This document shows, in pieces, positions 1 through 64,000 of a DNA stretch of 64,000 nucleotides (its first letter is position 1; each line of letters begins with the position of its first letter). The notes under the pieces are model-generated. The model was not told the origin of the DNA. It did not search any database and saw nothing but the letters and a program-made list of their open reading frames with translations. A program made the translations under genes and the position numbers. Source of the DNA: Pseudoxanthomonas sp. Root65 (lineage in GTDB: Bacteria > Pseudomonadota > Gammaproteobacteria > Xanthomonadales > Xanthomonadaceae). The stretch spans positions 620,001 to 684,000 of the forward strand of contig NZ_LMHA01000002.1 in NCBI RefSeq assembly GCF_001427635.1. The letters are read 5' to 3'.

Positions 1-52
1 GCTCGGTGACCAGCGCGAACCAGGCCAGGGCGGGAAGGAGGGAAGGATTCAT
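1..52 (-). CDS. N-terminal fragment of a hydrophobic protein, possibly a LysE-family exporter
   Basis: An ATG at 52 on the minus strand opens a frame reading MNPSLLPALAWFALVTE before it runs off the window. The short hydrophobic start followed by ALVTE is how many LysE/EamB-type amino-acid exporters begin, just before their PGPN motif, but that motif lies outside the window. An AGAGG element sits about 14 bases upstream, which is rather far. Only 17 residues are visible, so the family is a guess; that it is the start of a membrane protein is more secure. Confidence 0.35.
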   Translation of the reverse strand, partial: MNPSLLPALAWFALVTE

Positions 53-199
53 GTCGGCATCTTAAACCTCTGCTTACAACTCTCGTCTGATTTTTGGGAT
101 TTTTCTGAGGGAATCCCCCTCGTAACGTGTCGCTTCGTCGGGCAGGCCATGCCTCCCGCCCACTCCTGATCTCCCCAAGCCATGCCAGGACACTCCCCC

Positions 200-1300
200 A
201 TGTCGAACCGACCTCTCCGCGTCGGCATCATCGGTGCCGATGCACAGGCCAGCTGGGCCGGCGCTTCCCATGTTCCCGCGCTTGCGGCACAGCCGTCGCT
301 GGTGCTCGCTGCCGTCGCCACCCGTCGCGACGCCAGCGCGCAGGCTGCCGCCGCCGCCTTCGGCGCCGAGCGGGCCTATGGCGATCCGCTGGCGCTGATC
401 GCCGACGACAGCATCGACGTGGTCACCGTCGCGGTGAAGGTGCCGGACCACCATGCGCTGGTGATGGCCGCCCTGGCGGCGAACAAGGCCGTCTACTGCG
501 AAGCCCCGCTGGGCGCCACGCTGCAGGAAACCGATGCGATGGCCGCCGCCGCGGCGGGACGGCACACCGCCATCGGCCTGCAGGGCCGCCACAACCCCTC
601 GGTGCGGCGCGCGATCGCGTTGATCGCGTCCGGCGCGATCGGGCACGTGCTGTCGGCGCAGGTGCGGGCCACGACCTTCGGCTTCGGGCCGACCACGCTC
701 AGCCGTTACGACTACTTCAACAAGCGCGCGTCGGGCGCCAGCTTCCTGACGATCACCGTCGCGCATGTGCTGGACATCATCGAGGCACTGCTGGGCGGGA
801 TCGTCGAGGTCGATGCGCGGACCCGGACGGTGTGGCCGCAGATCGCGGTCGTCGATACCGGTGCGGCCTCGGCCCGCGAGATTCCCGACCATGTCGACCT
901 GATCGCCGCGACCGCGCGGGACGCATCGGTGTCCGTGCAGGTGCTGGCGGGCGTCGAACACGATCCGCACTTCGTCATCGAGGTGCGGGGCTCGGCGGGT
1001 TCGCTGCGACTGAGCGGCCATCACCCGGCCGGCGCGCAGGTCGGCGACCTGGCGCTGACGGCCAGCGTGCCCTTCGACAGGCCGGATGCGCCCGTCGCCG
1101 ACGGCGTGGGTCCGACCGCCGCGGCCTTCTGGAATGGCGCGGCCATCAACGTCGGCGAGGTCTACGCCAGTCTTGCGCGCGATATCGCAGCGGGCACGTT
1201 CCACACCCCCGGCTTCGCGCACGCCGCGCACAACCGCCGCCTGATCGCCGCCGTGGAGCGAGCGGCGGATACCGGCATGCGGCAGCGGGTGTACGCATGA
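200..1300 (+). CDS. Gfo/Idh/MocA-family NAD(P)-dependent oxidoreductase (Gal80-like)
   Basis: The product begins MSNRPLRVGIIGADAQASW, a Rossmann GxxGAxA-type nucleotide fold, and carries the family landmark after the second beta-alpha unit as VYCEAPLG, where most members have EKP. That substitution, and the overall layout, resemble the Gal80-like subgroup, some of which are regulatory rather than catalytic. An in-frame ATG at 182 adds six residues (MPGHSP), but AGGA sits ten bases before 200, so I chose 200. The length of 366 residues is normal. The gene lies 28 bp upstream of an SDR gene on the same strand and probably forms an operon with it. The substrate is unknown. Confidence 0.8.
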   Translation: MSNRPLRVGIIGADAQASWAGASHVPALAAQPSLVLAAVATRRDASAQAAAAAFGAERAYGDPLALIADDSIDVVTVAVKVPDHHALVMAALAANKAVYCEAPLGATLQETDAMAAAAAGRHTAIGLQGRHNPSVRRAIALIASGAIGHVLSAQVRATTFGFGPTTLSRYDYFNKRASGASFLTITVAHVLDIIEALLGGIVEVDARTRTVWPQIAVVDTGAASAREIPDHVDLIAATARDASVSVQVLAGVEHDPHFVIEVRGSAGSLRLSGHHPAGAQVGDLALTASVPFDRPDAPVADGVGPTAAAFWNGAAINVGEVYASLARDIAAGTFHTPGFAHAAHNRRLIAAVERAADTGMRQRVYA

Positions 1301-1328
1301 TCCTTTCCCACCAGACCCGGAGAATCCC

Positions 1329-2216
1329 GTGAACGACAGGACACCTTTCGACAGCACCCGGCGCGACGTTGTGATGGGCATGGCGGCCGGGGTTGCCGCG
1401 CTCACCGTCGCGGCCAGCGACAGGGCCACCGCCGCGACGCCCGGCCGCAGCCGTACTCCGGCCGGTAGCGCACCGTCGCAAGACCTGCGCGGCAGGCGAG
1501 CGCTGGTCACGGGTGCGTCGCGCGGCATCGGCGCCGGTATCGCGCTGGCCCTGGCCGAACGCGGAGCCGATGTGGCGATCACCTATCTCAACTCGGCGGA
1601 CGCAGCGGCGTCGGTCGTGCGGAGTATCCAGGCGACGGGCAGGCGCGGTGTCGCGATCCGCGCGGACAGTGCGGATCCGGCGGCGATCCGGCGCTCGATC
1701 GACGAGACCGTGAGCGGCATCGGCGGACTGGATATCCTGGTGAACAACGTTGGCATATCCCGCGACGGCCAGTTCGCGCAGATGCGCCTGGAGGACATCG
1801 ATGCGCTGCTGCACGTGAACGCGCGTGCGGCGGTGCTCGCTTCGCAGGCCGCGCTGCCGCATCTGCCGGCCGGCGGCCGCATCATCACCATCGGGTCCTG
1901 CGTGGCGGAGCGTGTGCCGTTCCCCGGCCTGACCGTCTATTCGATGACCAAGTCGGCGATGCTGGCGTTGACGCGTGGCCTTGCACGCGACCTGGGCCCG
2001 CAGGGCATCACTGTCAACCTGGTGCAACCCGGTCCCATCGATACCGACCAGAACCCGGCGGACGGGGCCTGGGCGGATATCAACCGCCGCTTCACATCGC
2101 TCGGCCGTTACGGCGCTCCTGCCGACATTGCCGCCGCGGTGACGTTTCTCGCCAGTCCTGCCGCCGGCTTCATGACCGGCTCGATCATCACCGTCGATGG
2201 CGGTTTCAATGCCTGA
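1329..2216 (+). CDS. SDR-family oxidoreductase with an N-terminal Tat-like leader
   Basis: This is a classical short-chain dehydrogenase: TGASRGIG cofactor loop at residues 61-68, NNVG at 139-142, catalytic Ser190, Tyr204 and Lys208 (YSMTK), and a C-terminal VDGGF. The start is GTG with GGAGA seven bases upstream. The first 50 residues are unusual: STRRDVVMG followed by a hydrophobic, alanine-rich stretch, which looks like a twin-arginine export signal ahead of an otherwise cytoplasmic fold. If the signal works, the enzyme would be exported with bound NAD(P). It follows the Gfo/Idh/MocA gene by 28 bp. Substrate unknown; the nearest sequences would be 3-oxoacyl-ACP reductase-like SDRs. Confidence 0.85.
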   Translation: MNDRTPFDSTRRDVVMGMAAGVAALTVAASDRATAATPGRSRTPAGSAPSQDLRGRRALVTGASRGIGAGIALALAERGADVAITYLNSADAAASVVRSIQATGRRGVAIRADSADPAAIRRSIDETVSGIGGLDILVNNVGISRDGQFAQMRLEDIDALLHVNARAAVLASQAALPHLPAGGRIITIGSCVAERVPFPGLTVYSMTKSAMLALTRGLARDLGPQGITVNLVQPGPIDTDQNPADGAWADINRRFTSLGRYGAPADIAAAVTFLASPAAGFMTGSIITVDGGFNA

Positions 2217-2234
2217 TCGCCACGCGGGTGGCGA
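2217..2234. terminator. Hairpin after the SDR stop codon
   Basis: A perfect 7-bp stem (TCGCCAC / GTGGCGA) with a GCGG loop begins on the base after the SDR stop. There is no U-tract, so it is at best an atypical terminator between convergent genes. Confidence 0.35.
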
Positions 2235-2324
2235 CCACGGAGAGTGGGCATCGATCGGCCGGATGCGCCGGTGCTCCGCGCAAGGCGTGCGCCGCGGTGG
2301 CTCGCGGATCGGGGAACGGCCGAC

Positions 2325-2585
2325 TCAGCCGTCGTCGCCGCGGATGCGCGTCACGCGCTGGCGGTAGGCACGCAGGTTGTCGCCATCGATGCGGGTGCGC
2401 TGGGTGCCCTTGACCTCGTCGATCTTGCGGTCGCTGCCGGTGACCGGCTTGGCCACCACCTCGGTCTCGCGCTCGAAGGCGTGCGACTTGTCGGTGTTGC
2501 GGTAGTAGCGGTAGATCGCCCAGTACAGCGCGGCGGCGCCGGTGGGGCCCAATGCCAGCAGCCATAGGCCGTTGTCGTCGCTCAT
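2325..2585 (-). CDS. 86-residue single-span membrane protein, last gene of the SPFH operon
   Basis: The product starts MSDDNGLWLLALGPTGAAAL, giving one N-terminal membrane segment (about residues 7-26), then a charged cytoplasmic-looking tail. The ATG overlaps the stop of the preceding zinc-ribbon gene by four bases (ATGA), so translation is probably coupled. I do not recognise the family. Its place as the third gene after the SPFH and zinc-ribbon genes suggests that it belongs to the same membrane complex. Confidence 0.7.
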   Translation of the reverse strand: MSDDNGLWLLALGPTGAAALYWAIYRYYRNTDKSHAFERETEVVAKPVTGSDRKIDEVKGTQRTRIDGDNLRAYRQRVTRIRGDDG

Positions 2586-3907
2586 GCGCCTGCCCAGATG
2601 ATCCAGAGGGCGATGCCCTCCAGGAAGGTGCCCACGGTCAGCGCGGTGAGCAGCAGTTTCCACTGTTGCACGGGCACGCTGCCCATCGTTTCGCCGGTGC
2701 GGCCGTTGACGGCGATGTAGTGCAGCAGGCCGCCGTTCTTGCCGGGCTGGTGGTACGAATACAGCCAGACCGGCAGGTACATCGACACCCAGCGCGTGCC
2801 GTGCACGTCCAGGCGTTCCTGTTCCCAGCGCACGCCGCGGTCATAGCGGTGGACGGAGCCTTCCACCTGCGCGCGGGCGATCGACAGCAGCTGGTCTTCC
2901 AGCCGCGGGCGCAGCTGTTCGACGTCGGTGTCGCGCTTTTCCGAGGTGAAGCCGGACAGGTAGGAGGCGTTCCACTTCACCGCGTTCTTGGTGTCGAACG
3001 GCAGGATGGTGTTGATGATGTTCTGCGTGTTGACCTTGACGTCCAGGTTGCCGCGCTCGCGGGAGGATTCCAGCGGCAGGTCGTCGACGGTGAAGTCCAC
3101 CGCGCGCTCCACCTGGTAGACGTCGGCGTCGTAGTAGGTCTTCTTGTTCTTGTCGGTGCCGCGCGTGTAGGTGCGGGTGAGGATCTCGCCCTTGCCGGCG
3201 AGCTCGGCGCTGGCGTTGCCGTCGACGATCATGTAGGGCAGGTAGACGCCGACGACGTTCTCGGGCGAGAACTCGTCCTTGAACGCCTTCAGCGCGAACA
3301 GCCGGCGCTTGTCGACGAATTGGCGGATGCGCGCGACCGCATCGTCCTTCTTGATGCGGAACGGCAGCACGGCGTCGGGCACGGCGCCGTTGGCGATCTG
3401 CTCGTTGACGCCGAACACGTGGCGGCACCAGTGGCAGCGGGCGGTCATGGTGCTTTCGGTGTTGACCATCACCTCGGCGCCGCAGCCGGTGCACTTGAAG
3501 GTCATCAGGCTGGCGACATCGGCATCGATGGCGCGCGCGCCGCTGGCGATCACGGTGCCGCGCAACTGGTCCAGCCCTTCGCCCAGGCCGAACTCCTCCT
3601 CGACCCGCGCGCCCACCCATTCGTTGCGGCAGTACAGGCAGACCAGCACGTCGCTGCCCGGCTTGTGGCGGATGTCGGTGGCGCCGCACTTCGGGCAGCG
3701 GTTCAGGCCGTCCTTCAGCTCGGCCGCGGCGGTGTCGAGGGCGACCGGATCGGGCGCCTCGATTTCCTCGCGGATCGCGTCGGGCAGGGTGGCGGGATCG
3801 ACCGGGAAGGTCCCGGGCAGCGGTGGCACCTCCTGCGGCGAGCCGGGGCCCGACACAGGAGGGACCGGCGGCAACGGCGGTGGCGCCGGACGGTGGGGGG
3901 TGGACAT
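2582..3907 (-). CDS. Zinc-ribbon membrane protein (TFIIB-type ribbon, YdjG-like)
   Basis: A proline-rich N-terminus is followed by two zinc-ribbon halves: CPKCG with CLYC near residues 72-93 and CTGCG with CHWC near 138-160. A large middle domain without recognised motifs follows, and then a hydrophobic C-terminal segment close to the end (TALTVGTFLEGIALWIIW). It lies 12 bp downstream of an SPFH/SHOCT gene. A zinc-ribbon transmembrane protein next to an SPFH protein recalls the YdjG-YdjI pair of Bacillus subtilis, which works with a PspA homologue at the membrane; that parallel is inference from architecture. Length 441 residues, on the long side. Confidence 0.65.
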   Translation of the reverse strand: MSTPHRPAPPPLPPVPPVSGPGSPQEVPPLPGTFPVDPATLPDAIREEIEAPDPVALDTAAAELKDGLNRCPKCGATDIRHKPGSDVLVCLYCRNEWVGARVEEEFGLGEGLDQLRGTVIASGARAIDADVASLMTFKCTGCGAEVMVNTESTMTARCHWCRHVFGVNEQIANGAVPDAVLPFRIKKDDAVARIRQFVDKRRLFALKAFKDEFSPENVVGVYLPYMIVDGNASAELAGKGEILTRTYTRGTDKNKKTYYDADVYQVERAVDFTVDDLPLESSRERGNLDVKVNTQNIINTILPFDTKNAVKWNASYLSGFTSEKRDTDVEQLRPRLEDQLLSIARAQVEGSVHRYDRGVRWEQERLDVHGTRWVSMYLPVWLYSYHQPGKNGGLLHYIAVNGRTGETMGSVPVQQWKLLLTALTVGTFLEGIALWIIWAGA

Positions 3908-3919
3908 GCGTGCGTCCGC

Positions 3920-5068
3920 TTACAGGCCCAGGGCCTTCGCCTTCAGCGCGTCGTAGTCGGACTGGGTGATCAGGCCGAGGTCGAGCATTTCCTTGGCCTT
4001 CTTCAGCTTGGCCACCGGATCGTCCGCCGCGGGCGCGGCGGGCGCGACCGGTTGCTGCATGTTGCCGATGCCCATCATGCCGCTGGCCATGCCCACGCCC
4101 ATCAGGCCGGCGGCGCCACCGGTCTCGCCGGCGGACTGGATGCCCTGGGCCACGCTGGCCTGCAGGTTGGAATTGCCGCGTGCACCGGACAGCGCATCGG
4201 CGCGCTGCACGGTCTTCAGCAACTCACGCGTGTTGGCGTCGTACTCGATGGAGACGATGGCGGTCTTGACGATGGCCAGCCCACGATCCGACTTCCACTG
4301 GTAGCCCTGTTCGACCGCCGCCGACAGGCTCTGCGCGAAGCCCAGCGAATCCTGCTGCAGCTTGGTGATGCGGTTACCCTTGGACGGATCGTTGGTGTAC
4401 AGGCTGAAGGCCGGGGCGAGCGAGCCGACCACCTCGTTGAACAACTGGCCGGCGGCCGCGTTGTCCAGGTCGGTGAAGTCGAACACCTTGCCCGGCTGCA
4501 GGTAGCTGGCCGGCACGAAGTTCTTCACGAACAGGATGGGGTCGACGATCTTCAGCGTGTACGAGCCGCGCGTGACCGCGCCGACCTGGGTGTTGAGGAA
4601 GCCGTCGTCCCAATAGATCTCGGACTGCGTGCCGAAGCGGTTGTCAGGCAGTTCCTTCAGCGAGACGAAGAACGCAGCCTGCTGCGAGCCCGGCTGACCG
4701 CCGAACTTGAAGCGCTCCCAGCTCTGGGTGATGAAGGTCGACACGATGCCGTCGCCGGCGAAGATCGACTTGGAGTTGAGGTCGTCCGAGCGCCACTCGT
4801 AGCCGCCCGGCTCGGCGACGAACGCGGTGATCGCGCCGTCCTGCATCAGCAGCAGGCCGTAGCCTTCGGGCACGACGATCTTCGAGCCGTTGGTGATGAT
4901 GTTGGACGAGCCGCTGGTGTTGGAACCGCGCCCGGCGTTGGTGCCCTGCGGCACCGCGCCGAACAGCGCCGCCGTCGAGGGCAGGCCCTGCGGCACCGTG
5001 TAGAAGTCCTTCCACTGGTCGCCCAGCACGCCACCGACCGCACCCACCACCGCCTGTACAAGACCCAT
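3920..5068 (-). CDS. SPFH/band-7 protein with C-terminal SHOCT domain (YdjI-like)
   Basis: The 382-residue product begins MGLVQAVVGAVGG, then shows a stomatin-like (SPFH) body from about residue 50 to 290, a glycine/methionine-rich linker, and a C-terminal SHOCT motif (LGLITQSDYDALKAKAL). This order matches the YdjI/COG4260 group rather than classical stomatins, which have an N-terminal membrane anchor. The start at 5068 has GGAG seven bases upstream; an extension to 5110 lacks one. It heads a three-gene operon with a zinc-ribbon membrane protein and a small membrane protein, and probably oligomerises on the inner membrane. Confidence 0.82.
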   Translation of the reverse strand: MGLVQAVVGAVGGVLGDQWKDFYTVPQGLPSTAALFGAVPQGTNAGRGSNTSGSSNIITNGSKIVVPEGYGLLLMQDGAITAFVAEPGGYEWRSDDLNSKSIFAGDGIVSTFITQSWERFKFGGQPGSQQAAFFVSLKELPDNRFGTQSEIYWDDGFLNTQVGAVTRGSYTLKIVDPILFVKNFVPASYLQPGKVFDFTDLDNAAAGQLFNEVVGSLAPAFSLYTNDPSKGNRITKLQQDSLGFAQSLSAAVEQGYQWKSDRGLAIVKTAIVSIEYDANTRELLKTVQRADALSGARGNSNLQASVAQGIQSAGETGGAAGLMGVGMASGMMGIGNMQQPVAPAAPAADDPVAKLKKAKEMLDLGLITQSDYDALKAKALGL

Positions 5069-5244
5069 GACATCGCTCCGTGATTCGCGACGGGTAGGGG
5101 CACCCGCCAAGCGTGACCGAGTATACAGAGCGCTACGACAGCTTCATGGCGCAGAGGTCATGCGCCGGACCTGCCGGAGGTCATCCCGGCGCAGCGCTGC
5201 GCCGGGCGTGAACCGCGCGTCAACGCCGCCGGGGGCGCACTGGC

Positions 5245-5250
5245 GATACT
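5245..5250 (+). promoter_or_regulatory. -10-like element (GATACT) six bases before the antiporter ATG
   Basis: GATACT is followed by exactly six bases and then the ATG at 5257. A transcript starting the usual 7 bases after a -10 element would begin at the A of the start codon, so the mRNA may be leaderless. No convincing -35 is seen. Confidence 0.4.
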
Positions 5251-5256
5251 GCAGCG

Positions 5257-6492
5257 ATGGATGCCTATGTGCTCGCGCTGACGCTGATCGGACTCGCCCT
5301 GCTGGGAGCGGCGTGGATGCCGCACCTGCTGGCGCGGCATCCGCTGACGCTTCCCATCGTCTACGTGCTGGTGGGCGCTGGCCTTTACGCCCTGCCGCTG
5401 CCGTTGCCGCCCGCCGACCCGATGCGCTTCCCGGCGGTGGCCGAGCGCCTGACCGAGCTGGCTGTCCTGGTGGCGCTGACCGGGGTGGGGCTGCGCATCG
5501 ACACCCGCTTCGGCTGGCGTGCGTGGGCGGTGACGTGGCGGCTGCTCGGCATCACCATGCCGCTGACCATCCTGGCCGGCCTGTGGCTGGGGCAGGTTTG
5601 GCTGGGCTATGGCGTGGCCGCCGCCGTGCTGCTCGGCGCGGTACTCGCGCCGACCGATCCGGTGCTGGCGTCGGACGTGCAGGTGCATCCGCCCGGCGAG
5701 GGCGGCGAGGATCCGGTGCGCTTCGCCCTGACGTCCGAAGCCGGGCTCAACGACGGCCTGGCGTTTCCCTTCGTCTGGCTGGCCGTGGCGTTGGCGCTGG
5801 AGGCGGCGGGCGAACCGATGGCATGGAGCCGCTGGTTGCTGCTGGACGTGGGTTGGCGCGTGCTGGGGGGCGTCGCGATCGGTGCGGTGGTCGGCTACGG
5901 GCTGATGCACCTGATCTTCCGCAGCGAGCGCGAGCCGACGCTGTCCGGCAGCGAGGATGGCCTGGCAGCGCTGGCGATCACGCTGCTGGTCTATGGCGTG
6001 GCCGAGCTGTGCCATGCCTATGGGTTCCTCGCCGTGTTCGTGGCCGCGCTGGTGATGCGCCAGTCCGAGCGCGACCATGCCTACCACGCCACCCTCGACC
6101 GTTTCGCCCACCAGTGCGAGAACCTGCTGATGGCGCTGCTGTTGTTGTTGCTGGGCGGGGCCCTGGCCAGCGGCATCCTGCACGCGCTGGGGTGGCGGGA
6201 GATCGTGTTCGCGCTGGTCTTCGTGCTGCTGGTGCGGCCGTTGGCCGGCTGGCTGGGCCTGTGGGGCCTGCGACTGCCGGCCCGCGACCGCTGGACGATC
6301 GCCGTGTTCGGCGTGCGCGGGATCGGTTCGTTCTACTACCTGGCGTTCGCGACGCATCAGGCGGACTTTGAAGAGGCGCCGGCGTTGTGGGCGGTGGTGT
6401 GCCTGGTGGTGGTGCTGTCGATCCTGATGCACGGGCTGAGTGCGCAGCGGGTCTTGGGTTGGCTTGATCGCCGCCGGCGCGGACGCCGCTGA
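5257..6492 (+). CDS. CPA1-type cation:proton antiporter
   Basis: A polytopic inner-membrane protein of 411 residues with about eleven to twelve hydrophobic spans. The signature motifs of NhaP/NHE-type exchangers are present: APTDPVLASD at 131-140 and SEAGLNDGLAFP at 160-171, which hold the Asp residues needed for ion binding. A third conserved stretch, VFGVRGIGSFYYLAFA, lies near residue 350. The protein ends with a short arginine-rich tail and lacks the long cytosolic domain of eukaryotic relatives. It probably exchanges Na+ or K+ for H+. The gene stands alone between the SPFH operon (divergent) and a small membrane gene. Confidence 0.88.
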   Translation: MDAYVLALTLIGLALLGAAWMPHLLARHPLTLPIVYVLVGAGLYALPLPLPPADPMRFPAVAERLTELAVLVALTGVGLRIDTRFGWRAWAVTWRLLGITMPLTILAGLWLGQVWLGYGVAAAVLLGAVLAPTDPVLASDVQVHPPGEGGEDPVRFALTSEAGLNDGLAFPFVWLAVALALEAAGEPMAWSRWLLLDVGWRVLGGVAIGAVVGYGLMHLIFRSEREPTLSGSEDGLAALAITLLVYGVAELCHAYGFLAVFVAALVMRQSERDHAYHATLDRFAHQCENLLMALLLLLLGGALASGILHALGWREIVFALVFVLLVRPLAGWLGLWGLRLPARDRWTIAVFGVRGIGSFYYLAFATHQADFEEAPALWAVVCLVVVLSILMHGLSAQRVLGWLDRRRRGRR

Positions 6493-6522
6493 TTCCGGCA
6501 CGGGTGCCTGCGCATTGTCCGG

Positions 6523-6536
6523 TTGATCGCGATCAA
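6523..6536. promoter_or_regulatory. Perfect FNR/ANR-type box
   Basis: TTGATCGCGATCAA matches the FNR consensus TTGAT-N4-ATCAA in every fixed position. Its centre lies 61 bp upstream of the ATG of the YgaP-like gene, compatible with an FNR-activated start about 40 bp downstream of the box. No strong -10 can be seen, as expected for an activator-dependent promoter. Confidence 0.6.
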
Positions 6537-6590
6537 TGCGCACACAGCGCGTCCGCGCGACGCTGGAGGCTCCTGTCAGGAGGTGGCGCG

Positions 6591-6773
6591 ATGAACGCGA
6601 ACGTGGGCGGTTTCGACAAGGGCGTGCGCGTGGTCGTCGGCGCGGTGCTGATCGGCTGGGCGCTGATCGGCGGTCCATGGTGGGCCTGGCTCGGCGTGGT
6701 GCCGTTGGCCACCGGCCTGTTCAACGTCTGCCCGCTGTACCGGCTGCTGGGCGTCAACACCTGCCGGCGCTGA
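6591..6773 (+). CDS. YgaP-like transmembrane protein (DUF2892)
   Basis: A 60-residue inner-membrane protein with the DUF2892 layout: an amphipathic MNANVGGFDKGVRVVVG start, two hydrophobic spans separated by GGPWW, and the conserved tail NVCPLYRLLGVNTC. The start at 6591 is decided by a near-perfect AGGAGGTG ribosome site; an upstream extension to 6504 is not protein-like. The domain occurs in E. coli YgaP fused to a rhodanese; here it stands alone, without the rhodanese. A perfect FNR box upstream suggests induction when oxygen is low. Confidence 0.85.
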   Translation: MNANVGGFDKGVRVVVGAVLIGWALIGGPWWAWLGVVPLATGLFNVCPLYRLLGVNTCRR

Positions 6774-6793
6774 CGCCCGGGCCTGAAGCCCGC

Positions 6794-7273
6794 TCAGCCG
6801 CGGACCGCCGCCTCGATCCTTGCCACGTCGATCTTCTGCATCGTCATCATCGCCTCGAAGGCGCGTTTGGCCACCGCGGGGTCCGGGTTGGCCATGGCGT
6901 CGGTCAGCACGCGCGGGGTGATCTGCCAGTTCAGGCCCCACTTGTCCTTGCACCAGCCGCAGGCGCTCTCGCGGCCGCCGTGGCCGACGATGGCGTTCCA
7001 CAGCCGGTCGGTTTCTTGCTGGTCATCGGTGGCGATCTGGAACGAGAAGGCCTCGCTGTGCGTGAACGCCTCGCCGCCGTTCAGGCCGATGCAGGGAATA
7101 CCGCAGACGGTGAACTCCACCGTCAGCACATCGCCTTCCTTGCCGGACGGATAGTCGGCCGGCGCGCGGTGCACGGCTTTCACTGCACTGTCGGGGAAGG
7201 TCTTCGCGTAGAAGTTCGCGGCTTCTTCGGCATCGTGGTTGTACCAGAGACAGATCGTGTTCTTCGGGGTCAT
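6794..7273 (-). CDS. VOC-family protein (PhnB-like)
   Basis: The product MTPKNTICLWYNHDAEEAANFY... is a PhnB/3-demethylubiquinone-methyltransferase-like vicinal oxygen chelate protein of 159 residues. Typical features are the WYNHDAEEAA start, GLNGGEAFTHSEAFSF in the middle, and CGWCKDKWGLNWQITPR near residue 105, followed by the family ending on a helical FEAMMTMQKID. Upstream in-frame methionines reach 7318, but the family normally begins with the PKN strand. It lies 81 bp after a RibD-like reductase gene on the same strand. Its ligand is not known; members of this group often are uncharacterised stress or antibiotic-related proteins. Confidence 0.82.
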   Translation of the reverse strand: MTPKNTICLWYNHDAEEAANFYAKTFPDSAVKAVHRAPADYPSGKEGDVLTVEFTVCGIPCIGLNGGEAFTHSEAFSFQIATDDQQETDRLWNAIVGHGGRESACGWCKDKWGLNWQITPRVLTDAMANPDPAVAKRAFEAMMTMQKIDVARIEAAVRG

Positions 7274-7354
7274 GGTGTGCTCGGTGTCGGGTGGGATGAA
7301 GGGGGTGCGCGCGATCATCGCGCGGGGGTGAAAGGAAGGGGTGAAGCATGGGCA

Positions 7355-7972
7355 TCAGTCATGGGCGAACGAGCCGCTGCGCACGTCGCCATCGCGCAGA
7401 TAGCGGCCGATCACCACGCCGGCCGGCGTGGTACGCGTGGCTGCCAGCCGGAACGCCGCCGGCTGCGTGCCGTCGTCGAACAGCCGCTTGCCGCGACCGA
7501 GCAGCAGGGGATAGACCAGCAGACGCAGTTCGTCCACCAGGTCGGTGGCGAGCAGTTGGTGCACCAGCTCGCTGCTGCCCTGGGTGATCAGATCCGGCCC
7601 GTCGCGGTGTTTCAGCGCACGCACGGCCGGGACGATGTCGGCGCCCAGCGCATGGCTGTGCTGCCACGCCAGCGTCTCGGGACGGTGGGTGGCGACGTAC
7701 TTGGTGACGCCGTTGAAGGCGTCGGCGATGCCGCCGTGCGGCGCATCGCTGGCCACCTGCGGCCAGTAGCCGGCGAAGATGTCGTAGGTGCGGCGTCCCA
7801 GCAGCAGCGCGAAAGGGTGCGCGAACAGGCCGTCCATCGCCTCGTCGTCGCCCTCATACGGCCACACCCAGCCGCCGTGCGCGAAGCCGCCGCTGCGATC
7901 TTCGTCCGGGCCGCCTGGCGCCTGGATGACGCCGTCGACGCTGGTCATGGCGGCCACGATGAGTCGGCGCAT
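7355..7972 (-). CDS. Dihydrofolate reductase-family protein (RibD C-terminal-like)
   Basis: The 205-residue product starts MRRLIVAAMTSVDGVIQAPG, the standard opening of the RibD_C/DHFR-like group, with LLLGRRTYDIFAGYWP near residue 57 and ITQGSSELVHQLL (NADPH-binding GS segment) near residue 130. It is too divergent and lacks the deaminase domain to be RibD itself. It probably reduces an unknown small molecule with NADPH. It is followed by the VOC gene and could be cotranscribed with it. Confidence 0.83.
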   Translation of the reverse strand: MRRLIVAAMTSVDGVIQAPGGPDEDRSGGFAHGGWVWPYEGDDEAMDGLFAHPFALLLGRRTYDIFAGYWPQVASDAPHGGIADAFNGVTKYVATHRPETLAWQHSHALGADIVPAVRALKHRDGPDLITQGSSELVHQLLATDLVDELRLLVYPLLLGRGKRLFDDGTQPAAFRLAATRTTPAGVVIGRYLRDGDVRSGSFAHD

Positions 7973-8089
7973 GGTTGTGCTTCCCGGCGGATCGATGTGT
8001 CCGCCTCTCTTCCACGACGACCGGCAGGACCGGAAATCGACAGGCGAGGGAGCATCCGTCCGCGCGGGATTCCGGCGGACGCGACGCCG

Positions 8090-9616
8090 CTAGGCCCAGG
8101 GCGCCAGCGCGATGCTCAGCTGGGCCTGGAAGCCCTTGTTCGACACCACCGGCACGGCGAACAGCATGGGCGTGGCCTGGGTGGCGCCGACCGCCTTGCT
8201 GCCCATGCGCGCCACCTCGGCGGCGTTCTTCGGACCGGTGGCCCAGTGTTCGTCCGCCCAGACGTAACGCAGCGCCCAGTGGCCAGCGTCGTCGCGCTTG
8301 GCGAACAGCACCAGGGTGTCGCGGAACAGGTACTCGCCCGGGATGTGCTGCTTGAGGAAGAGGGCGCCGTCGACTTCGTAACCGGCAGTGGACACCGCTA
8401 GGTCGATCGAGAAGGACACTTCGCTGCCGGCGGTGATCTTCGAGCTGTCCAGATAGACCGAGAACAGCACCGGCGCACGCGCGTTGCGGATGAGCGTGCC
8501 GTCCGGGCCGAACAGCTCCGCGTACTCGCGGCGCACCGCGCTCTCGTGCGCCTTGGTGCGCGAGGTCAGGTCGTAGGTGTAGGCGCCGCGCGGCGCCACC
8601 GTGGTCTCGATGTAGTACGACGAGGCGATCTTCTTGCCGCGCTTGCGCGCCTGCTCGATCTCCGGCGGGAACGGCAGCGCGCTGATGTCCAGCCGGGCGG
8701 TGGCGCTGAGGTCGCCGAACAGGAAGCGCGAGAGGTTCTGATAACCCTCCTCGGAATTGACGATGCCGAAGAAGCCGCTGTGGCTGCGGTTGACGAAGGC
8801 ACGCGGGCTGTTCGCCACGTAGGCGTTCTCGATCCGCACCAGCCCGTCGCTCATCTGCCCGGCGGCCATCGACGACAGGCCATGCGCCACCGCGTAATCC
8901 CGGCTGTTGGTGCCGACCAGGCTGAAGAAACGCTCGGGCGGGAACCCGGAATCGCCCAGTGTGTTGACCTTGTCCTTCGGTACCTTGAGGTATTTGGCCA
9001 TCACGCCGCGGTTGAAATTGTCCATGTCGTTGATCGACAGCAGGCTGGGCACGTTGATGCCGCCCATCTCGATACCGTTGTGTGGGGTGGCGTAGGTGAA
9101 CACCTTGTCGACCAGCCCGCGCACCTCGGCGCTGGCGATGTCCGGGTTCTGCAGCAGGCAGCGGCAGATCAGTCCGCCCATCGAATGCGCCACCAGGTAG
9201 ACGCGGAAGGCCTTGCGGTCGGCCTCGCTGTTGCCACAGATGCGCTCGCGCAGTTCGGTGATGCGCGCGGCCAGCGCCTTGGCGGCATCGGGGATGGACA
9301 GCGCCTTGCCGTCGCCGAAGGCGGGATCGGCGGCGTCGTAGTAGCGGTGGATCACGATGCTGCGCGGCGACAGCTTGCCGGCGTTCTCGGCGCCGGCCGC
9401 ATAGGTGTCGCGGTAGTCGTAGTCCTTCATCAGCCGTACCAGCGGCGATTCGAACACGAACTTCACGATGCGCCCGTCCTGCGCCTGGCGGATCTTGGTG
9501 GAGCCGGCCTCGAAGCCCATGTAAGGCGTGGACGTGGTCTGGATCACCTCGTCGCGGGTCATCGCGTAACCGCGGACGTAGATGATGGGATAGAACGGTC
9601 GCTGGATCCTGGCCAT
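8090..9616 (-). CDS. Alpha/beta-hydrolase, lipase/esterase-like
   Basis: A 508-residue protein without a signal peptide. PIIYVRGYAM at residues 10-19 is the oxyanion strand; the nucleophile elbow is AHSMGG at 143-148 (Ser145); Asp257 (SDGLV) and His279 (RSHSGFFG) complete a plausible triad. This layout is that of PGAP1/LipA-type lipases acting on large substrates. The C-terminal 190 residues form an additional beta-rich region that includes CDS-internal strands such as VLFSVYLDSSKI, of unknown role. The protein has no clear operon partner. Start MARIQRPFYP follows an AGGGAGGCAAGCCC ribosome site. Confidence 0.78.
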   Translation of the reverse strand: MARIQRPFYPIIYVRGYAMTRDEVIQTTSTPYMGFEAGSTKIRQAQDGRIVKFVFESPLVRLMKDYDYRDTYAAGAENAGKLSPRSIVIHRYYDAADPAFGDGKALSIPDAAKALAARITELRERICGNSEADRKAFRVYLVAHSMGGLICRCLLQNPDIASAEVRGLVDKVFTYATPHNGIEMGGINVPSLLSINDMDNFNRGVMAKYLKVPKDKVNTLGDSGFPPERFFSLVGTNSRDYAVAHGLSSMAAGQMSDGLVRIENAYVANSPRAFVNRSHSGFFGIVNSEEGYQNLSRFLFGDLSATARLDISALPFPPEIEQARKRGKKIASSYYIETTVAPRGAYTYDLTSRTKAHESAVRREYAELFGPDGTLIRNARAPVLFSVYLDSSKITAGSEVSFSIDLAVSTAGYEVDGALFLKQHIPGEYLFRDTLVLFAKRDDAGHWALRYVWADEHWATGPKNAAEVARMGSKAVGATQATPMLFAVPVVSNKGFQAQLSIALAPWA

Positions 9617-9758
9617 GGGCTTGCCTCCCTTCGCATCATCGGACGATTACCGGTGCTTCACGGCGGAGCGGAGATGCCGCGGCCATGCGTGCATGCGCCC
9701 GCCGCGCCGCAGCGGTTAGGATGAAGGCCCGATCCATGCGATGTCCAATCGAGGTGGC

Positions 9759-10808
9759 ATGAACAGGCGACATTTCCTTGGCAGTGCGGCCCTGATGGCC
9801 GCTGCATCCACCGTGCCGTTCGCGGTCGGTTCCACCGCCTCGGCAGCGCCGTCGCGCGCGCGCCTGCTGCCGCCGGCGCTGAATCCCGGCGACACCGTGG
9901 CGCTGGTCAGTCCGTCGGGCGCCACCGACGAACCGTTCGACCTGCAGCTCGCCCGCGAAGCGATGGAAGCGTTGGGCTTGAAGGTCAAGGTGGCGCCGCA
10001 TCTCGCATCGCGCTATGGCCATCTCGCCGGCCAGGATGGGGAGCGGGCCGGCGATCTCAACGCGATGTTCGCCGACCGCGAGGTGAAGGCGATCGTCTGC
10101 GCGCGCGGCGGTTCCGGTGCGGCGCGGCTGCTGCCGCTCCTCGACTACGCCATGATCCGCCGCAATCCGAAGATCCTGCTGGGCTATTCGGACATCACCG
10201 CCTTGCACAACGCGCTTCTGTCGCAGGCGGGGCTGGTCAGCTTCCATGGCCCCATCGGCATCGGCAGCTGGAACACCTTCAACGCGGACCAGTTCCGCCG
10301 GGTGTTCTTCCAGCGCGAGCAGATGCAGTACGCCAACAGCGCCGACAAGGGCGATGAACTGGTGCAGCGCAAGAACCGCACGGTGACGATCACCGGCGGC
10401 AAGGCGCAGGGCGAGCTGGTGGGCGGCAATCTGACCGTGCTGACCGCGCTGGCCGGCTCGCCGTACCTGCCGGACTTCAGCGGCAAGATCCTGTTCCTGG
10501 AGGACGTGTCCGAGGCGCCGTACCGCATCGACCGCATGCTCAGCACGCTGCGCCTGATGGGGGCGCTGGACAAGGTCAAGGGCATCATCTTCGGCGAATG
10601 CACCGAGTGCGATCCCGGCGGCGGCTACGGCTCGCTGACGCTGCCGCAGATCTTCGACGATTACTTCCTGCCGCTGAAGGTGCCGACCTACCGCGGCGCG
10701 ATGATCGGCCACATCCGCCAGCAGTTCATCGTGCCGGTAGGCGGCAAGGTGGAGATGGATGCCGATGCCGGGACGTTCCGGATGCTGGAGCCGGTGTTCC
10801 CGCAGTGA
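9759..10808 (+). CDS. Tat-exported LD-carboxypeptidase (S66 family)
   Basis: S66 peptidases cleave the terminal D-alanine from muramoyl tetrapeptides in peptidoglycan recycling. All catalytic landmarks are here: the nucleophile in GYSDIT (Ser144), Glu248 (LFLEDVSEAPYRIDR) and His318 (MIGHIR). The product starts MNRRHFLGSAALMAA, a textbook twin-arginine signal of about 31 residues, so it should act in the periplasm, unlike the cytoplasmic E. coli LdcA. GAGG five bases before 9759 favours this start over 9741. Length 349 residues. A TAGGAT -10-like hexamer at 9717 may provide the promoter. No clear operon partner. Confidence 0.88.
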   Translation: MNRRHFLGSAALMAAASTVPFAVGSTASAAPSRARLLPPALNPGDTVALVSPSGATDEPFDLQLAREAMEALGLKVKVAPHLASRYGHLAGQDGERAGDLNAMFADREVKAIVCARGGSGAARLLPLLDYAMIRRNPKILLGYSDITALHNALLSQAGLVSFHGPIGIGSWNTFNADQFRRVFFQREQMQYANSADKGDELVQRKNRTVTITGGKAQGELVGGNLTVLTALAGSPYLPDFSGKILFLEDVSEAPYRIDRMLSTLRLMGALDKVKGIIFGECTECDPGGGYGSLTLPQIFDDYFLPLKVPTYRGAMIGHIRQQFIVPVGGKVEMDADAGTFRMLEPVFPQ

Positions 10809-10811
10809 TGC

Positions 10812-11134
10812 GTGCGGGCCGGCTCAGGCCCGCTGCCGTTTCCCGGACATGGCGACGTGCTTGCGGCGTCGCTGGTCGACACGGTGGAAACGCTCCAGGG
10901 CGAGGCCGGCCAGGTCTGGGAGTTCACCGGGTATCGCCACGGCGGGCGCGAGCTGGCGGTCTATTCAAGGGGCGCAGGACGCTGAATTCCTTCGTCGCAC
11001 CGATTCCCCGCCAGGCCCATCCCGCGGCCATGCGCGCCGCGCTGGCGGAGATTGCGGAAAGCAATCGCGAGGACGATGACTGCGTTCCCTGCGTGACGGC
11101 CGGCACCTGCCAGGCGCCACGATCGGGCGATTGA
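10812..11134 (+). pseudogene. Possible frameshifted small gene
   Basis: Two plus-strand frames look protein-like in succession. From a GTG at 10812 a frame reads through GHGDVLAASLVDTVETL and GYRHGGRELAVYSRG to a stop at 10985. From about 10975 a second frame reads LNSFVAPIPRQAHPAAM and ends with NREDDDCVPCVTAG at 11134. One base of slippage near 10975 would join them into a product of about 107 residues. No family is recognised, and chance in GC-rich DNA is quite possible. This is the only content I can suggest for the 400-bp gap 10809-11208. Confidence 0.25.
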
Positions 11135-11208
11135 GCAACGACGCCGCGAGCCTGCCCGCTCTCGGGCGCGCCCGTCTCGCGCTCGATGACGTCGTCGTGC
11201 GTTGGCGT

Positions 11209-11424
11209 CTACGCGTCGGCGGCGCCGACCTTGCGCAGCACCCGGGTGGTGCCGAGCACTTCGATGGCGCCGCCGGCCAGGCGGAATGCGTCCATGTCGG
11301 CGGCGATGGTGTCGCTGGTCAGTGCGCCACGCGGGCTCGCGGGGCGACGGGCGAACACGCGGCTGGCGCCCTGGGCGCTGTCGGTGGGGGCGTCAGCTGA
11401 GGCGTTCTTGCGGGGTCGGGCCAT
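11209..11424 (-). CDS. Small hypothetical protein, 71 residues
   Basis: The product starts MARPRKNASADAP, with a basic, low-complexity N-terminal half and an ordered C-terminal half (MDAFRLAGGAIEVLGTTRVL). AAGGA six bases before the ATG is a good ribosome site, and the start lies 10 bp after the stop of the YkgJ gene, so the two are probably cotranscribed. I do not recognise a family. The C-terminal half looks like a short helix-strand unit that could bind nucleic acid, but that is only an impression from the basic N-terminus. Confidence 0.65.
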   Translation of the reverse strand: MARPRKNASADAPTDSAQGASRVFARRPASPRGALTSDTIAADMDAFRLAGGAIEVLGTTRVLRKVGAADA

Positions 11425-11434
11425 GGGAGTTCCT

Positions 11435-11743
11435 TCAGTAGAGGGTGAGCGGGATGCCGCGCGATGTGCGATCGAGGTAGTCGGCACGCACATCGCGGCA
11501 GTAGGGGCCGGCCATGACGAAGCGACGGCAGATGTCGGGGCGGGTCTCGTAGATCGAGCAGCACATGCGCGCCGCGTCGATCGCCACGCACCAGCCTTCC
11601 TCATCGCGCGCCATCACGTGCAGGCCGGCGTCGGTGCAGGCGGTCAGGTGCTCGGGCACCCGGTCTTCCGGCTGCAGGACCACGGTCAGCCGGCAGCACA
11701 CGGCATCGCAGCGCTCGCACAGCGGGACGGCGACGGCGTTCAT
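11435..11743 (-). CDS. YkgJ-family cysteine-cluster protein
   Basis: A 102-residue protein rich in spaced cysteines: C9xxC12, C16, C17, C36, C52, C61-C62, C72 and C82, with the signature YETRPDICRRF. The family (UPF0153/YkgJ) is thought to bind zinc or an iron-sulfur cluster; its function is not settled. The start MNAVAVPLCERCDAVCC at 11743 is the normal family start; an ORF extending to 11989 is the GC-rich shadow upstream. It forms a two-gene unit with a 71-residue protein downstream. Confidence 0.85.
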   Translation of the reverse strand: MNAVAVPLCERCDAVCCRLTVVLQPEDRVPEHLTACTDAGLHVMARDEEGWCVAIDAARMCCSIYETRPDICRRFVMAGPYCRDVRADYLDRTSRGIPLTLY

Positions 11744-12009
11744 GGTCGCGATGCCGGGCGCAGCCAACCACCGCGAGGCGGAACGCCACGGCGGGGAAGG
11801 GCAGGCAAGGGGTCGCGAGGCATGGAGCGCTCCCGGTGAGGCGTCCACCCCGTGGGGTCGTGACGCATGGAGGAAAGCGCAGCGGGCGACGTTGTCGGCG
11901 GTCGGACGGGACGCAGGAGAAGACAGCCGCCCCATGGTACGCCCCCCGGCGTGTTCCCGCCGGAAACGGGTCGCTGGAACTGAACGCACGGGTCAGATTG
12001 GGCGGCCCG

Positions 12010-12072
12010 CGCTACATCAACAGGCAGTCGATGCCGTCCAACACGATGTGGATCAGCAGGCCGATGCCGAAC
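12010..12072. repeat. 63-bp direct repeat, left copy
   Basis: Identical over 63 bases to 13624-13686. The repeated sequence is the last 20 codons plus stop of the DUF6122 gene on the minus strand. The two copies bracket the VCBS-repeat gene almost exactly. Confidence 0.9.
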
Positions 12073-12182
12073 GACAGGAGCGGTACGGCTTACACCGCGA
12101 TCGCTTGCCAGGGATGCGGCGTATGGGGAAGCCCAGGCAGTGGTGCGATTGCGGGCAGCAGGCCCTGCATGGGATGCTGCAT
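12012..12182 (-). pseudogene. Remnant of a DUF6122 gene
   Basis: On the minus strand this stretch encodes the exact C-terminus of the intact gene at 13626-13946 (FGIGLLIHIVLDGIDCLLM). Reading back from there it diverges into WQAIAV, an in-frame TAA, then AVPLLS, against WPAIAVYAGLALPRK in the intact copy. The last 63 bases are identical, while the rest is degenerate, so either a diverged second copy was partly repaired by conversion or a short 3' segment was duplicated beside unrelated DNA. The rest of the gap 11744-12208 contains nothing I recognise. Confidence 0.6.
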
Positions 12183-12208
12183 TGCGCTAGAGGGGGGAGG
12201 GGGACCGC

Positions 12209-13621
12209 GTGGGCGTCTTGAGATCTTTTGCGGCTTGCTTGGCGGCCGGTAGTTTGCTGTTGTTCCTAGGTTGGCTGCTGGAGCCAGAGCACCGGCGGAT
12301 GCAGGACGCCGAGGCGATCGTTGACGACATGGCGCGCACTTACCTGGATGAAGGATCGGTAGGCGCAGCGCTGCCGTCCTGGACGGCGATCACGTCGCAG
12401 CCCGTCCTATGGGCGCCTTCGACGCACGGCACTGCCAGCATGGGGCCTTTGCCCGCGTTGAACGCTATGTCCGGCTTCCACTTCGAGCGGGTCATCGTAT
12501 CTCCGGTGGTCGCGAGTTTCGTGCCGGAGCAGGTCGTAGTGGCTGATGTCACAGGGGATCGTCTGAATGACATCGTGATGACGGCGACGACTTTCGGTGA
12601 GCTTGTGCTGCGCGTCCATGCGCAGAAGGGGGACGGTACGCTCGAAACGCCTCTGGAGTACCGCGTTCCGATCTACTCGGGTCGCGGCGGTAGCGTGGAA
12701 GCCGTCGACCTGGACAACGACGGGCTGCCCGAGATTGCCATGGGCACCGAGAACGCGATCATGGTGTTCAAGCGCGCAGGGCAGACCTTCATCGCCACCA
12801 GCCGTTCTTCGCCGCGGCGCTTGTTGTCGCTGGGCGGAATCGATCTGGATGGCGACGGCCATCGAGATGTATTCGCGCAGAGCTGGGCAGAAGGCGCGGA
12901 GCTCTTCTTCAGCGATGGCGTGGGAGGATTCCGTGGCAGTCGGTCCCTGGATACCCCGCTCGCCGGGTACAACACCCTCGAGATCGCCGACTACACCGGT
13001 GACGGGATTCCCGATGTCGTCATAACGAACGCGCAGGGCTGGTCTAATGTCCATGTCTATCCCGGTATCCGCACAGGCGGACTGGGCAGCCGGATCGACA
13101 TCGCGTTGGCGTCCACCAGTACGTTTCCACCGGAGGGCATGTCCGTTGCCGACATGGATCGTGACGGTAATCCGGACCTGCTGGTGTCCGACGGCGGTAA
13201 CGTGCTCAAACCGGCCAAAGGCATCCACATCCATTACCAGCGCGATGGGAACCCGCAGGCGGGTTATCGGTTCATTCCGTTCCAGGGTTACTACGAGCGA
13301 CCGGGTGCGGTCCAGATCGCCGATCTGGATGGGAATGGGTATCCCGACATCGTGACCATGATGAACAGCAACAACCAGATGGGATATGTGTTGCAGGGGC
13401 CGACCGGATTCGCTGCATCGATCGTGGTCACGACCTCTGACAATCCTTGGTACAACAGCTTCTATCTCGACAATTCCTTTGCCATCGGCGACGTGGATTC
13501 CAACGGGTGTCCGGACGTAGTGCTGGCCGAAGCCAGTTCATCATTGAGGGTGTTCTACGGGCGCAACTGCCAATTGTCCGATCGCGTTCAATCGCGGCCA
13601 TTGCCGCCCCGGCTGCAGTGA
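12209..13621 (+). CDS. VCBS/FG-GAP-repeat protein with N-terminal membrane anchor or signal
   Basis: The GTG-initiated 470-residue product starts MGVLRSFAACLAAGSLLLFLG, a signal peptide or anchor, and then forms a beta-propeller of FG-GAP/VCBS repeats. Seven calcium-binding-type motifs are visible: ADVTGDRLNDI, VDLDNDGLPEI, IDLDGDGHRDV, ADYTGDGIPDV, ADMDRDGNPDL, ADLDGNGYPDI and GDVDSNGCPDV. Such proteins are secreted or surface-exposed, sometimes lectin-like. A GGGGGGAGGGGGA run precedes the start. The gene stops two bases before a 63-bp repeat that also occurs upstream of it, and codon use seems less GC-rich than in the neighbours, so it probably was inserted here. Confidence 0.82.
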   Translation: MGVLRSFAACLAAGSLLLFLGWLLEPEHRRMQDAEAIVDDMARTYLDEGSVGAALPSWTAITSQPVLWAPSTHGTASMGPLPALNAMSGFHFERVIVSPVVASFVPEQVVVADVTGDRLNDIVMTATTFGELVLRVHAQKGDGTLETPLEYRVPIYSGRGGSVEAVDLDNDGLPEIAMGTENAIMVFKRAGQTFIATSRSSPRRLLSLGGIDLDGDGHRDVFAQSWAEGAELFFSDGVGGFRGSRSLDTPLAGYNTLEIADYTGDGIPDVVITNAQGWSNVHVYPGIRTGGLGSRIDIALASTSTFPPEGMSVADMDRDGNPDLLVSDGGNVLKPAKGIHIHYQRDGNPQAGYRFIPFQGYYERPGAVQIADLDGNGYPDIVTMMNSNNQMGYVLQGPTGFAASIVVTTSDNPWYNSFYLDNSFAIGDVDSNGCPDVVLAEASSSLRVFYGRNCQLSDRVQSRPLPPRLQ

Positions 13622-13623
13622 GT

Positions 13624-13686
13624 CGCTACATCAACAGGCAGTCGATGCCGTCCAACACGATGTGGATCAGCAGGCCGATGCCGAAC
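13624..13686. repeat. 63-bp direct repeat, right copy
   Basis: Right-hand copy of the repeat at 12010-12072, here in its native place as the 3' end of the intact DUF6122 gene. Confidence 0.9.
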
Positions 13687-13946
13687 CAGCGGGTCTTCCT
13701 GGGCAGGGCCAGGCCGGCATAGACGGCGATGGCGGGCCAGGTGTGCAGGGGATGGAAGCCGATACTGCAGCGGCCGGGTGCGTAGACCGGGTCGGCGAGC
13801 AGGTGGTCGAGGTCGATCACCCAGGCGGTCAGCATCCACAGCGCAGCGCGTTTCCAGTCTTTCGGCCAGCACAGCCGCGCCACCGCAAGCGGCACGAGGA
13901 CGTGCAGCAGCAAGTGCAGCGGGGCGCGCAGTTCCAGATCGCTCAT
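13626..13946 (-). CDS. DUF6122-family membrane protein
   Basis: A 106-residue membrane protein with three hydrophobic spans and the family hallmarks LHLLLHVLVPL, DLDHLLADPVY, CSIGFHPLHTWPA and IHIVLDGIDC. Conserved His and Asp residues at membrane boundaries resemble those of metal-dependent membrane hydrolases, but no activity has been assigned. It is the last gene of a three-gene minus-strand unit, five bases after the YaiI-type gene. Its 3' end is duplicated at 12010-12072. Confidence 0.8.
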   Translation of the reverse strand: MSDLELRAPLHLLLHVLVPLAVARLCWPKDWKRAALWMLTAWVIDLDHLLADPVYAPGRCSIGFHPLHTWPAIAVYAGLALPRKTRWFGIGLLIHIVLDGIDCLLM

Positions 13947-13951
13947 GACGG

Positions 13952-14422
13952 TCAGACGCGCCCGGCCAGCCAGCGGTCCAACTGGTTGGCGAAGGCCTGG
14001 CGGTCGCGCGCGCCGAAGACCGCCGGTCCGCCGGTCTGCACGCCGGCGCCGCGCAGTTCGTCCATGAAGTTCCGCATGGACAGGCGCTCGGCGATGTTGT
14101 CGGGAGTGAAACGGTCGCCGCGCGGATTGATCGCCTGCGCACCGTTGGCCAGCACGCGCGCCGCCAGCGGGATGTCCTGGGTGACGACCAGGTCGCCGGC
14201 CTGTGCCCGTTCGACGATGGCATCGTCGGCCACGTCGTAGCCGCCCTGGACCTGCAGCGCGCGGATGAAACGCGATGGCGGCGTGCGCAGCCACTGGTTG
14301 GCCACCAGCGTGACCTGGACCCGTACGCGCTCGGCGGCGCGGAACAGGATCTCCTTCACCGGCCCCGGGCAGGCATCGGCATCCACCCAGACCTGGGCGG
14401 CGGGGACCGCGCCGTCACTCAT
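13952..14422 (-). CDS. yaiI: YaiI/YqxD-family protein (DUF188, UPF0178)
   Basis: A 156-residue cytoplasmic protein with the family opening [16 protein letters not shown], then LVANQW, and [11 protein letters not shown] and [13 protein letters not shown]. The fold is PIN-like, with conserved acidic residues that suggest nuclease activity; the role is not known. Its ATG overlaps the stop of the 53-residue gene by four bases and its stop lies five bases before the DUF6122 gene, so the three are one transcription unit. Confidence 0.88.
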
Positions 14423-14580
14423 TCCGGTGCGGCGTCGGACCCGGATTCGTCCGCCTCGGGACCGCCGTCGGGGCGGGCGGCATCGCGCTCGGCGCGCTTC
14501 TTGGCGTCTTTCTCGTCTTTTTTCTTCTTCTTGGCCAGTTCGCGCTGGCGCTTTTCAAAGGAATAGTTGGGCTTGGGCAT
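14419..14580 (-). CDS. 53-residue lysine-rich small protein
   Basis: [20 protein letters not shown] starts a very basic helix; residues 35-53 are acidic and disordered. Short proteins with exactly this opening are widely conserved in proteobacteria but uncharacterised. The gene overlaps the yaiI start by four bases. A TATCGT hexamer on the minus strand (plus-strand 14644-14649) is a possible -10 element for this unit. Confidence 0.75.
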
Positions 14581-14915
14581 GGGGCAGGGGGGTATCCAGG
14601 GAAAAGGGTGGGACGGATCGCGGGCGCGATGCGCAGGGGTACACGATAGCCCGCATCCGCCGCGCGCGGGCAGGGGCGGGCACCGGGCCTCCTGTTTCCA
14701 AGGGTTTCCGGACCTTGCGGACCCGGTTCGGGTCGCGCGAGTGCGCGGGCGGCCATTGCCCTGCGCTGGCCGGGGAGATGGCCGAACCCCTGCGGGAGCC
14801 GCGCTGGCAGACTGCCTGGCCTTTGCCGCGTCGGCCGTTGTCCGGGAGGTGGGCGTTCCCTGACGTCCTTTCCCGCAAGATCGTGCCGCCCCCCGTGATG
14901 CGGCAGGCCCCCCGC
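14581..14915. other. Gene-free stretch, 335 bp
   Basis: No convincing gene on either strand. It contains a candidate minus-strand -10 hexamer (TATCGT, 14644-14649) for the 53-residue gene. At its right edge a 7-bp hairpin (CCCCCGC / GCGGGGG) has the stop codon of the neighbouring methyltransferase in its loop. Confidence 0.5.
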
Positions 14916-15746
14916 TCAGCGCGGGGGCTTGCGCGCCACCGCCACCACGAACTCGCCCGGCATGCGGTATCCCTGGCCGACGCGCCACGGCGCGATCGCG
15001 CGAAGGTAGCGTGCCTGCACGCGCCGACGCGTGGCGGTATCGAAGCGCGACCATGCCATCGCCACCGGACCGCCGACGAAGGCGGCATCGCACGCTTCTT
15101 CACGACTGGCGTAGGCCAGCACCGCATCGACGCGCTGCTCCTGCACATCGACGAAGCCGCTGCGCGTGCACAGGTCGTCCAGCATGCCGGCGTGGCCAAG
15201 CTGGAAAAACAGCGGGCACACGTCGCTGGCGACTTCCTCGTCGACGAGGGGAAAGATCGGCGACCACCCGCAGCGGGCGCGCTGGCCCCACACCGCGATC
15301 GCTACCCGGCCGCCAGGACGCAGCAGCCGGTGGATCTCGCGCATCGCCTGTTCGGGATCGGGCATGTACATCAGCCCCAGTGCGCAGTAGGCCACATCGA
15401 AGCTTTCGCCGGGTATGTCCAACTGTTCGCCGTCCATGCGCGCGAAGGTGGCGTTCGCCACGTCCAGGTCACGAGCGCGCTGCACGGCCTGTTCCACCAT
15501 GCGTTCGGCGATGTCCACGCCTAGTACCCGGCCGTCGGGCCCCACGTGGCGCGCGGCCGCCAGCGCGATCACGCCGGTGCCGCAGGCTACGTCGAGTACG
15601 GCCTCGCCGCGCACGGGCACGGCGAGCGCCAGCAGGCGACGGTGTGCCTCCGACAGCGACGCCTCCCACAGCGCGTCGTAGCGATTCGCCGCCAGGTCCC
15701 AGCCGTATCGCTGGATGCGTCGCTGCAGTTTCGCCTGCATGTTCAC
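14916..15746 (-). CDS. Class I SAM-dependent methyltransferase
   Basis: A 276-residue enzyme with motif I VLDVACGTGVIAL at residues 50-62, the acidic ribose-binding VLGVDIAERM near 74-83, and MDGEQLDIP and FDVAYCALGLMYMPD as motifs II-III. The layout is that of UbiE/Coq5-type methyltransferases; the substrate is unknown. Its start overlaps the stop of an upstream methyltransferase gene by four bases, so the two are translationally coupled and may act on one pathway. Confidence 0.83.
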   Translation of the reverse strand: MNMQAKLQRRIQRYGWDLAANRYDALWEASLSEAHRRLLALAVPVRGEAVLDVACGTGVIALAAARHVGPDGRVLGVDIAERMVEQAVQRARDLDVANATFARMDGEQLDIPGESFDVAYCALGLMYMPDPEQAMREIHRLLRPGGRVAIAVWGQRARCGWSPIFPLVDEEVASDVCPLFFQLGHAGMLDDLCTRSGFVDVQEQRVDAVLAYASREEACDAAFVGGPVAMAWSRFDTATRRRVQARYLRAIAPWRVGQGYRMPGEFVVAVARKPPR

Positions 15747-16576
15747 CGGCGGGTGACCACGGTTTCCAGGTACTCGCTGGGCACCACCAGGCCATCGCCA
15801 TGGCCGACGCGCATGCGCTCCATCAGGGCGATGAGGTCTTCTTCGAGCTGCGCGGCACGCTCTGCCGGCAGTGCCTGGAACGCTTTCTGCACCGGCCCGT
15901 ACCAGGTACGGAAAACATCGACCATGTGCGTCGCCGAGCGGTAGCGGAAGTTGAACACGCGCGGTGTCGCCGAGAGGGCACTGACTTGGTCACCGAACAG
16001 TGCGTGCAGGTGCGCATGCGTGCCCCACAGCGACGGCGCTTGCACGCCGGCCGGCGGCGGCAGGTGACGGCCCAGTACCTTGAACATCTGGCCGATGAAG
16101 CCGTCCGGCGTCCAGTTGGCCATGCCGATGCGACCACCCGGACGGCATACGCGCAGCAGTTCGTCGGCGGCGCGCGCATGGTCGGGCGTGAACATCACGC
16201 CGAAGGTGGACAGCACCACGTCGAAGCTCCCGTCGGCGAATGGCAGCGCCTCGGCGTCCGCAGGCAGGAACTCGACCTGCAGTTGCTCCGCCTCTGCACG
16301 GGCGCGTCCGAGGTCGAGCAGCGCAGGCACGTAGTCGGTGGAAACGACACGACCGCCCCTGCGCGCGGCAGCCAGCGTGGCATTGCCGTTGCCGGCGGCG
16401 ACATCGAGCACGTGCTCGTCCCAGCGCAGGTCGACGGCTTCGGCCAGTTGTTCGCCGACGATCTGCAGGGTGGTGCCGACAACGGCGTAGTTGCCGCTGG
16501 ACCAGGCGGCCTGCTGGCGCTGCTTGATCGCAGCCAGGTCGGGGGTGGCGGGGAGGGAGGCGGGAACTGCGTTCAT
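15743..16576 (-). CDS. Class I SAM-dependent methyltransferase
   Basis: A 277-residue protein with motif I VLDVAAGNGNATLAAARRG, the acidic VSTDYVPALLDL, DAEALPFADGSFDVVLSTFG and VCRPGGRIGMANW. This is the Methyltransf_11/UbiE-like pattern, common among proteins that modify small molecules. It is the first gene of a two-methyltransferase unit on the minus strand. The family is clear, the substrate is not. Confidence 0.83.
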   Translation of the reverse strand: MNAVPASLPATPDLAAIKQRQQAAWSSGNYAVVGTTLQIVGEQLAEAVDLRWDEHVLDVAAGNGNATLAAARRGGRVVSTDYVPALLDLGRARAEAEQLQVEFLPADAEALPFADGSFDVVLSTFGVMFTPDHARAADELLRVCRPGGRIGMANWTPDGFIGQMFKVLGRHLPPPAGVQAPSLWGTHAHLHALFGDQVSALSATPRVFNFRYRSATHMVDVFRTWYGPVQKAFQALPAERAAQLEEDLIALMERMRVGHGDGLVVPSEYLETVVTRR

Positions 16577-16802
16577 CAGGAGAACTCCGGTTTGGGGTGG
16601 CGCAGACTGCCGGCCAGGTCCATGTGTTGTCCTGACGCCGCGTCTGCCGGAACTGGCCGTGCGTCCGTGGCGTGCGCGCGATCGCCCCGGGCTCCTGAAT
16701 TCCTTGCCGTGCGTCCGCCGGCTGGCCGCGCGGCGCGGCGGGCGGCGTTATCGGGAGCACAATCCGGTCCCTGACCTGCACATCGCGGAGCTGCACCGAT
16801 CT

Positions 16803-17348
16803 ATGGGTACACCACACGACATTGCCGGCGCGATGCGCCGGGCCGTCGCCGTCTTCACCCGTCGCCCCGACATGGGCCTGCACGACGACGTCAGCGCCCG
16901 TGCGCGATGGCGGGACGGCATGCATGTCGTCGCCACGCATGCGTCAGGCATCCAGATCGAGACGGACATGCCGGCCGAACTGGGTGGCAGCGGCGAACTG
17001 CCTTCGCCCGGCTGGTACTTCCGCGCCGGTATCGCGGCCTGCGCGACGACGGCCATCGCGATGGTGGCCGCGGCGGAAGGAGTCGCCCTGGATCATCTCG
17101 AAGTGGATGTCGGCAGCCGCAGTGACACGCGGGGCCTGCTGGGCATGCGCACTGCCGACGGCGTGGACATCGAGGCTGGTCCGGCGACCATGCGGGTGGC
17201 CGTCAATCTCGCAGCGGCCGACGTGGAGGCCGCGCGCCTGGCGGCCATTGTGGAGACAGCGCTGCGCCGCTCCCCGATGCAGGGCGCGTTGACCGCACAG
17301 CCAGCCATGACGGTGACCGTCAACGTCGACAGCGCGCTCGGCAGCTGA
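16803..17348 (+). CDS. OsmC-family protein lacking the second cysteine
   Basis: OsmC/Ohr proteins reduce organic hydroperoxides with two cysteines. This 181-residue member has the first, in GIAACATTAIAMVA (Cys80). Where the second is expected (normally a Cys-Pro pair), the sequence reads RRSPMQGAL, with Ser158. It may therefore be a divergent member with other chemistry or a binding protein. Start MGTPHDIAGAM at 16803 is the first in-frame ATG; the ribosome site is weak. It ends one base before an AraC-family regulator gene, and the two are surely cotranscribed. Confidence 0.8.
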   Translation: MGTPHDIAGAMRRAVAVFTRRPDMGLHDDVSARARWRDGMHVVATHASGIQIETDMPAELGGSGELPSPGWYFRAGIAACATTAIAMVAAAEGVALDHLEVDVGSRSDTRGLLGMRTADGVDIEAGPATMRVAVNLAAADVEAARLAAIVETALRRSPMQGALTAQPAMTVTVNVDSALGS

Positions 17349-17349
17349 G

Positions 17350-18327
17350 ATGGACGCGCTGTCTGAAATCCTGCGGGTGGTGCAGATGTCGGGCGCGTTC
17401 TTCGTCAACGCGCGGTTCAGTGCGCCGTGGTGCTACCAGTCGCCGAAGGCGGCGTTGGCGGCGCCGTGGTTGGACCCGTCGGCGGAACAGGTGGTGATCT
17501 TCCATCTGATCACCGAAGGCGAATGCCTGGTGGAACTCGAGGGCGCGCCCTCCGTGCACGCGCAGGCGGGCGACGTGGTGATGTTCCCCAATGGCTGCGC
17601 GCACCGCATGGCATCGGCGCCGGGTCTGCCGCCGCCGCGCGGGGCCGCCGATCTGAAGAAGCTGTTCTCCAGCCGCCCGCGGCGGCTCGCGTACGGCGGC
17701 GGCGGTGCGCCCACGCGCATCGTCTGCGGTTATCTGGCCTGCGATACGCGATTGGCGCGGTTGTTGCTGGATGGGCTGCCGCCGGTCGTGAAAGTCAGCC
17801 TGCGCGACACGCATGCCGGTCCATGGCTGGAGTCATCCGTGCAGTACGCGCTGGCCGAGGCGCGATCGCCGCGTCCGGGCGGCAACGGCCTGCTCGCCAA
17901 ACTGGCGGAGCTGCTGTTCATCGAAATGCTGCGCCAGCACGTGCACCAGAGCGACGGCCATGCCGGTTGGCTGGCAGGGCTGGGCGACCGTGTGGTCGGG
18001 GGCGCCTTGAACGCGATGCACCGGCGTCCTGCGCACGACTGGACGCTGGCGGATCTTGCACGTGCCGCCGGCACCTCGCGCTCGGTGCTTGCCGAACGCT
18101 TCCAGCACCTCGTCGGCACGTCACCGATGCAGTACCTGACGCAATGGCGCATGGTGATGGCAGCCAACCTGCTGCGGCGAAGCAATGCGCCGCTGTCGCG
18201 CGTGGCCGAGGAAGTCGGCTACCAGAACGACACCTCGTTCAGCCGCGCCTTCCGTCGGGAGTATGGCCAGCCGCCCGCCGCGTGGCGGCGCAGCCTGGCC
18301 GACGCCGGTCAGGCTGCGCACGCGTGA
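17350..18327 (+). CDS. AraC-family transcriptional regulator with cupin sensor domain
   Basis: A 325-residue regulator with an N-terminal cupin (GECLVELEGAPSVHAQAGDV, FPNGCAHRM) typical of the AraC_binding_2/cupin_6 group and a C-terminal double helix-turn-helix from about residue 215. The second HTH signature reads LSRVAEEVGYQNDTSFSRAF. Its ATG follows the OsmC stop after one base (TGA-G-ATG). Relatives of this subgroup often activate neighbouring oxidoreductase or detoxification genes; here the obvious candidate is the OsmC-like gene in front, so autoregulation of the pair is likely. Confidence 0.87.
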   Translation: MDALSEILRVVQMSGAFFVNARFSAPWCYQSPKAALAAPWLDPSAEQVVIFHLITEGECLVELEGAPSVHAQAGDVVMFPNGCAHRMASAPGLPPPRGAADLKKLFSSRPRRLAYGGGGAPTRIVCGYLACDTRLARLLLDGLPPVVKVSLRDTHAGPWLESSVQYALAEARSPRPGGNGLLAKLAELLFIEMLRQHVHQSDGHAGWLAGLGDRVVGGALNAMHRRPAHDWTLADLARAAGTSRSVLAERFQHLVGTSPMQYLTQWRMVMAANLLRRSNAPLSRVAEEVGYQNDTSFSRAFRREYGQPPAAWRRSLADAGQAAHA

Positions 18328-18331
18328 TCGG

Positions 18332-18586
18332 TCAGGAAGCGGCCAGGCCCGCTTCCTGCCGGTGATCTCCGTCATCCGGGTTTTCCTTTCCGTCCGGGCC
18401 GGGGCCGTATCTCTCGAGGATGCCGGTGTCCTTGTCGGTCCCGTGGGTGGTCATGCGGCTGGTCTGCGGCGTGCTGGTCAGCGCATCGTGGTGGGTGCCG
18501 GTGCCGGTGCCGGTGCCGGTGCAGGTGCGCCGCGCCTCGCATGTCGTCTCACGGAGCTCACGCCGGTGCTCATGCTGTCGTTCCAT
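18332..18586 (-). CDS. Candidate small hydrophilic protein, 84 residues
   Basis: On the minus strand an ATG at 18586 has GGGAG four bases upstream. The frame gives MERQHEHRRELRETTCEA, then a Thr-Gly dipeptide run encoded by a hexamer repeat, then a hydrophilic tail (DKDTGILERYGPGPDG). It resembles no family that I know. Composition bias in GC-rich DNA could explain it, but nothing else occupies 18328-18669. Confidence 0.35.
   Translation of the reverse strand: MERQHEHRRELRETTCEARRTCTGTGTGTGTHHDALTSTPQTSRMTTHGTDKDTGILERYGPGPDGKENPDDGDHRQEAGLAAS
18494..18529. repeat. Hexanucleotide tandem repeat (GGTGCC)n
   Basis: Four perfect GGTGCC units followed by GGTGCA and GGTGCG. In the candidate minus-strand gene they encode alternating Gly and Thr; slippage would preserve its frame, since the unit is six bases. 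Confidence 0.85.
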
Positions 18587-18669
18587 GTGCTCCCGTACAT
18601 GCCGGTGACGTGGTCGACACCATGCAGGCCCTGGCCCGCGAAGGGTGGGCCCATCGTCTTGAAGCGCCT

Positions 18670-19542
18670 TCAGCGGCGCACGCCGGTCACGCCATCCAGG
18701 GCGCGCTGCGCCTTGAAGCCTGCCTTTTCCAGCCGCTTCGCCACTTCGCCGGGCACGTCGCGGCCGCTGGTCAGCTTGTTGGGGCTGCCGGTGTAGTGGA
18801 ACAGGGTGCCGCCGCGGCGCAGTACGCGCGCGAGCTGGTCGTAGAAGGCCTGCGAGTACAGTTCGCCGGCGATGCCGAAGCGCGGCGGATCGTGCAGCAG
18901 GGCGTCCATCGACGCGTCCGGCAGCTGCGCAATGGCCTGCGACACGTCGGCGTGGATCAGCTGCAGACGGCCGCCGGCGTCGGCGGCCTCCGGATCGGGC
19001 GACCAGGGGTTCAGCGTGCGCAGCCACAGCACGTCTTCGTTCTTCTCGAACGAAACGATGCGCGCGGCGCCGGCGTCGAGGCCGCAGGCCGCGAAATAGC
19101 CCAGCCCGCCGCAGGTATCCAGCACCGTCTTGCCGCGCGGCTCGACCAGCGCGACCTTGCGGCGCGCGTCGTCCAGCGGGGATGCCTTCGAGGTCGGCAG
19201 CATCTTGATACCGTCGATCTCGAACGTGGGCGCACCCCACGCGGTGGGCACCAGCTTGATCAGCGAACCGCGGTAGCGCGACACCGGCGCGAAGTCCTCG
19301 CCCTCCCACCAGTACAACGTGCGGTCCTTGAGCTTGCCGGGGTAGGGGTAGTCGATGTCCCGCCACTGCCAGCGGTCGGCGCCCAGTCGTGCCTCGCCCT
19401 GCGAGCGGCCCAGGTCGAGCGATCCGGTCCACGCGTCCTGGGCGCGGTCGCGCGCGGCGAGCAGCGCTGCGGCGTCGTCGCGCGTCAGCAGGGGGCCGGT
19501 GTAGTGGGGCATCGTGAGGTCGTGGTTCGGGAAGACCTCCAT
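18670..19542 (-). CDS. Class I SAM-dependent methyltransferase, spermidine-synthase-like group
   Basis: The C-terminal half holds VLDTCGGLGYFAACGLDAG (motif I), IVSFEKNEDVLWL, LIHADVSQAIAQL and ALLHDPPRFG, which is the DPPR pattern of COG2521-type methyltransferases. The N-terminal half has WRDIDYPYPGKLKDRTLYWW and ends with FEIDGIKMLPTSKASP. Starts at 19542 (GGGGCG just upstream) or 19512 (MPHYTGPLLTRDDA, no ribosome site) are possible; I used 19542. The gene is divergent from a carboxypeptidase-like gene. Substrate unknown. Confidence 0.78.
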   Translation of the reverse strand: MEVFPNHDLTMPHYTGPLLTRDDAAALLAARDRAQDAWTGSLDLGRSQGEARLGADRWQWRDIDYPYPGKLKDRTLYWWEGEDFAPVSRYRGSLIKLVPTAWGAPTFEIDGIKMLPTSKASPLDDARRKVALVEPRGKTVLDTCGGLGYFAACGLDAGAARIVSFEKNEDVLWLRTLNPWSPDPEAADAGGRLQLIHADVSQAIAQLPDASMDALLHDPPRFGIAGELYSQAFYDQLARVLRRGGTLFHYTGSPNKLTSGRDVPGEVAKRLEKAGFKAQRALDGVTGVRR

Positions 19543-19606
19543 TTTCGCCCCGATGACGCATGCTGGACAGTGCGCAGGCGCCGACTGCGCCCAGGAAGGC
19601 CGCTGG

Positions 19607-19612
19607 TATAGT
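19607..19612 (+). promoter_or_regulatory. Extended -10 (TGG-TATAGT)
   Basis: TATAGT preceded by TG at the extended -10 spacing. It would start transcription near 19619, giving a leader of about 24 bases for the M14-like gene. No -35 is apparent. Confidence 0.45.
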
Positions 19613-19642
19613 GCGGCCCCCGCCGGTTTCGCTGCCTTCGCC

Positions 19643-20569
19643 ATGACCCCATTCGACCGTTTCCATCCCATCGGTACCCCCGGCCAGCCCTGGGGCGCGG
19701 CCGAAAAGGCGCAGTGGCGCGCGCAGCAGCGCGTGCGGCGCCGCTACGTGGACGATGTCGGCGTCGCGATCGAGGGCCTGCGCGAGCGTTTCGACGTGGA
19801 GCAGTACGGCCTGCTGGACTACGGCCCAGGCGAAACCTATCCGCTGTACGCCGTGCGCAGCCGCGACTGGAACGAAGCACTGCCCACGATGCTGGTGACC
19901 GGCGGTGTGCATGGCTACGAGACCAGCGGCGTGCATGGCGCGCTGCAGTTCCTTGAGCAACGCGCGGGCGACTATGCCGGCAAGGCCAACCTGCTGGTGG
20001 TGCCCTGCGTCAGCCCCTGGGGTTATGAACGCATCCACCGCTGGAACGCCGATGCGCTGGACCCCAACCGCTCCTTCCGCGCCGGCAGTCCCGCGCAGGA
20101 GTCCGCGGCGCTGATCGCCCTGGTCGCCCCGATCAGGGACCGCGTGCTGATGCATATCGATCTGCACGAGACCACCGACAGCGACGAAACCGAGTTCCGC
20201 CCGGCGCTGGCCGCGCGCGACGGCAAGCCCTACGAGCCGGGCGAGATTCCGGACGGTTTCTACCTGGTGGACGACAGCGAGCGCCGGCAGCCGGACTTCC
20301 AGCGTGCGGTGATCGCCGCGGTGGTCACGGTCACCCACATCGCGCCGGCCGACGCCAACGGCGAGATCATCGGCTCGCCGGTGGTCGCCGAAGGCGTCAT
20401 CGAATACCCGGTCCGATCGCTCGGCCTGTGCACCGGCATCACCGACGCGCGCTACACCACCATTACCGAGGTCTACCCCGACAGCCCCAAGGCCACGCCG
20501 CAACAGTGCAACGATGCGCAGGTGGCCGCGGTCGTCGCGGCGATCGACTACGCGCTGGCGCACGGTTGA
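19643..20569 (+). CDS. M14-family metallocarboxypeptidase / AspA-AstE-like deacylase
   Basis: A 308-residue zinc hydrolase. The first zinc pair is in TGGVHGYETSGVHG (HxxE), the substrate-binding region in WNADALDPNRSFR, and the third zinc ligand in MHIDLHETTDSDETEF. These motifs fit the M14/succinylglutamate-desuccinylase fold. There is no signal peptide, so it should act in the cytoplasm. The ATG at 19643 opens the characteristic MTPFDRFHPIG sequence; upstream extension overlaps the divergent gene's control region. Substrate not determined. Confidence 0.82.
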   Translation: MTPFDRFHPIGTPGQPWGAAEKAQWRAQQRVRRRYVDDVGVAIEGLRERFDVEQYGLLDYGPGETYPLYAVRSRDWNEALPTMLVTGGVHGYETSGVHGALQFLEQRAGDYAGKANLLVVPCVSPWGYERIHRWNADALDPNRSFRAGSPAQESAALIALVAPIRDRVLMHIDLHETTDSDETEFRPALAARDGKPYEPGEIPDGFYLVDDSERRQPDFQRAVIAAVVTVTHIAPADANGEIIGSPVVAEGVIEYPVRSLGLCTGITDARYTTITEVYPDSPKATPQQCNDAQVAAVVAAIDYALAHG

Positions 20570-20663
20570 ATCGAGGCGCCCTCGGCCCCATTCCGTTTCG
20601 TGAACCCGTGGTGTCGGTGGCGGCGTAAGCTGGCCGGACGCCCGTGCGTGCGAGGAGACGACC

Positions 20664-20930
20664 ATGGCAACCGGATGGGCCGGCGATGGCGCCGTGCAGG
20701 ACCAGATCGATGCGACCGTCAAGGACGGTATCGAACGCGCGCGTCGCGCGCTGCCCAAGGGGCCGAGCCTGACCCACTGCGAAGAGTGCGGCAAGCCGAT
20801 TCCGGTCGCACGCCAGCAGGCCGTGCCGGGCGTGCGCCTGTGCGTGAGCTGCCAGGAAGCGGCCGACCACGAAGAACACGGCGCCGGCCTGTACAACCGC
20901 CGCGGCAGCAAGGACAGCCAGTTGCGCTGA
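20664..20930 (+). CDS. ybiI: YbiI-type DksA/TraR zinc-finger protein
   Basis: An 88-residue protein that resembles E. coli YbiI along its whole length: MATGWAGDGAVQDQIDATV at the start, the C4 zinc finger CEECGKPIP...CVSCQ, and the invariant tail YNRRGSKDSQLR. It lacks the long coiled coil of DksA, so it cannot reach into the RNA polymerase secondary channel in the same way. GGAGA precedes the ATG. It is followed by the Ku gene on the same strand after 88 bp. Confidence 0.92.
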   Translation: MATGWAGDGAVQDQIDATVKDGIERARRALPKGPSLTHCEECGKPIPVARQQAVPGVRLCVSCQEAADHEEHGAGLYNRRGSKDSQLR

Positions 20931-21018
20931 TCCGCTGCCAGCGCGGCGTGGGGTCTTCACGCGCGCTTGCGGCGCCGGTGCACAGGATGGGGATTCCTCC
21001 GTTCCCCGCAGGCACGCC

Positions 21019-21948
21019 ATGGCACGCCCCATCTGGACCGGCACACTGTCGTTCGGCCTTCTCAACATTCCGGTCGCGCTGATGTCCGGAGAGCGCAAGG
21101 TGGACATCAGTTTCCGCATGCTGGATTCCCGCGACAGGAAGCCCATCCGCTTCGAGCGCGTCAACGCCGACACCGGCGAGGAAGTGCCCTGGAAGGACAT
21201 CGTGAAGGCCTTTGAGTACGACAAGGGCAGCTATGTGGTCGTGGAGAAGGAGGACATCGCGTCCGCTGCGCCCGAAACACACGAATCGGTGGACGTGGAA
21301 GCCTTCGTCGACCGTGACGAGATTGGGCTGCGCTTTTTCGAGAAGCCCTACATCCTGGTGCCCGGCAAGAAGGCGGAAAAAGGCTATGTGCTGCTGCGCG
21401 ATACCTTGGCAGGCACGGGCAAGGTCGGCGTGGCACGCGTGGTGATCCGTACCCGCGAGTATCTCTGCGCCGTGGTGCCGGAAGGGGATGCGCTGGTATT
21501 GATGATGCTGCGCTATCCCCAGGAGCTGGTCGAGCCCGAGGAGTACAAGCTGCCGGCCGGCAAAGCGGGCGATTACCGCATTACCGCGAAGGAGCGCGAG
21601 ATGGCCGAAACCCTGATCGCCTCGATGTCCGCGCCGTGGAAACCCGACGACTACGAGGACGAGTTCCGCAAGCGTCTGGAGACGATCATCAGGAAGCGCA
21701 TCAAGGCCCGTGGCGCCACTACGAAGATCGTGGACGTGGAGCCCGCCGAGAGCGAGGACGCCGCCACCAACGTGGTGGACTTCATGGCCCTGCTGCAGAA
21801 GAGCCTGGACAGCAAGAAGCGCACACCGGCCAACAAGCAGTCCGCCAGGAAGGCGCCGGCCAAGAAGTCCGCGCGCAAGGCCACCAAGGCGATCAAGGCG
21901 ACGAAGAAGGCGCCCGCCAAGCGCACGCCCAAGGTCGCCGCGCGCTGA
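21019..21948 (+). CDS. ku: Ku protein (non-homologous end joining)
   Basis: Bacterial Ku binds DNA double-strand ends as a homodimer and recruits LigD. The 309-residue product begins MARPIWTGTLSFGLLNIPV, the standard opening, with EVPWKDIVKAFEYDKG and RYPQELVEPEEY later in the core. The last 60 residues form a lysine/alanine-rich tail (KAPAKKSARKATKA), known in other Ku proteins to bind DNA. It is followed after three bases by a GIY-YIG-like gene and then ligD, all on one strand. Confidence 0.95.
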   Translation: MARPIWTGTLSFGLLNIPVALMSGERKVDISFRMLDSRDRKPIRFERVNADTGEEVPWKDIVKAFEYDKGSYVVVEKEDIASAAPETHESVDVEAFVDRDEIGLRFFEKPYILVPGKKAEKGYVLLRDTLAGTGKVGVARVVIRTREYLCAVVPEGDALVLMMLRYPQELVEPEEYKLPAGKAGDYRITAKEREMAETLIASMSAPWKPDDYEDEFRKRLETIIRKRIKARGATTKIVDVEPAESEDAATNVVDFMALLQKSLDSKKRTPANKQSARKAPAKKSARKATKAIKATKKAPAKRTPKVAAR

Positions 21949-21951
21949 CCC

Positions 21952-22581
21952 GTGGCGGGAGGCCGTCGCATCGTGCCGGTGGAGGGGGTCGGCACCGGCG
22001 CCAGCGGGCGCGCGTGCCTCTACGTGCTGCCGTGCGCCTACGAGGACCACGCCAAGCTCGGCATCGCGACCGATCCGCTGGTGCGCATGCAGGCGTTCTC
22101 GTCGCGCTTCTACGAGTTCTTCGACCTGGATCGGGGCTGGCTGGCCGAAGCCGACAGCATGCGCGAAGCCCGCCACTGGGAGACCCGCTGGAAGCGCGCC
22201 CTGCGCGACCATGCTGCGCCACCGCCGTTGCAGGTGCCCGCACAGGCGGCGGGGGAGACGGAATGGTTCCGGGGCGCGATGACGGCGCTCGACGGTGCAC
22301 GGGACGAGCTGGCCGCGCAGGGATTCGTCCTGCACGCCCCACTGCGCCATTGGATCACCCGGCGCCTGCAGGAGCAGCGCGAGCGTCTGGAGGCCGGCGA
22401 GCGGGCGGCCAGTGCACATTACGGTGCGCCGGATGGGTGGCCTGCGGCCGCGTCATGGGCGCCCCTGGGAGCGCTGCGGGACGCGCTCGATGCCTACGTC
22501 GTACTGGGCGTGGCGCTGGACGATGCGATTTCGCCAGCCCTGCAGGCCTGGCTGGCGCGCAACACGCTGGCGCCCCCCTGA
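21952..22581 (+). CDS. GIY-YIG-like nuclease-fold protein between ku and ligD
   Basis: A GTG-initiated 209-residue protein starting three bases after the ku stop. CLYVLP at residues 22-27, AKLGIATDP at 34-42 with Arg45 (VRMQAF), and EADSMREARHWETRWKRAL with a candidate catalytic Glu (72 or 77) follow the order of the GIY-YIG/T5orf172 nuclease fold. The C-terminal half is helical and unassigned. The location inside a Ku-LigD block suggests a role in end processing, which is inference. No ribosome site is obvious, so it may depend on coupling to ku. Confidence 0.65.
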   Translation: MAGGRRIVPVEGVGTGASGRACLYVLPCAYEDHAKLGIATDPLVRMQAFSSRFYEFFDLDRGWLAEADSMREARHWETRWKRALRDHAAPPPLQVPAQAAGETEWFRGAMTALDGARDELAAQGFVLHAPLRHWITRRLQEQRERLEAGERAASAHYGAPDGWPAAASWAPLGALRDALDAYVVLGVALDDAISPALQAWLARNTLAPP

Positions 22582-22652
22582 TGCTGCTGTCGCGGGTCTT
22601 GCACGCGCTGTTGACGGGATGCGCCGCATAACGGACGCCATCGAGGATACCC

Positions 22653-25187
22653 ATGAGCCTGCAGGAGTACCGACGCAAGCGCCGTTTCGACCGCACGCCC
22701 GAACCTGCAGCGGAGCGGCGTCGCGCGCGTGGCGAACGGCCCATCTTCGTCGTCCAGCTCCATCACGCCAGCCATCGCCACTACGACTTCCGCCTGCAGG
22801 TGGGCGACACGCTGAAGAGCTGGGCCGTTCCCAAGGGTCCCAGCTTCAACCCGGAGGTCAAGCGGCTTGCCGCCGAAGTGGAAGACCACCCGATCGACTA
22901 CGCGGATTTCGAGGGCGAGATCCCGAAAGGGCAGTATGGGGGTGGCCATGTGGCCACCTTCGACCGTGGCCTCTGGACCACCGACGGCGACGCGGAAGCG
23001 CAACTGGCCAAGGGACACCTGCGCTTCCGGTTGTTCGGCGACAAGCTGAAAGGCGGCTGGCACCTCGTCCGCACGCAGAAGTCGGGCCCCCGGCCGCAGT
23101 GGTTGCTGTTCAAGGAGCGCGACGACCACGCCGGCACGCAGGAGGCCGACGATCTGCTGCAGGATGTGACGCCTTCGCACGAGGGGAAAGCCGTACGGCC
23201 CGCAAAGAAGCGCCGCAAGCGCGCAACGGCCGCCTCGCGAAGCGCACAGCGCTGGGCCGGGCGAGCCGCCCGGCTGGACGGCACGCGTGCGACCCGCCAG
23301 CGGCCCGGGTTCCGTCCGCCCCAGCTGGCCAGGCTGCAGGCCGATGTGCCGGGTGGCGATGCGTGGCTGCACGAGGCCAAGTGGGATGGCTACCGGCTGA
23401 TCGCACAGATCGCCAAGGGCAAGGCACGCGTGTGGTCACGCAACGAGATCGAGTGGACGACGCGTGTGCCCGAGATCGTGGCGGCCATCGAAGCACTGGA
23501 CCTGGACGAAGCCGTCCTCGACGGCGAACTGGTGGCCGGCGCCGGCAGGCAGGAGGACTTCGCCCTGCTGCAGGCCACGCTGGCCGGCGAGAAGAATGCA
23601 GCCCTGTCGTACGTGCTGTTCGACATCCTGCAGGTCGATGGCGTCGACCTGTCCGGCAGTCCGCAATACCAGCGCAAGGCGCTGCTGGCCGAGCTCCTGA
23701 AATCGCCGCCCGACCGGTTGGTCTACAGCTCGCACATCGTCGGCCGCGGTGACGAGGCCCTGTCCATGGCCCTGGAGCGCGGGCTGGAGGGCATCATCAG
23801 CAAGCGTGCCGACGCGCCCTACCAGGCCGGGCGCGGTGACGCGTGGCGCAAGGTGAAGCAGCGCGCGTCCGACGAGTTCGCGATCGTGGGCTTCACCGCG
23901 CCGAAAGGCAGTCGGAGTGGCCTGGGTGCGCTGTTGCTGGCAGCGCCGGAGGGTGCGCGAGGTTGGCGCTATGCGGGACGCGTGGGCACCGGCTTCAGCG
24001 ATGGATTGCTGGAAGCGCTCGCCGCGCAGCTGGCGCCGCGTGCACGCACTACACCGACCGCGCGGGTGGAGGTGGACGATCCCGAGTTGCGGCGTGCGCG
24101 TTGGGTGGCGCCGACACTGGTGGCGGAAGTCTTCCACCACGGCCTGGGCAAGCAGGGGCTGCTGCGGCAGTCCTCGCTCAAGACCGTACGTCGCGACAAG
24201 CGCGCGGCCGACCTGCGCGAACGGCCGGCGCCACTTCCCCGTACCGGAGCCGCCATGCCTGCCTCTCGCCGTCCCCCTGCCGTAGACGATGTGGCGCTGA
24301 CGCACCCCGAACGCGTCATCTTCGCCGACAGCGGCATCACCAAACGCCAGGTGTTCGACTATTACCGCGCGATGTCGCGCTGGCTGCTGCCGGAGATCGA
24401 AGGCCGACCCCTGTCCATCGTGCGCTGTCCCCAAGGCGCCGGCCGACCCTGCTTTTTCCAGAAGCATCACACGGCGGGCATGGAGCGCGTCGATTCCGTG
24501 CCGTTGCAGGAGGAGGGGGGGGCACGTGCAGACTACCTGGTGGTGCACGACGAGACCGGCGTGCTCGAGCTGGCGCAGTTCAATGCACTCGAATTCCATC
24601 CTTGGGGCGCGCTGGCGCAGACGCCCGAGCGGGCGGACCGGATCGTTTTCGACCTGGACCCGGGTCCGGACGTTCCCTGGAAACGGGTGGTGGATGCCGC
24701 GCGGCTGGTGCGCAAACACCTGCGCGCGCTGGGGCTGGTGTCGTACGTGCGGACATCCGGAGGGAAAGGCCTGCACGTGGTGGTGCCGCTGAAGCCGGCG
24801 TATCCGTGGCCGCAGGTGAAGGACTTCGCGCATGCATTCGCCGAATCGATGGCGGCTGCCGATCCGCTCGCCTACGTCGCCACCGCGACCAAGAAATTCC
24901 GCAAGGGCCGTATTTTCATCGACTACCTGCGCAACGGGCGCGGCGCGACCAGCGTGGCCTCGTTCTCGTTGCGCGCGCGCGAGGGCGCGCCCGTGGCAAT
25001 GCCGCTGCGCTGGGAAGAGCTTGGCCGGATCAAGGGTGGCGACGCCTACTCGCTGGCCTCGGCGCCGCGACGGATGGCGCGCCTCGATCAGCATCCGTGG
25101 GGCGATTACACGGACCTGACGCAGGATTTCGCTGCGGTGGCGAAGCGGCTCGACCCGCGTGCACGCAAGCGGAAGAAGGGAAGCTGA
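22653..25187 (+). CDS. ligD: ATP-dependent DNA ligase D (LigD), phosphoesterase-ligase-polymerase
   Basis: An 844-residue three-domain enzyme in the Pseudomonas order. The 3'-phosphoesterase domain has HHASHRHYDFRL at 37-48; the ligase domain has the adenylated Lys243 in EAKWDGYR and motif IV EGIISKR at 379-385; the primase-polymerase domain carries the metal-binding FDLDP at 666-670 and the SGGKGLHVVVPL motif. With Ku it repairs double-strand breaks by end joining, adding ribonucleotides where needed. A basic linker separates the first two domains. It ends the ku-GIY-YIG-ligD block, before a bidirectional terminator. Confidence 0.96.
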   Translation: MSLQEYRRKRRFDRTPEPAAERRRARGERPIFVVQLHHASHRHYDFRLQVGDTLKSWAVPKGPSFNPEVKRLAAEVEDHPIDYADFEGEIPKGQYGGGHVATFDRGLWTTDGDAEAQLAKGHLRFRLFGDKLKGGWHLVRTQKSGPRPQWLLFKERDDHAGTQEADDLLQDVTPSHEGKAVRPAKKRRKRATAASRSAQRWAGRAARLDGTRATRQRPGFRPPQLARLQADVPGGDAWLHEAKWDGYRLIAQIAKGKARVWSRNEIEWTTRVPEIVAAIEALDLDEAVLDGELVAGAGRQEDFALLQATLAGEKNAALSYVLFDILQVDGVDLSGSPQYQRKALLAELLKSPPDRLVYSSHIVGRGDEALSMALERGLEGIISKRADAPYQAGRGDAWRKVKQRASDEFAIVGFTAPKGSRSGLGALLLAAPEGARGWRYAGRVGTGFSDGLLEALAAQLAPRARTTPTARVEVDDPELRRARWVAPTLVAEVFHHGLGKQGLLRQSSLKTVRRDKRAADLRERPAPLPRTGAAMPASRRPPAVDDVALTHPERVIFADSGITKRQVFDYYRAMSRWLLPEIEGRPLSIVRCPQGAGRPCFFQKHHTAGMERVDSVPLQEEGGARADYLVVHDETGVLELAQFNALEFHPWGALAQTPERADRIVFDLDPGPDVPWKRVVDAARLVRKHLRALGLVSYVRTSGGKGLHVVVPLKPAYPWPQVKDFAHAFAESMAAADPLAYVATATKKFRKGRIFIDYLRNGRGATSVASFSLRAREGAPVAMPLRWEELGRIKGGDAYSLASAPRRMARLDQHPWGDYTDLTQDFAAVAKRLDPRARKRKKGS

Positions 25188-25246
25188 CCCTGGCGAGCAG
25201 GGCGTGCGCTGACCGCATCCTCGTGGTCGGGCCTTACAGACAAGGA

Positions 25247-25269
25247 AAGCCCCGCACAGGGCGGGGCTT
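25247..25269. terminator. Bidirectional hairpin terminator between ligD and DUF2383 gene
   Basis: A 9-bp perfect stem AAGCCCCGC / GCGGGGCTT with an ACAGG loop lies between two convergent genes. Both flanks carry short A/T runs, so it could serve both directions. Confidence 0.75.
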
Positions 25270-25293
25270 CATAGTGCCGATGCCGGTGGGCTA

Positions 25294-25749
25294 TCAGCTG
25301 GCGCGCTTCAGCACCTGCTTGCGGTCGCGCATCACGTTGTGGCACTCGCGGACGCTGGGCAACAGCGCCTGGGCTTCGGCGCGGGCGGTGGCCGGCGTGT
25401 CTTCGTCGGCGATCGTTTCGTTGAACGCCTTCAACAGGCGATCTTCCGATTCTTCCAGTTCGGCGACGTAGCCGTAGGTCGTGTCACCCAGCGTTGCGCG
25501 GACCTTGCCGTAGAACTGCTGCATGCTGCCGACCAGGGTGCCGTGCTCGGCGGGCTCGCCGCCGGCGGAGGCCACGACGGCACTCAGGCGCGAGACGATG
25601 TCCTGCTTGACGCCGGCGATGCGCGTGAAGAGCGTTGCCAGCTCCTGGTCCTTCACCTTCCCGGCGGCATCGGTATAGAAACTGTGGCCATCGCGGGCGA
25701 TCTCGATCAGATCGTTGAGGCTGTGCTGGATCTTCTTCTGCGTGTTCAT
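25294..25749 (-). CDS. PA2169-family four-helix-bundle protein (DUF2383)
   Basis: A 151-residue helical protein beginning MNTQKKIQHSLNDLIEIARDG, with conserved acidic and histidine positions typical of the ferritin-like DUF2383 group, and ESEDRLLKAFNETIAD in the last helices. Relatives are often stress-inducible and may bind a di-metal centre. It is a single gene; GGAG precedes the ATG. The function remains unknown. Confidence 0.87.
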   Translation of the reverse strand: MNTQKKIQHSLNDLIEIARDGHSFYTDAAGKVKDQELATLFTRIAGVKQDIVSRLSAVVASAGGEPAEHGTLVGSMQQFYGKVRATLGDTTYGYVAELEESEDRLLKAFNETIADEDTPATARAEAQALLPSVRECHNVMRDRKQVLKRAS

Positions 25750-26099
25750 GATGAACTCCTGTCATGGAAGGGACAGAGCGTCATTCGCTCTTGCAGGACA
25801 AGTTCGCGCACCGGGCATCAACATCGCGTGACCGTTCAACGGAAGCATTCATCGATGTCGCGAACGCGCGAAGCGCGAGTGAAATTTCCATGAGATGACG
25901 GGACGTGCGATAGGGAAACCGCACCTTTCACCCAGCGTCGCACCTGCAGGCGCGGTCGCGATGCTGGTCTGTCCGTACCATCCCTGCGGCTTCGGAGTAA
26001 GGGAAGGCAGGGAACGGAGCCTCAAGATGCGCGCGCCGCGGCCGCTACGATGTCGTCGACTATGCAATCGCAGGTGAGCGCGTGGGCTTACGGGGAATA
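25750..26099. other. Gene-free stretch, 350 bp
   Basis: No ORF here looks like a protein and no known RNA element is recognised. A TACGAT hexamer at 26046-26051 could be the -10 element for the HDOD gene that starts at 26100. I compared the region with the GEMM c-di-GMP riboswitch pattern and found no match. Confidence 0.4.
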
Positions 26100-27020
26100 A
26101 TGGGCGGGTGGTGGAAGCGGGGACGACGCGAGGTCGCGCTATCCAGCGTGGCCATGACGCCTCACCCCGATATCGCAGGCGTCGCGGCGGCCGAGCATTC
26201 GGCGCCTTCGCGCGACTGGGCGGGGCCGCTGCTGCGGTTGGCGCAGATGGACATCGATGCGTGCCTGTCGCCGGAAGACAGTCGAGCGGTGATCGCGACG
26301 GCCCGCGACGCGCTGGCGCGCTTCGCCGAGGATCCGCAGCGGTTGCCGCGGCGCCCGCAACTGCTGCCGCAACTGCTCGGCGCGCTGAACGATGACGACG
26401 CCTCGGGCCGCGACATCGCCGGCATCATCGCGCGCGATCCGACGCTGGCGGCCAACCTGCTGAAGCTGGCCAACAGCGCGCTCTACCGGCGCGACACGCT
26501 GGCGGTGGAAAGCCTGGATCGTGCGGTGGCGATGGTCGGTGTGGACGGCCTGCGCCATCTGGTCGCGGTGGCACTGATGCAGCCGGTGATGCGGGTCGAA
26601 GGTGGCGTGTTCGGGCGGCTGCCGGACCTGGTCTGGGACCACACCCAGCGCACCGCGCTGGTCGCGGCACGGCTGGCCGGTCCGTCGGGCCGCGAGGCGG
26701 TCTTCGCCGCCCAACTGCTGGCGCTGCTGCAGGGCTTGGGCGCCATCGTCGTGGTACAGGTGCTGCGCGATGCGCTGGCAGGATCGCAAGGGCGCTTGCC
26801 GGATGCGGCCGCGATGGCCAGGGTGCTGCATCGCTGGTCGCCACGGCTGGGATGCGCCGTCGCCCGCGAGTGGGGCCTGTCCGAGCGCCTGATGCAGGCG
26901 CTGCGCGAACAGGCGGCGGACGATGTGGCGACCTTCAGTCCGCTCGCACGCGTCTTGGCCAGCGCGGCCCCCGAAGCCGCCGACGCGATGGAAGCGCCAC
27001 CGGTGGCCGACGCGGCCTGA
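26100..27020 (+). CDS. HDOD-domain signalling protein
   Basis: A 306-residue cytoplasmic protein. The HDOD domain (RRPQLLPQLLGALNDDDASG, IIARDPTLAANLLKLANSALYRR, LDRAVAMVGVDGLRHLV) covers about residues 80-270. HDOD proteins are HD-like but usually lack the catalytic His-Asp pair, as here, and work as signalling partners in motility, cell-cycle or c-di-GMP circuits. The start at 26100 has GGGGA just upstream. It is convergent with an MHYT-GGDEF-EAL gene. Confidence 0.85.
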   Translation: MGGWWKRGRREVALSSVAMTPHPDIAGVAAAEHSAPSRDWAGPLLRLAQMDIDACLSPEDSRAVIATARDALARFAEDPQRLPRRPQLLPQLLGALNDDDASGRDIAGIIARDPTLAANLLKLANSALYRRDTLAVESLDRAVAMVGVDGLRHLVAVALMQPVMRVEGGVFGRLPDLVWDHTQRTALVAARLAGPSGREAVFAAQLLALLQGLGAIVVVQVLRDALAGSQGRLPDAAAMARVLHRWSPRLGCAVAREWGLSERLMQALREQAADDVATFSPLARVLASAAPEAADAMEAPPVADAA

Positions 27021-27084
27021 GGCCCGCCACTTTTCTTCCGGAGTCCATCGGCGCACGCGCCCTTGTCGCGTCGGCGGCCATGCA

Positions 27085-29160
27085 TCAGGCGTGCTGTCGC
27101 GCCGCCTGCGCCGCGAACAACGCATCGGCTTCCATCGGTTCGCCCATCAGGTAGCCCTGGTAGAGGTCGCACCCCAGGCGCCGCAGCTGCTGGCGCTGGC
27201 CGAGGGTTTCCACGCCCTCGGCCACGACCCGCAGGTTGAGCGTCTTGCCCAGGGCGATGATCGACGACACGATGGCGGCGTCTTCGGCATTGGATTCCAG
27301 TTCGCGCACGAAAGCGCGGTCGATCTTCAGTTCCGACGCCGGCAGCCGCTTCAGGTACAGCAGGCTGGAATAGCCGGTACCGAAGTCGTCGATGGAGATT
27401 TTCACGCCCATTCGCGTCAGTTCATCGAGGATGCCCAGGCTGGCGTCGGCGTCGCGCATGGCCGTGGTCTCGGTGATCTCCAGCGTGAGGCTGCTGGCCG
27501 GCACGTCGTGCCTGCGCAGCGCTTCGGCGACGATCGCGACCAGGTTGGGCGACGAGAACTGGAGCGGCGACAGGTTGATCGCGACGTTCGTGATGCCGTG
27601 TCCCTCCTCGCGCCAGGCGCGCATCTGGCGGCAGGCATCGTCCAGCACCCAGTCGCCGATGGGCAGGATCAGGCCGCTGCGCTCGGCGGCTGGAATGAAG
27701 GCGCCCGGCGCGAGCAGGCCCAGTTCGGGATGCCGCCAGCGCAGCAGCGCCTCGGCGCCGACCATCTCGTAGTGCGGTGCGGAGAACTTGGGCTGGTAGT
27801 ACAGCACCAGTTCGTTGCGCTCGACGGCGCGCCTCAGTTCGTTCAGCAGCTTCAGCTGCTGGTGGGCGCTGATGTTCATCGAGGGCGCGAAGAACGTGTA
27901 TCCATTCCGGCCGTTGTCCTTGGTGTGGTACATGGCCGCGTCGGCATGCGCCATCAGTTCGCGCTCGCTGTCGCCGTCGGACGGATACAGCGCGATCCCC
28001 ATGCTGGCCGTCACCTGCAACTCGGTGCCGTGCACGTGCAGGGCGGTGGTACCGATGGCGTCGATGATCCGCTGGGCCACCATGGCCGCATCCTCGGGAT
28101 CGGTCGCGGCCACCACCAGCACGAACTCGTCGCCGCCCAGCCGCGACAGCGTGTCCTGGCCGCGCAGCAGACTGCGGACGTGCGTGGCGACCTCCACCAG
28201 CAGCGTGTCGCCGGCCTGGTGCCCGTACGCATCGTTGATGCCCTTGAATCCGTCCAGATCCAGGAACATGACCGCGAACTGCTCGTGCTTGCGCCTGGCT
28301 TTCTCGATGGCCTGCTCGATGCGGTCCTGAAGCAGGATACGGTTGGGCAGGCGGGTGAGCGGATCATGCAGCGCGGCCTGCAGCAGCTCCTCATTGGCGC
28401 GCGCCAGCGAATGCGCCAAGTGATGCGTGCGCGCATGCATCTGACGGTCCAGCACCGACACGATCAGCGCAATGCCCATGATGGCTACCGTCGCCACCAC
28501 CACGAGGATCGCCAACCACTGGGTAGGCACGCCGCCATCGCGCGCGGCGCCGCACCAGCTGTCGGCGGGAAACTGGGCCGCCGCCATGCCGGTGTAGTGC
28601 ATGCCGACGATCGCGAAACCCATTACGACCGCGGCGAGTGCGCGCAGCAGGTACTTGCGACGGCCGCCGCTGCGCAGATGGAAGGCGATCCACAGCGCCG
28701 CACCGGACGCGGCCACGGCGATCGCGATGGACAGCGTGAACCAGCCGGGGTGGTACTCGATGCCGGGCCGCATCTGCAGCGCCGCCATGCCGATGTAGTG
28801 CATCAGTGCGATGCCGCTGCCCATCAGCATCGCGCCCAGCAGCAGCCGGCGATGCGGCAGGTGCGGGCGCGACACAAGCCACAGCGCGAACGCTGACGAG
28901 CCGACTGCGGCCAGCATCGAGCAGAAGGTCAGGGTGAGGTCGTATCCCAGCGGAATCGGCAGATCGAAGGCCAGCATGCCGACGAAGTGCATCGACCACA
29001 CGCCCAGGCCCATCGCGAACGCACCGCCCGCCAGCCACCAGCGCGCCGCCGTGCCCTGCGTGGTCGCGACACGGCCGGCCATGTCGAGCGCCGTGTAGGA
29101 GGCGAGGATGGCGACCAGCAGGGAAAAGAGAACGAGGATCTCGTTGTACGTGCCGGTCAT
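27085..29160 (-). CDS. MHYT-GGDEF-EAL c-di-GMP enzyme (MucR/YkoW-like)
   Basis: A 691-residue inner-membrane protein. The seven-span MHYT sensor holds MHFVGM (57-62), MHYIGM (120-125) and MHYTGM (187-192), thought to bind copper and sense O2, CO or NO. The GGDEF domain is complete (GGDEF 342-346, with an RGQD I-site before it) and so is the EAL domain (EALLR 470-474, NLSP, EITET, DDFGTGYSS, AEGVET). It could make and break c-di-GMP. The order matches Pseudomonas MucR and NbdA. It stands next to an HDOD gene and upstream of, and divergent from, the sulfotransferase-adhesin operon. Confidence 0.92.
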   Translation of the reverse strand: MTGTYNEILVLFSLLVAILASYTALDMAGRVATTQGTAARWWLAGGAFAMGLGVWSMHFVGMLAFDLPIPLGYDLTLTFCSMLAAVGSSAFALWLVSRPHLPHRRLLLGAMLMGSGIALMHYIGMAALQMRPGIEYHPGWFTLSIAIAVAASGAALWIAFHLRSGGRRKYLLRALAAVVMGFAIVGMHYTGMAAAQFPADSWCGAARDGGVPTQWLAILVVVATVAIMGIALIVSVLDRQMHARTHHLAHSLARANEELLQAALHDPLTRLPNRILLQDRIEQAIEKARRKHEQFAVMFLDLDGFKGINDAYGHQAGDTLLVEVATHVRSLLRGQDTLSRLGGDEFVLVVAATDPEDAAMVAQRIIDAIGTTALHVHGTELQVTASMGIALYPSDGDSERELMAHADAAMYHTKDNGRNGYTFFAPSMNISAHQQLKLLNELRRAVERNELVLYYQPKFSAPHYEMVGAEALLRWRHPELGLLAPGAFIPAAERSGLILPIGDWVLDDACRQMRAWREEGHGITNVAINLSPLQFSSPNLVAIVAEALRRHDVPASSLTLEITETTAMRDADASLGILDELTRMGVKISIDDFGTGYSSLLYLKRLPASELKIDRAFVRELESNAEDAAIVSSIIALGKTLNLRVVAEGVETLGQRQQLRRLGCDLYQGYLMGEPMEADALFAAQAARQHA

Positions 29161-29330
29161 GGGGAGGATCGTGGCCCGTGGGGAGGGCTCTCCAGATGAC
29201 GGTATCGGCCAGCTCTAATGATTCTTGAGGGCGGCGTGCCGTGCCCGGCGATCTGGCGCAGGACTTGCATCGACCTTGCCGTGCCCGCGGCGGTCGGCAG
29301 CGGTGGAGCCGACGCGGGTTCGCGGGTACC

Positions 29331-29413
29331 ATGGGCCCGTCGCGCAGGCGGTGGACGCCATGGGGTGGTGTCCACGGGGAGTGTCCGTGCACGGCGTCGA
29401 GCGACGGGCCCAT
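29331..29413. other. Nested inverted repeat in the leader of the sulfotransferase-adhesin operon
   Basis: Perfect 13-base arms ATGGGCCCGTCGC (29331-29343) and their complement (29401-29413) enclose a second inverted repeat GTGGAC / GTCCAC (29351-29356, 29370-29375). The element lies about 150 bases before the sulfotransferase start, in a 398-bp stretch (29161-29558) that has no gene. It could be a structured mRNA leader, a terminator-like element or a protein site. No known riboswitch class is recognised. Confidence 0.5.
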
Positions 29414-29558
29414 TTGCCGGGTCTTCGTGATAACAGGGGAAATTCTTGGACAAGTCGGTCTGCATGCAGCACGCGTGCGCACACCCGTACGTTCCGCGCC
29501 TGCCGGTGCGGATGGCATGTGATGCATCTCGGCTCGCGCCGCAGCACGGATCGGTTGC

Positions 29559-30416
29559 GTGAGCCGGCGATTCCATTTCATTTCCGGGTTGCCGCGCTCC
29601 GGCTCCACATTGCTGGCCGGCATCCTGCGGCAGAACCCCCGCTTCCACGCAGGCATGAGCAGTCCGGTCGCCGGCCTGATCAATGGCGCGCTGGAGCAGA
29701 TGGGCGCCGGTGGCGAGTCCTGGGCCTTCTTCGACGAAGCCAAGCGACGCACCATCTGCCGCGCATTGCTGGATGCTTACTACGCGGACAATGCGGCCGA
29801 CGTGGTGTTCGACACCAACCGCACCTGGACGGCGCGCATGCACCAGCTGGTCGAGCTGGTGGATGACTTCAAGGTCGTCTGCTGTGTGCGGAATCCTGCT
29901 TGGATCATGGACAGCTTCGAGTCCATCTACCGGAAGAATCCCTTCGACTACAGCCGGATGTTCAGTCCGGCCACGCGGCAGACGGTATACAGCCGCTGCG
30001 AACAGCTGATCAACGCCGGTGGCGCCGTCGGCGGGGCATGGACGGCCTTGAAGGAAGCCTACTACGGCGAGTTTTCCGACCGTCTGCTGCTGGTCGATTA
30101 CGAACTGCTCACGCGTCATCCGGCGCGGACGATGGAGCTGGTGTACGACTTCATCGGTGAACCGCGCTTCGGCCACGATTTCGACAACGTGGACTACGCC
30201 GAAGAGGCGTTCGACCAGGGGCTGGGCGTAAAGGGTCTCCACACGGTCAGGCGGAAGGTCGAGTTCAAGACCCGGCGCAGCATCCTGCCGCCGGATCTCT
30301 TCGCGAAGTACCACGACATGGATTTCTGGCAGGACCAGGCCGGCACGGCGGCGGGGATCATCGCCCCGCGTCGCGACGGCGGCCAGAACACGGACAACAC
30401 CAAGGACACACCATGA
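29559..30416 (+). CDS. Sulfotransferase-family protein
   Basis: A GTG-initiated 285-residue enzyme with the 5'-phosphosulfate loop FISGLPRSGSTLLA (residues 7-20) and the 3'-phosphate-binding segment RNPAWIMDSFE (Arg111, Ser119) used to bind PAPS. No signal peptide or membrane span, so it acts in the cytoplasm. Its stop overlaps the ATG of the giant adhesin by four bases, making the two translationally coupled. The acceptor could be a glycan, a lipid or a protein; given the coupling, the adhesin or its glycan partner are candidates, as RaxST is coupled with RaxX in Xanthomonas. That assignment is inference. Confidence 0.85.
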   Translation: MSRRFHFISGLPRSGSTLLAGILRQNPRFHAGMSSPVAGLINGALEQMGAGGESWAFFDEAKRRTICRALLDAYYADNAADVVFDTNRTWTARMHQLVELVDDFKVVCCVRNPAWIMDSFESIYRKNPFDYSRMFSPATRQTVYSRCEQLINAGGAVGGAWTALKEAYYGEFSDRLLLVDYELLTRHPARTMELVYDFIGEPRFGHDFDNVDYAEEAFDQGLGVKGLHTVRRKVEFKTRRSILPPDLFAKYHDMDFWQDQAGTAAGIIAPRRDGGQNTDNTKDTP

Positions 30417-33400
30417 AGCGCGCCCTGCTTGGCGGCCTTTCGACGCTGCTGCTTCCCTTCTCCGCACACGCTGCTACCACGTCGGCCGGTGGATACCTGA
30501 TGCGCGGTGGCTACCAGCCGCGTAGCTACATGCGGGTGGGCGTCGGCGCCAGTGACCTGACGACGAGGGAGTTGCGCAACGGTTTCGCAAGTCACGGGAA
30601 GGCCGTGCGGCGCATCGACGGTCCCGTCATGCCGGGATCGCTCGAGATTCATGCGCCGGGACCGGTGACGGAACTGGTGATCATTGATGCCGCGGTGCCG
30701 GACAAGGCCGCCTTCTACCGGGGCGTGAAGCCTGGCGTGGATATCGTCGAGATCGATACGTCGCGTTCGGGCTTGGAGCAGTTGAAGCTGGCACTGGCGC
30801 CATATCGTGATCTCGTCGCACTGCACATCGTCTCCCACGCAGAGAATGGCGTACTGCACCTGGGCAACAGCCGTATTGATTCGGAGGCACTGAAGCGCGA
30901 GATCGATACATTCGCCGCGTTGCGTGGTGCGCTGGCCGATGGTGCCGACCTGCTGCTCTACGGCTGCGATCTGGCGAGCGGGAAAGAAGGCGAAGCGTTG
31001 TTGGACATCGTACGCGACATGACCGGCCTTGATGTGGCAGCGTCGAGCAACAAGACCGGCAACGCGGAGCAGGGTGCTGACTGGGATCTGGAAGTGCGCC
31101 GAGGCGATGTTGTCGCCGCGCTCCCGTTCGCCGAGAAGAGCTTGCGGGACTTCTCCTCGGTACTGGCGCCAGCCACCTACAACAGCGTGAGCTTCTGTCC
31201 CGGTGCCGGCACCGTCAACAACTACTGCGTGGGAGGCTCACTGGCGTCGACGGACGGCAAGCTGGTGATTTCCGCGAGCACGCCCCAAGTGTACGCGATC
31301 TCCGCCAACCATATCGCGAACAACCCCGGCTGGCCGGCCAATATGGTGCCCAGCTACAGCTACCCCTACACGACGAGCGGTCACATCCAGTTCCAGGCGA
31401 ACACTGCGAACATGGAATCCTTCGTGCTGACCAGCGTCCGCAAAATCGTCAACTGGCAGGGCGCGTGCGCCAGCGCGCAGCTCATCGGTACGCGCAAGTC
31501 GGACGGTTCCACCGTGACCGACAACATCGCGTGGGGGGCGGGCGCCGCCACCTACACACCAAGCAACCTGGCCGGTGTGGCGCTGACGGCATTACGGGTC
31601 CAGGTGAACAACTGCGCCTACGATGTGTCAGGCAACCTGCGTCTCGATCAGCTTGTCATTGATGACGCCCCCAGCTCGGTGCCGGTGCTCACCGATGCCC
31701 GCATCAGCATCTCCGGTGCCAGCGGCACCGGTGGCGCCTACAAGCTCGGCGACACCGTCACCGCGACCTGGAACAACACCGCCGGAGGCGACAACAGTGG
31801 CGCCATGACCGGCGTCACCGTGGACTTCAGCCAGTTCGGCGGTGGAGCGGCGGTGGCCGCGAGCAACAGCAGCAACACCTGGACCGCCACGTATACGCTC
31901 ACGGCGGGCGCCATTGACGGGATCAACCGCAACGTCAGCGTGACGGCGACCAATGCGGGCGGCACCACCACGACTGCCGACACCACCAACGCCACGGTCG
32001 ACAACGTGGCGCCGACGGTGACCGACGGCAACATCGCCATTTCCGGCGCTTCGGGAACCGGCGGCACCTACAGGATCGGCGACACCGTCACGGCGACCTG
32101 GAACAACACGCCTGCGGGCGACAACAACACGGATACGATCAGTGGTGCCACCGCGAACTTCAGCCAGTTCGGAGGTGGCGCGGCGGTCAGTGCGACCAAC
32201 AGCGGCGGCACCTGGACGGCAACGTATACGCTGCCCAGCGGTGCGCTGCAGGCGACCGGCCGCAATGTCTCGTTCACGGCCACCGACAATGCCGGCAACA
32301 CCACGACGGCGGCCGATACCACCAATGCCGCTGTCGACACCGCACCACCCGCTGTCACCGGCATCACCGTGAGCGGCTCGCCTGCGGCCACCGCCACCAG
32401 CGTGACCTTCACAGTGGCATTCAACGAGTCGGTCGCGAACGTGTCGACCGATGATTTCGCGCTGGCGACGACGGGCACGGCCACGGGCACCATCAGCAGT
32501 GTCTCGGCGAGCAGTGGCACCTCGATCGACGTCACCGTGAGCGGCATTGCCGGCACCGGCGACTTGCGACTGAATCTCAACGGGTCCACCAACATCGCGG
32601 ACGCGGCCGGCAACAGCGGCCCCACCGCCTTCACCAGCGGCGCGACGCATACCGTCGCCATTCCCACCGCGCCTGGCGCACCGACCATCGGCACGGCTAC
32701 GGCCGGCGATGGCGAGGCCAGCGTCACCTTCACGGCGCCGGGCAGCAACGGCGGTTCGGCGATCACCACGTACACGGCCATCGCCAGTCCCGGCGGTGCC
32801 GTCGGCACGTGCGCGGGGCCGGCTGCCTGTACGGCCACGGTGACGGGCCTGACCAACGGCACGCCGTACACCTTCGTCGTGACCGCGACCAACGCCATCG
32901 GAACGAGCGTCGCGTCGGCTGCGTCGAACGCCGTCACGCCCAAGGGCAGCCAGACCATCACCTTCACCAACCCCGGTGCGCAGAACTTCGGCACCGCGCC
33001 GACGTTGACCGCCAGCGCGACCTCCGGCCTCACGCCGACGTTCAGTTCGTCCACCACCGGCGTCTGCACCATCACGTCCGGCGGCACGCTGACCTTCGTT
33101 ACCGCCGGCAGCTGCACCATCGACGCCGACCAGGCGGGCGACGCCGCGTGGAACGCGGCGACCACGGTGACCCGGACGTTCACGGTCAACGCGGTGGTGC
33201 CCGGGGCGCCGACCATCGGTACCGCGACGGCGGGCGACACCCAGGCCACGGTGACGTTCACCGCACCGGCCTCCATCGGCGGTGCCGCGATCATCGCCGG
33301 CGGCTATACGGTCACGGCGAATCCCGGCGGCGCAACCGGCACCGGCTCGAGTTCGCCGATTACGGTGACCGGCCTGACCAATGGCGTGGCGTACACGTTC

Positions 33401-36400
33401 ACCGTGACCGCGACGAATTCCGCCGGCACCGGTGCCGCCTCGGCCGCATCGAACAGCATCACGCCTGCGTCGCCGCAGACGATCACCTTCGGCAATCCGG
33501 GCACGCAGAACTTCGGGACATCGCCGAATCTGTCGATCCTGGGGGGCGGTGCGTCTTCGACGTCGGGCCTGGCCGTGACGTTCACGTCATCCACCACCGG
33601 CGTCTGCACGATCACGTCCGGGGGCGTGCTGACCTTCATCGCCGCCGGCACCTGCACCATCAATGCCGACCAGGCGGGAGACAGCAGCTACCTGCCGGCG
33701 CCGCAGGTCAGCCGGTCGTTCACCGTCATTCCCGTGGTGCCGGGTGCACCGACGATTGGCACCGCGATCGCAGGCGACACCCAGGCGAGCGTCGCGTTCA
33801 CCGCCCCGCTGAACATCGGCGGATCGGCCATCACCAGTTACACCGTGACCGTCAACCCGGCCGATGTGGCGCCTATAAGCGGCGCGTCGTCGCCCATCGT
33901 CGTCACCGGCCTGACCAACGGGCAGGCGTACACCTTCACGGTGACGGCGGACAATGTGGCGGGCACGGGTCCTTCGTCGGCGGCCTCCAACAGCATCACG
34001 CCGGCGGCGACGCAGACCATCACCTTCAGCAATCCCGGCGCGCAGAACTTCGGCACCACGCCGACGCTCACCGCGACGTCGGATTCCGGACTGACGCCGA
34101 CGTTCACGTCATCCACCACCGGTATCTGCACGATCACGACGGGCGGCGCGCTGACCTTCGTCAATGCGGGCACCTGCACGATCAACGCCGACCAGGCGGG
34201 CAACGGCAGCTATCTCGCAGCTCCGCAGGTCACCCGCACGTTCACCGTCAACGCGGTGGTGCCGGGAGCGCCTACGATCGGCACGGCTGTCCTGGTCAGT
34301 TCGACCGAAGTCGATGTGGCATTCACCGCGCCGGCCAGCAGCGGCGGCATCGCCATCACCGGATACACGGTGACCGCCAATCCGGGCGGCGCCACCGCAA
34401 CGGGATCCGGCAGTCCGGTCCGCGTCACCGGCTTGACCCCAGGCACCAGCTACACGTTCATCGTGACCGCGACCAACAGCGCGGGCACGGGCTCCGCCTC
34501 GGCGGCGTCCAATGCCGTGGTGACCGCCGCGACGCAGGTCATCACGTTCGCCAACCCCGGCAGCCAGGACTTCGGCACCACGCCGACGCTGTCGGCAACG
34601 GCTGATTCCGGACTGCCCGTAAGTTTCGCCTCGGCGACGCCATCGGTGTGCACGGTCACGCCCACCGGTGCGTTGGCCTTCCTCACGGCCGGCACCTGCA
34701 CGATCACCGCCGACCAGGCGGGTGATGCCAGCCATCTGCCCGCCGCGCAGGTCAGCCAGACGTTTGCGGTGAATGCGGTGGCGCCCGGTGCTCCCGTGAT
34801 CGGCACGGCCACGATGGCCTCACCCACCTCGGTGACGGTGACGTTCACCGCGCCGGGTTTCACCGGTGGCACGCCGGTCACCGGCTACACGGTCGTGGCG
34901 AGTCCCGGCGGCATCACTGCCACCGGTGCGGGAAGTCCGATCACGGTCGGCGGCCTTGCCAGTGGCACCGCCTACACGTTCACTGTGACGGCGCAGGGCA
35001 GTGCAGGCAGCAGCGCCGCGTCGGCGACGTCGAACGCGGTCACGCCGATCCCGGCCCTCGATGTTGCGGACGCCAGCGCCACGCTGGCGTACGGTGCGCC
35101 GGCCACGCCGGTGACGCTGTCGGTCACGGGCACGGCCACCTCGGTCGCGGTGCTCATGCCGCCTGCGCACGGCACTGCGACCGCAAGCGGCACCACGATC
35201 ACCTACCAGCCGAATCCGGGCTATGCCGGGCCGGACAGCTTCACCTACACCGCCAGCGATGCCTACCAGACGACCGCGGCCGCGACGGTGACGATCAGCG
35301 TCACGGCGCCGACGGTGGCGCTGGACGCGACCAACCCCGTGGATGGCACCGGCGGCAGCGCGTACACGCATGCGTTCGTCGCCAGTGGCGGCGCATCGCC
35401 GTACACCTTCCAGCTGACCGGCGGGGCGCTGCCGGCCGGTCTGGTGCTGGGCACCGACGGCCGCCTCAGCGGCACGCCGACGGCCGCGGGCAGCTTCAGC
35501 CTGACTGTCCAGGTCACCGACAGCAGCACGGGTCTGGGTCCGTTCACGACGCAGCGGCAGTACACCTTGCAGGTAGCCGCACCGCAGCTGGTGTTCGCGC
35601 TGCCGGTGCTGCCGCCCGCCACGCACGGTGGTGCGCTCAACCAGACGCTGACGGTCAGCGGCGGTACCGCGCCCTACACCTACACGGTGACCGCAGGCTC
35701 GCTGCCGCAGGGCGTGTCGCTGAGCGCTGCCGGCGTGCTGTCGGGTGCGCCTGCGCAGTCCGGCAGCTTCGCCTTCACCATCGAAGTACGCGATGCGAAC
35801 GGCTTCACCGGCGCGCAAGCGTATGAACTGGTCGTGGCGCAGGCGGCACAGGCGATCACCGGCTTCGGCGCGAATCCTGCCGCACCGGTGTTCACGCCTG
35901 GCGGCACGTTCGCGCTGGTGGCGACAGGCGGTGCCTCCGGCAATCCGGTGGTGTTCGCCAGCACCACACCGCAGGTGTGCCAGGTGAGCGGCACCACCGT
36001 CACCATGCTGGCCGCGGGACGCTGTTCGCTGACCGCTGACCAAGCGGGCGATGCCAACCACCAGGCGGCGCCGCAGGCACAACTGGAGGTGGAGATCGCC
36101 TCAGCCGCGCCGACGCTGGTGTGGCCGGAGGAGCTGCGCAAGGTCTATGGCGAACCCGCGTTCGACCTGACCAATCCGCAGAGCCCCAGTGCCGGTGCCT
36201 TCACCTTCACCAGCAGCGATCCGGACGTGGCCAGCATCAACGGCCGCACCGTGACCCTGCATGCGGAAGGCGAGACCGTCATCACCGCGACCCAGGCCGC
36301 CGCAGGCAGCTACGCCGCGGCGAGCGTGGAGATGCGGCTGCAGGTCGACGTGCGTCCCGACCCGACCCGCGATCCGGGCGTGGTCGGCCTGCTGCAGGCG

Positions 36401-37513
36401 CAGGTGGACGCCAGCGTGCGCTTCGCCAACGCACAACAGTCGAACATCCGCGACCGCCTGCGCCAGGTGCGCAGCGGCGCCAACGCGTCGAGCAACACGG
36501 TCACGCTGGCGTACGCCGGGGGCGAAGACCGCCAGGGGCTGTCGGTGCCCGTGGGGCAGGCGACGGGTGGCGTGTTGCCGGCACTGCCGCAAGGCTGGGG
36601 TGCGTGGGCATCCGGTACGGCCACGTTCGGCAAGAGCGGACGGGTGGGTGGCTACGACTTCCAGACCGATGGCATCACGTTGGGTGCGGACCGTGCAGTC
36701 GGCGAGCATCTGCTGCTGGGCGTGGCGGGCAGCCTGGCGCGCAACGACAGCGATCTCGACGGCACTGCATCGCGGCTCAAGGCCGACCAGCGCTCGCTGG
36801 CGCTGTACGGCCTGTGGCGCCGGGGCGAGCACCTGTTCGTGGACGGCATGCTGGCTACCGGCCGCCTGGATTTCGACATCCGCCGCTGGAGCGATGACGC
36901 CGGCGCCCTGGGGACGGCCGTACGCGACGGCGAGCAGTGGTTCGGCTCGCTGGCGCTGGGCTACGAGCATCGTGGCGAACGGATGGCGCTGACCGGTTAT
37001 GGCCGGTTCGACGCCAGCCGTACCACCCTCGACGCCTACCGCGAGTACGGGCTGGATATCTACGACCTGGCGTATCGCCGGCAGGAAGTGGAGAACAGCA
37101 CGTTCGCGCTGGGCATCGAAGGCAGCTACCAGGTCGGCGGTGCGAACGGGCGTTACCGGCCGTTCTGGACCCTGGAGTACCGCCAGGCGATCGACGACAA
37201 GGGCGAGGCGGCCATGAATTACGTGGTGTGGCCGCACCCCACCGACTACCGCCTGGGCATGCAGAGCTACAACGACAACGCCCTGTCGCTGGCGGCAGGC
37301 CTGGACGTGAAACTGCGCCCCGGCTGGCTGCTGTCGCTGCTGTTCGGCCATGAGCAGGCCAGCAACCGCACGCAGGGCAGCACCCTCGGCCTGCGCCTGT
37401 CGTACGGGCAGCCCTCCAGCGGAGGATTCGTGCAGGACGACGGCACGATGGCCGGTGAAGCCGCCCGTCGCTGCGGGCGCCGGTGTGCGGACCCCTCGGA
37501 GGCGCCACGTTGA
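30413..37513 (+). CDS. Giant autotransporter adhesin with DUF4347, Ig-like and FN3 repeats
   Basis: A 2366-residue surface protein. MKRALLGGLSTLLLPFSAHA is a Sec signal peptide. Residues about 86-245 form a DUF4347 domain (LVIIDAAVPDKAAFYRG, HIVSHAENGVLHLG, DLLLYGCDLASG). Then come two Ig-like units (about 425-640), five FN3-type units alternating with four ITFxNPGxQxFGT-type units (about 753-1544), a cadherin-like unit, two putative Ig (He_PIG) domains and further beta modules to about 1985. A helical linker (LLQAQVDASVRFANAQQS) leads to an autotransporter beta-barrel from about 2060 to 2335. Oddly, about 30 residues (SSGGFVQDDGTMAGEAARR...) follow the last strand LGLRLSYG, where barrels normally end. 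It probably mediates adhesion or biofilm formation. Confidence 0.9.
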   Translation: MKRALLGGLSTLLLPFSAHAATTSAGGYLMRGGYQPRSYMRVGVGASDLTTRELRNGFASHGKAVRRIDGPVMPGSLEIHAPGPVTELVIIDAAVPDKAAFYRGVKPGVDIVEIDTSRSGLEQLKLALAPYRDLVALHIVSHAENGVLHLGNSRIDSEALKREIDTFAALRGALADGADLLLYGCDLASGKEGEALLDIVRDMTGLDVAASSNKTGNAEQGADWDLEVRRGDVVAALPFAEKSLRDFSSVLAPATYNSVSFCPGAGTVNNYCVGGSLASTDGKLVISASTPQVYAISANHIANNPGWPANMVPSYSYPYTTSGHIQFQANTANMESFVLTSVRKIVNWQGACASAQLIGTRKSDGSTVTDNIAWGAGAATYTPSNLAGVALTALRVQVNNCAYDVSGNLRLDQLVIDDAPSSVPVLTDARISISGASGTGGAYKLGDTVTATWNNTAGGDNSGAMTGVTVDFSQFGGGAAVAASNSSNTWTATYTLTAGAIDGINRNVSVTATNAGGTTTTADTTNATVDNVAPTVTDGNIAISGASGTGGTYRIGDTVTATWNNTPAGDNNTDTISGATANFSQFGGGAAVSATNSGGTWTATYTLPSGALQATGRNVSFTATDNAGNTTTAADTTNAAVDTAPPAVTGITVSGSPAATATSVTFTVAFNESVANVSTDDFALATTGTATGTISSVSASSGTSIDVTVSGIAGTGDLRLNLNGSTNIADAAGNSGPTAFTSGATHTVAIPTAPGAPTIGTATAGDGEASVTFTAPGSNGGSAITTYTAIASPGGAVGTCAGPAACTATVTGLTNGTPYTFVVTATNAIGTSVASAASNAVTPKGSQTITFTNPGAQNFGTAPTLTASATSGLTPTFSSSTTGVCTITSGGTLTFVTAGSCTIDADQAGDAAWNAATTVTRTFTVNAVVPGAPTIGTATAGDTQATVTFTAPASIGGAAIIAGGYTVTANPGGATGTGSSSPITVTGLTNGVAYTFTVTATNSAGTGAASAASNSITPASPQTITFGNPGTQNFGTSPNLSILGGGASSTSGLAVTFTSSTTGVCTITSGGVLTFIAAGTCTINADQAGDSSYLPAPQVSRSFTVIPVVPGAPTIGTAIAGDTQASVAFTAPLNIGGSAITSYTVTVNPADVAPISGASSPIVVTGLTNGQAYTFTVTADNVAGTGPSSAASNSITPAATQTITFSNPGAQNFGTTPTLTATSDSGLTPTFTSSTTGICTITTGGALTFVNAGTCTINADQAGNGSYLAAPQVTRTFTVNAVVPGAPTIGTAVLVSSTEVDVAFTAPASSGGIAITGYTVTANPGGATATGSGSPVRVTGLTPGTSYTFIVTATNSAGTGSASAASNAVVTAATQVITFANPGSQDFGTTPTLSATADSGLPVSFASATPSVCTVTPTGALAFLTAGTCTITADQAGDASHLPAAQVSQTFAVNAVAPGAPVIGTATMASPTSVTVTFTAPGFTGGTPVTGYTVVASPGGITATGAGSPITVGGLASGTAYTFTVTAQGSAGSSAASATSNAVTPIPALDVADASATLAYGAPATPVTLSVTGTATSVAVLMPPAHGTATASGTTITYQPNPGYAGPDSFTYTASDAYQTTAAATVTISVTAPTVALDATNPVDGTGGSAYTHAFVASGGASPYTFQLTGGALPAGLVLGTDGRLSGTPTAAGSFSLTVQVTDSSTGLGPFTTQRQYTLQVAAPQLVFALPVLPPATHGGALNQTLTVSGGTAPYTYTVTAGSLPQGVSLSAAGVLSGAPAQSGSFAFTIEVRDANGFTGAQAYELVVAQAAQAITGFGANPAAPVFTPGGTFALVATGGASGNPVVFASTTPQVCQVSGTTVTMLAAGRCSLTADQAGDANHQAAPQAQLEVEIASAAPTLVWPEELRKVYGEPAFDLTNPQSPSAGAFTFTSSDPDVASINGRTVTLHAEGETVITATQAAAGSYAAASVEMRLQVDVRPDPTRDPGVVGLLQAQVDASVRFANAQQSNIRDRLRQVRSGANASSNTVTLAYAGGEDRQGLSVPVGQATGGVLPALPQGWGAWASGTATFGKSGRVGGYDFQTDGITLGADRAVGEHLLLGVAGSLARNDSDLDGTASRLKADQRSLALYGLWRRGEHLFVDGMLATGRLDFDIRRWSDDAGALGTAVRDGEQWFGSLALGYEHRGERMALTGYGRFDASRTTLDAYREYGLDIYDLAYRRQEVENSTFALGIEGSYQVGGANGRYRPFWTLEYRQAIDDKGEAAMNYVVWPHPTDYRLGMQSYNDNALSLAAGLDVKLRPGWLLSLLFGHEQASNRTQGSTLGLRLSYGQPSSGGFVQDDGTMAGEAARRCGRRCADPSEAPR
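31690..32340 (+). repeat. Two tandem Ig-like modules in the adhesin gene
   Basis: Two related units of about 340 bp, each encoding ISISGASGTGG or IAISGASGTGG, then DTVTATWNNT and FSQFGGGAAV. Likely an internal duplication. Confidence 0.8.
32671..35045 (+). repeat. FN3 plus ITF-type tandem modules, period about 525 bp
   Basis: The start of the FN3 unit (PGAPTIGTA) recurs near 32671, 33198, 33735, 34257 and 34779, that is every 522-537 bp. Between them four copies of the unit starting with ITFxNPGxQxFGT recur near 32952, 33477, 34014 and 34536. The fifth FN3 unit has no partner. The modules are prone to length change by recombination. Confidence 0.85.
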
Positions 37514-37554
37514 GCGGACTGTCCGCAGGCCTCTGACCATCCTGTGCGTCACGG

Positions 37555-37585
37555 GAAGCCCGGCTATCGCCGGGCTTCTTTTTTT
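37555..37585 (+). terminator. Rho-independent terminator after the adhesin gene
   Basis: A 10-bp perfect stem GAAGCCCGGC / GCCGGGCTTC with a TATC loop is followed by seven T residues. It lies 42 bases after the adhesin stop. Confidence 0.92.
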
Positions 37586-37722
37586 GAGATTGGTCCCCCG
37601 GCGCCCGGCACGTCGACCGTGCTCCCAGCACCTTTGGCACAGTCCGGGAACGGTCGGCAGCGCTACCCTCCCAGGCACGCCCGCGCGCGATGCGCGCCCG
37701 CCCTGACTTCCGGAGAACGCTG

Positions 37723-39843
37723 TTGAAGAAGACCCTGCTGTCCGCCGCCACTTTGTTGGCCCTCGCCGCTGCCGCCCCGCTGGCCGCCCACGAGGACCGC
37801 GCCTGTCTCGATGACGGCTGCACGCTGCAGTCGCTGTTCGCCGAATCCGACACCGGTGGCGCGGCCGCCGACGCGACGATCCCCGCCCGCCGCTTCGGCA
37901 GCTGGGGCATCGACACCGCCGGCATGGACCGCCAGGCCAAGCCCGGCACGGATTTCTTCCGCTACGTCAGCGGCACCTGGGCCGATACCACGCAGATCCC
38001 CGCCGACCGCTCCAGCTACGGTGGCTTCGCCATCCTGCGCGACCTGTCCGAGGCGCGCCTGCGCGTGCTGGTGGAAGGCTATGCGCTGGGCGATCCCGCG
38101 ACCGGCGGCGACGCTGCCAAGATCGCCGCGCTGTACCGCGGATTCATGGACGAGACCGCAGTCGAGGGCCTGGGTGCCAAGCCGTTGCAGCCGGTGCTGG
38201 CCGACATCCGTGCGGCCAGCGACAAGCACGCCCTGGCCCGGCTCATGGGGCAGCGGGGCGGCTTCTACGACAGCTTCTTCAATCTCAGCGTCAGCGATGA
38301 CCAGAAGAATCCGGACGTCTACGCGCTGTACCTGAGCCAGGGCGGCCTGGGCCTGGGCGACCGCGAGATGTACCTGCGCGAGAATTTCGCGCCGCAGCGC
38401 GAGCGCTACGAGGCCTATATCGCGCAGATGCTGCAGCTGGCCGGCTGGGCCCAGCCGCAGGACAATGCGAAGGCGATCCTCGCGCTGGAAACCCGCATCG
38501 CCGAGGCGCACTGGACCCGTGCCGAGAGCCGCAACCGCGACAAGACTTACAACCCTCTGGCGCTGGCGGACTTCGCCACGACTTCGCCGGGCTTCCCGTG
38601 GGCCGCGTTCTTCACGGCGGCTGGTGTCGAGGGTGCGGACCGTGCGGTGATCCGCCAGGACAGCGCCATCCCGAAGATCGCCGCGATCTTCGCCGACACC
38701 GACGTCGCCACGCTTCAGGCCTGGCAGGCCTTCCACGCCACCGACAACGCGGCGCCGGTGCTGTCGAGGGACTTCTCGGTGGCGCAGTACGAGTTCCGCG
38801 ACAAGTTCCTGTCCGGGCAGCCACAGCAGCGCGAGCGCTGGAAGCGCGGCGTGTCCTTCGCCGAATCGGCGATGGGCGAAGCGATCGGCCGCGACTATGT
38901 GCAGCTGTATTTCCCACCGGATGCGAAGGCCAAGATGGACGCGCTGGTCGCCAACGTGAAGGCGGCCATGGGCGCACGCCTGGATACGCTGGCATGGATG
39001 AGCCCGGCGACCAAGGCCGAAGCGCACGCCAAGCTGGCCGGTTTCGGCCTGAAGATCGGCCATCCCGACAAATACCGCGACTACAGCGCACTGGTGGTGA
39101 AGAACGGCGACCTGTTCGGCAATGCGCAGCGCGCCGGCCAGTTCGAGTGGGACTACCGCCGCAAGCGTGTCGGCCAGCCGGTGGACAAGGGCGAGTGGGG
39201 CATGACCCCGCAGACGGTGAATGCCTACTACAACTCGGTGAAGAACGAGATCGTGTTCCCCGCCGCCATCCTGCAGCCGCCGTTCTTCGATCCCGACGCC
39301 GATCCGGCGGTGAACTACGGCGGCATCGGTGGCGTGATCGGCCACGAGATCATCCACGGCTTCGACGACCAGGGCCGCAAGTCGGACGGCAAGGGCGTGC
39401 TGCGCGACTGGTGGACCGCCGAGGACGCGGCCAAGTTCGAGGTGCAGGCCGCCAGGCTGGGCGCGCAGTACGAGGCGTACGCGTTCCCGCAGCTGCCCGG
39501 CATGCACATCAACGGCCGCGTGGCGATGGGCGAGAACATCGGCGACCTGGGCGGCCTGACCATCGCGCTGGAGGCCTATCACCGTTCGCTGGACGGCAAG
39601 CCGGCGCCGGTGATCGACGGCTTCACCGGCGACCAGCGCTTCTTCATGGGCTGGGGCCAGGTGTGGCGCACGCTGTGGCGCGACGACGCGCTGCGGCAGC
39701 AGCTGGTCAACGGCACGCATTCGCCGGGCCACATCCGCGCCTTCGCGCCGCTGCGCAATATCGACGCATGGTACGACGCCTTCGACGTGAAGCAGGGCGA
39801 TCCGCTATACATCGCCCCGCAGGACCGCGTGCGGATCTGGTGA
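37723..39843 (+). CDS. M13-family zinc metallopeptidase (PepO/neprilysin type), exported
   Basis: The best start is TTG at 37723: GGAG lies seven bases before it and it opens a proper signal peptide (MKKTLLSAATLLALAAAAPL), whereas the ATG at 37690 adds an arginine-rich stretch. The 706-residue product has the HEIIH zinc motif at 541-545, the third ligand in ENIGDLGG (Glu604), the NAYYNSVKNEIVFPAAILQPP substrate site (shown here in part), and a C-terminal RVRIW. Most M13 enzymes cut short peptides; this one should act in the periplasm or outside. Monocistronic. Confidence 0.92.
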   Translation: MKKTLLSAATLLALAAAAPLAAHEDRACLDDGCTLQSLFAESDTGGAAADATIPARRFGSWGIDTAGMDRQAKPGTDFFRYVSGTWADTTQIPADRSSYGGFAILRDLSEARLRVLVEGYALGDPATGGDAAKIAALYRGFMDETAVEGLGAKPLQPVLADIRAASDKHALARLMGQRGGFYDSFFNLSVSDDQKNPDVYALYLSQGGLGLGDREMYLRENFAPQRERYEAYIAQMLQLAGWAQPQDNAKAILALETRIAEAHWTRAESRNRDKTYNPLALADFATTSPGFPWAAFFTAAGVEGADRAVIRQDSAIPKIAAIFADTDVATLQAWQAFHATDNAAPVLSRDFSVAQYEFRDKFLSGQPQQRERWKRGVSFAESAMGEAIGRDYVQLYFPPDAKAKMDALVANVKAAMGARLDTLAWMSPATKAEAHAKLAGFGLKIGHPDKYRDYSALVVKNGDLFGNAQRAGQFEWDYRRKRVGQPVDKGEWGMTPQTVNAYYNSVKNEIVFPAAILQPPFFDPDADPAVNYGGIGGVIGHEIIHGFDDQGRKSDGKGVLRDWWTAEDAAKFEVQAARLGAQYEAYAFPQLPGMHINGRVAMGENIGDLGGLTIALEAYHRSLDGKPAPVIDGFTGDQRFFMGWGQVWRTLWRDDALRQQLVNGTHSPGHIRAFAPLRNIDAWYDAFDVKQGDPLYIAPQDRVRIW

Positions 39844-39884
39844 CCGCCTCGGGACGCCGCCCCCGTGGCGGCGTCCCGTCGTAA

Positions 39885-39968
39885 CGTGCGCCATGCGCAC
39901 GACACATATGGCGCCTCGCGCATGCGTGCAGGGGAATGCGTGGAGTGCGGTCGTGCGCATGGCGCACG
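39885..39968. repeat. Inverted pair of REP-like palindromes (CGTGCG family)
   Basis: CGTGCGCCATGCGCACGAC at 39885-39903 is exactly complementary to 39950-39968. Each arm is itself a palindrome (CGTGCGC / GCGCACG with a CAT loop), and the left one is preceded by GTAA. A close relative of this pair occurs at 60696-60763. Confidence 0.85.
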
Positions 39969-40071
39969 GTGCGCACACGCAGGAGGCCCCAAGGCGGCCG
40001 TGCTTGGCTTGCATCGCCCGGCGCACGCACCGATGATGCGGGGCATCCTCGTTTCCCGTGCGTTTCGCGTC

Positions 40072-40662
40072 ATGCCCGCCACCCCCGCGTCCACCCCGCA
40101 AGGCGACCTGTTCGGCGGCCCACAGCCGGGCCGGCTGCATAGGCTATTCTTCGCGCTGGTGCCCTCGGCCGGCGAGCGCGAGGCCCTTCGTCACCGTGCC
40201 GATGACTTGAAGGCGGCGTTCCCGCAGGCGCGCTGGGTGCGCCCCGAGCGTTACCACCTGACCCTGCATTTTCTCGGCGAAAGCGATGGGCCCCGCGAGG
40301 ACATGGTGCGCACGGCGCACGAGGCCATGCAGGACTGGCAGCCGGAACCGGTCGGGATCACCCTCGACCACCTGCTGTGCCTGGGCAATCCGAAGAATCC
40401 CGCGCTGACGCTGGCGGCGCTGCACCCGTCGCCGGCGGTGGTGGCGTTCTGGCGCACTCTGCAGCAACGCCTGCTGCGCGCCGGCTTCAAGCAGCACGTG
40501 GGCCGCAGCTTCGTGCCGCACCTGACCCTGGCCTATGTGCCGCCGCGCACCGCGCCGGTGGACGTGCCCCCGGTGGTGCTGCACCCGCAGGGCGTGCACC
40601 TGCTGCAGAGCATCGAAGGCGAGGCGGACTACGACGTGCTTGGCGAGTGGCCGCTGGGGTGA
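40072..40662 (+). CDS. thpR: RNA 2',3'-cyclic phosphodiesterase (ThpR/LigT)
   Basis: A 2H phosphoesterase of 196 residues with both signature motifs, HLTLHFLGE (His62) and HLTLAYVPP (His150), and FFALVPSAGEREAL at the start. The family hydrolyses RNA 2',3'-cyclic phosphates and ligates certain tRNA halves in vitro. The ATG at 40072 gives the usual length; extensions to 39865 run over the REP pair and are not credible. The ribosome site is weak. Single gene. Confidence 0.87.
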   Translation: MPATPASTPQGDLFGGPQPGRLHRLFFALVPSAGEREALRHRADDLKAAFPQARWVRPERYHLTLHFLGESDGPREDMVRTAHEAMQDWQPEPVGITLDHLLCLGNPKNPALTLAALHPSPAVVAFWRTLQQRLLRAGFKQHVGRSFVPHLTLAYVPPRTAPVDVPPVVLHPQGVHLLQSIEGEADYDVLGEWPLG

Positions 40663-40730
40663 AGCGAGGCGCCCAGAGGCGCTAACATCGGCAACGCGAT
40701 GGGGATCGCGTCAGGGTAGGGGGAGTGATG

Positions 40731-43241
40731 ATGGGACATGCGATAGGGCGTCGCGCCATGGCGATGCTGATGCTGCTGTGCGGCCTGGCCAGCTTCGCGG
40801 CGCAGGCCAGCATGCGCGAGATCAAGCCCGACGACGCGGTCGCGCTGAAGCCGGGCGAAGGCCTGGTGCTGATGGCGGTGGACACGTCGGTGGACGTGGC
40901 CATGGTGCGGATGAACCGCGACGGCAAGCTGTTCGGTTCCGGGGTGATGCGCGACCTGAAGGAGGGACGCAACTTCCGCCTCTACGCCGTGCAGGCAGGC
41001 ACCTACGAGTGGCGGGAACTGCAGCTGGCGTTCGGTTACCGCTACACCTTGTCCGACGACGAGGATTTCCGCTTCACGGTCGAGCCGGGCCGCATTACCT
41101 ATCCGGGTGACCTGCTGTTCCGCCCGCGCAGCTTCTGGCGCGCGCGCTTCGCGTCCACCAACCGGTCGCTGGCGGCCATCGACTGGATGCAGAAGACCCA
41201 TCCGGCCATCTACGCGCAGTATCCGCTGGCGTTCTCGGGGCGTTACCCCGATCCGTTCCCCGCTTTCTACAAGCCGTTGCGCGCTGCCGCCAAGGAAGAT
41301 CCGACCACGCTGCCCGATCTGCGCGAACCCGCGCTCGCCTACGTGCTGCCGTTGCAGCCGGCCACCCTGTTCAAGCCCGAGCGGATTGTCCAGGCCAGCC
41401 TCAATCCGGCGGGTACGCTGCTCGCGTTGCAGGTCCGCAATGGCAAGGACGACTGGGGCGTGGACCTGGTCGACCTGCAGGGGCGGCAGGCGTCGCTGAT
41501 GGCCAAGAGTGCGGTGAAGTTCGATTCGGTGGAGTGGGCGGGCGACGACCTGCTGCTGTTGACGGTGGATCCGCCCCGCGGCCAGCAGATGGTGATCGCC
41601 ATCCGCATGGAAACCGACGCCTCCGGCGCGCGGCGCTATACGCGGATCAACCTGCCCAAGGGCGGGTGGGTGGTCGACACGTTGCCACGCGAGCCGGGCT
41701 ACATCCTGTTCGGCAGCGTGGCCCGCCAGGGCGGATTGATGGTACATCGGCTCGACATCAGCAGTCAGAAGGCCGTGGACGAGGCCAAGCTCCAGTATCG
41801 CGACCGCCTCAACCAGGGCGTCAAGGATGACCTGTGGTGGATGGCCGATGGCAACGGCGTGCTGCGGTTGGCGGTCGCCCGCCGCGGCGAGGACTACGTG
41901 CTGGTGTTGCAGGAGAACCTGGTATTCCGCGACGTGATGAAACTCGGCGGCGAGACCGACCTGGATCCGGTCGGGCTATCGCTCGACGTGCGCACGCTGT
42001 ATGCGCTGACCGATGCGGGACGCGGGCAGCGTGACCTCGTCGAGTACGACCTGGGGCGGAAGACGATCGGCCGTACCTTGTTCTCGCGTCCGGGCGTCGA
42101 TGTCGAGCACGTGCTCTTCGATGCGCAACGTACGCCCATCGGCGTGCAGTTCTACGAGGGAGGACTGCTGGTCAGCGAATACTTCCAGCCCGAGGACGCG
42201 CGCCTCGGGGCGCTGCTGGCGAAGGCGTTCCCCGGCAAGATGGTGCAGGTCGCCGACCGCAGCCGCGACGGGCGCCACGTGGTGCTGGATGTGGATGCCG
42301 CCGATCAACCGTCGCAGCTCTACCACCTGGACACGGTGAAAGGGACCGCGGAACTGCTGGACGATGCGGCGCCGTGGCTGGCGGCGGTGCGCTTCGCGCC
42401 GGCCCAGGTGCTCAGTTTCAAGGGCAAGGATGGCCTGCCGCTGGAGGCCTTCCTGACCGTGCCGCCCGGATCGGGCAAGCGGCCGCTCGTCGTCTTTCCG
42501 CATGGTGGCCCCATCGGCGTGGCCGACCGCCTGCATTTCGACCGCGAGGTGCAGTTCGTCGCGTCACTCGGATACGCAGTGCTGCAGGTCAACTTCCGTG
42601 GATCGGATGGCTACGGCCGGGCCTTCCGCGAGGCCGCTTACGGAGCGTTCGGCACCCGCATCGAAGACGATATCGACGCCGCCATCACGGCGGCGCTGGC
42701 GCGCCATCCGCTGGACGGCGACCGCATGTGCATGCTGGGCGCCAGTTACGGCGGTTATTCCGGACTGGTCGCGGCGGCACGTTGGCCGGAGCGCTTCCGC
42801 TGTGTGGTGTCGATCGCCGGCCCCAGCGACCAGACGTTGCTGTTCACGTCCAGCGACCTGGGCCGGACGGAAGCGTCCCGGGCCACGCTGGAAAAATACC
42901 TGGGCGATCCGGCCAAGGTGCTGGACGACATGCAGCGACAGTCCCCGCTCTATCAGTACGCCAGCATCCGTGCGCCGGTCATGCTGATACACGGTCTTGA
43001 AGACGAGCGCGTGGACTACGAGCACAGCCGTCGCATGGCGCGCATGCTGGCGTTGGCGGGTCAGCGCCCGGTGGGGCTGGCGTTCGAGAGCGAGGGGCAC
43101 AGTTTCGCCTCGCAGGAAAATCGCGAGAAAACCTGGAGTGCGGTCGCGGGATTCCTGCGCCAGCATCTCGGTGGCGATGCGCCCGCGCCTGCCTCCACCA
43201 CGCGGTCGGCGACGGCACCGGAATCCGTCGCGCTTCCCTGA
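40731..43241 (+). CDS. Secreted S9-family (prolyl oligopeptidase) peptidase with extra N-terminal domain
   Basis: The 836-residue product has a signal peptide (MGHAIGRRAMAMLMLLCGLA), an additional beta-rich region at about 30-135 that I cannot assign (LKPGEGLVLMAVDTSVDVAM), a propeller-like middle and a C-terminal alpha/beta-hydrolase domain. The triad is Ser672 (GASYGGYS), Asp758 (GLEDERVDYEHS) and His790 (EGHSF). AGGGGGAG lies five bases before the ATG at 40731; ATG 40728 and GTG 40725 are too close to it. It ends one base from a convergent TPR gene. Confidence 0.88.
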   Translation: MGHAIGRRAMAMLMLLCGLASFAAQASMREIKPDDAVALKPGEGLVLMAVDTSVDVAMVRMNRDGKLFGSGVMRDLKEGRNFRLYAVQAGTYEWRELQLAFGYRYTLSDDEDFRFTVEPGRITYPGDLLFRPRSFWRARFASTNRSLAAIDWMQKTHPAIYAQYPLAFSGRYPDPFPAFYKPLRAAAKEDPTTLPDLREPALAYVLPLQPATLFKPERIVQASLNPAGTLLALQVRNGKDDWGVDLVDLQGRQASLMAKSAVKFDSVEWAGDDLLLLTVDPPRGQQMVIAIRMETDASGARRYTRINLPKGGWVVDTLPREPGYILFGSVARQGGLMVHRLDISSQKAVDEAKLQYRDRLNQGVKDDLWWMADGNGVLRLAVARRGEDYVLVLQENLVFRDVMKLGGETDLDPVGLSLDVRTLYALTDAGRGQRDLVEYDLGRKTIGRTLFSRPGVDVEHVLFDAQRTPIGVQFYEGGLLVSEYFQPEDARLGALLAKAFPGKMVQVADRSRDGRHVVLDVDAADQPSQLYHLDTVKGTAELLDDAAPWLAAVRFAPAQVLSFKGKDGLPLEAFLTVPPGSGKRPLVVFPHGGPIGVADRLHFDREVQFVASLGYAVLQVNFRGSDGYGRAFREAAYGAFGTRIEDDIDAAITAALARHPLDGDRMCMLGASYGGYSGLVAAARWPERFRCVVSIAGPSDQTLLFTSSDLGRTEASRATLEKYLGDPAKVLDDMQRQSPLYQYASIRAPVMLIHGLEDERVDYEHSRRMARMLALAGQRPVGLAFESEGHSFASQENREKTWSAVAGFLRQHLGGDAPAPASTTRSATAPESVALP

Positions 43242-43242
43242 T

Positions 43243-44322
43243 TCAGTGCGCCAGCCGGCGCAGGGCATCCAGTTTGGCGTGGTAGAGCCGGCGTTGGTCG
43301 CCTTCGCTGAGACGCTCCGCACGCGCCAGCGCCTTGCCGGCGCGGCGGTGGTCGCCTTGCAGGAAGTAGGCCCGCGCCAGGCCGAAATGGAAGCGGTGTT
43401 CGTCGGGGAACAGCTTGATCGCTTGGCGGTAGTCGCGGATGGCTAGCTCGACGTTGCCCTCGCGCTCGTGCCTGGCGCCTTGCAGGAAGTGGTGGAACGG
43501 ATCCCGTGCCTGCACGCGCTGCAGGCGGGCCTGCAGGTGTGCGGCCGCCTCGACGTCGCCTGTGCGCTGGTAGTGCGCGGCCAGGTTGGACAGGGCGCCG
43601 GGGTCCAATGGGTTCAGCCGGAGGGCGTGCAGGTAGTGCTGTTCGGCCTGCTCCGGATCGCCGCGTCGCAGATGCAGCACGCCGGTATTGCTCCAGGTCA
43701 CCGCGTAGGTGGGGTCCAGTGTCTTCGCCACGCTGGCATAGCGCAGCGCGTCGTCCAGCCGTCCAGCTTCCAGCAGGTCGGCGGCGCGGTTGTTGTAGTA
43801 GTGCACCAGCAGGCGCGCGTCGCTGATCTCGCGGGGCGGCTTGCGTGCGATCACCTGGTCCCAGGCCACGTCCACCGTCAGTTGGCGGTGCCGGATGCGC
43901 ACCCCGGCATTGACGTGGTGGGTGCGGTAGAGGGTGTCCTGTTCCTGCCGCCACGCCAGCGTTTCGTCGATCTGCTGTCCGTAGGCCTGCAAGCCGGCCT
44001 CCCGCGCCAGCGCGATGGCGAGCAGGGTGAAGCTGAGGCAGTTGGCCTGCCGGGTGGCGTAGGCCTCCGCCACGGTGTGGTTGGCGGTGATGTCGTAGCG
44101 CATGCCCAGGTCGTCGGGCGAGAACAGGAACTCGACCATCCGCCGCAGGCGCTGCTCGGACTTGCGGGGCGTCGTCAGTACCTTGGCGTGGAACTCGCGG
44201 CGCAGCGGCTCGGGCAAGGCCATGACCTCGGCCGGCGTCGGCGGTTGCGCGGAGGGCGCCGGGGCGGCAGCGGGGGCCAGTCCGGCCATGGCCAGCGTGG
44301 CGGCCATCAGGGTAGCGATCAT
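43243..44322 (-). CDS. Exported transglutaminase-like and TPR-repeat protein
   Basis: A 359-residue protein with a signal peptide (MIATLMAATLAMAGLAPAAA). Residues about 60-165 form a transglutaminase-like domain with the candidate nucleophile in RQANCLSFTLLAIALAREAG; TPR repeats fill 180-350 (YNNRAADLLEAGRLDDALRY, AEQHYLHALRLNPLDPGALS). Proteins with this pairing in gammaproteobacteria are uncharacterised but probably periplasmic. It is divergent from trxC, 87 bp away. Confidence 0.82.
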   Translation of the reverse strand: MIATLMAATLAMAGLAPAAAPAPSAQPPTPAEVMALPEPLRREFHAKVLTTPRKSEQRLRRMVEFLFSPDDLGMRYDITANHTVAEAYATRQANCLSFTLLAIALAREAGLQAYGQQIDETLAWRQEQDTLYRTHHVNAGVRIRHRQLTVDVAWDQVIARKPPREISDARLLVHYYNNRAADLLEAGRLDDALRYASVAKTLDPTYAVTWSNTGVLHLRRGDPEQAEQHYLHALRLNPLDPGALSNLAAHYQRTGDVEAAAHLQARLQRVQARDPFHHFLQGARHEREGNVELAIRDYRQAIKLFPDEHRFHFGLARAYFLQGDHRRAGKALARAERLSEGDQRRLYHAKLDALRRLAH

Positions 44323-44397
44323 CGTGCGGCCCTCGTCGAGGAGAACGATGCCCGCAGTCTATGCGCTGTGGCGATGCAGCATGGGCGGCCCCGGCGT

Positions 44398-44403
44398 TAG
44401 GAT
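44398..44403 (+). promoter_or_regulatory. -10-like element (TAGGAT) six bases before the trxC ATG
   Basis: TAGGAT, six bases, then ATG at 44410. The spacing is the same as at 5245, 55093 and 56447 and fits a leaderless transcript; the AGGA within the hexamer might alternatively serve as a ribosome site. Confidence 0.35.
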
Positions 44404-44409
44404 GTGCGC

Positions 44410-44850
44410 ATGGATGCCGCCGCCCACCTGATCGCCTGTCCGCACTGCGCTGCGATGAACCGCGTGCCCTCGGAGCGGCTGGTGGAGGCGCCCCAGTGCG
44501 GGCGCTGCCACGAGGCGCTGTTCACCGGGGTGCCGCTGGCGCTGGGGGAGGCGGACTTCGATCGCCACGCACTGCGCAGCACGTTGCCGTTGCTGGTCGA
44601 TTTCTGGGCGCCCTGGTGCGGCCCCTGCCTGCAGATGACGCCGCATTTCGAGCGCGCGGCGGGCCTGCTGGAGCCGGCCGTGCGGCTGGCCAAGGTGGAC
44701 ACCGACGCCAGCCCGGGGCTGGGCAACCGCTTCGGCATCCGCAGCATCCCGACCCTGGTGCTGCTGCAGGGTGGCCGCGAGATAGCCCGGCAGAGCGGGG
44801 CGATGCAGGCGGAGGGGATTGTGCGGTGGGTGAGGGACGTGCGGGTTTGA
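44410..44850 (+). CDS. trxC: Thioredoxin 2 (TrxC)
   Basis: A 146-residue thioredoxin with the zinc-binding N-terminal extension of TrxC (C10xxC13 and C30xxC33) and the active site WCGPC at 69-73. TrxC reduces cytosolic disulfides and is linked to oxidative stress. Its stop overlaps a TTG start of the GNAT gene (TTGA), so trxC, the GNAT and the borosin methyltransferase could be read on one transcript. Confidence 0.93.
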   Translation: MDAAAHLIACPHCAAMNRVPSERLVEAPQCGRCHEALFTGVPLALGEADFDRHALRSTLPLLVDFWAPWCGPCLQMTPHFERAAGLLEPAVRLAKVDTDASPGLGNRFGIRSIPTLVLLQGGREIARQSGAMQAEGIVRWVRDVRV

Positions 44851-45392
44851 AGCTGCCGACGTTGGAAACGGGACGCTTCCGTATGCGGCCACTCAGCGCC
44901 GAAGACGCCGCGCTGTATGTTGCGCTGTATACCGATCCCGAGTTGATGCGCCATGTGGCCGAGCCCTTGGAAACGGGCGCAGCACTGCAAGCGTTCACCA
45001 AGGTGGCGTCGTTCAACCGGCTAGAAAGCAAGGACTATCGGACGTGGGTGGTAGTCGAGAAAGCCGAGGGACATGAGATCGGTTTGCTGGCACTCGTGGC
45101 AAGGGACGCCATGCACGAGATCGGTGCCCTGATCTGGCCAAAGCACCATAACGGCGGGGTCGCGACGGAGATCATTCGCCGATTGATGGATTTCGCTTTC
45201 ACGGAGGGCGGCTGCGAGACAGTCTTCACGAGTCACCGGGTGGAGAACGGCGGGGCCGAAGGTCTTATGCGGAAGCTGGACTTCCAACGCATCCCTGCGG
45301 AAGGGCATCTCTCTGGAGGCGTAAGGTGGGAACGGACGCTTGCGCACTGGCAGCGCGCGTCTTGCAACGAACTAATCCAGGGGAAAGTATGA
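44847..45392 (+). CDS. GNAT-family N-acetyltransferase coupled to the borosin genes
   Basis: A 181-residue acetyltransferase (LKLPTLETGRFRMRPLSAED) of the RimJ/RimL-like group, with an acetyl-CoA region near GALIWPKHHNGGVATEIIRR and ENGGAEGLMRKLDFQRI at the end. The start is inferred as TTG at 44847, overlapping the trxC stop; GTG at 44826 is the alternative. Its stop overlaps the ATG of the borosin methyltransferase by four bases (ATGA), which is strong evidence for joint expression. It may acylate the peptide product or confer self-protection; neither is shown. Confidence 0.8.
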   Translation: MKLPTLETGRFRMRPLSAEDAALYVALYTDPELMRHVAEPLETGAALQAFTKVASFNRLESKDYRTWVVVEKAEGHEIGLLALVARDAMHEIGALIWPKHHNGGVATEIIRRLMDFAFTEGGCETVFTSHRVENGGAEGLMRKLDFQRIPAEGHLSGGVRWERTLAHWQRASCNELIQGKV

Positions 45393-46183
45393 AAAAGGGA
45401 AGTCTGGCCTGCGTCGGCACCGGGATGATGCTGGGTGCCCACATCGGTCCGCGCGCGCGCCGCCACATCGAGGAGGCTGACGTGGTCTTCGTGGCCGTTT
45501 CCGATCCGCTGGTGGAAAAGTGGGTCCAAGGGATGAATGCCGATGTGCGGAGCCTCCAGCCTTACTACGTTGAGGGTAAGCCGAGGACCGAGACCTATCG
45601 GGAGATGGTGGCCGCAATCATGGCGGAAGTACGCGAAGGACGCAGGGTTTGCGGTGCCTTCTACGGTCATCCGGGCGTGTTTGCCGGGGTGCCGCACCGG
45701 GCGGTCGCTCAAGCCAGGCAGGAAGGTCACACGGCATTGATGGAGGCCGCGGTGTCGGCCGAGGACTGTCTGTATGCAGACTTGGGTGTCGACCCGGGCA
45801 CCTACGGCTGCCAGCACTACGAAACTAGCCAGTTCATGTTCTACAGGCGACGGATTGACCTGACGGCCTATCTCGTTCTTTGGCAAGTCGGCGTGGCGGG
45901 GGATCAAACGCTGGCGAGGCTTTCGTCAACAGGGGCTGGAGCCAGGCAGATCCTTGTCGACCTGTTGGCGGAGCACGGGTACTCGAGTAGCCACGAGGTC
46001 ATAGCGTATGAAGCTGCCGTGGTGCCTATTCATTCCCCCCGGATCGATCATATGCGGCTTGCCGCGCTGCCGGATGCAGATCTGAGGCTACAAACGACCT
46101 TGGTCATCCCCCCGTTCCACCGGATGGAGCGCAACGAGGAGGTGTTAGCCCGGCTGGGAGTCCTTCCGGCCGGAGGCGGCTAG
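45389..46183 (+). CDS. Borosin-type peptide backbone alpha-N-methyltransferase (SonM-like)
   Basis: A 264-residue protein of the tetrapyrrole-methylase (class III) fold. MKKGSLACVGTGMMLG, FYGHPGVFAGVPH, ADLGVDPGTYG, SQFMFY, LVLWQVGVAGDQTL, HEVIAYEA and TLVIPP follow in the order I recall for SonM, the split borosin methyltransferase of Shewanella. Candidate catalytic residues Tyr59/Tyr60, Arg66, Tyr70 and Tyr92 lie where the OphMA/SonM family keeps its Tyr-Arg-Tyr-Tyr set. It would use SAM to methylate backbone amides of the precursor encoded next. It lacks the C-terminal fused precursor of fungal OphMA, hence split type. Confidence 0.9.
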   Translation: MKKGSLACVGTGMMLGAHIGPRARRHIEEADVVFVAVSDPLVEKWVQGMNADVRSLQPYYVEGKPRTETYREMVAAIMAEVREGRRVCGAFYGHPGVFAGVPHRAVAQARQEGHTALMEAAVSAEDCLYADLGVDPGTYGCQHYETSQFMFYRRRIDLTAYLVLWQVGVAGDQTLARLSSTGAGARQILVDLLAEHGYSSSHEVIAYEAAVVPIHSPRIDHMRLAALPDADLRLQTTLVIPPFHRMERNEEVLARLGVLPAGGG

Positions 46184-46329
46184 GCGGAGCGTGGTGGAGG
46201 CGTGTGCCAAAAGACGGTATCTTCGGCCTGCTAGGCCCGCGAATCGGGTGGCGCTGGCGCCCTTGGGGACCGCACGTCGGAACGTGGTGGGCTGTCGGCT
46301 TTAATCTATTGATCTAGGGGAACATATTC

Positions 46330-46605
46330 GTGTCGAATCTTCTGCGCTTGATGGAATCGTTGGGTGCTGCGCCACAGTTGGGCGACATGTCGGTTGAAGA
46401 GTATCTCGCGGCGATGGAGCAGTTCGGGGTTGAGGGAAGGGCAAGGCAGGCTGTGCTGGCCCGAGACGTGCATACGCTTTACGCGCTTGAGCAGACGCGC
46501 AGCAAGATGATCTGCATGATTGCCACGCCCGGTGGCGAAGAAGAACAGGATGCACCCCAGCCGGACGATGTGTCCGAGCCGCGTGAAGAGCCTGCGGAAG
46601 AGTAA
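46330..46605 (+). CDS. Split-borosin precursor peptide
   Basis: A GTG-initiated 91-residue peptide. Residues 1-58 form a helical, leader-like domain (LLRLMESLGAAPQLG, VEEYLAAMEQFGV, RDVHTLYAL) that lines up in pattern with the borosin-binding domain of SonA. A short hydrophobic core KMICMIATPGG follows (about 59-69), then a strongly acidic tail rich in Glu, Asp and Pro. GGGGA precedes the start by nine bases, in an unusually A/T-rich leader. The methyltransferase gene ends 146 bp upstream. Which residues are methylated and whether the core is cut out cannot be read from sequence. Confidence 0.85.
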   Translation: MSNLLRLMESLGAAPQLGDMSVEEYLAAMEQFGVEGRARQAVLARDVHTLYALEQTRSKMICMIATPGGEEEQDAPQPDDVSEPREEPAEE

Positions 46606-46623
46606 GCGGGCACGCTTTTCTTT
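46604..46623 (+). terminator. Weak hairpin with T-rich tail after the precursor
   Basis: A 5-bp stem AAGCG / CGCTT with a GGCA loop, beginning within the precursor stop, is followed by TTCTTTC. It could attenuate read-through into the TPR-GGDEF gene and raise precursor over downstream expression. Confidence 0.3.
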
Positions 46624-46650
46624 CGGATGCGACGACATGGAGCTGAATGG

Positions 46651-48456
46651 ATGAAAGCGTACATCACCCGGTATGGATGGCTGGCCCTGGTCGCAGTTGT
46701 TCTGACGCTGCCCGCGAAGGCGGGCGCGTCATTTGATGCCTTGTTCGATGAGGCGGACGCTATACGGACGTCCAAGCCGGAACAGTTCTTCAAGATACTC
46801 AAGCAGCTTGAGGCGCTCGAGGAGGCGTCGACGCCCGATCAGCGCATGAAGATTCGTCTGATGCGCGCGCATGGATTCCTGTTGGAGGGCAGGGCGGAAG
46901 CAGCTATCCGGGATCTGGAAGAGATCCGTACGGGCCCGGCAGATGTCGCTGTGAGGTTTCGCGCCGGCGCAATGCTGGCCAACACTTACGCAGGCAACCG
47001 GAAATTCGAGCAGGGTCTCAGCACGCTCAATGAGATGCTGCCGTTGGTCACCGAGGTGAAGGACCGCGCCGCCCGCCATCACGGGCTTCTGGCGGCGGGC
47101 ATCCTCTATAACCGTGTCGGTGAATTCCGGCTTGGCGGAGAGTACGCCAATCAGGTGCTATCCGATGAGCCATCCGGACGCAGCCAATGCATTGCAGGCA
47201 ACTTAGTCGTGGAAGCCCTGCAGGGCGAAGGGAAGACGCCGGCCGAAGAGAAGATCTACGGCGCCATCCAGAACTGCGAGCGTGAAGGCGAGACGCTGCT
47301 CGCCGCATTTTCACGAACTTATTTAGCCAAGAAGTGGCATGCGGAAGGCAAGACATCTAACGCGATCAATCTGCTCGAGAAACATCTTCCTTCGGTAAGA
47401 GCCACGGGCTACCCGGTGTTGATCGCCGAGTACTTATCGATGCTCGCCGAGTATCAGATGAAACTCGGCAACGTGGAATCGGCAGAGAGGCACGCTAAGG
47501 ACGCGGTCGCGCAGGGGAAATCCATTGCCGGGTCATTGCCCTTGGTCGTGGCATACCGTGTTCTTTACGAGATCGCCAATCTCCGTGGCGAGCCTGCAGT
47601 CGCACTTGAGCAGTACAAGAAGTATGCAGAGGCTGACAAGGCGTATCTCAACGAGATCAAGACGCGCGAGTTGGCATATCAACTTGTACGGCAGCAGATC
47701 GTCCAGAAGACCCAGCAGATCGATCTGCTGGATCAGGAAAATCAGGTTCTACAGTTGCAGCGCAAAGTCGACCAGCAGTCCGCGCAGAACACACGTCTGA
47801 TCGTCATCCTGTTGATACTCCTGATCGCCTCGATCGGCTACTGGGCCTTCAAGATCAAGCGGGTGCAGCTGTCGCTGAAGAAGATGGCCGAGACCGATGC
47901 GCTGACCGGCATCTGCAACCGCCACCACTTCACCATCCGCGCCGAGCGCGCGCTGGCCGAGTGCGCCCGGAACGGCGAACAGGCCTCGCTGATCATGTTC
48001 GACCTGGACCACTTCAAGAACATCAACGACCGCTTCGGCCACGGGGTCGGCGACTGGGCCTTGAAGGAAGTGGCCGAAGCCAGCAAGGGCTTCTGCCGGC
48101 GCATCGACGTGCTGGGCCGCCTGGGCGGTGAGGAATTCGCCATCCTGATGTACGGCTGCGACCTTCGTGCCGCCTCCCGTGTGGCCGAAGACTGCCGTGT
48201 CCGGTTGGCCCAGATCGAAACCCGCGAGACCGGCCACGTATTCGCGATCACCGGCAGCTTCGGCGTGACCTCCAGCCAGCACTCCGGGTACAGCCTGGCC
48301 AAGCTGCTCTCGCATGCCGACAAGCAGCTCTACCGCGCCAAGCACAACGGCCGCAACCGCGTCTGCGTGTACGACGCAGAGCAGGAAAACGTCCGCGCCG
48401 CCAGCAACGTGCTGGAGATGCCGCAGCGCGACCGCACGGAGCACCTCGGCGCCTGA
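46651..48456 (+). CDS. TPR-GGDEF diguanylate cyclase, periplasmic sensor type
   Basis: A 601-residue protein with signal sequence MKAYITRYGWLALVAVVLTL, a periplasmic helical-repeat (TPR-like) region to about 330, a coiled coil (QKTQQIDLLDQENQVLQLQR), a membrane span near 380-400 and a cytoplasmic GGDEF domain with GGEEF at 492-496 and an RRID I-site before it. GGAG precedes ATG 46651. The first 1.1 kb is visibly poorer in GC than the GGDEF-coding part after about 47.8 kb, suggesting a mosaic gene. It starts 45 bp after the borosin precursor. Confidence 0.87.
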   Translation: MKAYITRYGWLALVAVVLTLPAKAGASFDALFDEADAIRTSKPEQFFKILKQLEALEEASTPDQRMKIRLMRAHGFLLEGRAEAAIRDLEEIRTGPADVAVRFRAGAMLANTYAGNRKFEQGLSTLNEMLPLVTEVKDRAARHHGLLAAGILYNRVGEFRLGGEYANQVLSDEPSGRSQCIAGNLVVEALQGEGKTPAEEKIYGAIQNCEREGETLLAAFSRTYLAKKWHAEGKTSNAINLLEKHLPSVRATGYPVLIAEYLSMLAEYQMKLGNVESAERHAKDAVAQGKSIAGSLPLVVAYRVLYEIANLRGEPAVALEQYKKYAEADKAYLNEIKTRELAYQLVRQQIVQKTQQIDLLDQENQVLQLQRKVDQQSAQNTRLIVILLILLIASIGYWAFKIKRVQLSLKKMAETDALTGICNRHHFTIRAERALAECARNGEQASLIMFDLDHFKNINDRFGHGVGDWALKEVAEASKGFCRRIDVLGRLGGEEFAILMYGCDLRAASRVAEDCRVRLAQIETRETGHVFAITGSFGVTSSQHSGYSLAKLLSHADKQLYRAKHNGRNRVCVYDAEQENVRAASNVLEMPQRDRTEHLGA

Positions 48457-48465
48457 GGGGCTTCG

Positions 48466-49554
48466 TCAGGGTGTATCGGCGAGCGGCTGCAGGTCCTCGT
48501 CGATCGCCAGCTGGTTGCGGCCCCGGCTCTTGGCCTGATAAAGCGCGCGATCCGCCGCTTCCAGCCACGCGCGCAGTCCCTCGGCCGATCCGGTCGCCTT
48601 CGCCAGCCCCAGGCTGACCGTCGGCTGCAGCCCCGGCGCGCTCTCCGGCCTCAGCGCCTGTACGCCTTCGCGGATCCGTTGGGCCACGATGCCTGCCGCC
48701 TCCACATCGGTCCCGCGCAGCAATATCGCGAACTCGTCGCCGCCCAGCCGGCCGGCCGCGTCGTGGCTGCGGATGCTGTGGCGGATCACCTGCGCCGTCG
48801 CCCGCAGCACGTCGTCGCCGGCCGCGTGGCCATGGCGGTCGTTGATCGCCTTGAAGTGGTCGATGTCGATCATCAGCAGCGTGGCCGGCTCGCCGGTCGC
48901 CGCGCACTGGTCCATCAACAGGGCGGCCTGTTCCTGCCAGTGGCGGCGGCTGTCCAGCGCCGTCAGCGTGTCGCGCCGGCTCAGTTCGTCGAGCTGCCGG
49001 TTCTGCCGCTTCACCTTGCGCACCAGTCGGTAGCTGGCCTGGCTCACGGCGATCGAATGGATCATCAGCATGGGCAGGCAGGCGACCATCACCGCCATGC
49101 TGGTCATCGGCTGCATCTCGAAGCCGGTCGACACCCCGACCGCCAGCGCGCCCGCCGCCATCAGCGGCAGCGACCAGTACCACAGCCTGTCGATGCCGGT
49201 GCTGATCTTGTCGACGGTGGTGAGCGTGACGAGCAGGACGCTGGGCAGCAGGTTGAAGGCCATCAGCGGCACCCACATGCCCGCGAGGATCGAATCGACC
49301 AGAAGGTTGCGGATCTCGCCGCGGAAAGGCGCCGGATGGCGCAGCGCCAGCCACAGCGCGAGCTGCGGCCAGACCACGGTGGTGAACAGGAGGAACACCC
49401 AATGGCCCGCGCCGGCCTGGTTCTCCAGCAACACCATGCCGGTCGGCAACGCCGCCAGCCCCATGCCGAGCGTACGCAGGCGATGGATCCGGCGCGGCAG
49501 GCGTTGGGTGTGGCGCTCCGGATCGGTCCCGGGCGACGGTGCGGTGAACGGCAT
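48466..49554 (-). CDS. MASE2-GGDEF diguanylate cyclase
   Basis: A 362-residue membrane protein. Five or six hydrophobic spans (GMGLAALPTGMVLLENQAG; WVFLLFTTVVWPQLALWLAL) form a MASE2-type sensor as in AdrA/DgcC; the GGDEF domain has LLMIDIDHFKAINDRHGH, GRLGGDEFAIL and a preceding RSHD I-site, so it should be active and product-inhibited. I used ATG 49554 (MPFTAPSPG); an ATG at 49587 is also possible. It is convergent with the TPR-GGDEF gene, with nine bases between stops. Confidence 0.85.
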   Translation of the reverse strand: MPFTAPSPGTDPERHTQRLPRRIHRLRTLGMGLAALPTGMVLLENQAGAGHWVFLLFTTVVWPQLALWLALRHPAPFRGEIRNLLVDSILAGMWVPLMAFNLLPSVLLVTLTTVDKISTGIDRLWYWSLPLMAAGALAVGVSTGFEMQPMTSMAVMVACLPMLMIHSIAVSQASYRLVRKVKRQNRQLDELSRRDTLTALDSRRHWQEQAALLMDQCAATGEPATLLMIDIDHFKAINDRHGHAAGDDVLRATAQVIRHSIRSHDAAGRLGGDEFAILLRGTDVEAAGIVAQRIREGVQALRPESAPGLQPTVSLGLAKATGSAEGLRAWLEAADRALYQAKSRGRNQLAIDEDLQPLADTP

Positions 49555-49738
49555 TGGCGCTGGAGTTCCCTTGCTCGTGGCGGCCATCCCCGGTGCGCCC
49601 GGGAGTAGCCGGAGTGTAGGCGAAAGCGTGATGGCGGGCACGCTGCGGAGTGATGCCACGTCAGCGGCCGCAGGCGCGGATTCTTGAGTGTGTGGACGAT
49701 AATCGGACGCGCGTCCCGCGCGGCTTTCCCAAGTGTCC

Positions 49739-50395
49739 ATGCCCCGCCTTGCCACCGTCCCCGCACGTATTCCAGTGCCTCCCCGAGTCTCCGCGCTTGC
49801 GGCCATGTCGGGCGCAGGCGCGTTCCTGTTGGTGGCGGGTTCGCTGCAGGTCGTGCGGGGCGACCTCGATTGGCAGCAGGCCACACTGAGCCAGTACCTG
49901 TCGGGTCCCGGCGGCCTGTTGTTGCGCACCCTGTACTGCGTGCTGGCGGCCGCGATCGTGTTGCTGGCGACCGGCCTGTATGCGCAGCTGTCGGCGAAGG
50001 CGCGCAGTGGCGCGCCGTTGCTGCTGCTCTGCTTCGGTGCGCTGGCACTGGCGGGCGTGGCGATCGGTGACTCGTGGTTGCCGCAGGTGGCGCCGGACTT
50101 CCATCACTGGTTCCACCACACGTGCGCCATCACGGCGTTCCTGTGCGTCACCACCGGCATGGTGCTGCAGGCATGGCGGTTCCGCATGGACGACCGTTGG
50201 CGCCACCACTTCCCGCTGGCTGCAATGTGGTCGGTCGCGTGCTACGCACTGCTATGGCTGCATGCGCTGTGGCCGCCGGCGGGGCAGGGCTGGGTGCAGA
50301 AACTGTTGATCGCGCTGATTGTCCTGGCCATGTGGCTGGGCGGATGGTGGCTGTGGCGCGCCGCCGCCGGTGCGGTGGTCGGGTCGCAGCGCTAA
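49739..50395 (+). CDS. DUF998-family membrane protein
   Basis: A 218-residue protein with six hydrophobic segments, e.g. SGAGAFLLVAGSLQVV, YCVLAAAIVLLATGLYAQL and LLLLCFGALALAGVAIGD. The DUF998 hallmarks are the SQYLSG motif in the first loop and a histidine-rich FHHWFHHTCAITAF segment. Function unknown; members are scattered in bacteria. GTG 49733 is an alternative start. It precedes a RidA-family gene on the same strand. Confidence 0.78.
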   Translation: MPRLATVPARIPVPPRVSALAAMSGAGAFLLVAGSLQVVRGDLDWQQATLSQYLSGPGGLLLRTLYCVLAAAIVLLATGLYAQLSAKARSGAPLLLLCFGALALAGVAIGDSWLPQVAPDFHHWFHHTCAITAFLCVTTGMVLQAWRFRMDDRWRHHFPLAAMWSVACYALLWLHALWPPAGQGWVQKLLIALIVLAMWLGGWWLWRAAAGAVVGSQR

Positions 50396-50424
50396 GCTGC
50401 AGACCTCACAACGGAGGAAATCCC

Positions 50425-50769
50425 ATGATCCAGCGCTTCGAGGTAGGCCCGCGGCTGTCCGAGATGGCCATCCACAACGGCGTGGTGTACCTGGCCGGGC
50501 AGATTGCCGAAGACGCGACGCAGGGCATCGCCGGGCAGACGCAGCAGGTGCTGGCCGAGATCGACGCGCTGCTGGCCCGTGCCGGCACCGACAAGTCGAA
50601 GATCCTACGCGCCGAGATCTTCATCAAGGACCTGCAGGATTTCGAGGCGATGAACCGCGTATGGGACGCCTGGGTGCCGGAGGGCAATGCGCCGCCGCGC
50701 GCCACCGTGCAGGCCAATCTCGCACGGCCGGCCTGGCTGATCGAGATCGTGGTGACCGCCGCCGTCTGA
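50425..50769 (+). CDS. RidA-family protein (YjgH-like)
   Basis: A 114-residue enamine/imine-deaminase-fold protein: LSEMAIHNGVVYLAGQIAED, ILRAEIFIKDLQDFEAMN and PPRATVQANLARP follow the family. The active-site arginine of RidA (in the PxRxxVxxxxLP region) is present as PPRATVQ. This subgroup (YjgH-like) is distinct from housekeeping RidA. A GGAGG ribosome site precedes the ATG; a 70-residue gene follows after three bases. Confidence 0.88.
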   Translation: MIQRFEVGPRLSEMAIHNGVVYLAGQIAEDATQGIAGQTQQVLAEIDALLARAGTDKSKILRAEIFIKDLQDFEAMNRVWDAWVPEGNAPPRATVQANLARPAWLIEIVVTAAV

Positions 50770-50772
50770 GTC

Positions 50773-50985
50773 ATGGCCACGCGCAAACCCGGCCCCTGGC
50801 AACGCCCCGCGCCCAAGCGTCGTGGGGGTGCTTCGAAGCTGACGCCGGCACAGGTGGAGGAAGCGCGTGCCCGCGCAACGGCGGCGGGCCGACGCTATCC
50901 CAATCTGGTGGACAACATGTACGTGGCTGCCAAGGCGCGACGCACGTCGGAGCCGGCAATCCACGTTGACGAGGAAGCAGAATGA
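50773..50985 (+). CDS. Small basic protein, 70 residues
   Basis: MATRKPGPWQRPAPKRRGG is a basic N-terminus; LTPAQVEEARARATAAGRRY forms a helix; PNLVDNMYVAAKARR completes the fold. The gene begins three bases after the ridA-like stop and probably is cotranscribed. I do not recognise a named family. The even amino-acid use and tight spacing support a real gene. Confidence 0.7.
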   Translation: MATRKPGPWQRPAPKRRGGASKLTPAQVEEARARATAAGRRYPNLVDNMYVAAKARRTSEPAIHVDEEAE

Positions 50986-51032
50986 AGGTGCATGCCGCGT
51001 GAGGACAAGCATGCACATCCTGCCGTAAAGCG

Positions 51033-51061
51033 CTGTAACAAAACTGCTGCGTAACGCTAAC
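51033..51061 (+). promoter_or_regulatory. Pho-box-like array of three 7-mers
   Basis: CTGTAAC, CTGCTGC and CGCTAAC follow one another with four-base spacers, the 11-base periodicity of PhoB sites (consensus 7-mer CTGTCAT or similar). The region lies between two convergent genes, so no coding gene is an obvious target. Confidence 0.35.
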
Positions 51062-51100
51062 CGGGCCTCAACAATCGGTCGCGTATCGTGCGCCCACGTT

Positions 51101-51152
51101 CCGCAGCCGCTGCGGCACGCACTCCCCACGGTGCGCGCCGCAGCCCCTGCGG
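51101..51152. other. Two near-identical hairpins
   Basis: CCGCAGCCGCTGCGG (51101-51115) and CCGCAGCCCCTGCGG (51138-51152) each form a perfect 6-bp stem with a three-base loop. They lie downstream of the Pho-like array and before the 3' end of the flavoprotein gene, with no T-tract. They might be part of a small RNA or act as terminators. Confidence 0.35.
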
Positions 51153-51160
51153 ACGACCAA

Positions 51161-52426
51161 TCAGACGCTGCGTTCCAGCCAGTCGATCACGCCCCGTGCG
51201 GCACGTCGACCGCTGGCGAAGCACGCCGTCAGCAGGTAGCCGCCGGTGGGAGCTTCCCAGTCGAGCATCTCGCCGGCGGCGAACACGCCGGGCACCTCGC
51301 GCAACATAAGATGCGTATCCAGCGCTTCCAGCCGAACGCCGCCGGCGCTGCTGATCGCCTCGGCGATCGGGCGCGGGCGCTGCAGCCGGAACGGGAAGCG
51401 CTTCAGCGTGCGGGCGATGCGTGCGGAGTCGGCCAGCGCCGCCTTGTCCAGCACTTCGTACAGCAGCGCGGCGCGCAAGCCGCTGACGACGGCCTCACGA
51501 CGCAGGTGCTCGCTGAGGCTGCGCGAGCCGCGCGGCTTGGCCAGGCGCCGCGAAAGGTCTGCCTCGTCGCGCCCGGGCAACAGGTCCAGGATCAGCGTCG
51601 TTGCGCCGTCGCGCGCGATGGCGTCGCGCAGCATCGGCGACAGCGCGTAGACCAGGCTGCCTTCGATGCCGGTGGTGGTGATGACGCATTCGCCCTGGCG
51701 CTGCTGCGCCACGCCGTCGGCGTCCTGCCAGTGCGCGACGACCGGCTTGAGGGGTTCGCCGGCGAAACGCGAAGCCAGATGCTCGCTCCATCCGATATCG
51801 AAGCCGCAGTTCGACGGCTGCAGGGCTGCGACGGAAACACCCTTGGCCTCCAGCGCCTCCACCCACGCGCCGTCGGACCCCAGCTGCGGCCAGCTGCCGC
51901 CGCCCATCGCCAGCACCGTCGCGTCGGCATGCAGCGTGCGCTCGCCATCGGGCGTCGCGAAGCGCAACGCGCCGTCGTCGTTCCAACCCAGCCAGAGGTG
52001 CTGCGCATGGAAGCGCACGCCCTGTTCGCGCAAGCGCCGCACCCAGCCACGCAGCAGTGGCGCGGCTTTCAGGTCGGACGGAAACACGCGGCCCGAGGTC
52101 CCGACGAAGGTCTCCACGCCCAGGCCGCGCGCCCATTCGCGCAACGCATCGGCATCGAAATCGCGCAGCCAGGCCGCGACCTCCTGCTTGCGCTCTGCGT
52201 ACCGGCTGACGAAGACCTCGAAAGGGTCCGAGTGGGTCAGATTCATGCCGCCCTTGCCGGCGATCAGGAACTTGCGCCCCACCGAGCCCTTGGCGTCGTA
52301 CAGATCCACCTGCAGGCCCGCGGCGCGCAGCGTTTCGGCGGCCATCAGACCGGCAGGGCCACCGCCTATGACGGCGACGCTTCGCGGTGGGGAAGAATCG
52401 TCGGGGCGTGGCGAAGGCATCGGCAT
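51161..52426 (-). CDS. BaiN/HI0933-type flavoprotein (TIGR03862 group)
   Basis: A 421-residue FAD-dependent oxidoreductase with the dinucleotide fold VAVIGGGPAGLMAAETL, GRKFLIAGKGGMNLTHS, and the C-terminal FAD site GVFAAGEMLDWEAPTGGYLL. GGMNLTHS in place of GGRCNFTN marks the TIGR03862 subgroup. It is a paralogue of the gene at 62444-63625. The start is at 52426 or 52420 (both ATG); the upstream region has a 15-bp palindrome overlapping the start. Substrate unknown. Confidence 0.85.
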   Translation of the reverse strand: MPMPSPRPDDSSPPRSVAVIGGGPAGLMAAETLRAAGLQVDLYDAKGSVGRKFLIAGKGGMNLTHSDPFEVFVSRYAERKQEVAAWLRDFDADALREWARGLGVETFVGTSGRVFPSDLKAAPLLRGWVRRLREQGVRFHAQHLWLGWNDDGALRFATPDGERTLHADATVLAMGGGSWPQLGSDGAWVEALEAKGVSVAALQPSNCGFDIGWSEHLASRFAGEPLKPVVAHWQDADGVAQQRQGECVITTTGIEGSLVYALSPMLRDAIARDGATTLILDLLPGRDEADLSRRLAKPRGSRSLSEHLRREAVVSGLRAALLYEVLDKAALADSARIARTLKRFPFRLQRPRPIAEAISSAGGVRLEALDTHLMLREVPGVFAAGEMLDWEAPTGGYLLTACFASGRRAARGVIDWLERSV

Positions 52427-52435
52427 AGTATGCCG
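52421..52435. promoter_or_regulatory. 15-bp palindrome at the start of the flavoprotein gene
   Basis: CGGCATAGTATGCCG is a perfect 7+1+7 palindrome. It overlaps both candidate start codons of the minus-strand gene and lies 83 bases before the serine hydrolase ATG. On the minus strand it contains CATACT, a -10-like hexamer. It may be an operator for one or both divergent genes. Confidence 0.4.
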
Positions 52436-52517
52436 TGACGGCGCGCGGCTTCCGGCAGGCGCAACGCGCGTGCGGCATGCGGTATCGTCGCCCAGGATTC
52501 CAGATGCGGGACACACG

Positions 52518-54116
52518 ATGCGTTCGAAGCTGTCGGCGACCCACGGTCGCGCCCTCTGTCTGCTCGGCCTGCTCGCCTTCGGCGCTGCGGCCAGCGCGGC
52601 CACGCCCCCCGCTGCGCTGCAGGACATCGACGCCTATGTCGAGTCCGTGCGCGAAGCCTTCGACGTACCCGGTATCGCGGTGGCCGTGGTCAAGGACGGC
52701 GAGCTGGTGCTGGCGAAGGGCTGGGGCGAGCGCGAGATGGGCAAGGCCGCGCGGGTCGATGCGCACACCATGTTCGCCATCGCTTCCAACACCAAGGCGT
52801 TCACCGCGGCATCGCTGTCGATGCTGGCCGACGAGGGCAAGCTGACGCTGGAAGACCGCGTCATCGATCACCTGCCATGGTTCCGGATGGCCGATCCGTA
52901 CGTGACACGCGAAATGCGCGTGCGCGACCTGCTGGTCCATCGCAGCGGCCTGGGACTGGGCGCGGGCGACCTGCTGTACTGGCCCACCACCACCTACAGC
53001 AACCGCGAAGTGGCCGAGCGCCTGCGCGACGTGCCCCTGAGCGGCGGCTTCCGCGAGCGCTATGCCTACGACAACATCCTCTACGGCGTGGCGCAGCTGG
53101 TGATCGAGCAGGCCAGCGGGCAGTCGTACGAACAGTTCCTGCACACACGCTTCTTCCAGCCGCTGGGCATGCGCGAGACGCGCTACAACAGCGATGCGCT
53201 GAAGGCCGGCGACAATGTCGCCACCGGCCATGCCATGGCCGACTTCACCACGCTGCAGCCGGCGCCGCGCATGACCTGGCGCAACGTAGCCGGGGCCGGA
53301 GGTATCTATTCCAGCGTCACCGACATGGCGAAGTGGATGAACGCCCAGCTCGCCGGCGGTACCTATCGCGATGCGAAGGGACGCGAGCAGGCGCTGTTCA
53401 CGCCGGCGCGGCAGAAAGCGATGTGGTCTTTGGTCACGCCCATCCCGATCGCCGAACCGAAGATCGAGGCGCTGAAAGCGGCGAAGCCCAACTTCCTCGG
53501 CTACGGGGAAGGCTGGATGGTCTCGGATTTTCAGGGCCGCAAGCTGGTCTGGCACACCGGTGGCTGGCCGGGCATGGTCTCGCGCGTGACCCTGGTGCCG
53601 GAGCAGAAGCTGGGCATCGTGGTGCTGACCAACCAGGAAGTCGGCGCGGCCTTTAATGCGATCACGCTGAAGGTCCTGGACGCCTATATGGCCGACAGCG
53701 GCACCGATTGGCTGGCGGCCTACCAGGCGCAGGTGGCGCAGGCCAAGGGCAACGCCGACGAACGCTGGCAGAAACTGCTGGCGGCACGCGACGCCAGCTC
53801 GAAGCCCTCGCTGCCGCTCGCGAAGTACGCCGGTACGCTGCGCGATCCGTGGTATGGCGACGTGGTGGTTTCGCAGGAAGGCGAGGGACTGGTGCTGCGC
53901 TTCAGCCGCACGCCGGAACTGGTGGGTGACCTGCAGCCGTGGCAGCACGACACCTTCGTGGTGCGCTGGCGCGAGCGCTGGCTCAACGCAGACGCGTTCC
54001 TGACCTATTCGCTGAAGCCGGATGGCGGTATCCACGAAGCGCGGATGGAGGCGATCTCGCCGCTGACCGACTTCAGCTTCGACTTCCACGACCTGCGGCT
54101 GGTGCCGGTGGAGTAG
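52518..54116 (+). CDS. Secreted serine hydrolase, beta-lactamase/DD-peptidase fold (class C-like)
   Basis: A 532-residue protein with a signal peptide (MRSKLSATHGRALCLLGLLA) and the penicillin-recognising fold: SNTK (Ser90, Lys93), YDN (Tyr184, Asn186) and HTGG near residue 352. The last about 100 residues form an extra beta domain of the DUF3471 kind (YAGTLRDPWYGDVVVSQEG). These enzymes are esterases or peptidases more often than true beta-lactamases. The last 26 codons are repeated downstream in a tandem duplication. Confidence 0.87.
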   Translation: MRSKLSATHGRALCLLGLLAFGAAASAATPPAALQDIDAYVESVREAFDVPGIAVAVVKDGELVLAKGWGEREMGKAARVDAHTMFAIASNTKAFTAASLSMLADEGKLTLEDRVIDHLPWFRMADPYVTREMRVRDLLVHRSGLGLGAGDLLYWPTTTYSNREVAERLRDVPLSGGFRERYAYDNILYGVAQLVIEQASGQSYEQFLHTRFFQPLGMRETRYNSDALKAGDNVATGHAMADFTTLQPAPRMTWRNVAGAGGIYSSVTDMAKWMNAQLAGGTYRDAKGREQALFTPARQKAMWSLVTPIPIAEPKIEALKAAKPNFLGYGEGWMVSDFQGRKLVWHTGGWPGMVSRVTLVPEQKLGIVVLTNQEVGAAFNAITLKVLDAYMADSGTDWLAAYQAQVAQAKGNADERWQKLLAARDASSKPSLPLAKYAGTLRDPWYGDVVVSQEGEGLVLRFSRTPELVGDLQPWQHDTFVVRWRERWLNADAFLTYSLKPDGGIHEARMEAISPLTDFSFDFHDLRLVPVE

Positions 54117-54144
54117 CGAGCGATCGGGATCGCAGGAGCGGCAT

Positions 54145-54263
54145 GTGGGAGCGACGTAAGTCGCGATGGACGCAACTCCGGGCGGAGAACCTCCGGCGCC
54201 CGTTGCCGCGTCGGGTGAGTCTTTCCTCACTTGCCAGAAGCTCGCGACTTACGTCGCTCCCAC
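54145..54263. repeat. Inverted REP pair, first unit (GTGGGAGCGACG family)
   Basis: GTGGGAGCGACGTAAGTCGC... at 54145-54166 and its exact complement at 54242-54263. The inner GCGAC / GTCGC forms a small stem by itself. Part of the tandem duplication. Confidence 0.88.
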
Positions 54264-54430
54264 AACGGCCTTCGGTCTTGCGGCAATCGCCGCCTCGCTC
54301 GCAGGCCCTGGCGTCGCTTGGTAAGCGCGGATGGAGGCGATCTCGCCGCTGACCGACTTCAGCTTCGATCTCCACGACTTGCGGCTGGCGCCGGTGGAGT
54401 AGCGAGCAGCCGGGATTGCTGGGGTGGGAT

Positions 54431-54549
54431 GTGGGAGCGACGTAAGTCGCGATGGGCGCATCTCCGGGCGGAGAACGTCCGGCCTTCGTTGTCGCTTCGG
54501 GTGGGCCTATCCTCAACTGGCAGAAGCTCGCGACTTACGTCGCTCCCAC
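54431..54549. repeat. Inverted REP pair, second unit
   Basis: Same two elements as at 54145-54263, here at 54431-54452 and 54528-54549, in the second copy of the 286-bp duplication. Confidence 0.88.
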
Positions 54550-54583
54550 AACCGCCTTCGGCCCTGCAGGAACTGCGCAGCTG

Positions 54584-55030
54584 TCACTCGTGCGGCTTGA
54601 CGTCGATCAGTTCCACGTCGAACACCAGCGAGGCGCCCGGCGGGATGACGCCACCGGCGCCCTTGCTGCCATAGCCGAGGTCGGCCGGGATCTTCAGCGT
54701 GCGCTTGCCGCCGACCTTCATGCCGGCCACGCCTTCGTCCCAGCCGCGGATCACCTGGCCGGCGCCGAGGAGGAAGGTGAAGGGCGTGCCGCGATCGACC
54801 GAACTGTCGAACTTCATGCCGCGCTGCTGGGGCGCGTTCTCGTCGTAAAGCCAGCCGGTGTAGTGCACGCTGACATCGCTGCCGCTGGTGGCCACGGCGC
54901 CGGTGCCGGCGGCGGTGTCGATGCGTTCGAGTTCGGCGACGCTGCCGCCCGGCGGTGGGCCGGAGGGCGCGCAGGCGGCGAGCAGGGTCAGCGAAGCAGC
55001 GAGCAGCAGGGTACGCATCATGGGGTTCAT
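54584..55030 (-). CDS. FKBP-type peptidyl-prolyl isomerase lipoprotein
   Basis: A 148-residue protein with a lipoprotein signal (MNPMMRTLLLAASLTLLAAC) whose lipobox LAAC places the mature Cys at residue 20. The FKBP domain follows: VHYTGWLYDENAP, FDSSVDRGTPFTFLLGAG, VIRGWDEGVAGMKVGGKR and GYGSKGAGGVIPP, ending FDVELIDVK. It should act as a proline isomerase anchored in the envelope. In-frame ATGs at 55021 and 55018 are alternatives. Divergent from the DUF6164 gene. Confidence 0.92.
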   Translation of the reverse strand: MNPMMRTLLLAASLTLLAACAPSGPPPGGSVAELERIDTAAGTGAVATSGSDVSVHYTGWLYDENAPQQRGMKFDSSVDRGTPFTFLLGAGQVIRGWDEGVAGMKVGGKRTLKIPADLGYGSKGAGGVIPPGASLVFDVELIDVKPHE

Positions 55031-55092
55031 CGATATCGGCAAGGCGCGCAGGGTAACCCATCGGTGGCGAAAGACACCGCACGGGCTGCGGT

Positions 55093-55098
55093 TAAACT
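55093..55098 (+). promoter_or_regulatory. -10-like element (TAAACT) six bases before ATG
   Basis: TAAACT, six bases, ATG at 55105. Same arrangement as for the antiporter, trxC and trhO starts; suggests a leaderless mRNA. Confidence 0.45.
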
Positions 55099-55104
55099 GC
55101 GCCC

Positions 55105-55467
55105 ATGGCGAAACTTTTCCTGAACCTGCGCAACGTACCCGGCGATGAAGCCCACGAGGTGCGTGAGCTGCTGCGGACCCACGCGATCGACTTCTACGAG
55201 ACCCCGCCCAGCCCGTGGGGCATTTCCGCCGGCGGGTTGTGGATCGAGGATCCGGATCAACTGGCACGCGCGAAAATCCTGATGGCCGACTATCAGATCC
55301 GACGTCGCGAGCAGGCCCGCACCCAGCAGAGAGCGGACGAGCGCGAAGGGCGCGCAGAGACGTTCATGGGCCTGCTGCAGTCGCGACCGGGATACGTCAT
55401 CGGCATGCTCGCGGCAATGGCCGCGATCATCGCGTTGACGCTGGCCTTGCCCTGGCTGCTGCTCTGA
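55105..55467 (+). CDS. DUF6164-family membrane-anchored protein
   Basis: A 120-residue protein. MAKLFLNLRNVPGDEAHEVR, FYETPPSPWGISAGGLWI and the region ARAKILMADYQIRR make a small ferredoxin-like domain related to DUF2007; a charged helix leads to a C-terminal membrane span (IIALTLALPWLLL). Function unknown, but the family is common in gammaproteobacteria. No ribosome site is evident before the ATG, consistent with a leaderless message. Confidence 0.85.
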   Translation: MAKLFLNLRNVPGDEAHEVRELLRTHAIDFYETPPSPWGISAGGLWIEDPDQLARAKILMADYQIRRREQARTQQRADEREGRAETFMGLLQSRPGYVIGMLAAMAAIIALTLALPWLLL

Positions 55468-55565
55468 TCGCAGCCGGCTTCGGGCAGCGCGTACGCGCCC
55501 CGGAAATCCTCAGCGGCGGTCTTTGATCCGTCCGGTCCGGATGCCCATGGAGCGCACGCGAAAGC

Positions 55566-56012
55566 TCAGAACATCGCATGCAGCGCTTCCAGCATCGTCG
55601 CCCAGCCCTGTTGCGTCCGCCCGGCGTAGTCGGCCCAGGCGCGGGGCAGGGCGTGGGTGAGGTGCAGGTCGCAGCCGGACGTGGTCGGCGTGATGACGAT
55701 GTCGACGCGGCTGCCGTCCTGGTCGGCTTCGCCGGCGATGGTCCAAGTGAAGGACAGCCGGTGCGGACGCTCGATGACCAGGTATTCGCCGACGTGGTCG
55801 ATGCGCTCGCCGTCGCGTTCGACCAGCATCGAGAAGCGCCCACCGACGCGCGGATCCACGTCCAGGCGCAGCAGTTTTTCTTCGCGAATCTCCGGACCCA
55901 TCATCCACTGGCCCAGCAGGCGGGGCGTCAGCCACGCGTCGAACACGCGTTCGGCCGGCGCAGCGAAGGAACGATGGACGGTGACATCGACGGTGTCGGG
56001 AGGCGTCGTCAT
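55566..56012 (-). CDS. SRPBCC/AHSA1-family protein
   Basis: A 148-residue protein of the Aha1-like (activator of Hsp90 ATPase homologue) START fold: VHRSFAAPAERVFDAWLTP at the start, WMMGPEIREEKLLRLDVDPR and GGRFSMLVERDG, then WADYAGRTQQGWATMLEAL at the end. The ATG overlaps the stop of an ArsR-type gene by four bases. ArsR-SRPBCC pairs are frequent in proteobacteria, where the SRPBCC protein may bind a hydrophobic ligand; its actual role is not known. Confidence 0.88.
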   Translation of the reverse strand: MTTPPDTVDVTVHRSFAAPAERVFDAWLTPRLLGQWMMGPEIREEKLLRLDVDPRVGGRFSMLVERDGERIDHVGEYLVIERPHRLSFTWTIAGEADQDGSRVDIVITPTTSGCDLHLTHALPRAWADYAGRTQQGWATMLEALHAMF

Positions 56013-56371
56013 GGCGTTTCCAGGATCGGGGAAGCGAGGGAAGGGGCGTCCGTCTGCAGCGCCGCATCGAGGGCATCGAGGCGGGCGGTCCAGAACTGTT
56101 CGTACTGCCGCAGCCAGGCGTCGCCTTCGGCCAGCGCCTGCGGTTGCAGGTGGCACAGGTGCGTGCGGCCCTGGATCTGTCGCGTCACCAGCCCGGCGCG
56201 TTCCAGCACCTTGATGTGCTTGGACGCGGCCGCCAGCGAGATCAGGAACGGCGCCGCCAGCTCGCCCACGCTGCGCGGCTGCCCGCGCAGGCTGCGCAGC
56301 ATGCGGCGACGGGTGCTGTCGGCGAGCGCGTGGAAGACGGCGTCGAGGCGGGCGGCATCATGTTCAACCAT
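56009..56371 (-). CDS. ArsR-family winged-helix repressor
   Basis: A 120-residue regulator beginning MVEHDAARLDAVFHALADST, with RRRMLRSLRGQPRSVGEL and the recognition helix region ISLAAASKHIKVLERAGLV. It lacks the ELCVC metal site of arsenic-sensing ArsR, so it belongs to the SRPBCC-associated group. Its start codon lies inside an inverted repeat, and a second copy overlaps the -35 of its promoter, which implies autorepression. It is coupled to the SRPBCC gene. Confidence 0.9.
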   Translation of the reverse strand: MVEHDAARLDAVFHALADSTRRRMLRSLRGQPRSVGELAAPFLISLAAASKHIKVLERAGLVTRQIQGRTHLCHLQPQALAEGDAWLRQYEQFWTARLDALDAALQTDAPSLASPILETP

Positions 56372-56419
56372 GTGGTTGAGTATTTCCGCGCGCGCCTTGA
56401 CTGTCAACCATCCGGTTGA
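56364..56419 (-). promoter_or_regulatory. ArsR promoter with two operators
   Basis: On the minus strand TTGACA (plus 56402-56407) and AATACT (plus 56379-56384) are separated by 17 bases, an excellent sigma-70 promoter. Two palindromes TCAACC-N4-GGTTGA sit at 56364-56379 and 56404-56419, their centres exactly 40 bp apart. One covers the -35 box and the other lies between the -10 and the start codon. The ATG begins seven bases after the -10, so the mRNA is likely leaderless. Confidence 0.8.
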
Positions 56420-56446
56420 ATGAAGGGGGCCGACGCCGACGGGCGG

Positions 56447-56452
56447 TAAAAT
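56447..56452 (+). promoter_or_regulatory. -10-like element (TAAAAT) six bases before the trhO ATG
   Basis: TAAAAT, six bases, ATG at 56459. A strong -10 match at the spacing expected for a leaderless mRNA; no -35 is evident. Confidence 0.5.
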
Positions 56453-56458
56453 CGCGGC

Positions 56459-57208
56459 ATGGTCACCAATATCGCCGCCTACCACTTCACGCCCCTCGAG
56501 GCGCCGGCCGACGTCGCCGCCACCCTGCATGCTCGCGCCGATGCGCTGGCCCTGCGCGGGTCCGTGCTGGTGGCCGGCGAGGGCCTGAACCTGTTCCTGG
56601 CCGGTGAGGCGGATGCCATCGAATCCTTCCTGGCGCCGCTGCGCGCCGATCCGCGCTTCCAGGGCCTGCGGGTGAAGTACAGCCGTAGCGAGCGCGTGCC
56701 GTTCGCGCGCCTCAAGATCAAGGTGAAGCCGGAAATCATCAGCTTCCGCCGTCCCGGCAGCACGCCGGAAGACGCGCGGGCGCCGGTTGTCGCGCCGCGC
56801 ACGCTGGCGCGCTGGCTGCAGCAGGGCCACGACGACGCGGGCCGTCGCGTAGTGATGCTGGACACGCGCAACCAGCAGGAAATCGAATACGGCACCTTCG
56901 CCGGCGCGCTGACGCTGCCGATCGACAAATTCACCGATCTGCCGGCGGCGCTGGAGCCGCATCGCGATGCGCTGAAGGACGCCACCGTGGTCAGCTTCTG
57001 CACCGGCGGCATCCGCTGCGAGAAGGCCGTGCTGTGGATGCAGGCCGACGGCATGGACAACGTGCTGCAGCTGGACGACGGCATCCTCGGCTACTTCGAG
57101 CAGGTGGGCGGGTTCGGGTACGACGGCGCCTGTTTCGTGTTCGACGAACGCGTCGCGCTGCGCCCCGACCTGACGCCGCTGGTGGACGACGCTTCGGACG
57201 CCGCATGA
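56459..57208 (+). CDS. trhO: Rhodanese-domain tRNA uridine 5-hydroxylase TrhO-like (UPF0176)
   Basis: A 249-residue protein with the UPF0176 N-terminal ferredoxin-like domain ([30 protein letters not shown]) and a rhodanese domain whose active loop reads CTGGIRCEK (Cys181, Cys187). TrhO/YceA hydroxylates U34 of some tRNAs; this copy is shorter than the E. coli protein, lacking its C-terminal extension, so the assignment is at family level. Its stop overlaps the selO start by four bases, so the two are coupled. Confidence 0.83.
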
Positions 57209-58773
57209 GCGGCCTGGACGCCCTGCGTTTCGACAACCGCTTCCTGCGCGAACTGCCGGGCGATCCCGAGCAGGGCTATCGCCGCCGCGAGGTGCGCGGT
57301 GCGCTGTGGTCGGCGGTCGAGCCCACACCGGTGGCCGCGCCGACGCTGCTGGCGCATTCGCGCGACGTCGCGTCCCTGCTCGGACTGGACGATGGCGATG
57401 TCGCATCGCCTGCATTCGCCCAGGTGTTCGGCGGCAATGCCTTGCTGCCCGGGATGCAGCCATACGCCGGCAACTACGGGGGCCACCAGTTCGGCCACTG
57501 GGCCGGTCAGCTCGGCGATGGCCGTGCCGTCACGCTGGGCGAAGCGGTCAATGCGGCCGGCGAGCGCTGGGAGCTGCAACTGAAGGGTGCGGGTTCGACA
57601 CCCTATTCGCGCACCGCCGATGGCCGCGCAGTCCTGCGCTCCTCGATCCGCGAGTTCCTGTGCAGCGAAGCGATGCACCATCTGGGCGTGCCGACGACGC
57701 GCGCACTGAGCCTGGTCGGCACGGGCGAGGCGGTGGTGCGCGACATGTTCTACGACGGCCACCCGACACCCGAACCGGGCGCCGTCGTCTGCCGCGTGGC
57801 GCCGTCGTTCCTGCGCTTCGGCCATTACCAGCTGCCCACCTCGCGTGGCGAGACGGAGCTGCTGCGTGCGCTGGTGGACTTCACGATCCGGCGCGACTTT
57901 CCGCACCTGGCGGGCGAGGGCGAGGCGCTGTATGCGGCATGGTTCGCCGAGGTCTGCGAACGCACGGCGGTGATGGTGGCGCACTGGATGCGGGTGGGTT
58001 TCGTACATGGCGTGATGAATACCGACAACATGTCGGTGCTGGGCCTGACCATCGACTACGGCCCGTATGGCTGGATCGACCACTACGATCCGGACTGGAC
58101 GCCGAACACCACCGACGTACAGGGCCGACGTTACCGGTTCGGCTGGCAGCCGCGCGTGGCGGGCTGGAACCTGAGCCGCTTCGCGCAGGCGCTGTCGCCG
58201 CTGTTCGGCGACGCGGCGCCGTTGCAGGACGGGCTGCAGCGCTTCGCCGATGCCTACACGCAGGCGGACCGCGACACCATCGCAGGCAAACTGGGGCTGG
58301 CCGCCTGCCGCGACGACGATGTCGAACGCAGGGAGGCGCTGCAGTTGCTGTTGCAGGAAGGCGAGATCGACATGACGCTGTTCTTCCGCGCGTTGATGAA
58401 TGCGGATCTGTCGGATGCCTCGCTGTCCGCTTTCGACGAGGCGTTCTACGATCCGGCGAAGCGCGAGGCCGTGGCGCCCGCGCTGCGCGACTGGTTGGTC
58501 GGCTATGCGCGGCGGCGTGACGAAGATGCGCTCGATGCCGCCACGCGCCGCGAACGCATGCGCCTGGCCAATCCCCGCTACGTGCTGCGCAACTATCTGG
58601 CGCAGCAGGCGATCGAGGCTGCGGAGGCCGGCGACCTGACCGGCGTCCATGACCTGATGGAGGTCATGCGCCGTCCTTACGACGACCAGCCCGGCTGCGA
58701 CCGGTTTGCGCATCGGCGCCCCGACTGGGCACGGGAACGCGCAGGCTGCTCGATGCTGTCGTGCAGTTCGTGA
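57205..58773 (+). CDS. selO: Protein adenylyltransferase SelO (YdiU)
   Basis: A 522-residue pseudokinase-fold enzyme that transfers AMP to protein hydroxyls. [18 protein letters not shown] at the start, [37 protein letters not shown] and the metal-binding region [14 protein letters not shown] are all intact. The C-terminus ends SCSS, where eukaryotic SelO has selenocysteine and bacteria have cysteine. It overlaps trhO by four bases. SelO is linked to oxidative-stress responses. Confidence 0.95.
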
Positions 58774-58788
58774 GCGCGCTGGCCCACT

Positions 58789-58915
58789 GTAGGAGCGACG
58801 TCAGTCGCGACCGAGCGTCCAGGCCTCCTCGTGCCGTCAGATGCAAAGGGTCTACGACACAGGCATGTTTCCAGCGTGGCGGTCGACATGCGGTCGCGAC
58901 TGACGTCGCTCCTAC
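58789..58915. repeat. Inverted REP pair (GTAGGAGCGACG variant)
   Basis: GTAGGAGCGACGTCAGTCGC... at 58789-58811 is exactly complementary to 58893-58915. It is the GTAG-headed variant of the elements at 54145. It lies between selO and the GST gene. Confidence 0.9.
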
Positions 58916-58962
58916 AACGGCGAGCGGCGCGGTAGCATGAGCTTCCCCCGCGGAGCGCCCCC

Positions 58963-59634
58963 ATGATCACCGTCCACCACCTCAACAACTCCCGCTCGCA
59001 GCGCGTGCTCTGGCTGCTGGAAGAACTGGGGCTGGACTACACCGTCGTGCGCTACCAGCGCGATGCGAAAACGATGCTGGCGCCGCCGGAGCTGAAGAAG
59101 ATCCACCCGCTGGGCAAGTCGCCGGTGGTGGTCGACGGCGAGCATGTGCTGGCCGAATCGGGTGCCATCCTCGAGTACCTGGTGGAGCGCTATGACGCGG
59201 CGCGCCGGTTCGCACCGTCGCCGGGCAGTGCCGAACACCTTCGCTACCGCTACTGGCTGCACTACGCGGAAGGCTCGGCGATGCCGCCGATGCTGCTGAG
59301 CCTGGTGTTCTCGCGCCTGAAGAAGGCGCCGATGCCGTTCTTCGCCCGGCCGGTCGCGCGCGGGATCGCCGACAAGGCCATGCGGACGTTCGTCGGTCCG
59401 CAGGTGAAGCTGCATCTGGACTACATGGAGCACGAACTCGGCAAGGCGGCCTGGTTCGCCGGAGAGCAGTTCAGCGCGGCGGACATCCAGATGAGCTTTC
59501 CGGTGGAAGCCGCCGCGGTGCGGACCGGCCTTGCGGACCGTCCGAATCTGGCCAGCTTCCTCGCGCGCCTCCATGCGCGACCTTCCTACCAGCGGGCACT
59601 GCAGCAGGGCGGTCCGTTCGACCTGCTGGGCTGA
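58963..59634 (+). CDS. Glutathione S-transferase
   Basis: A 223-residue GST. The thioredoxin-like domain starts [20 protein letters not shown] with Ser/Arg at the active-site position (NNSRSQR), then [14 protein letters not shown] and [13 protein letters not shown] for glutathione binding; the helical domain follows, with [15 protein letters not shown]. The layout is that of YfcF/GstB-like bacterial enzymes. A TAGCAT -10-like hexamer lies at 58932. The substrate is not known. Confidence 0.9.
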
Positions 59635-59718
59635 GCGGGATACAGCGTCCCGCGACCTGTGGTGGAATCCGGCCGTCGGTGGCCCCATGACAATGGCATC
59701 GTCCTTGCCGGTGGTCCC

Positions 59719-60699
59719 ATGATTCCGTATTCGCTCCTCGACCTGGCCCCCGTCTGCGAAGGCAGCGACACCACGCAGGCCTTCGCCCACATGCGCGACC
59801 TGGCGCAGCACGCCGAGCGCTGGGGCTATACGCGCTACTGGCTGGCCGAACACCACAACATGCCGGGCATCGCCAGCGCGGCCACCGCCGTGCTGATCGG
59901 CCATGTCGCAGGCGCGACCTCGACGATCCGCGTCGGCGCCGGCGGCATCATGCTGCCCAACCACTCGCCGCTGCAGGTGGCCGAACAGTTCGGCACGCTC
60001 GCGTCGCTGTATCCGGGCCGCATCGACCTGGGACTGGGCCGCGCACCGGGCACCGACCAGGCCACGGCGCGCGCCCTGCGCCGCTACTTCGACGGCGCCG
60101 ATCAGTTTCCGCAGGACGTCCAGGAAGTGCTGCGCTACTTCGCGCCGGTCCAAGAGGGCCAGGCCGTGCGCGCCGTGCCGGGTGCGGGACTGGAGGTGCC
60201 GGTGTGGCTGCTGGGCTCCAGCCTGTTCGGCGCGCAGTTGGCGGCCGCGCTCGGCTTGCCGTATGCATTCGCATCGCACTTCGCGCCGGACGCGATGGAC
60301 CAGGCGTTGTTGCTCTATCACCGAGACTTCCGCCCGTCCAAGCATGTGGCCAAGCCGCACGCGATGCTTGCCCTGAACGTGGTGGCGGCCGAGACCGACG
60401 AGGAAGCGCGCTATCTGTTCACCACCCAGCAGCAGGCCTTCGTCAACCTGCGTCGTGGCCGCGCGGGACTGGTGCCGCCGCCGATCGACGACATCGAGAC
60501 GTTCTGGGAGCCGCATGAGAAGACCGGGGTCGCGCAGGCGCTCGCCTGTGCCGTCATCGGCAGCCGCGACACCGTGCGCAAGGGCATCGCCGACTTCATC
60601 CAGCGGCATCGTCCGGACGAACTGATGCTGACCGCCAACATCTTCGACCACGCCAAGCGCCTGCGCTCCTTCGAGATCGCGGACGAGGTCATGTCGTAG
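59719..60699 (+). CDS. LLM-class flavin-dependent oxidoreductase (YhbW-like)
   Basis: A 326-residue luciferase-like monooxygenase: [55 protein letters not shown] and [18 protein letters not shown] are the diagnostic stretches of the MsnO8/YhbW subgroup. It needs FMNH2 from a partner reductase that is not in the window. The start at 59719 is the conserved one. Its stop codon, TAG, is provided by the GTAG head of a REP element. Confidence 0.9.
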
Positions 60700-60763
60700 C
60701 GTGCGTCACGCGCACGACAGCGGTGACACGCATCCATGCGGTCGTGCGCTCGGCGCACGCTAC
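60696..60763. repeat. Inverted REP pair (GTAGCGTGCG family)
   Basis: The elements 60696-60718 and 60741-60763 are inverted copies (GTAGCGTGCG at the head, CGCACGAC at the other end) that differ only in the loop. They match the pair at 39885-39968. The TAG of each GTAG head is the stop codon of the adjoining gene. Confidence 0.88.
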
Positions 60764-62373
60764 ATCGTGCCGCGCTGGATGAAGGGCACCCGTTCGTAGA
60801 GTCGGCGCTCGCCGCCGCGCGGGTCGTCCTGCATCCGGCTTTCGTCGTCGAACACCATCGTCTGCCGCTGCGGCAGCGTGTACGGGGCCCACGCGGGCAG
60901 GCCGGCGTGGTTCGGATCGCCGTGGCGGGCGAGGGCGATCAGCGCGGCGCTCATGCGCGCGGCCATCGTGCGGGCGCGTGCGTCGGCCCCCGTCTTCGAT
61001 CCTTCCGCGCCGATGTTGTCGAACACCAACGGGATGTCGAGCGTATGGAATGCCCGCAGGCGCCCGTTCTCGGCGGGTGAGCGCCAGTCCACTTGGTAGA
61101 CCCAGGCGGGCGCGCCCTGCTTCGCTCGCTCCTCGGCTTCGATCACCGCGCCACGCCACGAACGTCCTGCGGTGGTCGCCGCGAAGAAGACCTCGGACGG
61201 CGTGTAGTCCGGATACAGCCGCCGGTACTCGGCGATCACCACCTCCGGCGACAGGTCCACATACTGCTGTTCGCGCAGTTTCTGCGGCACCTGTTCCCAC
61301 GTCAGGGAGAAATTCGCCTCGTCGTTGCCAAGGAAGGCGCGGGTCTCGTCGCGCGTGTTGCCGATGATCATCGGGATGCGCGCCGACTGCGCGGGCGCAT
61401 CCGGATAGAACGGATGGCGATGCAGGTTGCGCGCATCCAGCACCGGGCCGAAATAGAGCGAGGTGTCTTCGGCGCGCGAGGGGTCGCGCAACCGCGTGGC
61501 GTCCAGCAGCCGCGCCATCGGCATCGCCAGCAAGGCGTCGATGTCGCCCGGCCGCAGTCCGAGTTCGCCCAGGAACAGCGCGCTGCGCTGCGCCGCCGCG
61601 CGCGGGCCGGCGGCGGTGACCTGCTGGCCGCTCATGGTCATCGCCTTGTGGAACAGGCCATCGGCCGCCGGCATTGCCATCAATGTGGCGATCTTCGCGC
61701 CGCCGCCCGACTGGCCGAACACGGTGACGTTGCCGGCGTCGCCGCCGAACTCGTGGGCGTGTTCGCGCACCCAGTGCAGCGCATCGATCAGGTCCAGCTG
61801 GCCGATGTTGCCGGCGTCCATCACGCGCTCGTCGCCGCTCTCGCCCAGATGCAGATAGCCGAACGCGTTGAGCCGGTGGTTGACGGTGACCACCACCACG
61901 TCGCCGCGCCGGCACAGGTTCGCGCCGTCGTAGAGCGGATGGGATCCCGAGCCGTTGTTGTAGCCGCCGCCGTGGATGTAGAACAGGATCGGACGCCTGC
62001 CGCCATCGCGCAGGGCAGGGGTGCAGACGTTGAGGAAGAGACAGTCCTCGCTGACCGGCTGTCCGTCGGCGTCGCCGCGCTGGGGCGCAGATGCGCCGAA
62101 GCGGGTGGCATCGCGCACGCCGGTCCAGGGCGTTTCGCGCACGGCGCGCTGGAAGCGTCGGGTGGCGGTATCGGCGCCGTAGGGCAGGCCACGGAACACA
62201 TGGATGCCACGGTCCACGCGGCCGGCAATGCGTCCGCTGCGGGTGGTCGCGGACGTGGCCTGAACGGTATCGGCGCCAGCCGGGAGGCAGGCCGACGCCA
62301 GCGCGAGTCCGGAGGTGCCGGCCAGTTGGGCCAGGAAGCGGCGGCGCGAGGCCGTATCTAGCGATGACGTCAT
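60760..62373 (-). CDS. Tat-exported type-B carboxylesterase
   Basis: A 537-residue enzyme with a twin-arginine signal (ASRRRFLAQLAGTSGLALA). FRGLPYGADT, SEDCLFLNVCTP and FYIHGGGYNNG (oxyanion hole) are typical of COesterase. The nucleophile lies in FGQSGGGAK (Ser222), with Gln where most relatives have Glu before the serine. DIPLVFDN near residue 450 is another family landmark. It should act in the periplasm. Its stop codon falls in a REP head. Confidence 0.88.
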   Translation of the reverse strand: MTSSLDTASRRRFLAQLAGTSGLALASACLPAGADTVQATSATTRSGRIAGRVDRGIHVFRGLPYGADTATRRFQRAVRETPWTGVRDATRFGASAPQRGDADGQPVSEDCLFLNVCTPALRDGGRRPILFYIHGGGYNNGSGSHPLYDGANLCRRGDVVVVTVNHRLNAFGYLHLGESGDERVMDAGNIGQLDLIDALHWVREHAHEFGGDAGNVTVFGQSGGGAKIATLMAMPAADGLFHKAMTMSGQQVTAAGPRAAAQRSALFLGELGLRPGDIDALLAMPMARLLDATRLRDPSRAEDTSLYFGPVLDARNLHRHPFYPDAPAQSARIPMIIGNTRDETRAFLGNDEANFSLTWEQVPQKLREQQYVDLSPEVVIAEYRRLYPDYTPSEVFFAATTAGRSWRGAVIEAEERAKQGAPAWVYQVDWRSPAENGRLRAFHTLDIPLVFDNIGAEGSKTGADARARTMAARMSAALIALARHGDPNHAGLPAWAPYTLPQRQTMVFDDESRMQDDPRGGERRLYERVPFIQRGTM

Positions 62374-62443
62374 GGAAATCCCGAGATGACACCGGTTTCC
62401 ACAAGGCTAGCAAAGGCCGCCGCGTTGGGAACGCCGCAGTGCG

Positions 62444-63625
62444 TCAGGCCGCCATGCCCGCGGCGTGGCCGGAAGCCCACGCCCACTGGAAGTTGTATCC
62501 GCCCAGCCAGCCGGTGACGTCCAGCACCTCGCCGACAAAGAACAGGCCCGGCACCCGCTTCGACATCATCGTGCTGCTGGACACGCCATCGGTGTCCACG
62601 CCGCCCAGGGTGACTTCGGCCGTGCGGTAGCCCTCGGTACCGCTGGCGACCAGCGGCCATCCGGCAAGCAGGGCGGCGGCATCCTTGAGTTGCGGCGCAT
62701 TGAACTGCTTCATCGGCCGGTTGGGCAGCCAGACCTCGCACAGGCGCTGGGCGAACCGGCGTGGCAGTGCGTCGGACAGCACCGTCTTCAGTTCGGCATC
62801 GGGACGCTGCCTCTGCTGGCCCTGCAGCCAGTCCAGCGCGTCGCGGTCCGGCAGCAGGTCCAGGCGCAGGTTGTCGCCGGGTTGCCAGTACGAGGAGATC
62901 TGCAGGATCGACGGCCCGCTGACCCCGCGGTGGGTGAGCAGCATGAAGTTGCGGAAGTGCGCCTTCCCGCAACGCGCTTCCACCGGGAAGGCGACACCGC
63001 TGAGGTCGGCCAGCCGCTCCTGGTGCTTGCCGCTGAGCGTCAGCGGCACCAGGCCGGCACGCGTCGGCAGCAGGTCGTGGCCGAATTGCTTCGCCAGGTC
63101 GTAGCCGAAGCCGGTCGCGCCCATGCTCGGGATCGACAGCCCGCCGGTGGCGACCACCAGCGACGGCGCGGCGAAGCGGCCCAGCGTCGTCTCCAGCCGG
63201 AACAGGCCATCGGCCTGCTCCACTTTTTGCACGCTGCAGCCGGTCTCGATACGCACGCCGGCGACCAGGCATTCGTCGACCAGCAGCTTGACGATCAGCT
63301 TGGAGGACACGTCGCAGAACAGCTGGCCGAGCTCCTTCTCGTGGTACGCGACGCGGTGCCGTTCGACCAGCCCGATGAAATCGGCCGGCGTGTAGCGCGC
63401 CAGCGCCGACTTGCAGAAGTGGGGATTGGCCGACAGGAAGTTGACCGGCGTGGTGCCGGTGTTGGTGAAATTGCAGCGGCCGCCGCCGGACATCAGGATC
63501 TTCTTGCCGACCTTGTTGGCGTGCTCGACCACCAGCACGCGCAGGCCGCGCTGGCCGGCGGTCAATGCGGTCATCAGGCCGGCCGCACCGCCGCCGATGA
63601 CCAGGACGTCGTGGGTCGGCACCAT
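62444..63625 (-). CDS. BaiN/HI0933-type NAD(P)/FAD-dependent oxidoreductase
   Basis: A 393-residue flavoprotein with VLVIGGGAAGLMTALTAGQ, GKKILMSGGGRCNFTNTG, LVVATGGLSIPSMGATGFGY and a C-terminal GLFFVGEVLDVTGWLGGYN. This is the main branch of the family that holds HI0933 and BaiN, against the TIGR03862 branch at 51161-52426. The activity is unknown outside a few gut-bacterial members. It starts four bases after the yaeQ stop, so they are cotranscribed. Confidence 0.88.
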   Translation of the reverse strand: MVPTHDVLVIGGGAAGLMTALTAGQRGLRVLVVEHANKVGKKILMSGGGRCNFTNTGTTPVNFLSANPHFCKSALARYTPADFIGLVERHRVAYHEKELGQLFCDVSSKLIVKLLVDECLVAGVRIETGCSVQKVEQADGLFRLETTLGRFAAPSLVVATGGLSIPSMGATGFGYDLAKQFGHDLLPTRAGLVPLTLSGKHQERLADLSGVAFPVEARCGKAHFRNFMLLTHRGVSGPSILQISSYWQPGDNLRLDLLPDRDALDWLQGQQRQRPDAELKTVLSDALPRRFAQRLCEVWLPNRPMKQFNAPQLKDAAALLAGWPLVASGTEGYRTAEVTLGGVDTDGVSSSTMMSKRVPGLFFVGEVLDVTGWLGGYNFQWAWASGHAAGMAA

Positions 63626-63629
63626 GCGG

Positions 63630-64000
63630 TCAGGCGGCCCGGGCGAGGCCTGCCTGGCGGATGGACGGGATCACGCTGACCACGAGGTCGTCGGTCATCC
63701 ACTGCATCTCGCCGTCCTGGATCATCACGTTGAAGCGCATGCTGCGCACCATCAGGGCGGTCACGGCGTCGACCGTCTCCGGGGCGATGTCGAGCACGGT
63801 CAGGTTGCGGTGACGCGCCAGCAGCGCCGCGTTCCGCTCCCACCAGAGGTCGGCCGCGCGGCCGCCGTAGTTGACCACGATGACTTCGCCCGCCTTACCG
63901 CAGGCCTTTCGGATGCGGGATTCGTCCGGCTGGCCCAGGTCGATCCACTGGTCGATCAGTCCGGTGTAGTCCTTGCGCCACAGATCGGGCTCTTCCTCGT
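63630..64000 (-). CDS. yaeQ: YaeQ-family protein (C-terminal part; 5' end beyond the window)
   Basis: The visible 122 or so codons read EPDLWRKDYTGLIDQWIDLG, then PDESRIRKACGKAGEVIVVN and YGGRAADLWW, and end with FNVMIQDGEMQWMTDDLVVS and a short tail. These are the C-terminal two thirds of YaeQ, a PD-(D/E)XK-like fold protein once reported as a multicopy suppressor of rfaH mutations; its biochemical function is not known. It is read through the right edge and is followed by the BaiN-type gene. Confidence 0.88.
   Translation of the reverse strand, partial: EEEPDLWRKDYTGLIDQWIDLGQPDESRIRKACGKAGEVIVVNYGGRAADLWWERNAALLARHRNLTVLDIAPETVDAVTALMVRSMRFNVMIQDGEMQWMTDDLVVSVIPSIRQAGLARAA

Follow-up and report, generated by a model that had tools for sequence, protein, structure and literature searches.

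The 64,000-nucleotide stretch of Pseudoxanthomonas sp. Root65 analyzed here (the window, to which all coordinates refer) carries, at 45389-46605, two adjacent genes resembling a split borosin, i.e., a peptide backbone methyltransferase and a precursor encoded separately from it. The locus thus raises the question of what such a pair might do for its bearer and whether the two genes act by themselves or as part of a larger unit.

The methyltransferase and its separate precursor

The ORF at 45389-46183 (+; ATG start) encodes a 264-residue protein that homology predicts to be a SonM-family peptide backbone alpha-N-methyltransferase. It matches TP_methylase in Pfam (E 3.9e-15), but SonM in the PDB is a far stronger match (E 4.7e-70 over residues 4-261, at 47% identity), and the fungal OphMA, dbOphM and MroMA are also recovered there (E 2e-49 to 7e-41). 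The first-pass annotation had described a SonM-like protein of the tetrapyrrole-methylase fold and proposed a homology search against SonM and OphMA; the ORF is indeed present, and its nearest solved homologs are borosin methyltransferases. To read the gene instead as a porphyrin, corrin or diphthine methylase followed by an unrelated ORF would be to take the Pfam label at face value, and is scarcely credible: all 25 distinct PDB sequences matched at E ≤1 are borosin enzymes, with no true porphyrin or diphthine methylase among them, scores from the NCBIfam tetrapyrrole models fall far short of the cut-offs, and the precursor is conserved next to the enzyme. That identity was accordingly set aside.

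Mutation of Y58, R67, Y71 or Y93 lowers the activity of SonM (PMC8429565), and in the PDB alignment these residues correspond to Y60, R66, Y70 and Y92 of the Root65 product, which are invariant across 29 aligned homologs and kept in 235, 234, 235 and 235, respectively, of 236 aligned enzymes. The Tyr59/60-Arg66-Tyr70-Tyr92 set picked out at first pass is therefore real, with Tyr60 as the conserved member of its ambiguous first position, Y59 being present in only 96 of the 236.

The 91-residue ORF at 46330-46605 (+; GTG start) was recognized as the split-borosin precursor from a profile, its predicted fold and its neighborhood. Residues 1-53 (46330-46488, +) form a predicted borosin-binding-domain (BBD) leader, for which the structural model, beginning at residue 2, has five helices (residues 2-12, 14-18, 21-30, 35-42 and 46-53); the BBD of SonA also spans residues 1-53 (PMC8429565). 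The predicted core comprises residues 58-69 (SKMICMIATPGG; 46501-46536, +), placed by register with SonA, and the sequence closes with an acidic C-terminal tail (residues 70-91; 46537-46602, +). When the leader is aligned to SonA by profile without gaps and the alignment is continued into the core by eye, M63 and A65 come into register with L63 and I65, the methylated sites of SonA (PMC8429565), and methylation of the core is predicted.

The lone precursor sequence finds no match in the PDB and only four protein clusters, its own included, so that a profile was needed; this profile, of 49 sequences, matches SonA in the PDB (E 2e-4), and SonA chains are the best among the listed fold matches of the precursor model, with modest scores. 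Because of this profile match, and because 79 of the 80 loci considered below have such a precursor beside the enzyme, the ORF is not a chance one, and the earlier call of a 91-residue peptide with a helical leader and a hydrophobic core is borne out. It has no evident signal peptide. Among 130 relatives chosen for acidic tails, D and E make up on average 39% of the residues after about residue 66. Two precursors from uncultured Steroidobacter and Povalibacter (L039 and L059) have long lysine-rich tails that are not purely acidic, reaching 143 residues in all.

The locus thus combines an enzyme homologous to SonM and OphMA that bears the Tyr/Arg/Tyr/Tyr set, a separate precursor gene and a predicted five-helix leader, and the pair is, by sequence, a type IV split borosin, with methylation predicted; 45389-46183 and 46330-46605 are a new addition to this type. 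The Shewanella type IV split borosin SonM/SonA (PDB 7LTC and related; PMC8429565) is alike in its separate enzyme and BBD-type precursor and has the same catalytic residues and core register, whereas the Root65 precursor ends in a long acidic tail, its core contains a Cys (MICMIA) and the Root65 enzyme gene is overlapped by a GNAT gene. The methyltransferase domain of the fused fungal borosins (OphMA, dbOphMA and MroMA) is homologous to the Root65 enzyme, but in Root65 the leader and core sit on a separate gene.

The TPR-GGDEF membrane protein

The third gene of the run (46651-48456, +) encodes a 601-residue membrane protein that Pfam matches, hydropathy and neighborhood predict to be a diguanylate cyclase with a periplasmic TPR sensor; the ATG chosen as its start gives a signal-peptide-like N-terminus, while the longer ORF begins at 46627. 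The GGDEF domain (47887-48360, +; Pfam E 5e-42) has an intact GGEEF motif. The TPR ectodomain (46714-47781, +), modeled by AF2 with a pLDDT of 96.9, is proposed from that model and its fold comparison as a peptide receptor: among the fold matches listed it aligns best with the Rap pheromone receptors, with other TPR proteins close. An alignment reveals a conserved cysteine pair in it (codons 47188-47190 and 47275-47277, +), both members of which occur in all 231 GGDEF-linked and in three of the six other aligned TPR regions. In 219 of 233 relatives, the TPR part lies between hydrophobic segments, as judged by hydropathy only, and the TPR domain is predicted to be periplasmic. A second diguanylate cyclase gene, of the MASE2-GGDEF type, lies at 48466-49929 (-), convergent with the TPR-GGDEF gene.

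The RRNPP receptors (Rap, NprR and AimR) likewise have a TPR superhelix, of a size and course similar to that predicted here, beside a small peptide gene, with about 10% identity to the TPR ectodomain. They are cytoplasmic, whereas the TPR-GGDEF protein is predicted, from hydropathy only, to be periplasmic and membrane-anchored; their outputs are of the HTH or phosphatase type, whereas here the output is a GGDEF domain or, in relatives, a histidine kinase; and the ligand proposed here would be backbone-methylated and lacks a signal peptide. A TPR-GGDEF protein of Vibrio vulnificus, RcbB, in which the TPR part is reported to repress the diguanylate cyclase and a partner to relieve this repression (PMC12282931), is similar in tying a TPR part to a diguanylate cyclase. 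It differs in being predicted as cytoplasmic and in having another TPR protein as its partner, and borosins go unmentioned in the main text of that report (PMC12282931).

Conservation of the three-gene unit

A search of genome contigs with the enzyme supplied the best 80 named loci, from Pseudoxanthomonas, Lysobacter, Luteimonas, Arenimonas, Rheinheimera, Alkalimonas, Dyella, Rhodanobacter, Steroidobacter and others. In 79 of them, the enzyme is followed on its own strand by a BBD-type precursor and a TPR-GGDEF gene, the sole exception (L046) being a contig that ends just past the enzyme. Because neighbor families other than these and the GNAT are rare (at most 14 of 80, and 2-6 of 80 for the outer neighbors of the Root65 locus), this reflects linkage and not general synteny. 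Homology and position thus show that the enzyme, precursor and sensor genes of Root65 form one run on one strand and that the trio is conserved. The first-pass proposal of a two-gene split-borosin locus with an unknown product stands as far as the pair is concerned, but the evidence favors a more extensive unit that takes in the TPR-GGDEF gene; likewise, the span it gave, 45389-46605, places both ORFs correctly but omits the TPR-GGDEF and GNAT genes that belong there.

Across 151 genomes of the order, the enzyme is found in 71 (E ≤1e-20) and the TPR domain in 67 (E ≤1e-12), with both in 63, the enzyme only in eight, the TPR domain only in four and neither in 76 (Fisher p 2e-28, by a test that ignores shared ancestry); in four of the eight enzyme-only genomes (G009, G113, G128 and G149), the stretches fetched contain TPR sequence next to the enzyme. 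The precursor profile matches 47 genomes, all of them enzyme-positive, a co-occurrence that is not fully independent because the profile was built from enzyme-linked precursors. As for distances, 83 of 108 TPR matches are no more than 8 kb from an enzyme; of the remaining 25, six have a profile precursor at most 2.5 kb away. Counted by enzyme, the order survey, which shares some genomes with the 80-locus set, has a precursor with 87 of 88 enzymes, a TPR protein with 78 and a TPR-GGDEF protein with 76. The Root65 genome has one copy each of the enzyme, precursor and TPR domain at the thresholds used.

With SonM as the query, the enzyme was found in 95 of 394 genomes from the order of Rheinheimera and in 9 of 369 class-level genomes. 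The 43 enzymes in 40 hand-picked regions of the former have a precursor in 37 cases, a TPR protein in 41 and a TPR-GGDEF protein in 31; for seven distant class-level enzymes the counts are two, two and one, and no module is seen at five class-level enzymes that are 31-42% identical to SonM. At two loci (L238 and L239), the enzyme is 98-99% identical to SonM and is accompanied by a precursor and then a TPR-GGDEF gene, and the L238 precursor matches SonA of the PDB with an E-value of 2e-38; because of these identities, both loci are almost certainly from Shewanella.

A different arrangement, with a GGDEF gene, an ORF of about 520 residues, a precursor and a methyltransferase, occurs at six order-survey loci (L184, L106, L110, L114, L118 and L104). 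The GGDEF gene there lacks the TPR part; where scanned, at four of the loci (L106, L118, L104 and L184), the intervening ORF encodes an amine oxidase, and the GGDEF protein of L184, the only one of its group scanned, is of the 7TMR-DISM type. Elsewhere, a 545-residue ORF with two TP_methylase stretches (L107:2830-4464, -) adjoins a TIR-TPR protein.

The GNAT gene and other neighbors

Upstream of the methyltransferase lies a GNAT acetyltransferase gene (PF13302; 44847-45392, +, with an inferred TTG start), which matches Pfam Acetyltransf_3 (E 6.7e-23) within a longer ORF at 44361-45392 and whose stop overlaps the methyltransferase start by four bases (ATGA). A same-strand GNAT gene is present no more than 1.5 kb away from 61 of 80, 28 of 88 and 15 of 43 methyltransferases across the three surveys, and it possibly encodes a capping enzyme. 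A thioredoxin-like ORF (44404-44850, +), with CPHC and WCGPC motifs recognized by eye, overlaps the inferred GNAT start by four bases. About 2 kb upstream of the methyltransferase is a prolyl-oligopeptidase-family (S9) gene (40725-43241, +), and OphP of the omphalotin pathway presumably belongs to this same family. The comparison with the fused fungal borosins is tempered by its distribution, since the peptidase lies near the Root65 locus yet S9 matches occur in only two of the 80 relatives, and it was left out as an OphP-like pathway enzyme. The fungal OphP is described as a serine peptidase (PMC12235650). The other outer neighbors of the Root65 locus recur at 5 of 80 loci (transglutaminase-TPR) and 6 of 80 (thioredoxin-like).

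No widespread protease or exporter family was seen within 6 kb; GNAT aside, the commonest extra family reaches 14 of 80 loci (counting ORFs of at least 150 residues, with the families unannotated). Neither a c-di-GMP riboswitch nor any other Rfam RNA scored above its gathering threshold in 40000-52000, where a single sub-threshold F6 match (E 0.6) was returned. A shewasin-type pepsin-like protease is reportedly the subject of work by Lee et al. in 2024; a search for a pepsin-like protease in the Root65 genome gave no match, but the control search was equally without one, making the result uninformative.

Precursor and sensor as a probable pair

The gene order varies among relatives (enzyme-precursor-sensor or precursor-sensor-enzyme, with GNAT before or after), but precursor and sensor remain together, with a median of 180 bases from the precursor match to the TPR start in 200 distinct precursor-sensor neighbors. 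At least two such pairs occur in 6 of 9 multi-sensor named loci and 6 of 13 multi-sensor order-survey loci, the others having a sensor without a detected precursor of its own. Seven precursors adjoin a sensor although every enzyme match is over 5 kb away. In 20 stretches fetched around enzyme-distant sensors, a precursor was found at E ≤0.01 in seven (L083-L087, L089 and L093), one (L092) has a match at E 0.4 and 12 have none. A first count paired 79 of 87 TPR-like GGDEF ORFs and 84 of 93 precursors, with five sensors falsely left unpaired by overlapping stop-to-stop ORFs; a second sensor is truly unpaired in L007, L028 and L067, and an extra precursor has no sensor directly behind it in L034, L043 and L073. 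One locus (L157; G080:C10:35000-47500) has five TPR-GGDEF genes, three precursors and one methyltransferase, and in another (L156; G085:C11:357500-366000) two precursors flank the methyltransferase, with no TPR or GGDEF match in the stretch fetched.

The output of the sensor also varies. Among ten TPR proteins without a GGDEF match that were scanned, seven (L201, L202, L250, L255, L270, L271 and L272) keep the TPR part and have histidine-kinase domains, with or without receivers, and three (L244, L276 and L277) have TPR only. The varied gene order, the recurrent pairs and the swap of output together suggest that precursor and TPR protein form a pair. On the other side stand the six loci whose GGDEF gene lacks the TPR part, the five class-level enzymes without the module, the scant covariation of core and TPR part described below, and the want of a widespread protease or exporter family in the neighborhood.

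A candidate signal and its proposed receptor

Because the three genes occur together in 79 of 80 loci, the peptide is likely a signal read by the TPR-GGDEF sensor. The reading we favor, at somewhat better than even chances, is that the receptor of the matured split-borosin peptide is the Rap-like TPR domain, predicted to be periplasmic, so that the peptide would set c-di-GMP levels. The leader is predicted to dock on the enzyme in the manner of SonA and SonM, with methylation proceeding from N to C through the residues near M63/A65. A protease, of which none was seen nearby, would release the core, which the GNAT enzyme may then cap. Passage of the hydrophobic peptide through the inner membrane might be eased by its methylation, no conserved exporter having been seen nearby; in the periplasm the peptide would bind the TPR superhelix and change GGDEF activity or, in relatives with a histidine-kinase output, alter that of the kinase.

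The locus might instead be an ordinary split borosin that yields a natural product for secretion, be it antimicrobial, metal-binding or of another kind; the TPR-GGDEF protein would then control its production or export in response to another cue, without binding the peptide. Secreted products are commonly regulated by c-di-GMP, peptide binding by the receptor is argued from gene context, and extra sensors without a precursor exist. Borosins were, moreover, discovered as natural products (PMC8429565, PMC11285071). Yet a regulator of production need not adjoin precursors distant from the enzyme, nor need it exchange one output for another with the TPR part unchanged, and no widespread candidate family for export or self-protection is found nearby (the smaller families being unannotated); we accordingly consider this unlikely, though with an appreciable share of the probability.

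The covariation of the parts bears on a further alternative, in which the methylated precursor as a whole, or else the helical leader, would do the work as a small regulatory protein, binding the TPR domain directly and with the core unreleased. Over 134 pairs, the partial correlation is 0.30 for leader and TPR part and 0.07 for core and TPR part, both after allowing for GGDEF and enzyme distances and with shared ancestry left in, and 0.31 for leader and enzyme. The stronger covariation of the leader, like the lack of a widespread protease family nearby, agrees with such a molecule; however, the shared ancestry left in the test and the shortness of the core, which carries little signal for covariation, weaken the former point, and a precursor without an evident signal peptide sits poorly with a TPR part predicted to be periplasmic. 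This alternative appears improbable, more so than a secreted natural product.

Implications for split borosins

Extended beyond Root65, the signal-receptor reading would have many gammaproteobacterial split borosins, SonA included, as N-methylated signals with dedicated periplasmic Rap-like TPR receptors and diguanylate cyclase or histidine kinase outputs, i.e., a Gram-negative counterpart of RRNPP in which methylation enables the peptide to pass through the membrane and precursor-receptor pairs proliferate about a single methyltransferase that they share. We advance this broader picture tentatively, at rather less than even chances. A GGDEF label appears among borosin architectures in a Figure 1 legend (PMC11395268) and, going by that legend, some link between borosins and GGDEF is already in print. 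Our literature search found no report on borosins with a diguanylate cyclase or on borosins in Lysobacter, and Imani 2022, Cho 2022, Lee 2024 and Crone 2023 may describe such neighborhoods. The conserved precursor-receptor unit is the part of interest, its novelty limited by the published GGDEF label in that legend (PMC11395268).

A candidate receptor would give bacterial split borosins a role open to direct binding and c-di-GMP experiments. This candidate tracks the precursor through changes in gene order, some duplications and swaps of output, and the same arrangement is present in loci almost certainly from Shewanella, where the enzyme and precursor have already been characterized. Should the proposal hold, engineers would gain a methylated ligand and a TPR receptor that pair naturally, and a ribosomal N-methylated peptide would join c-di-GMP signaling.
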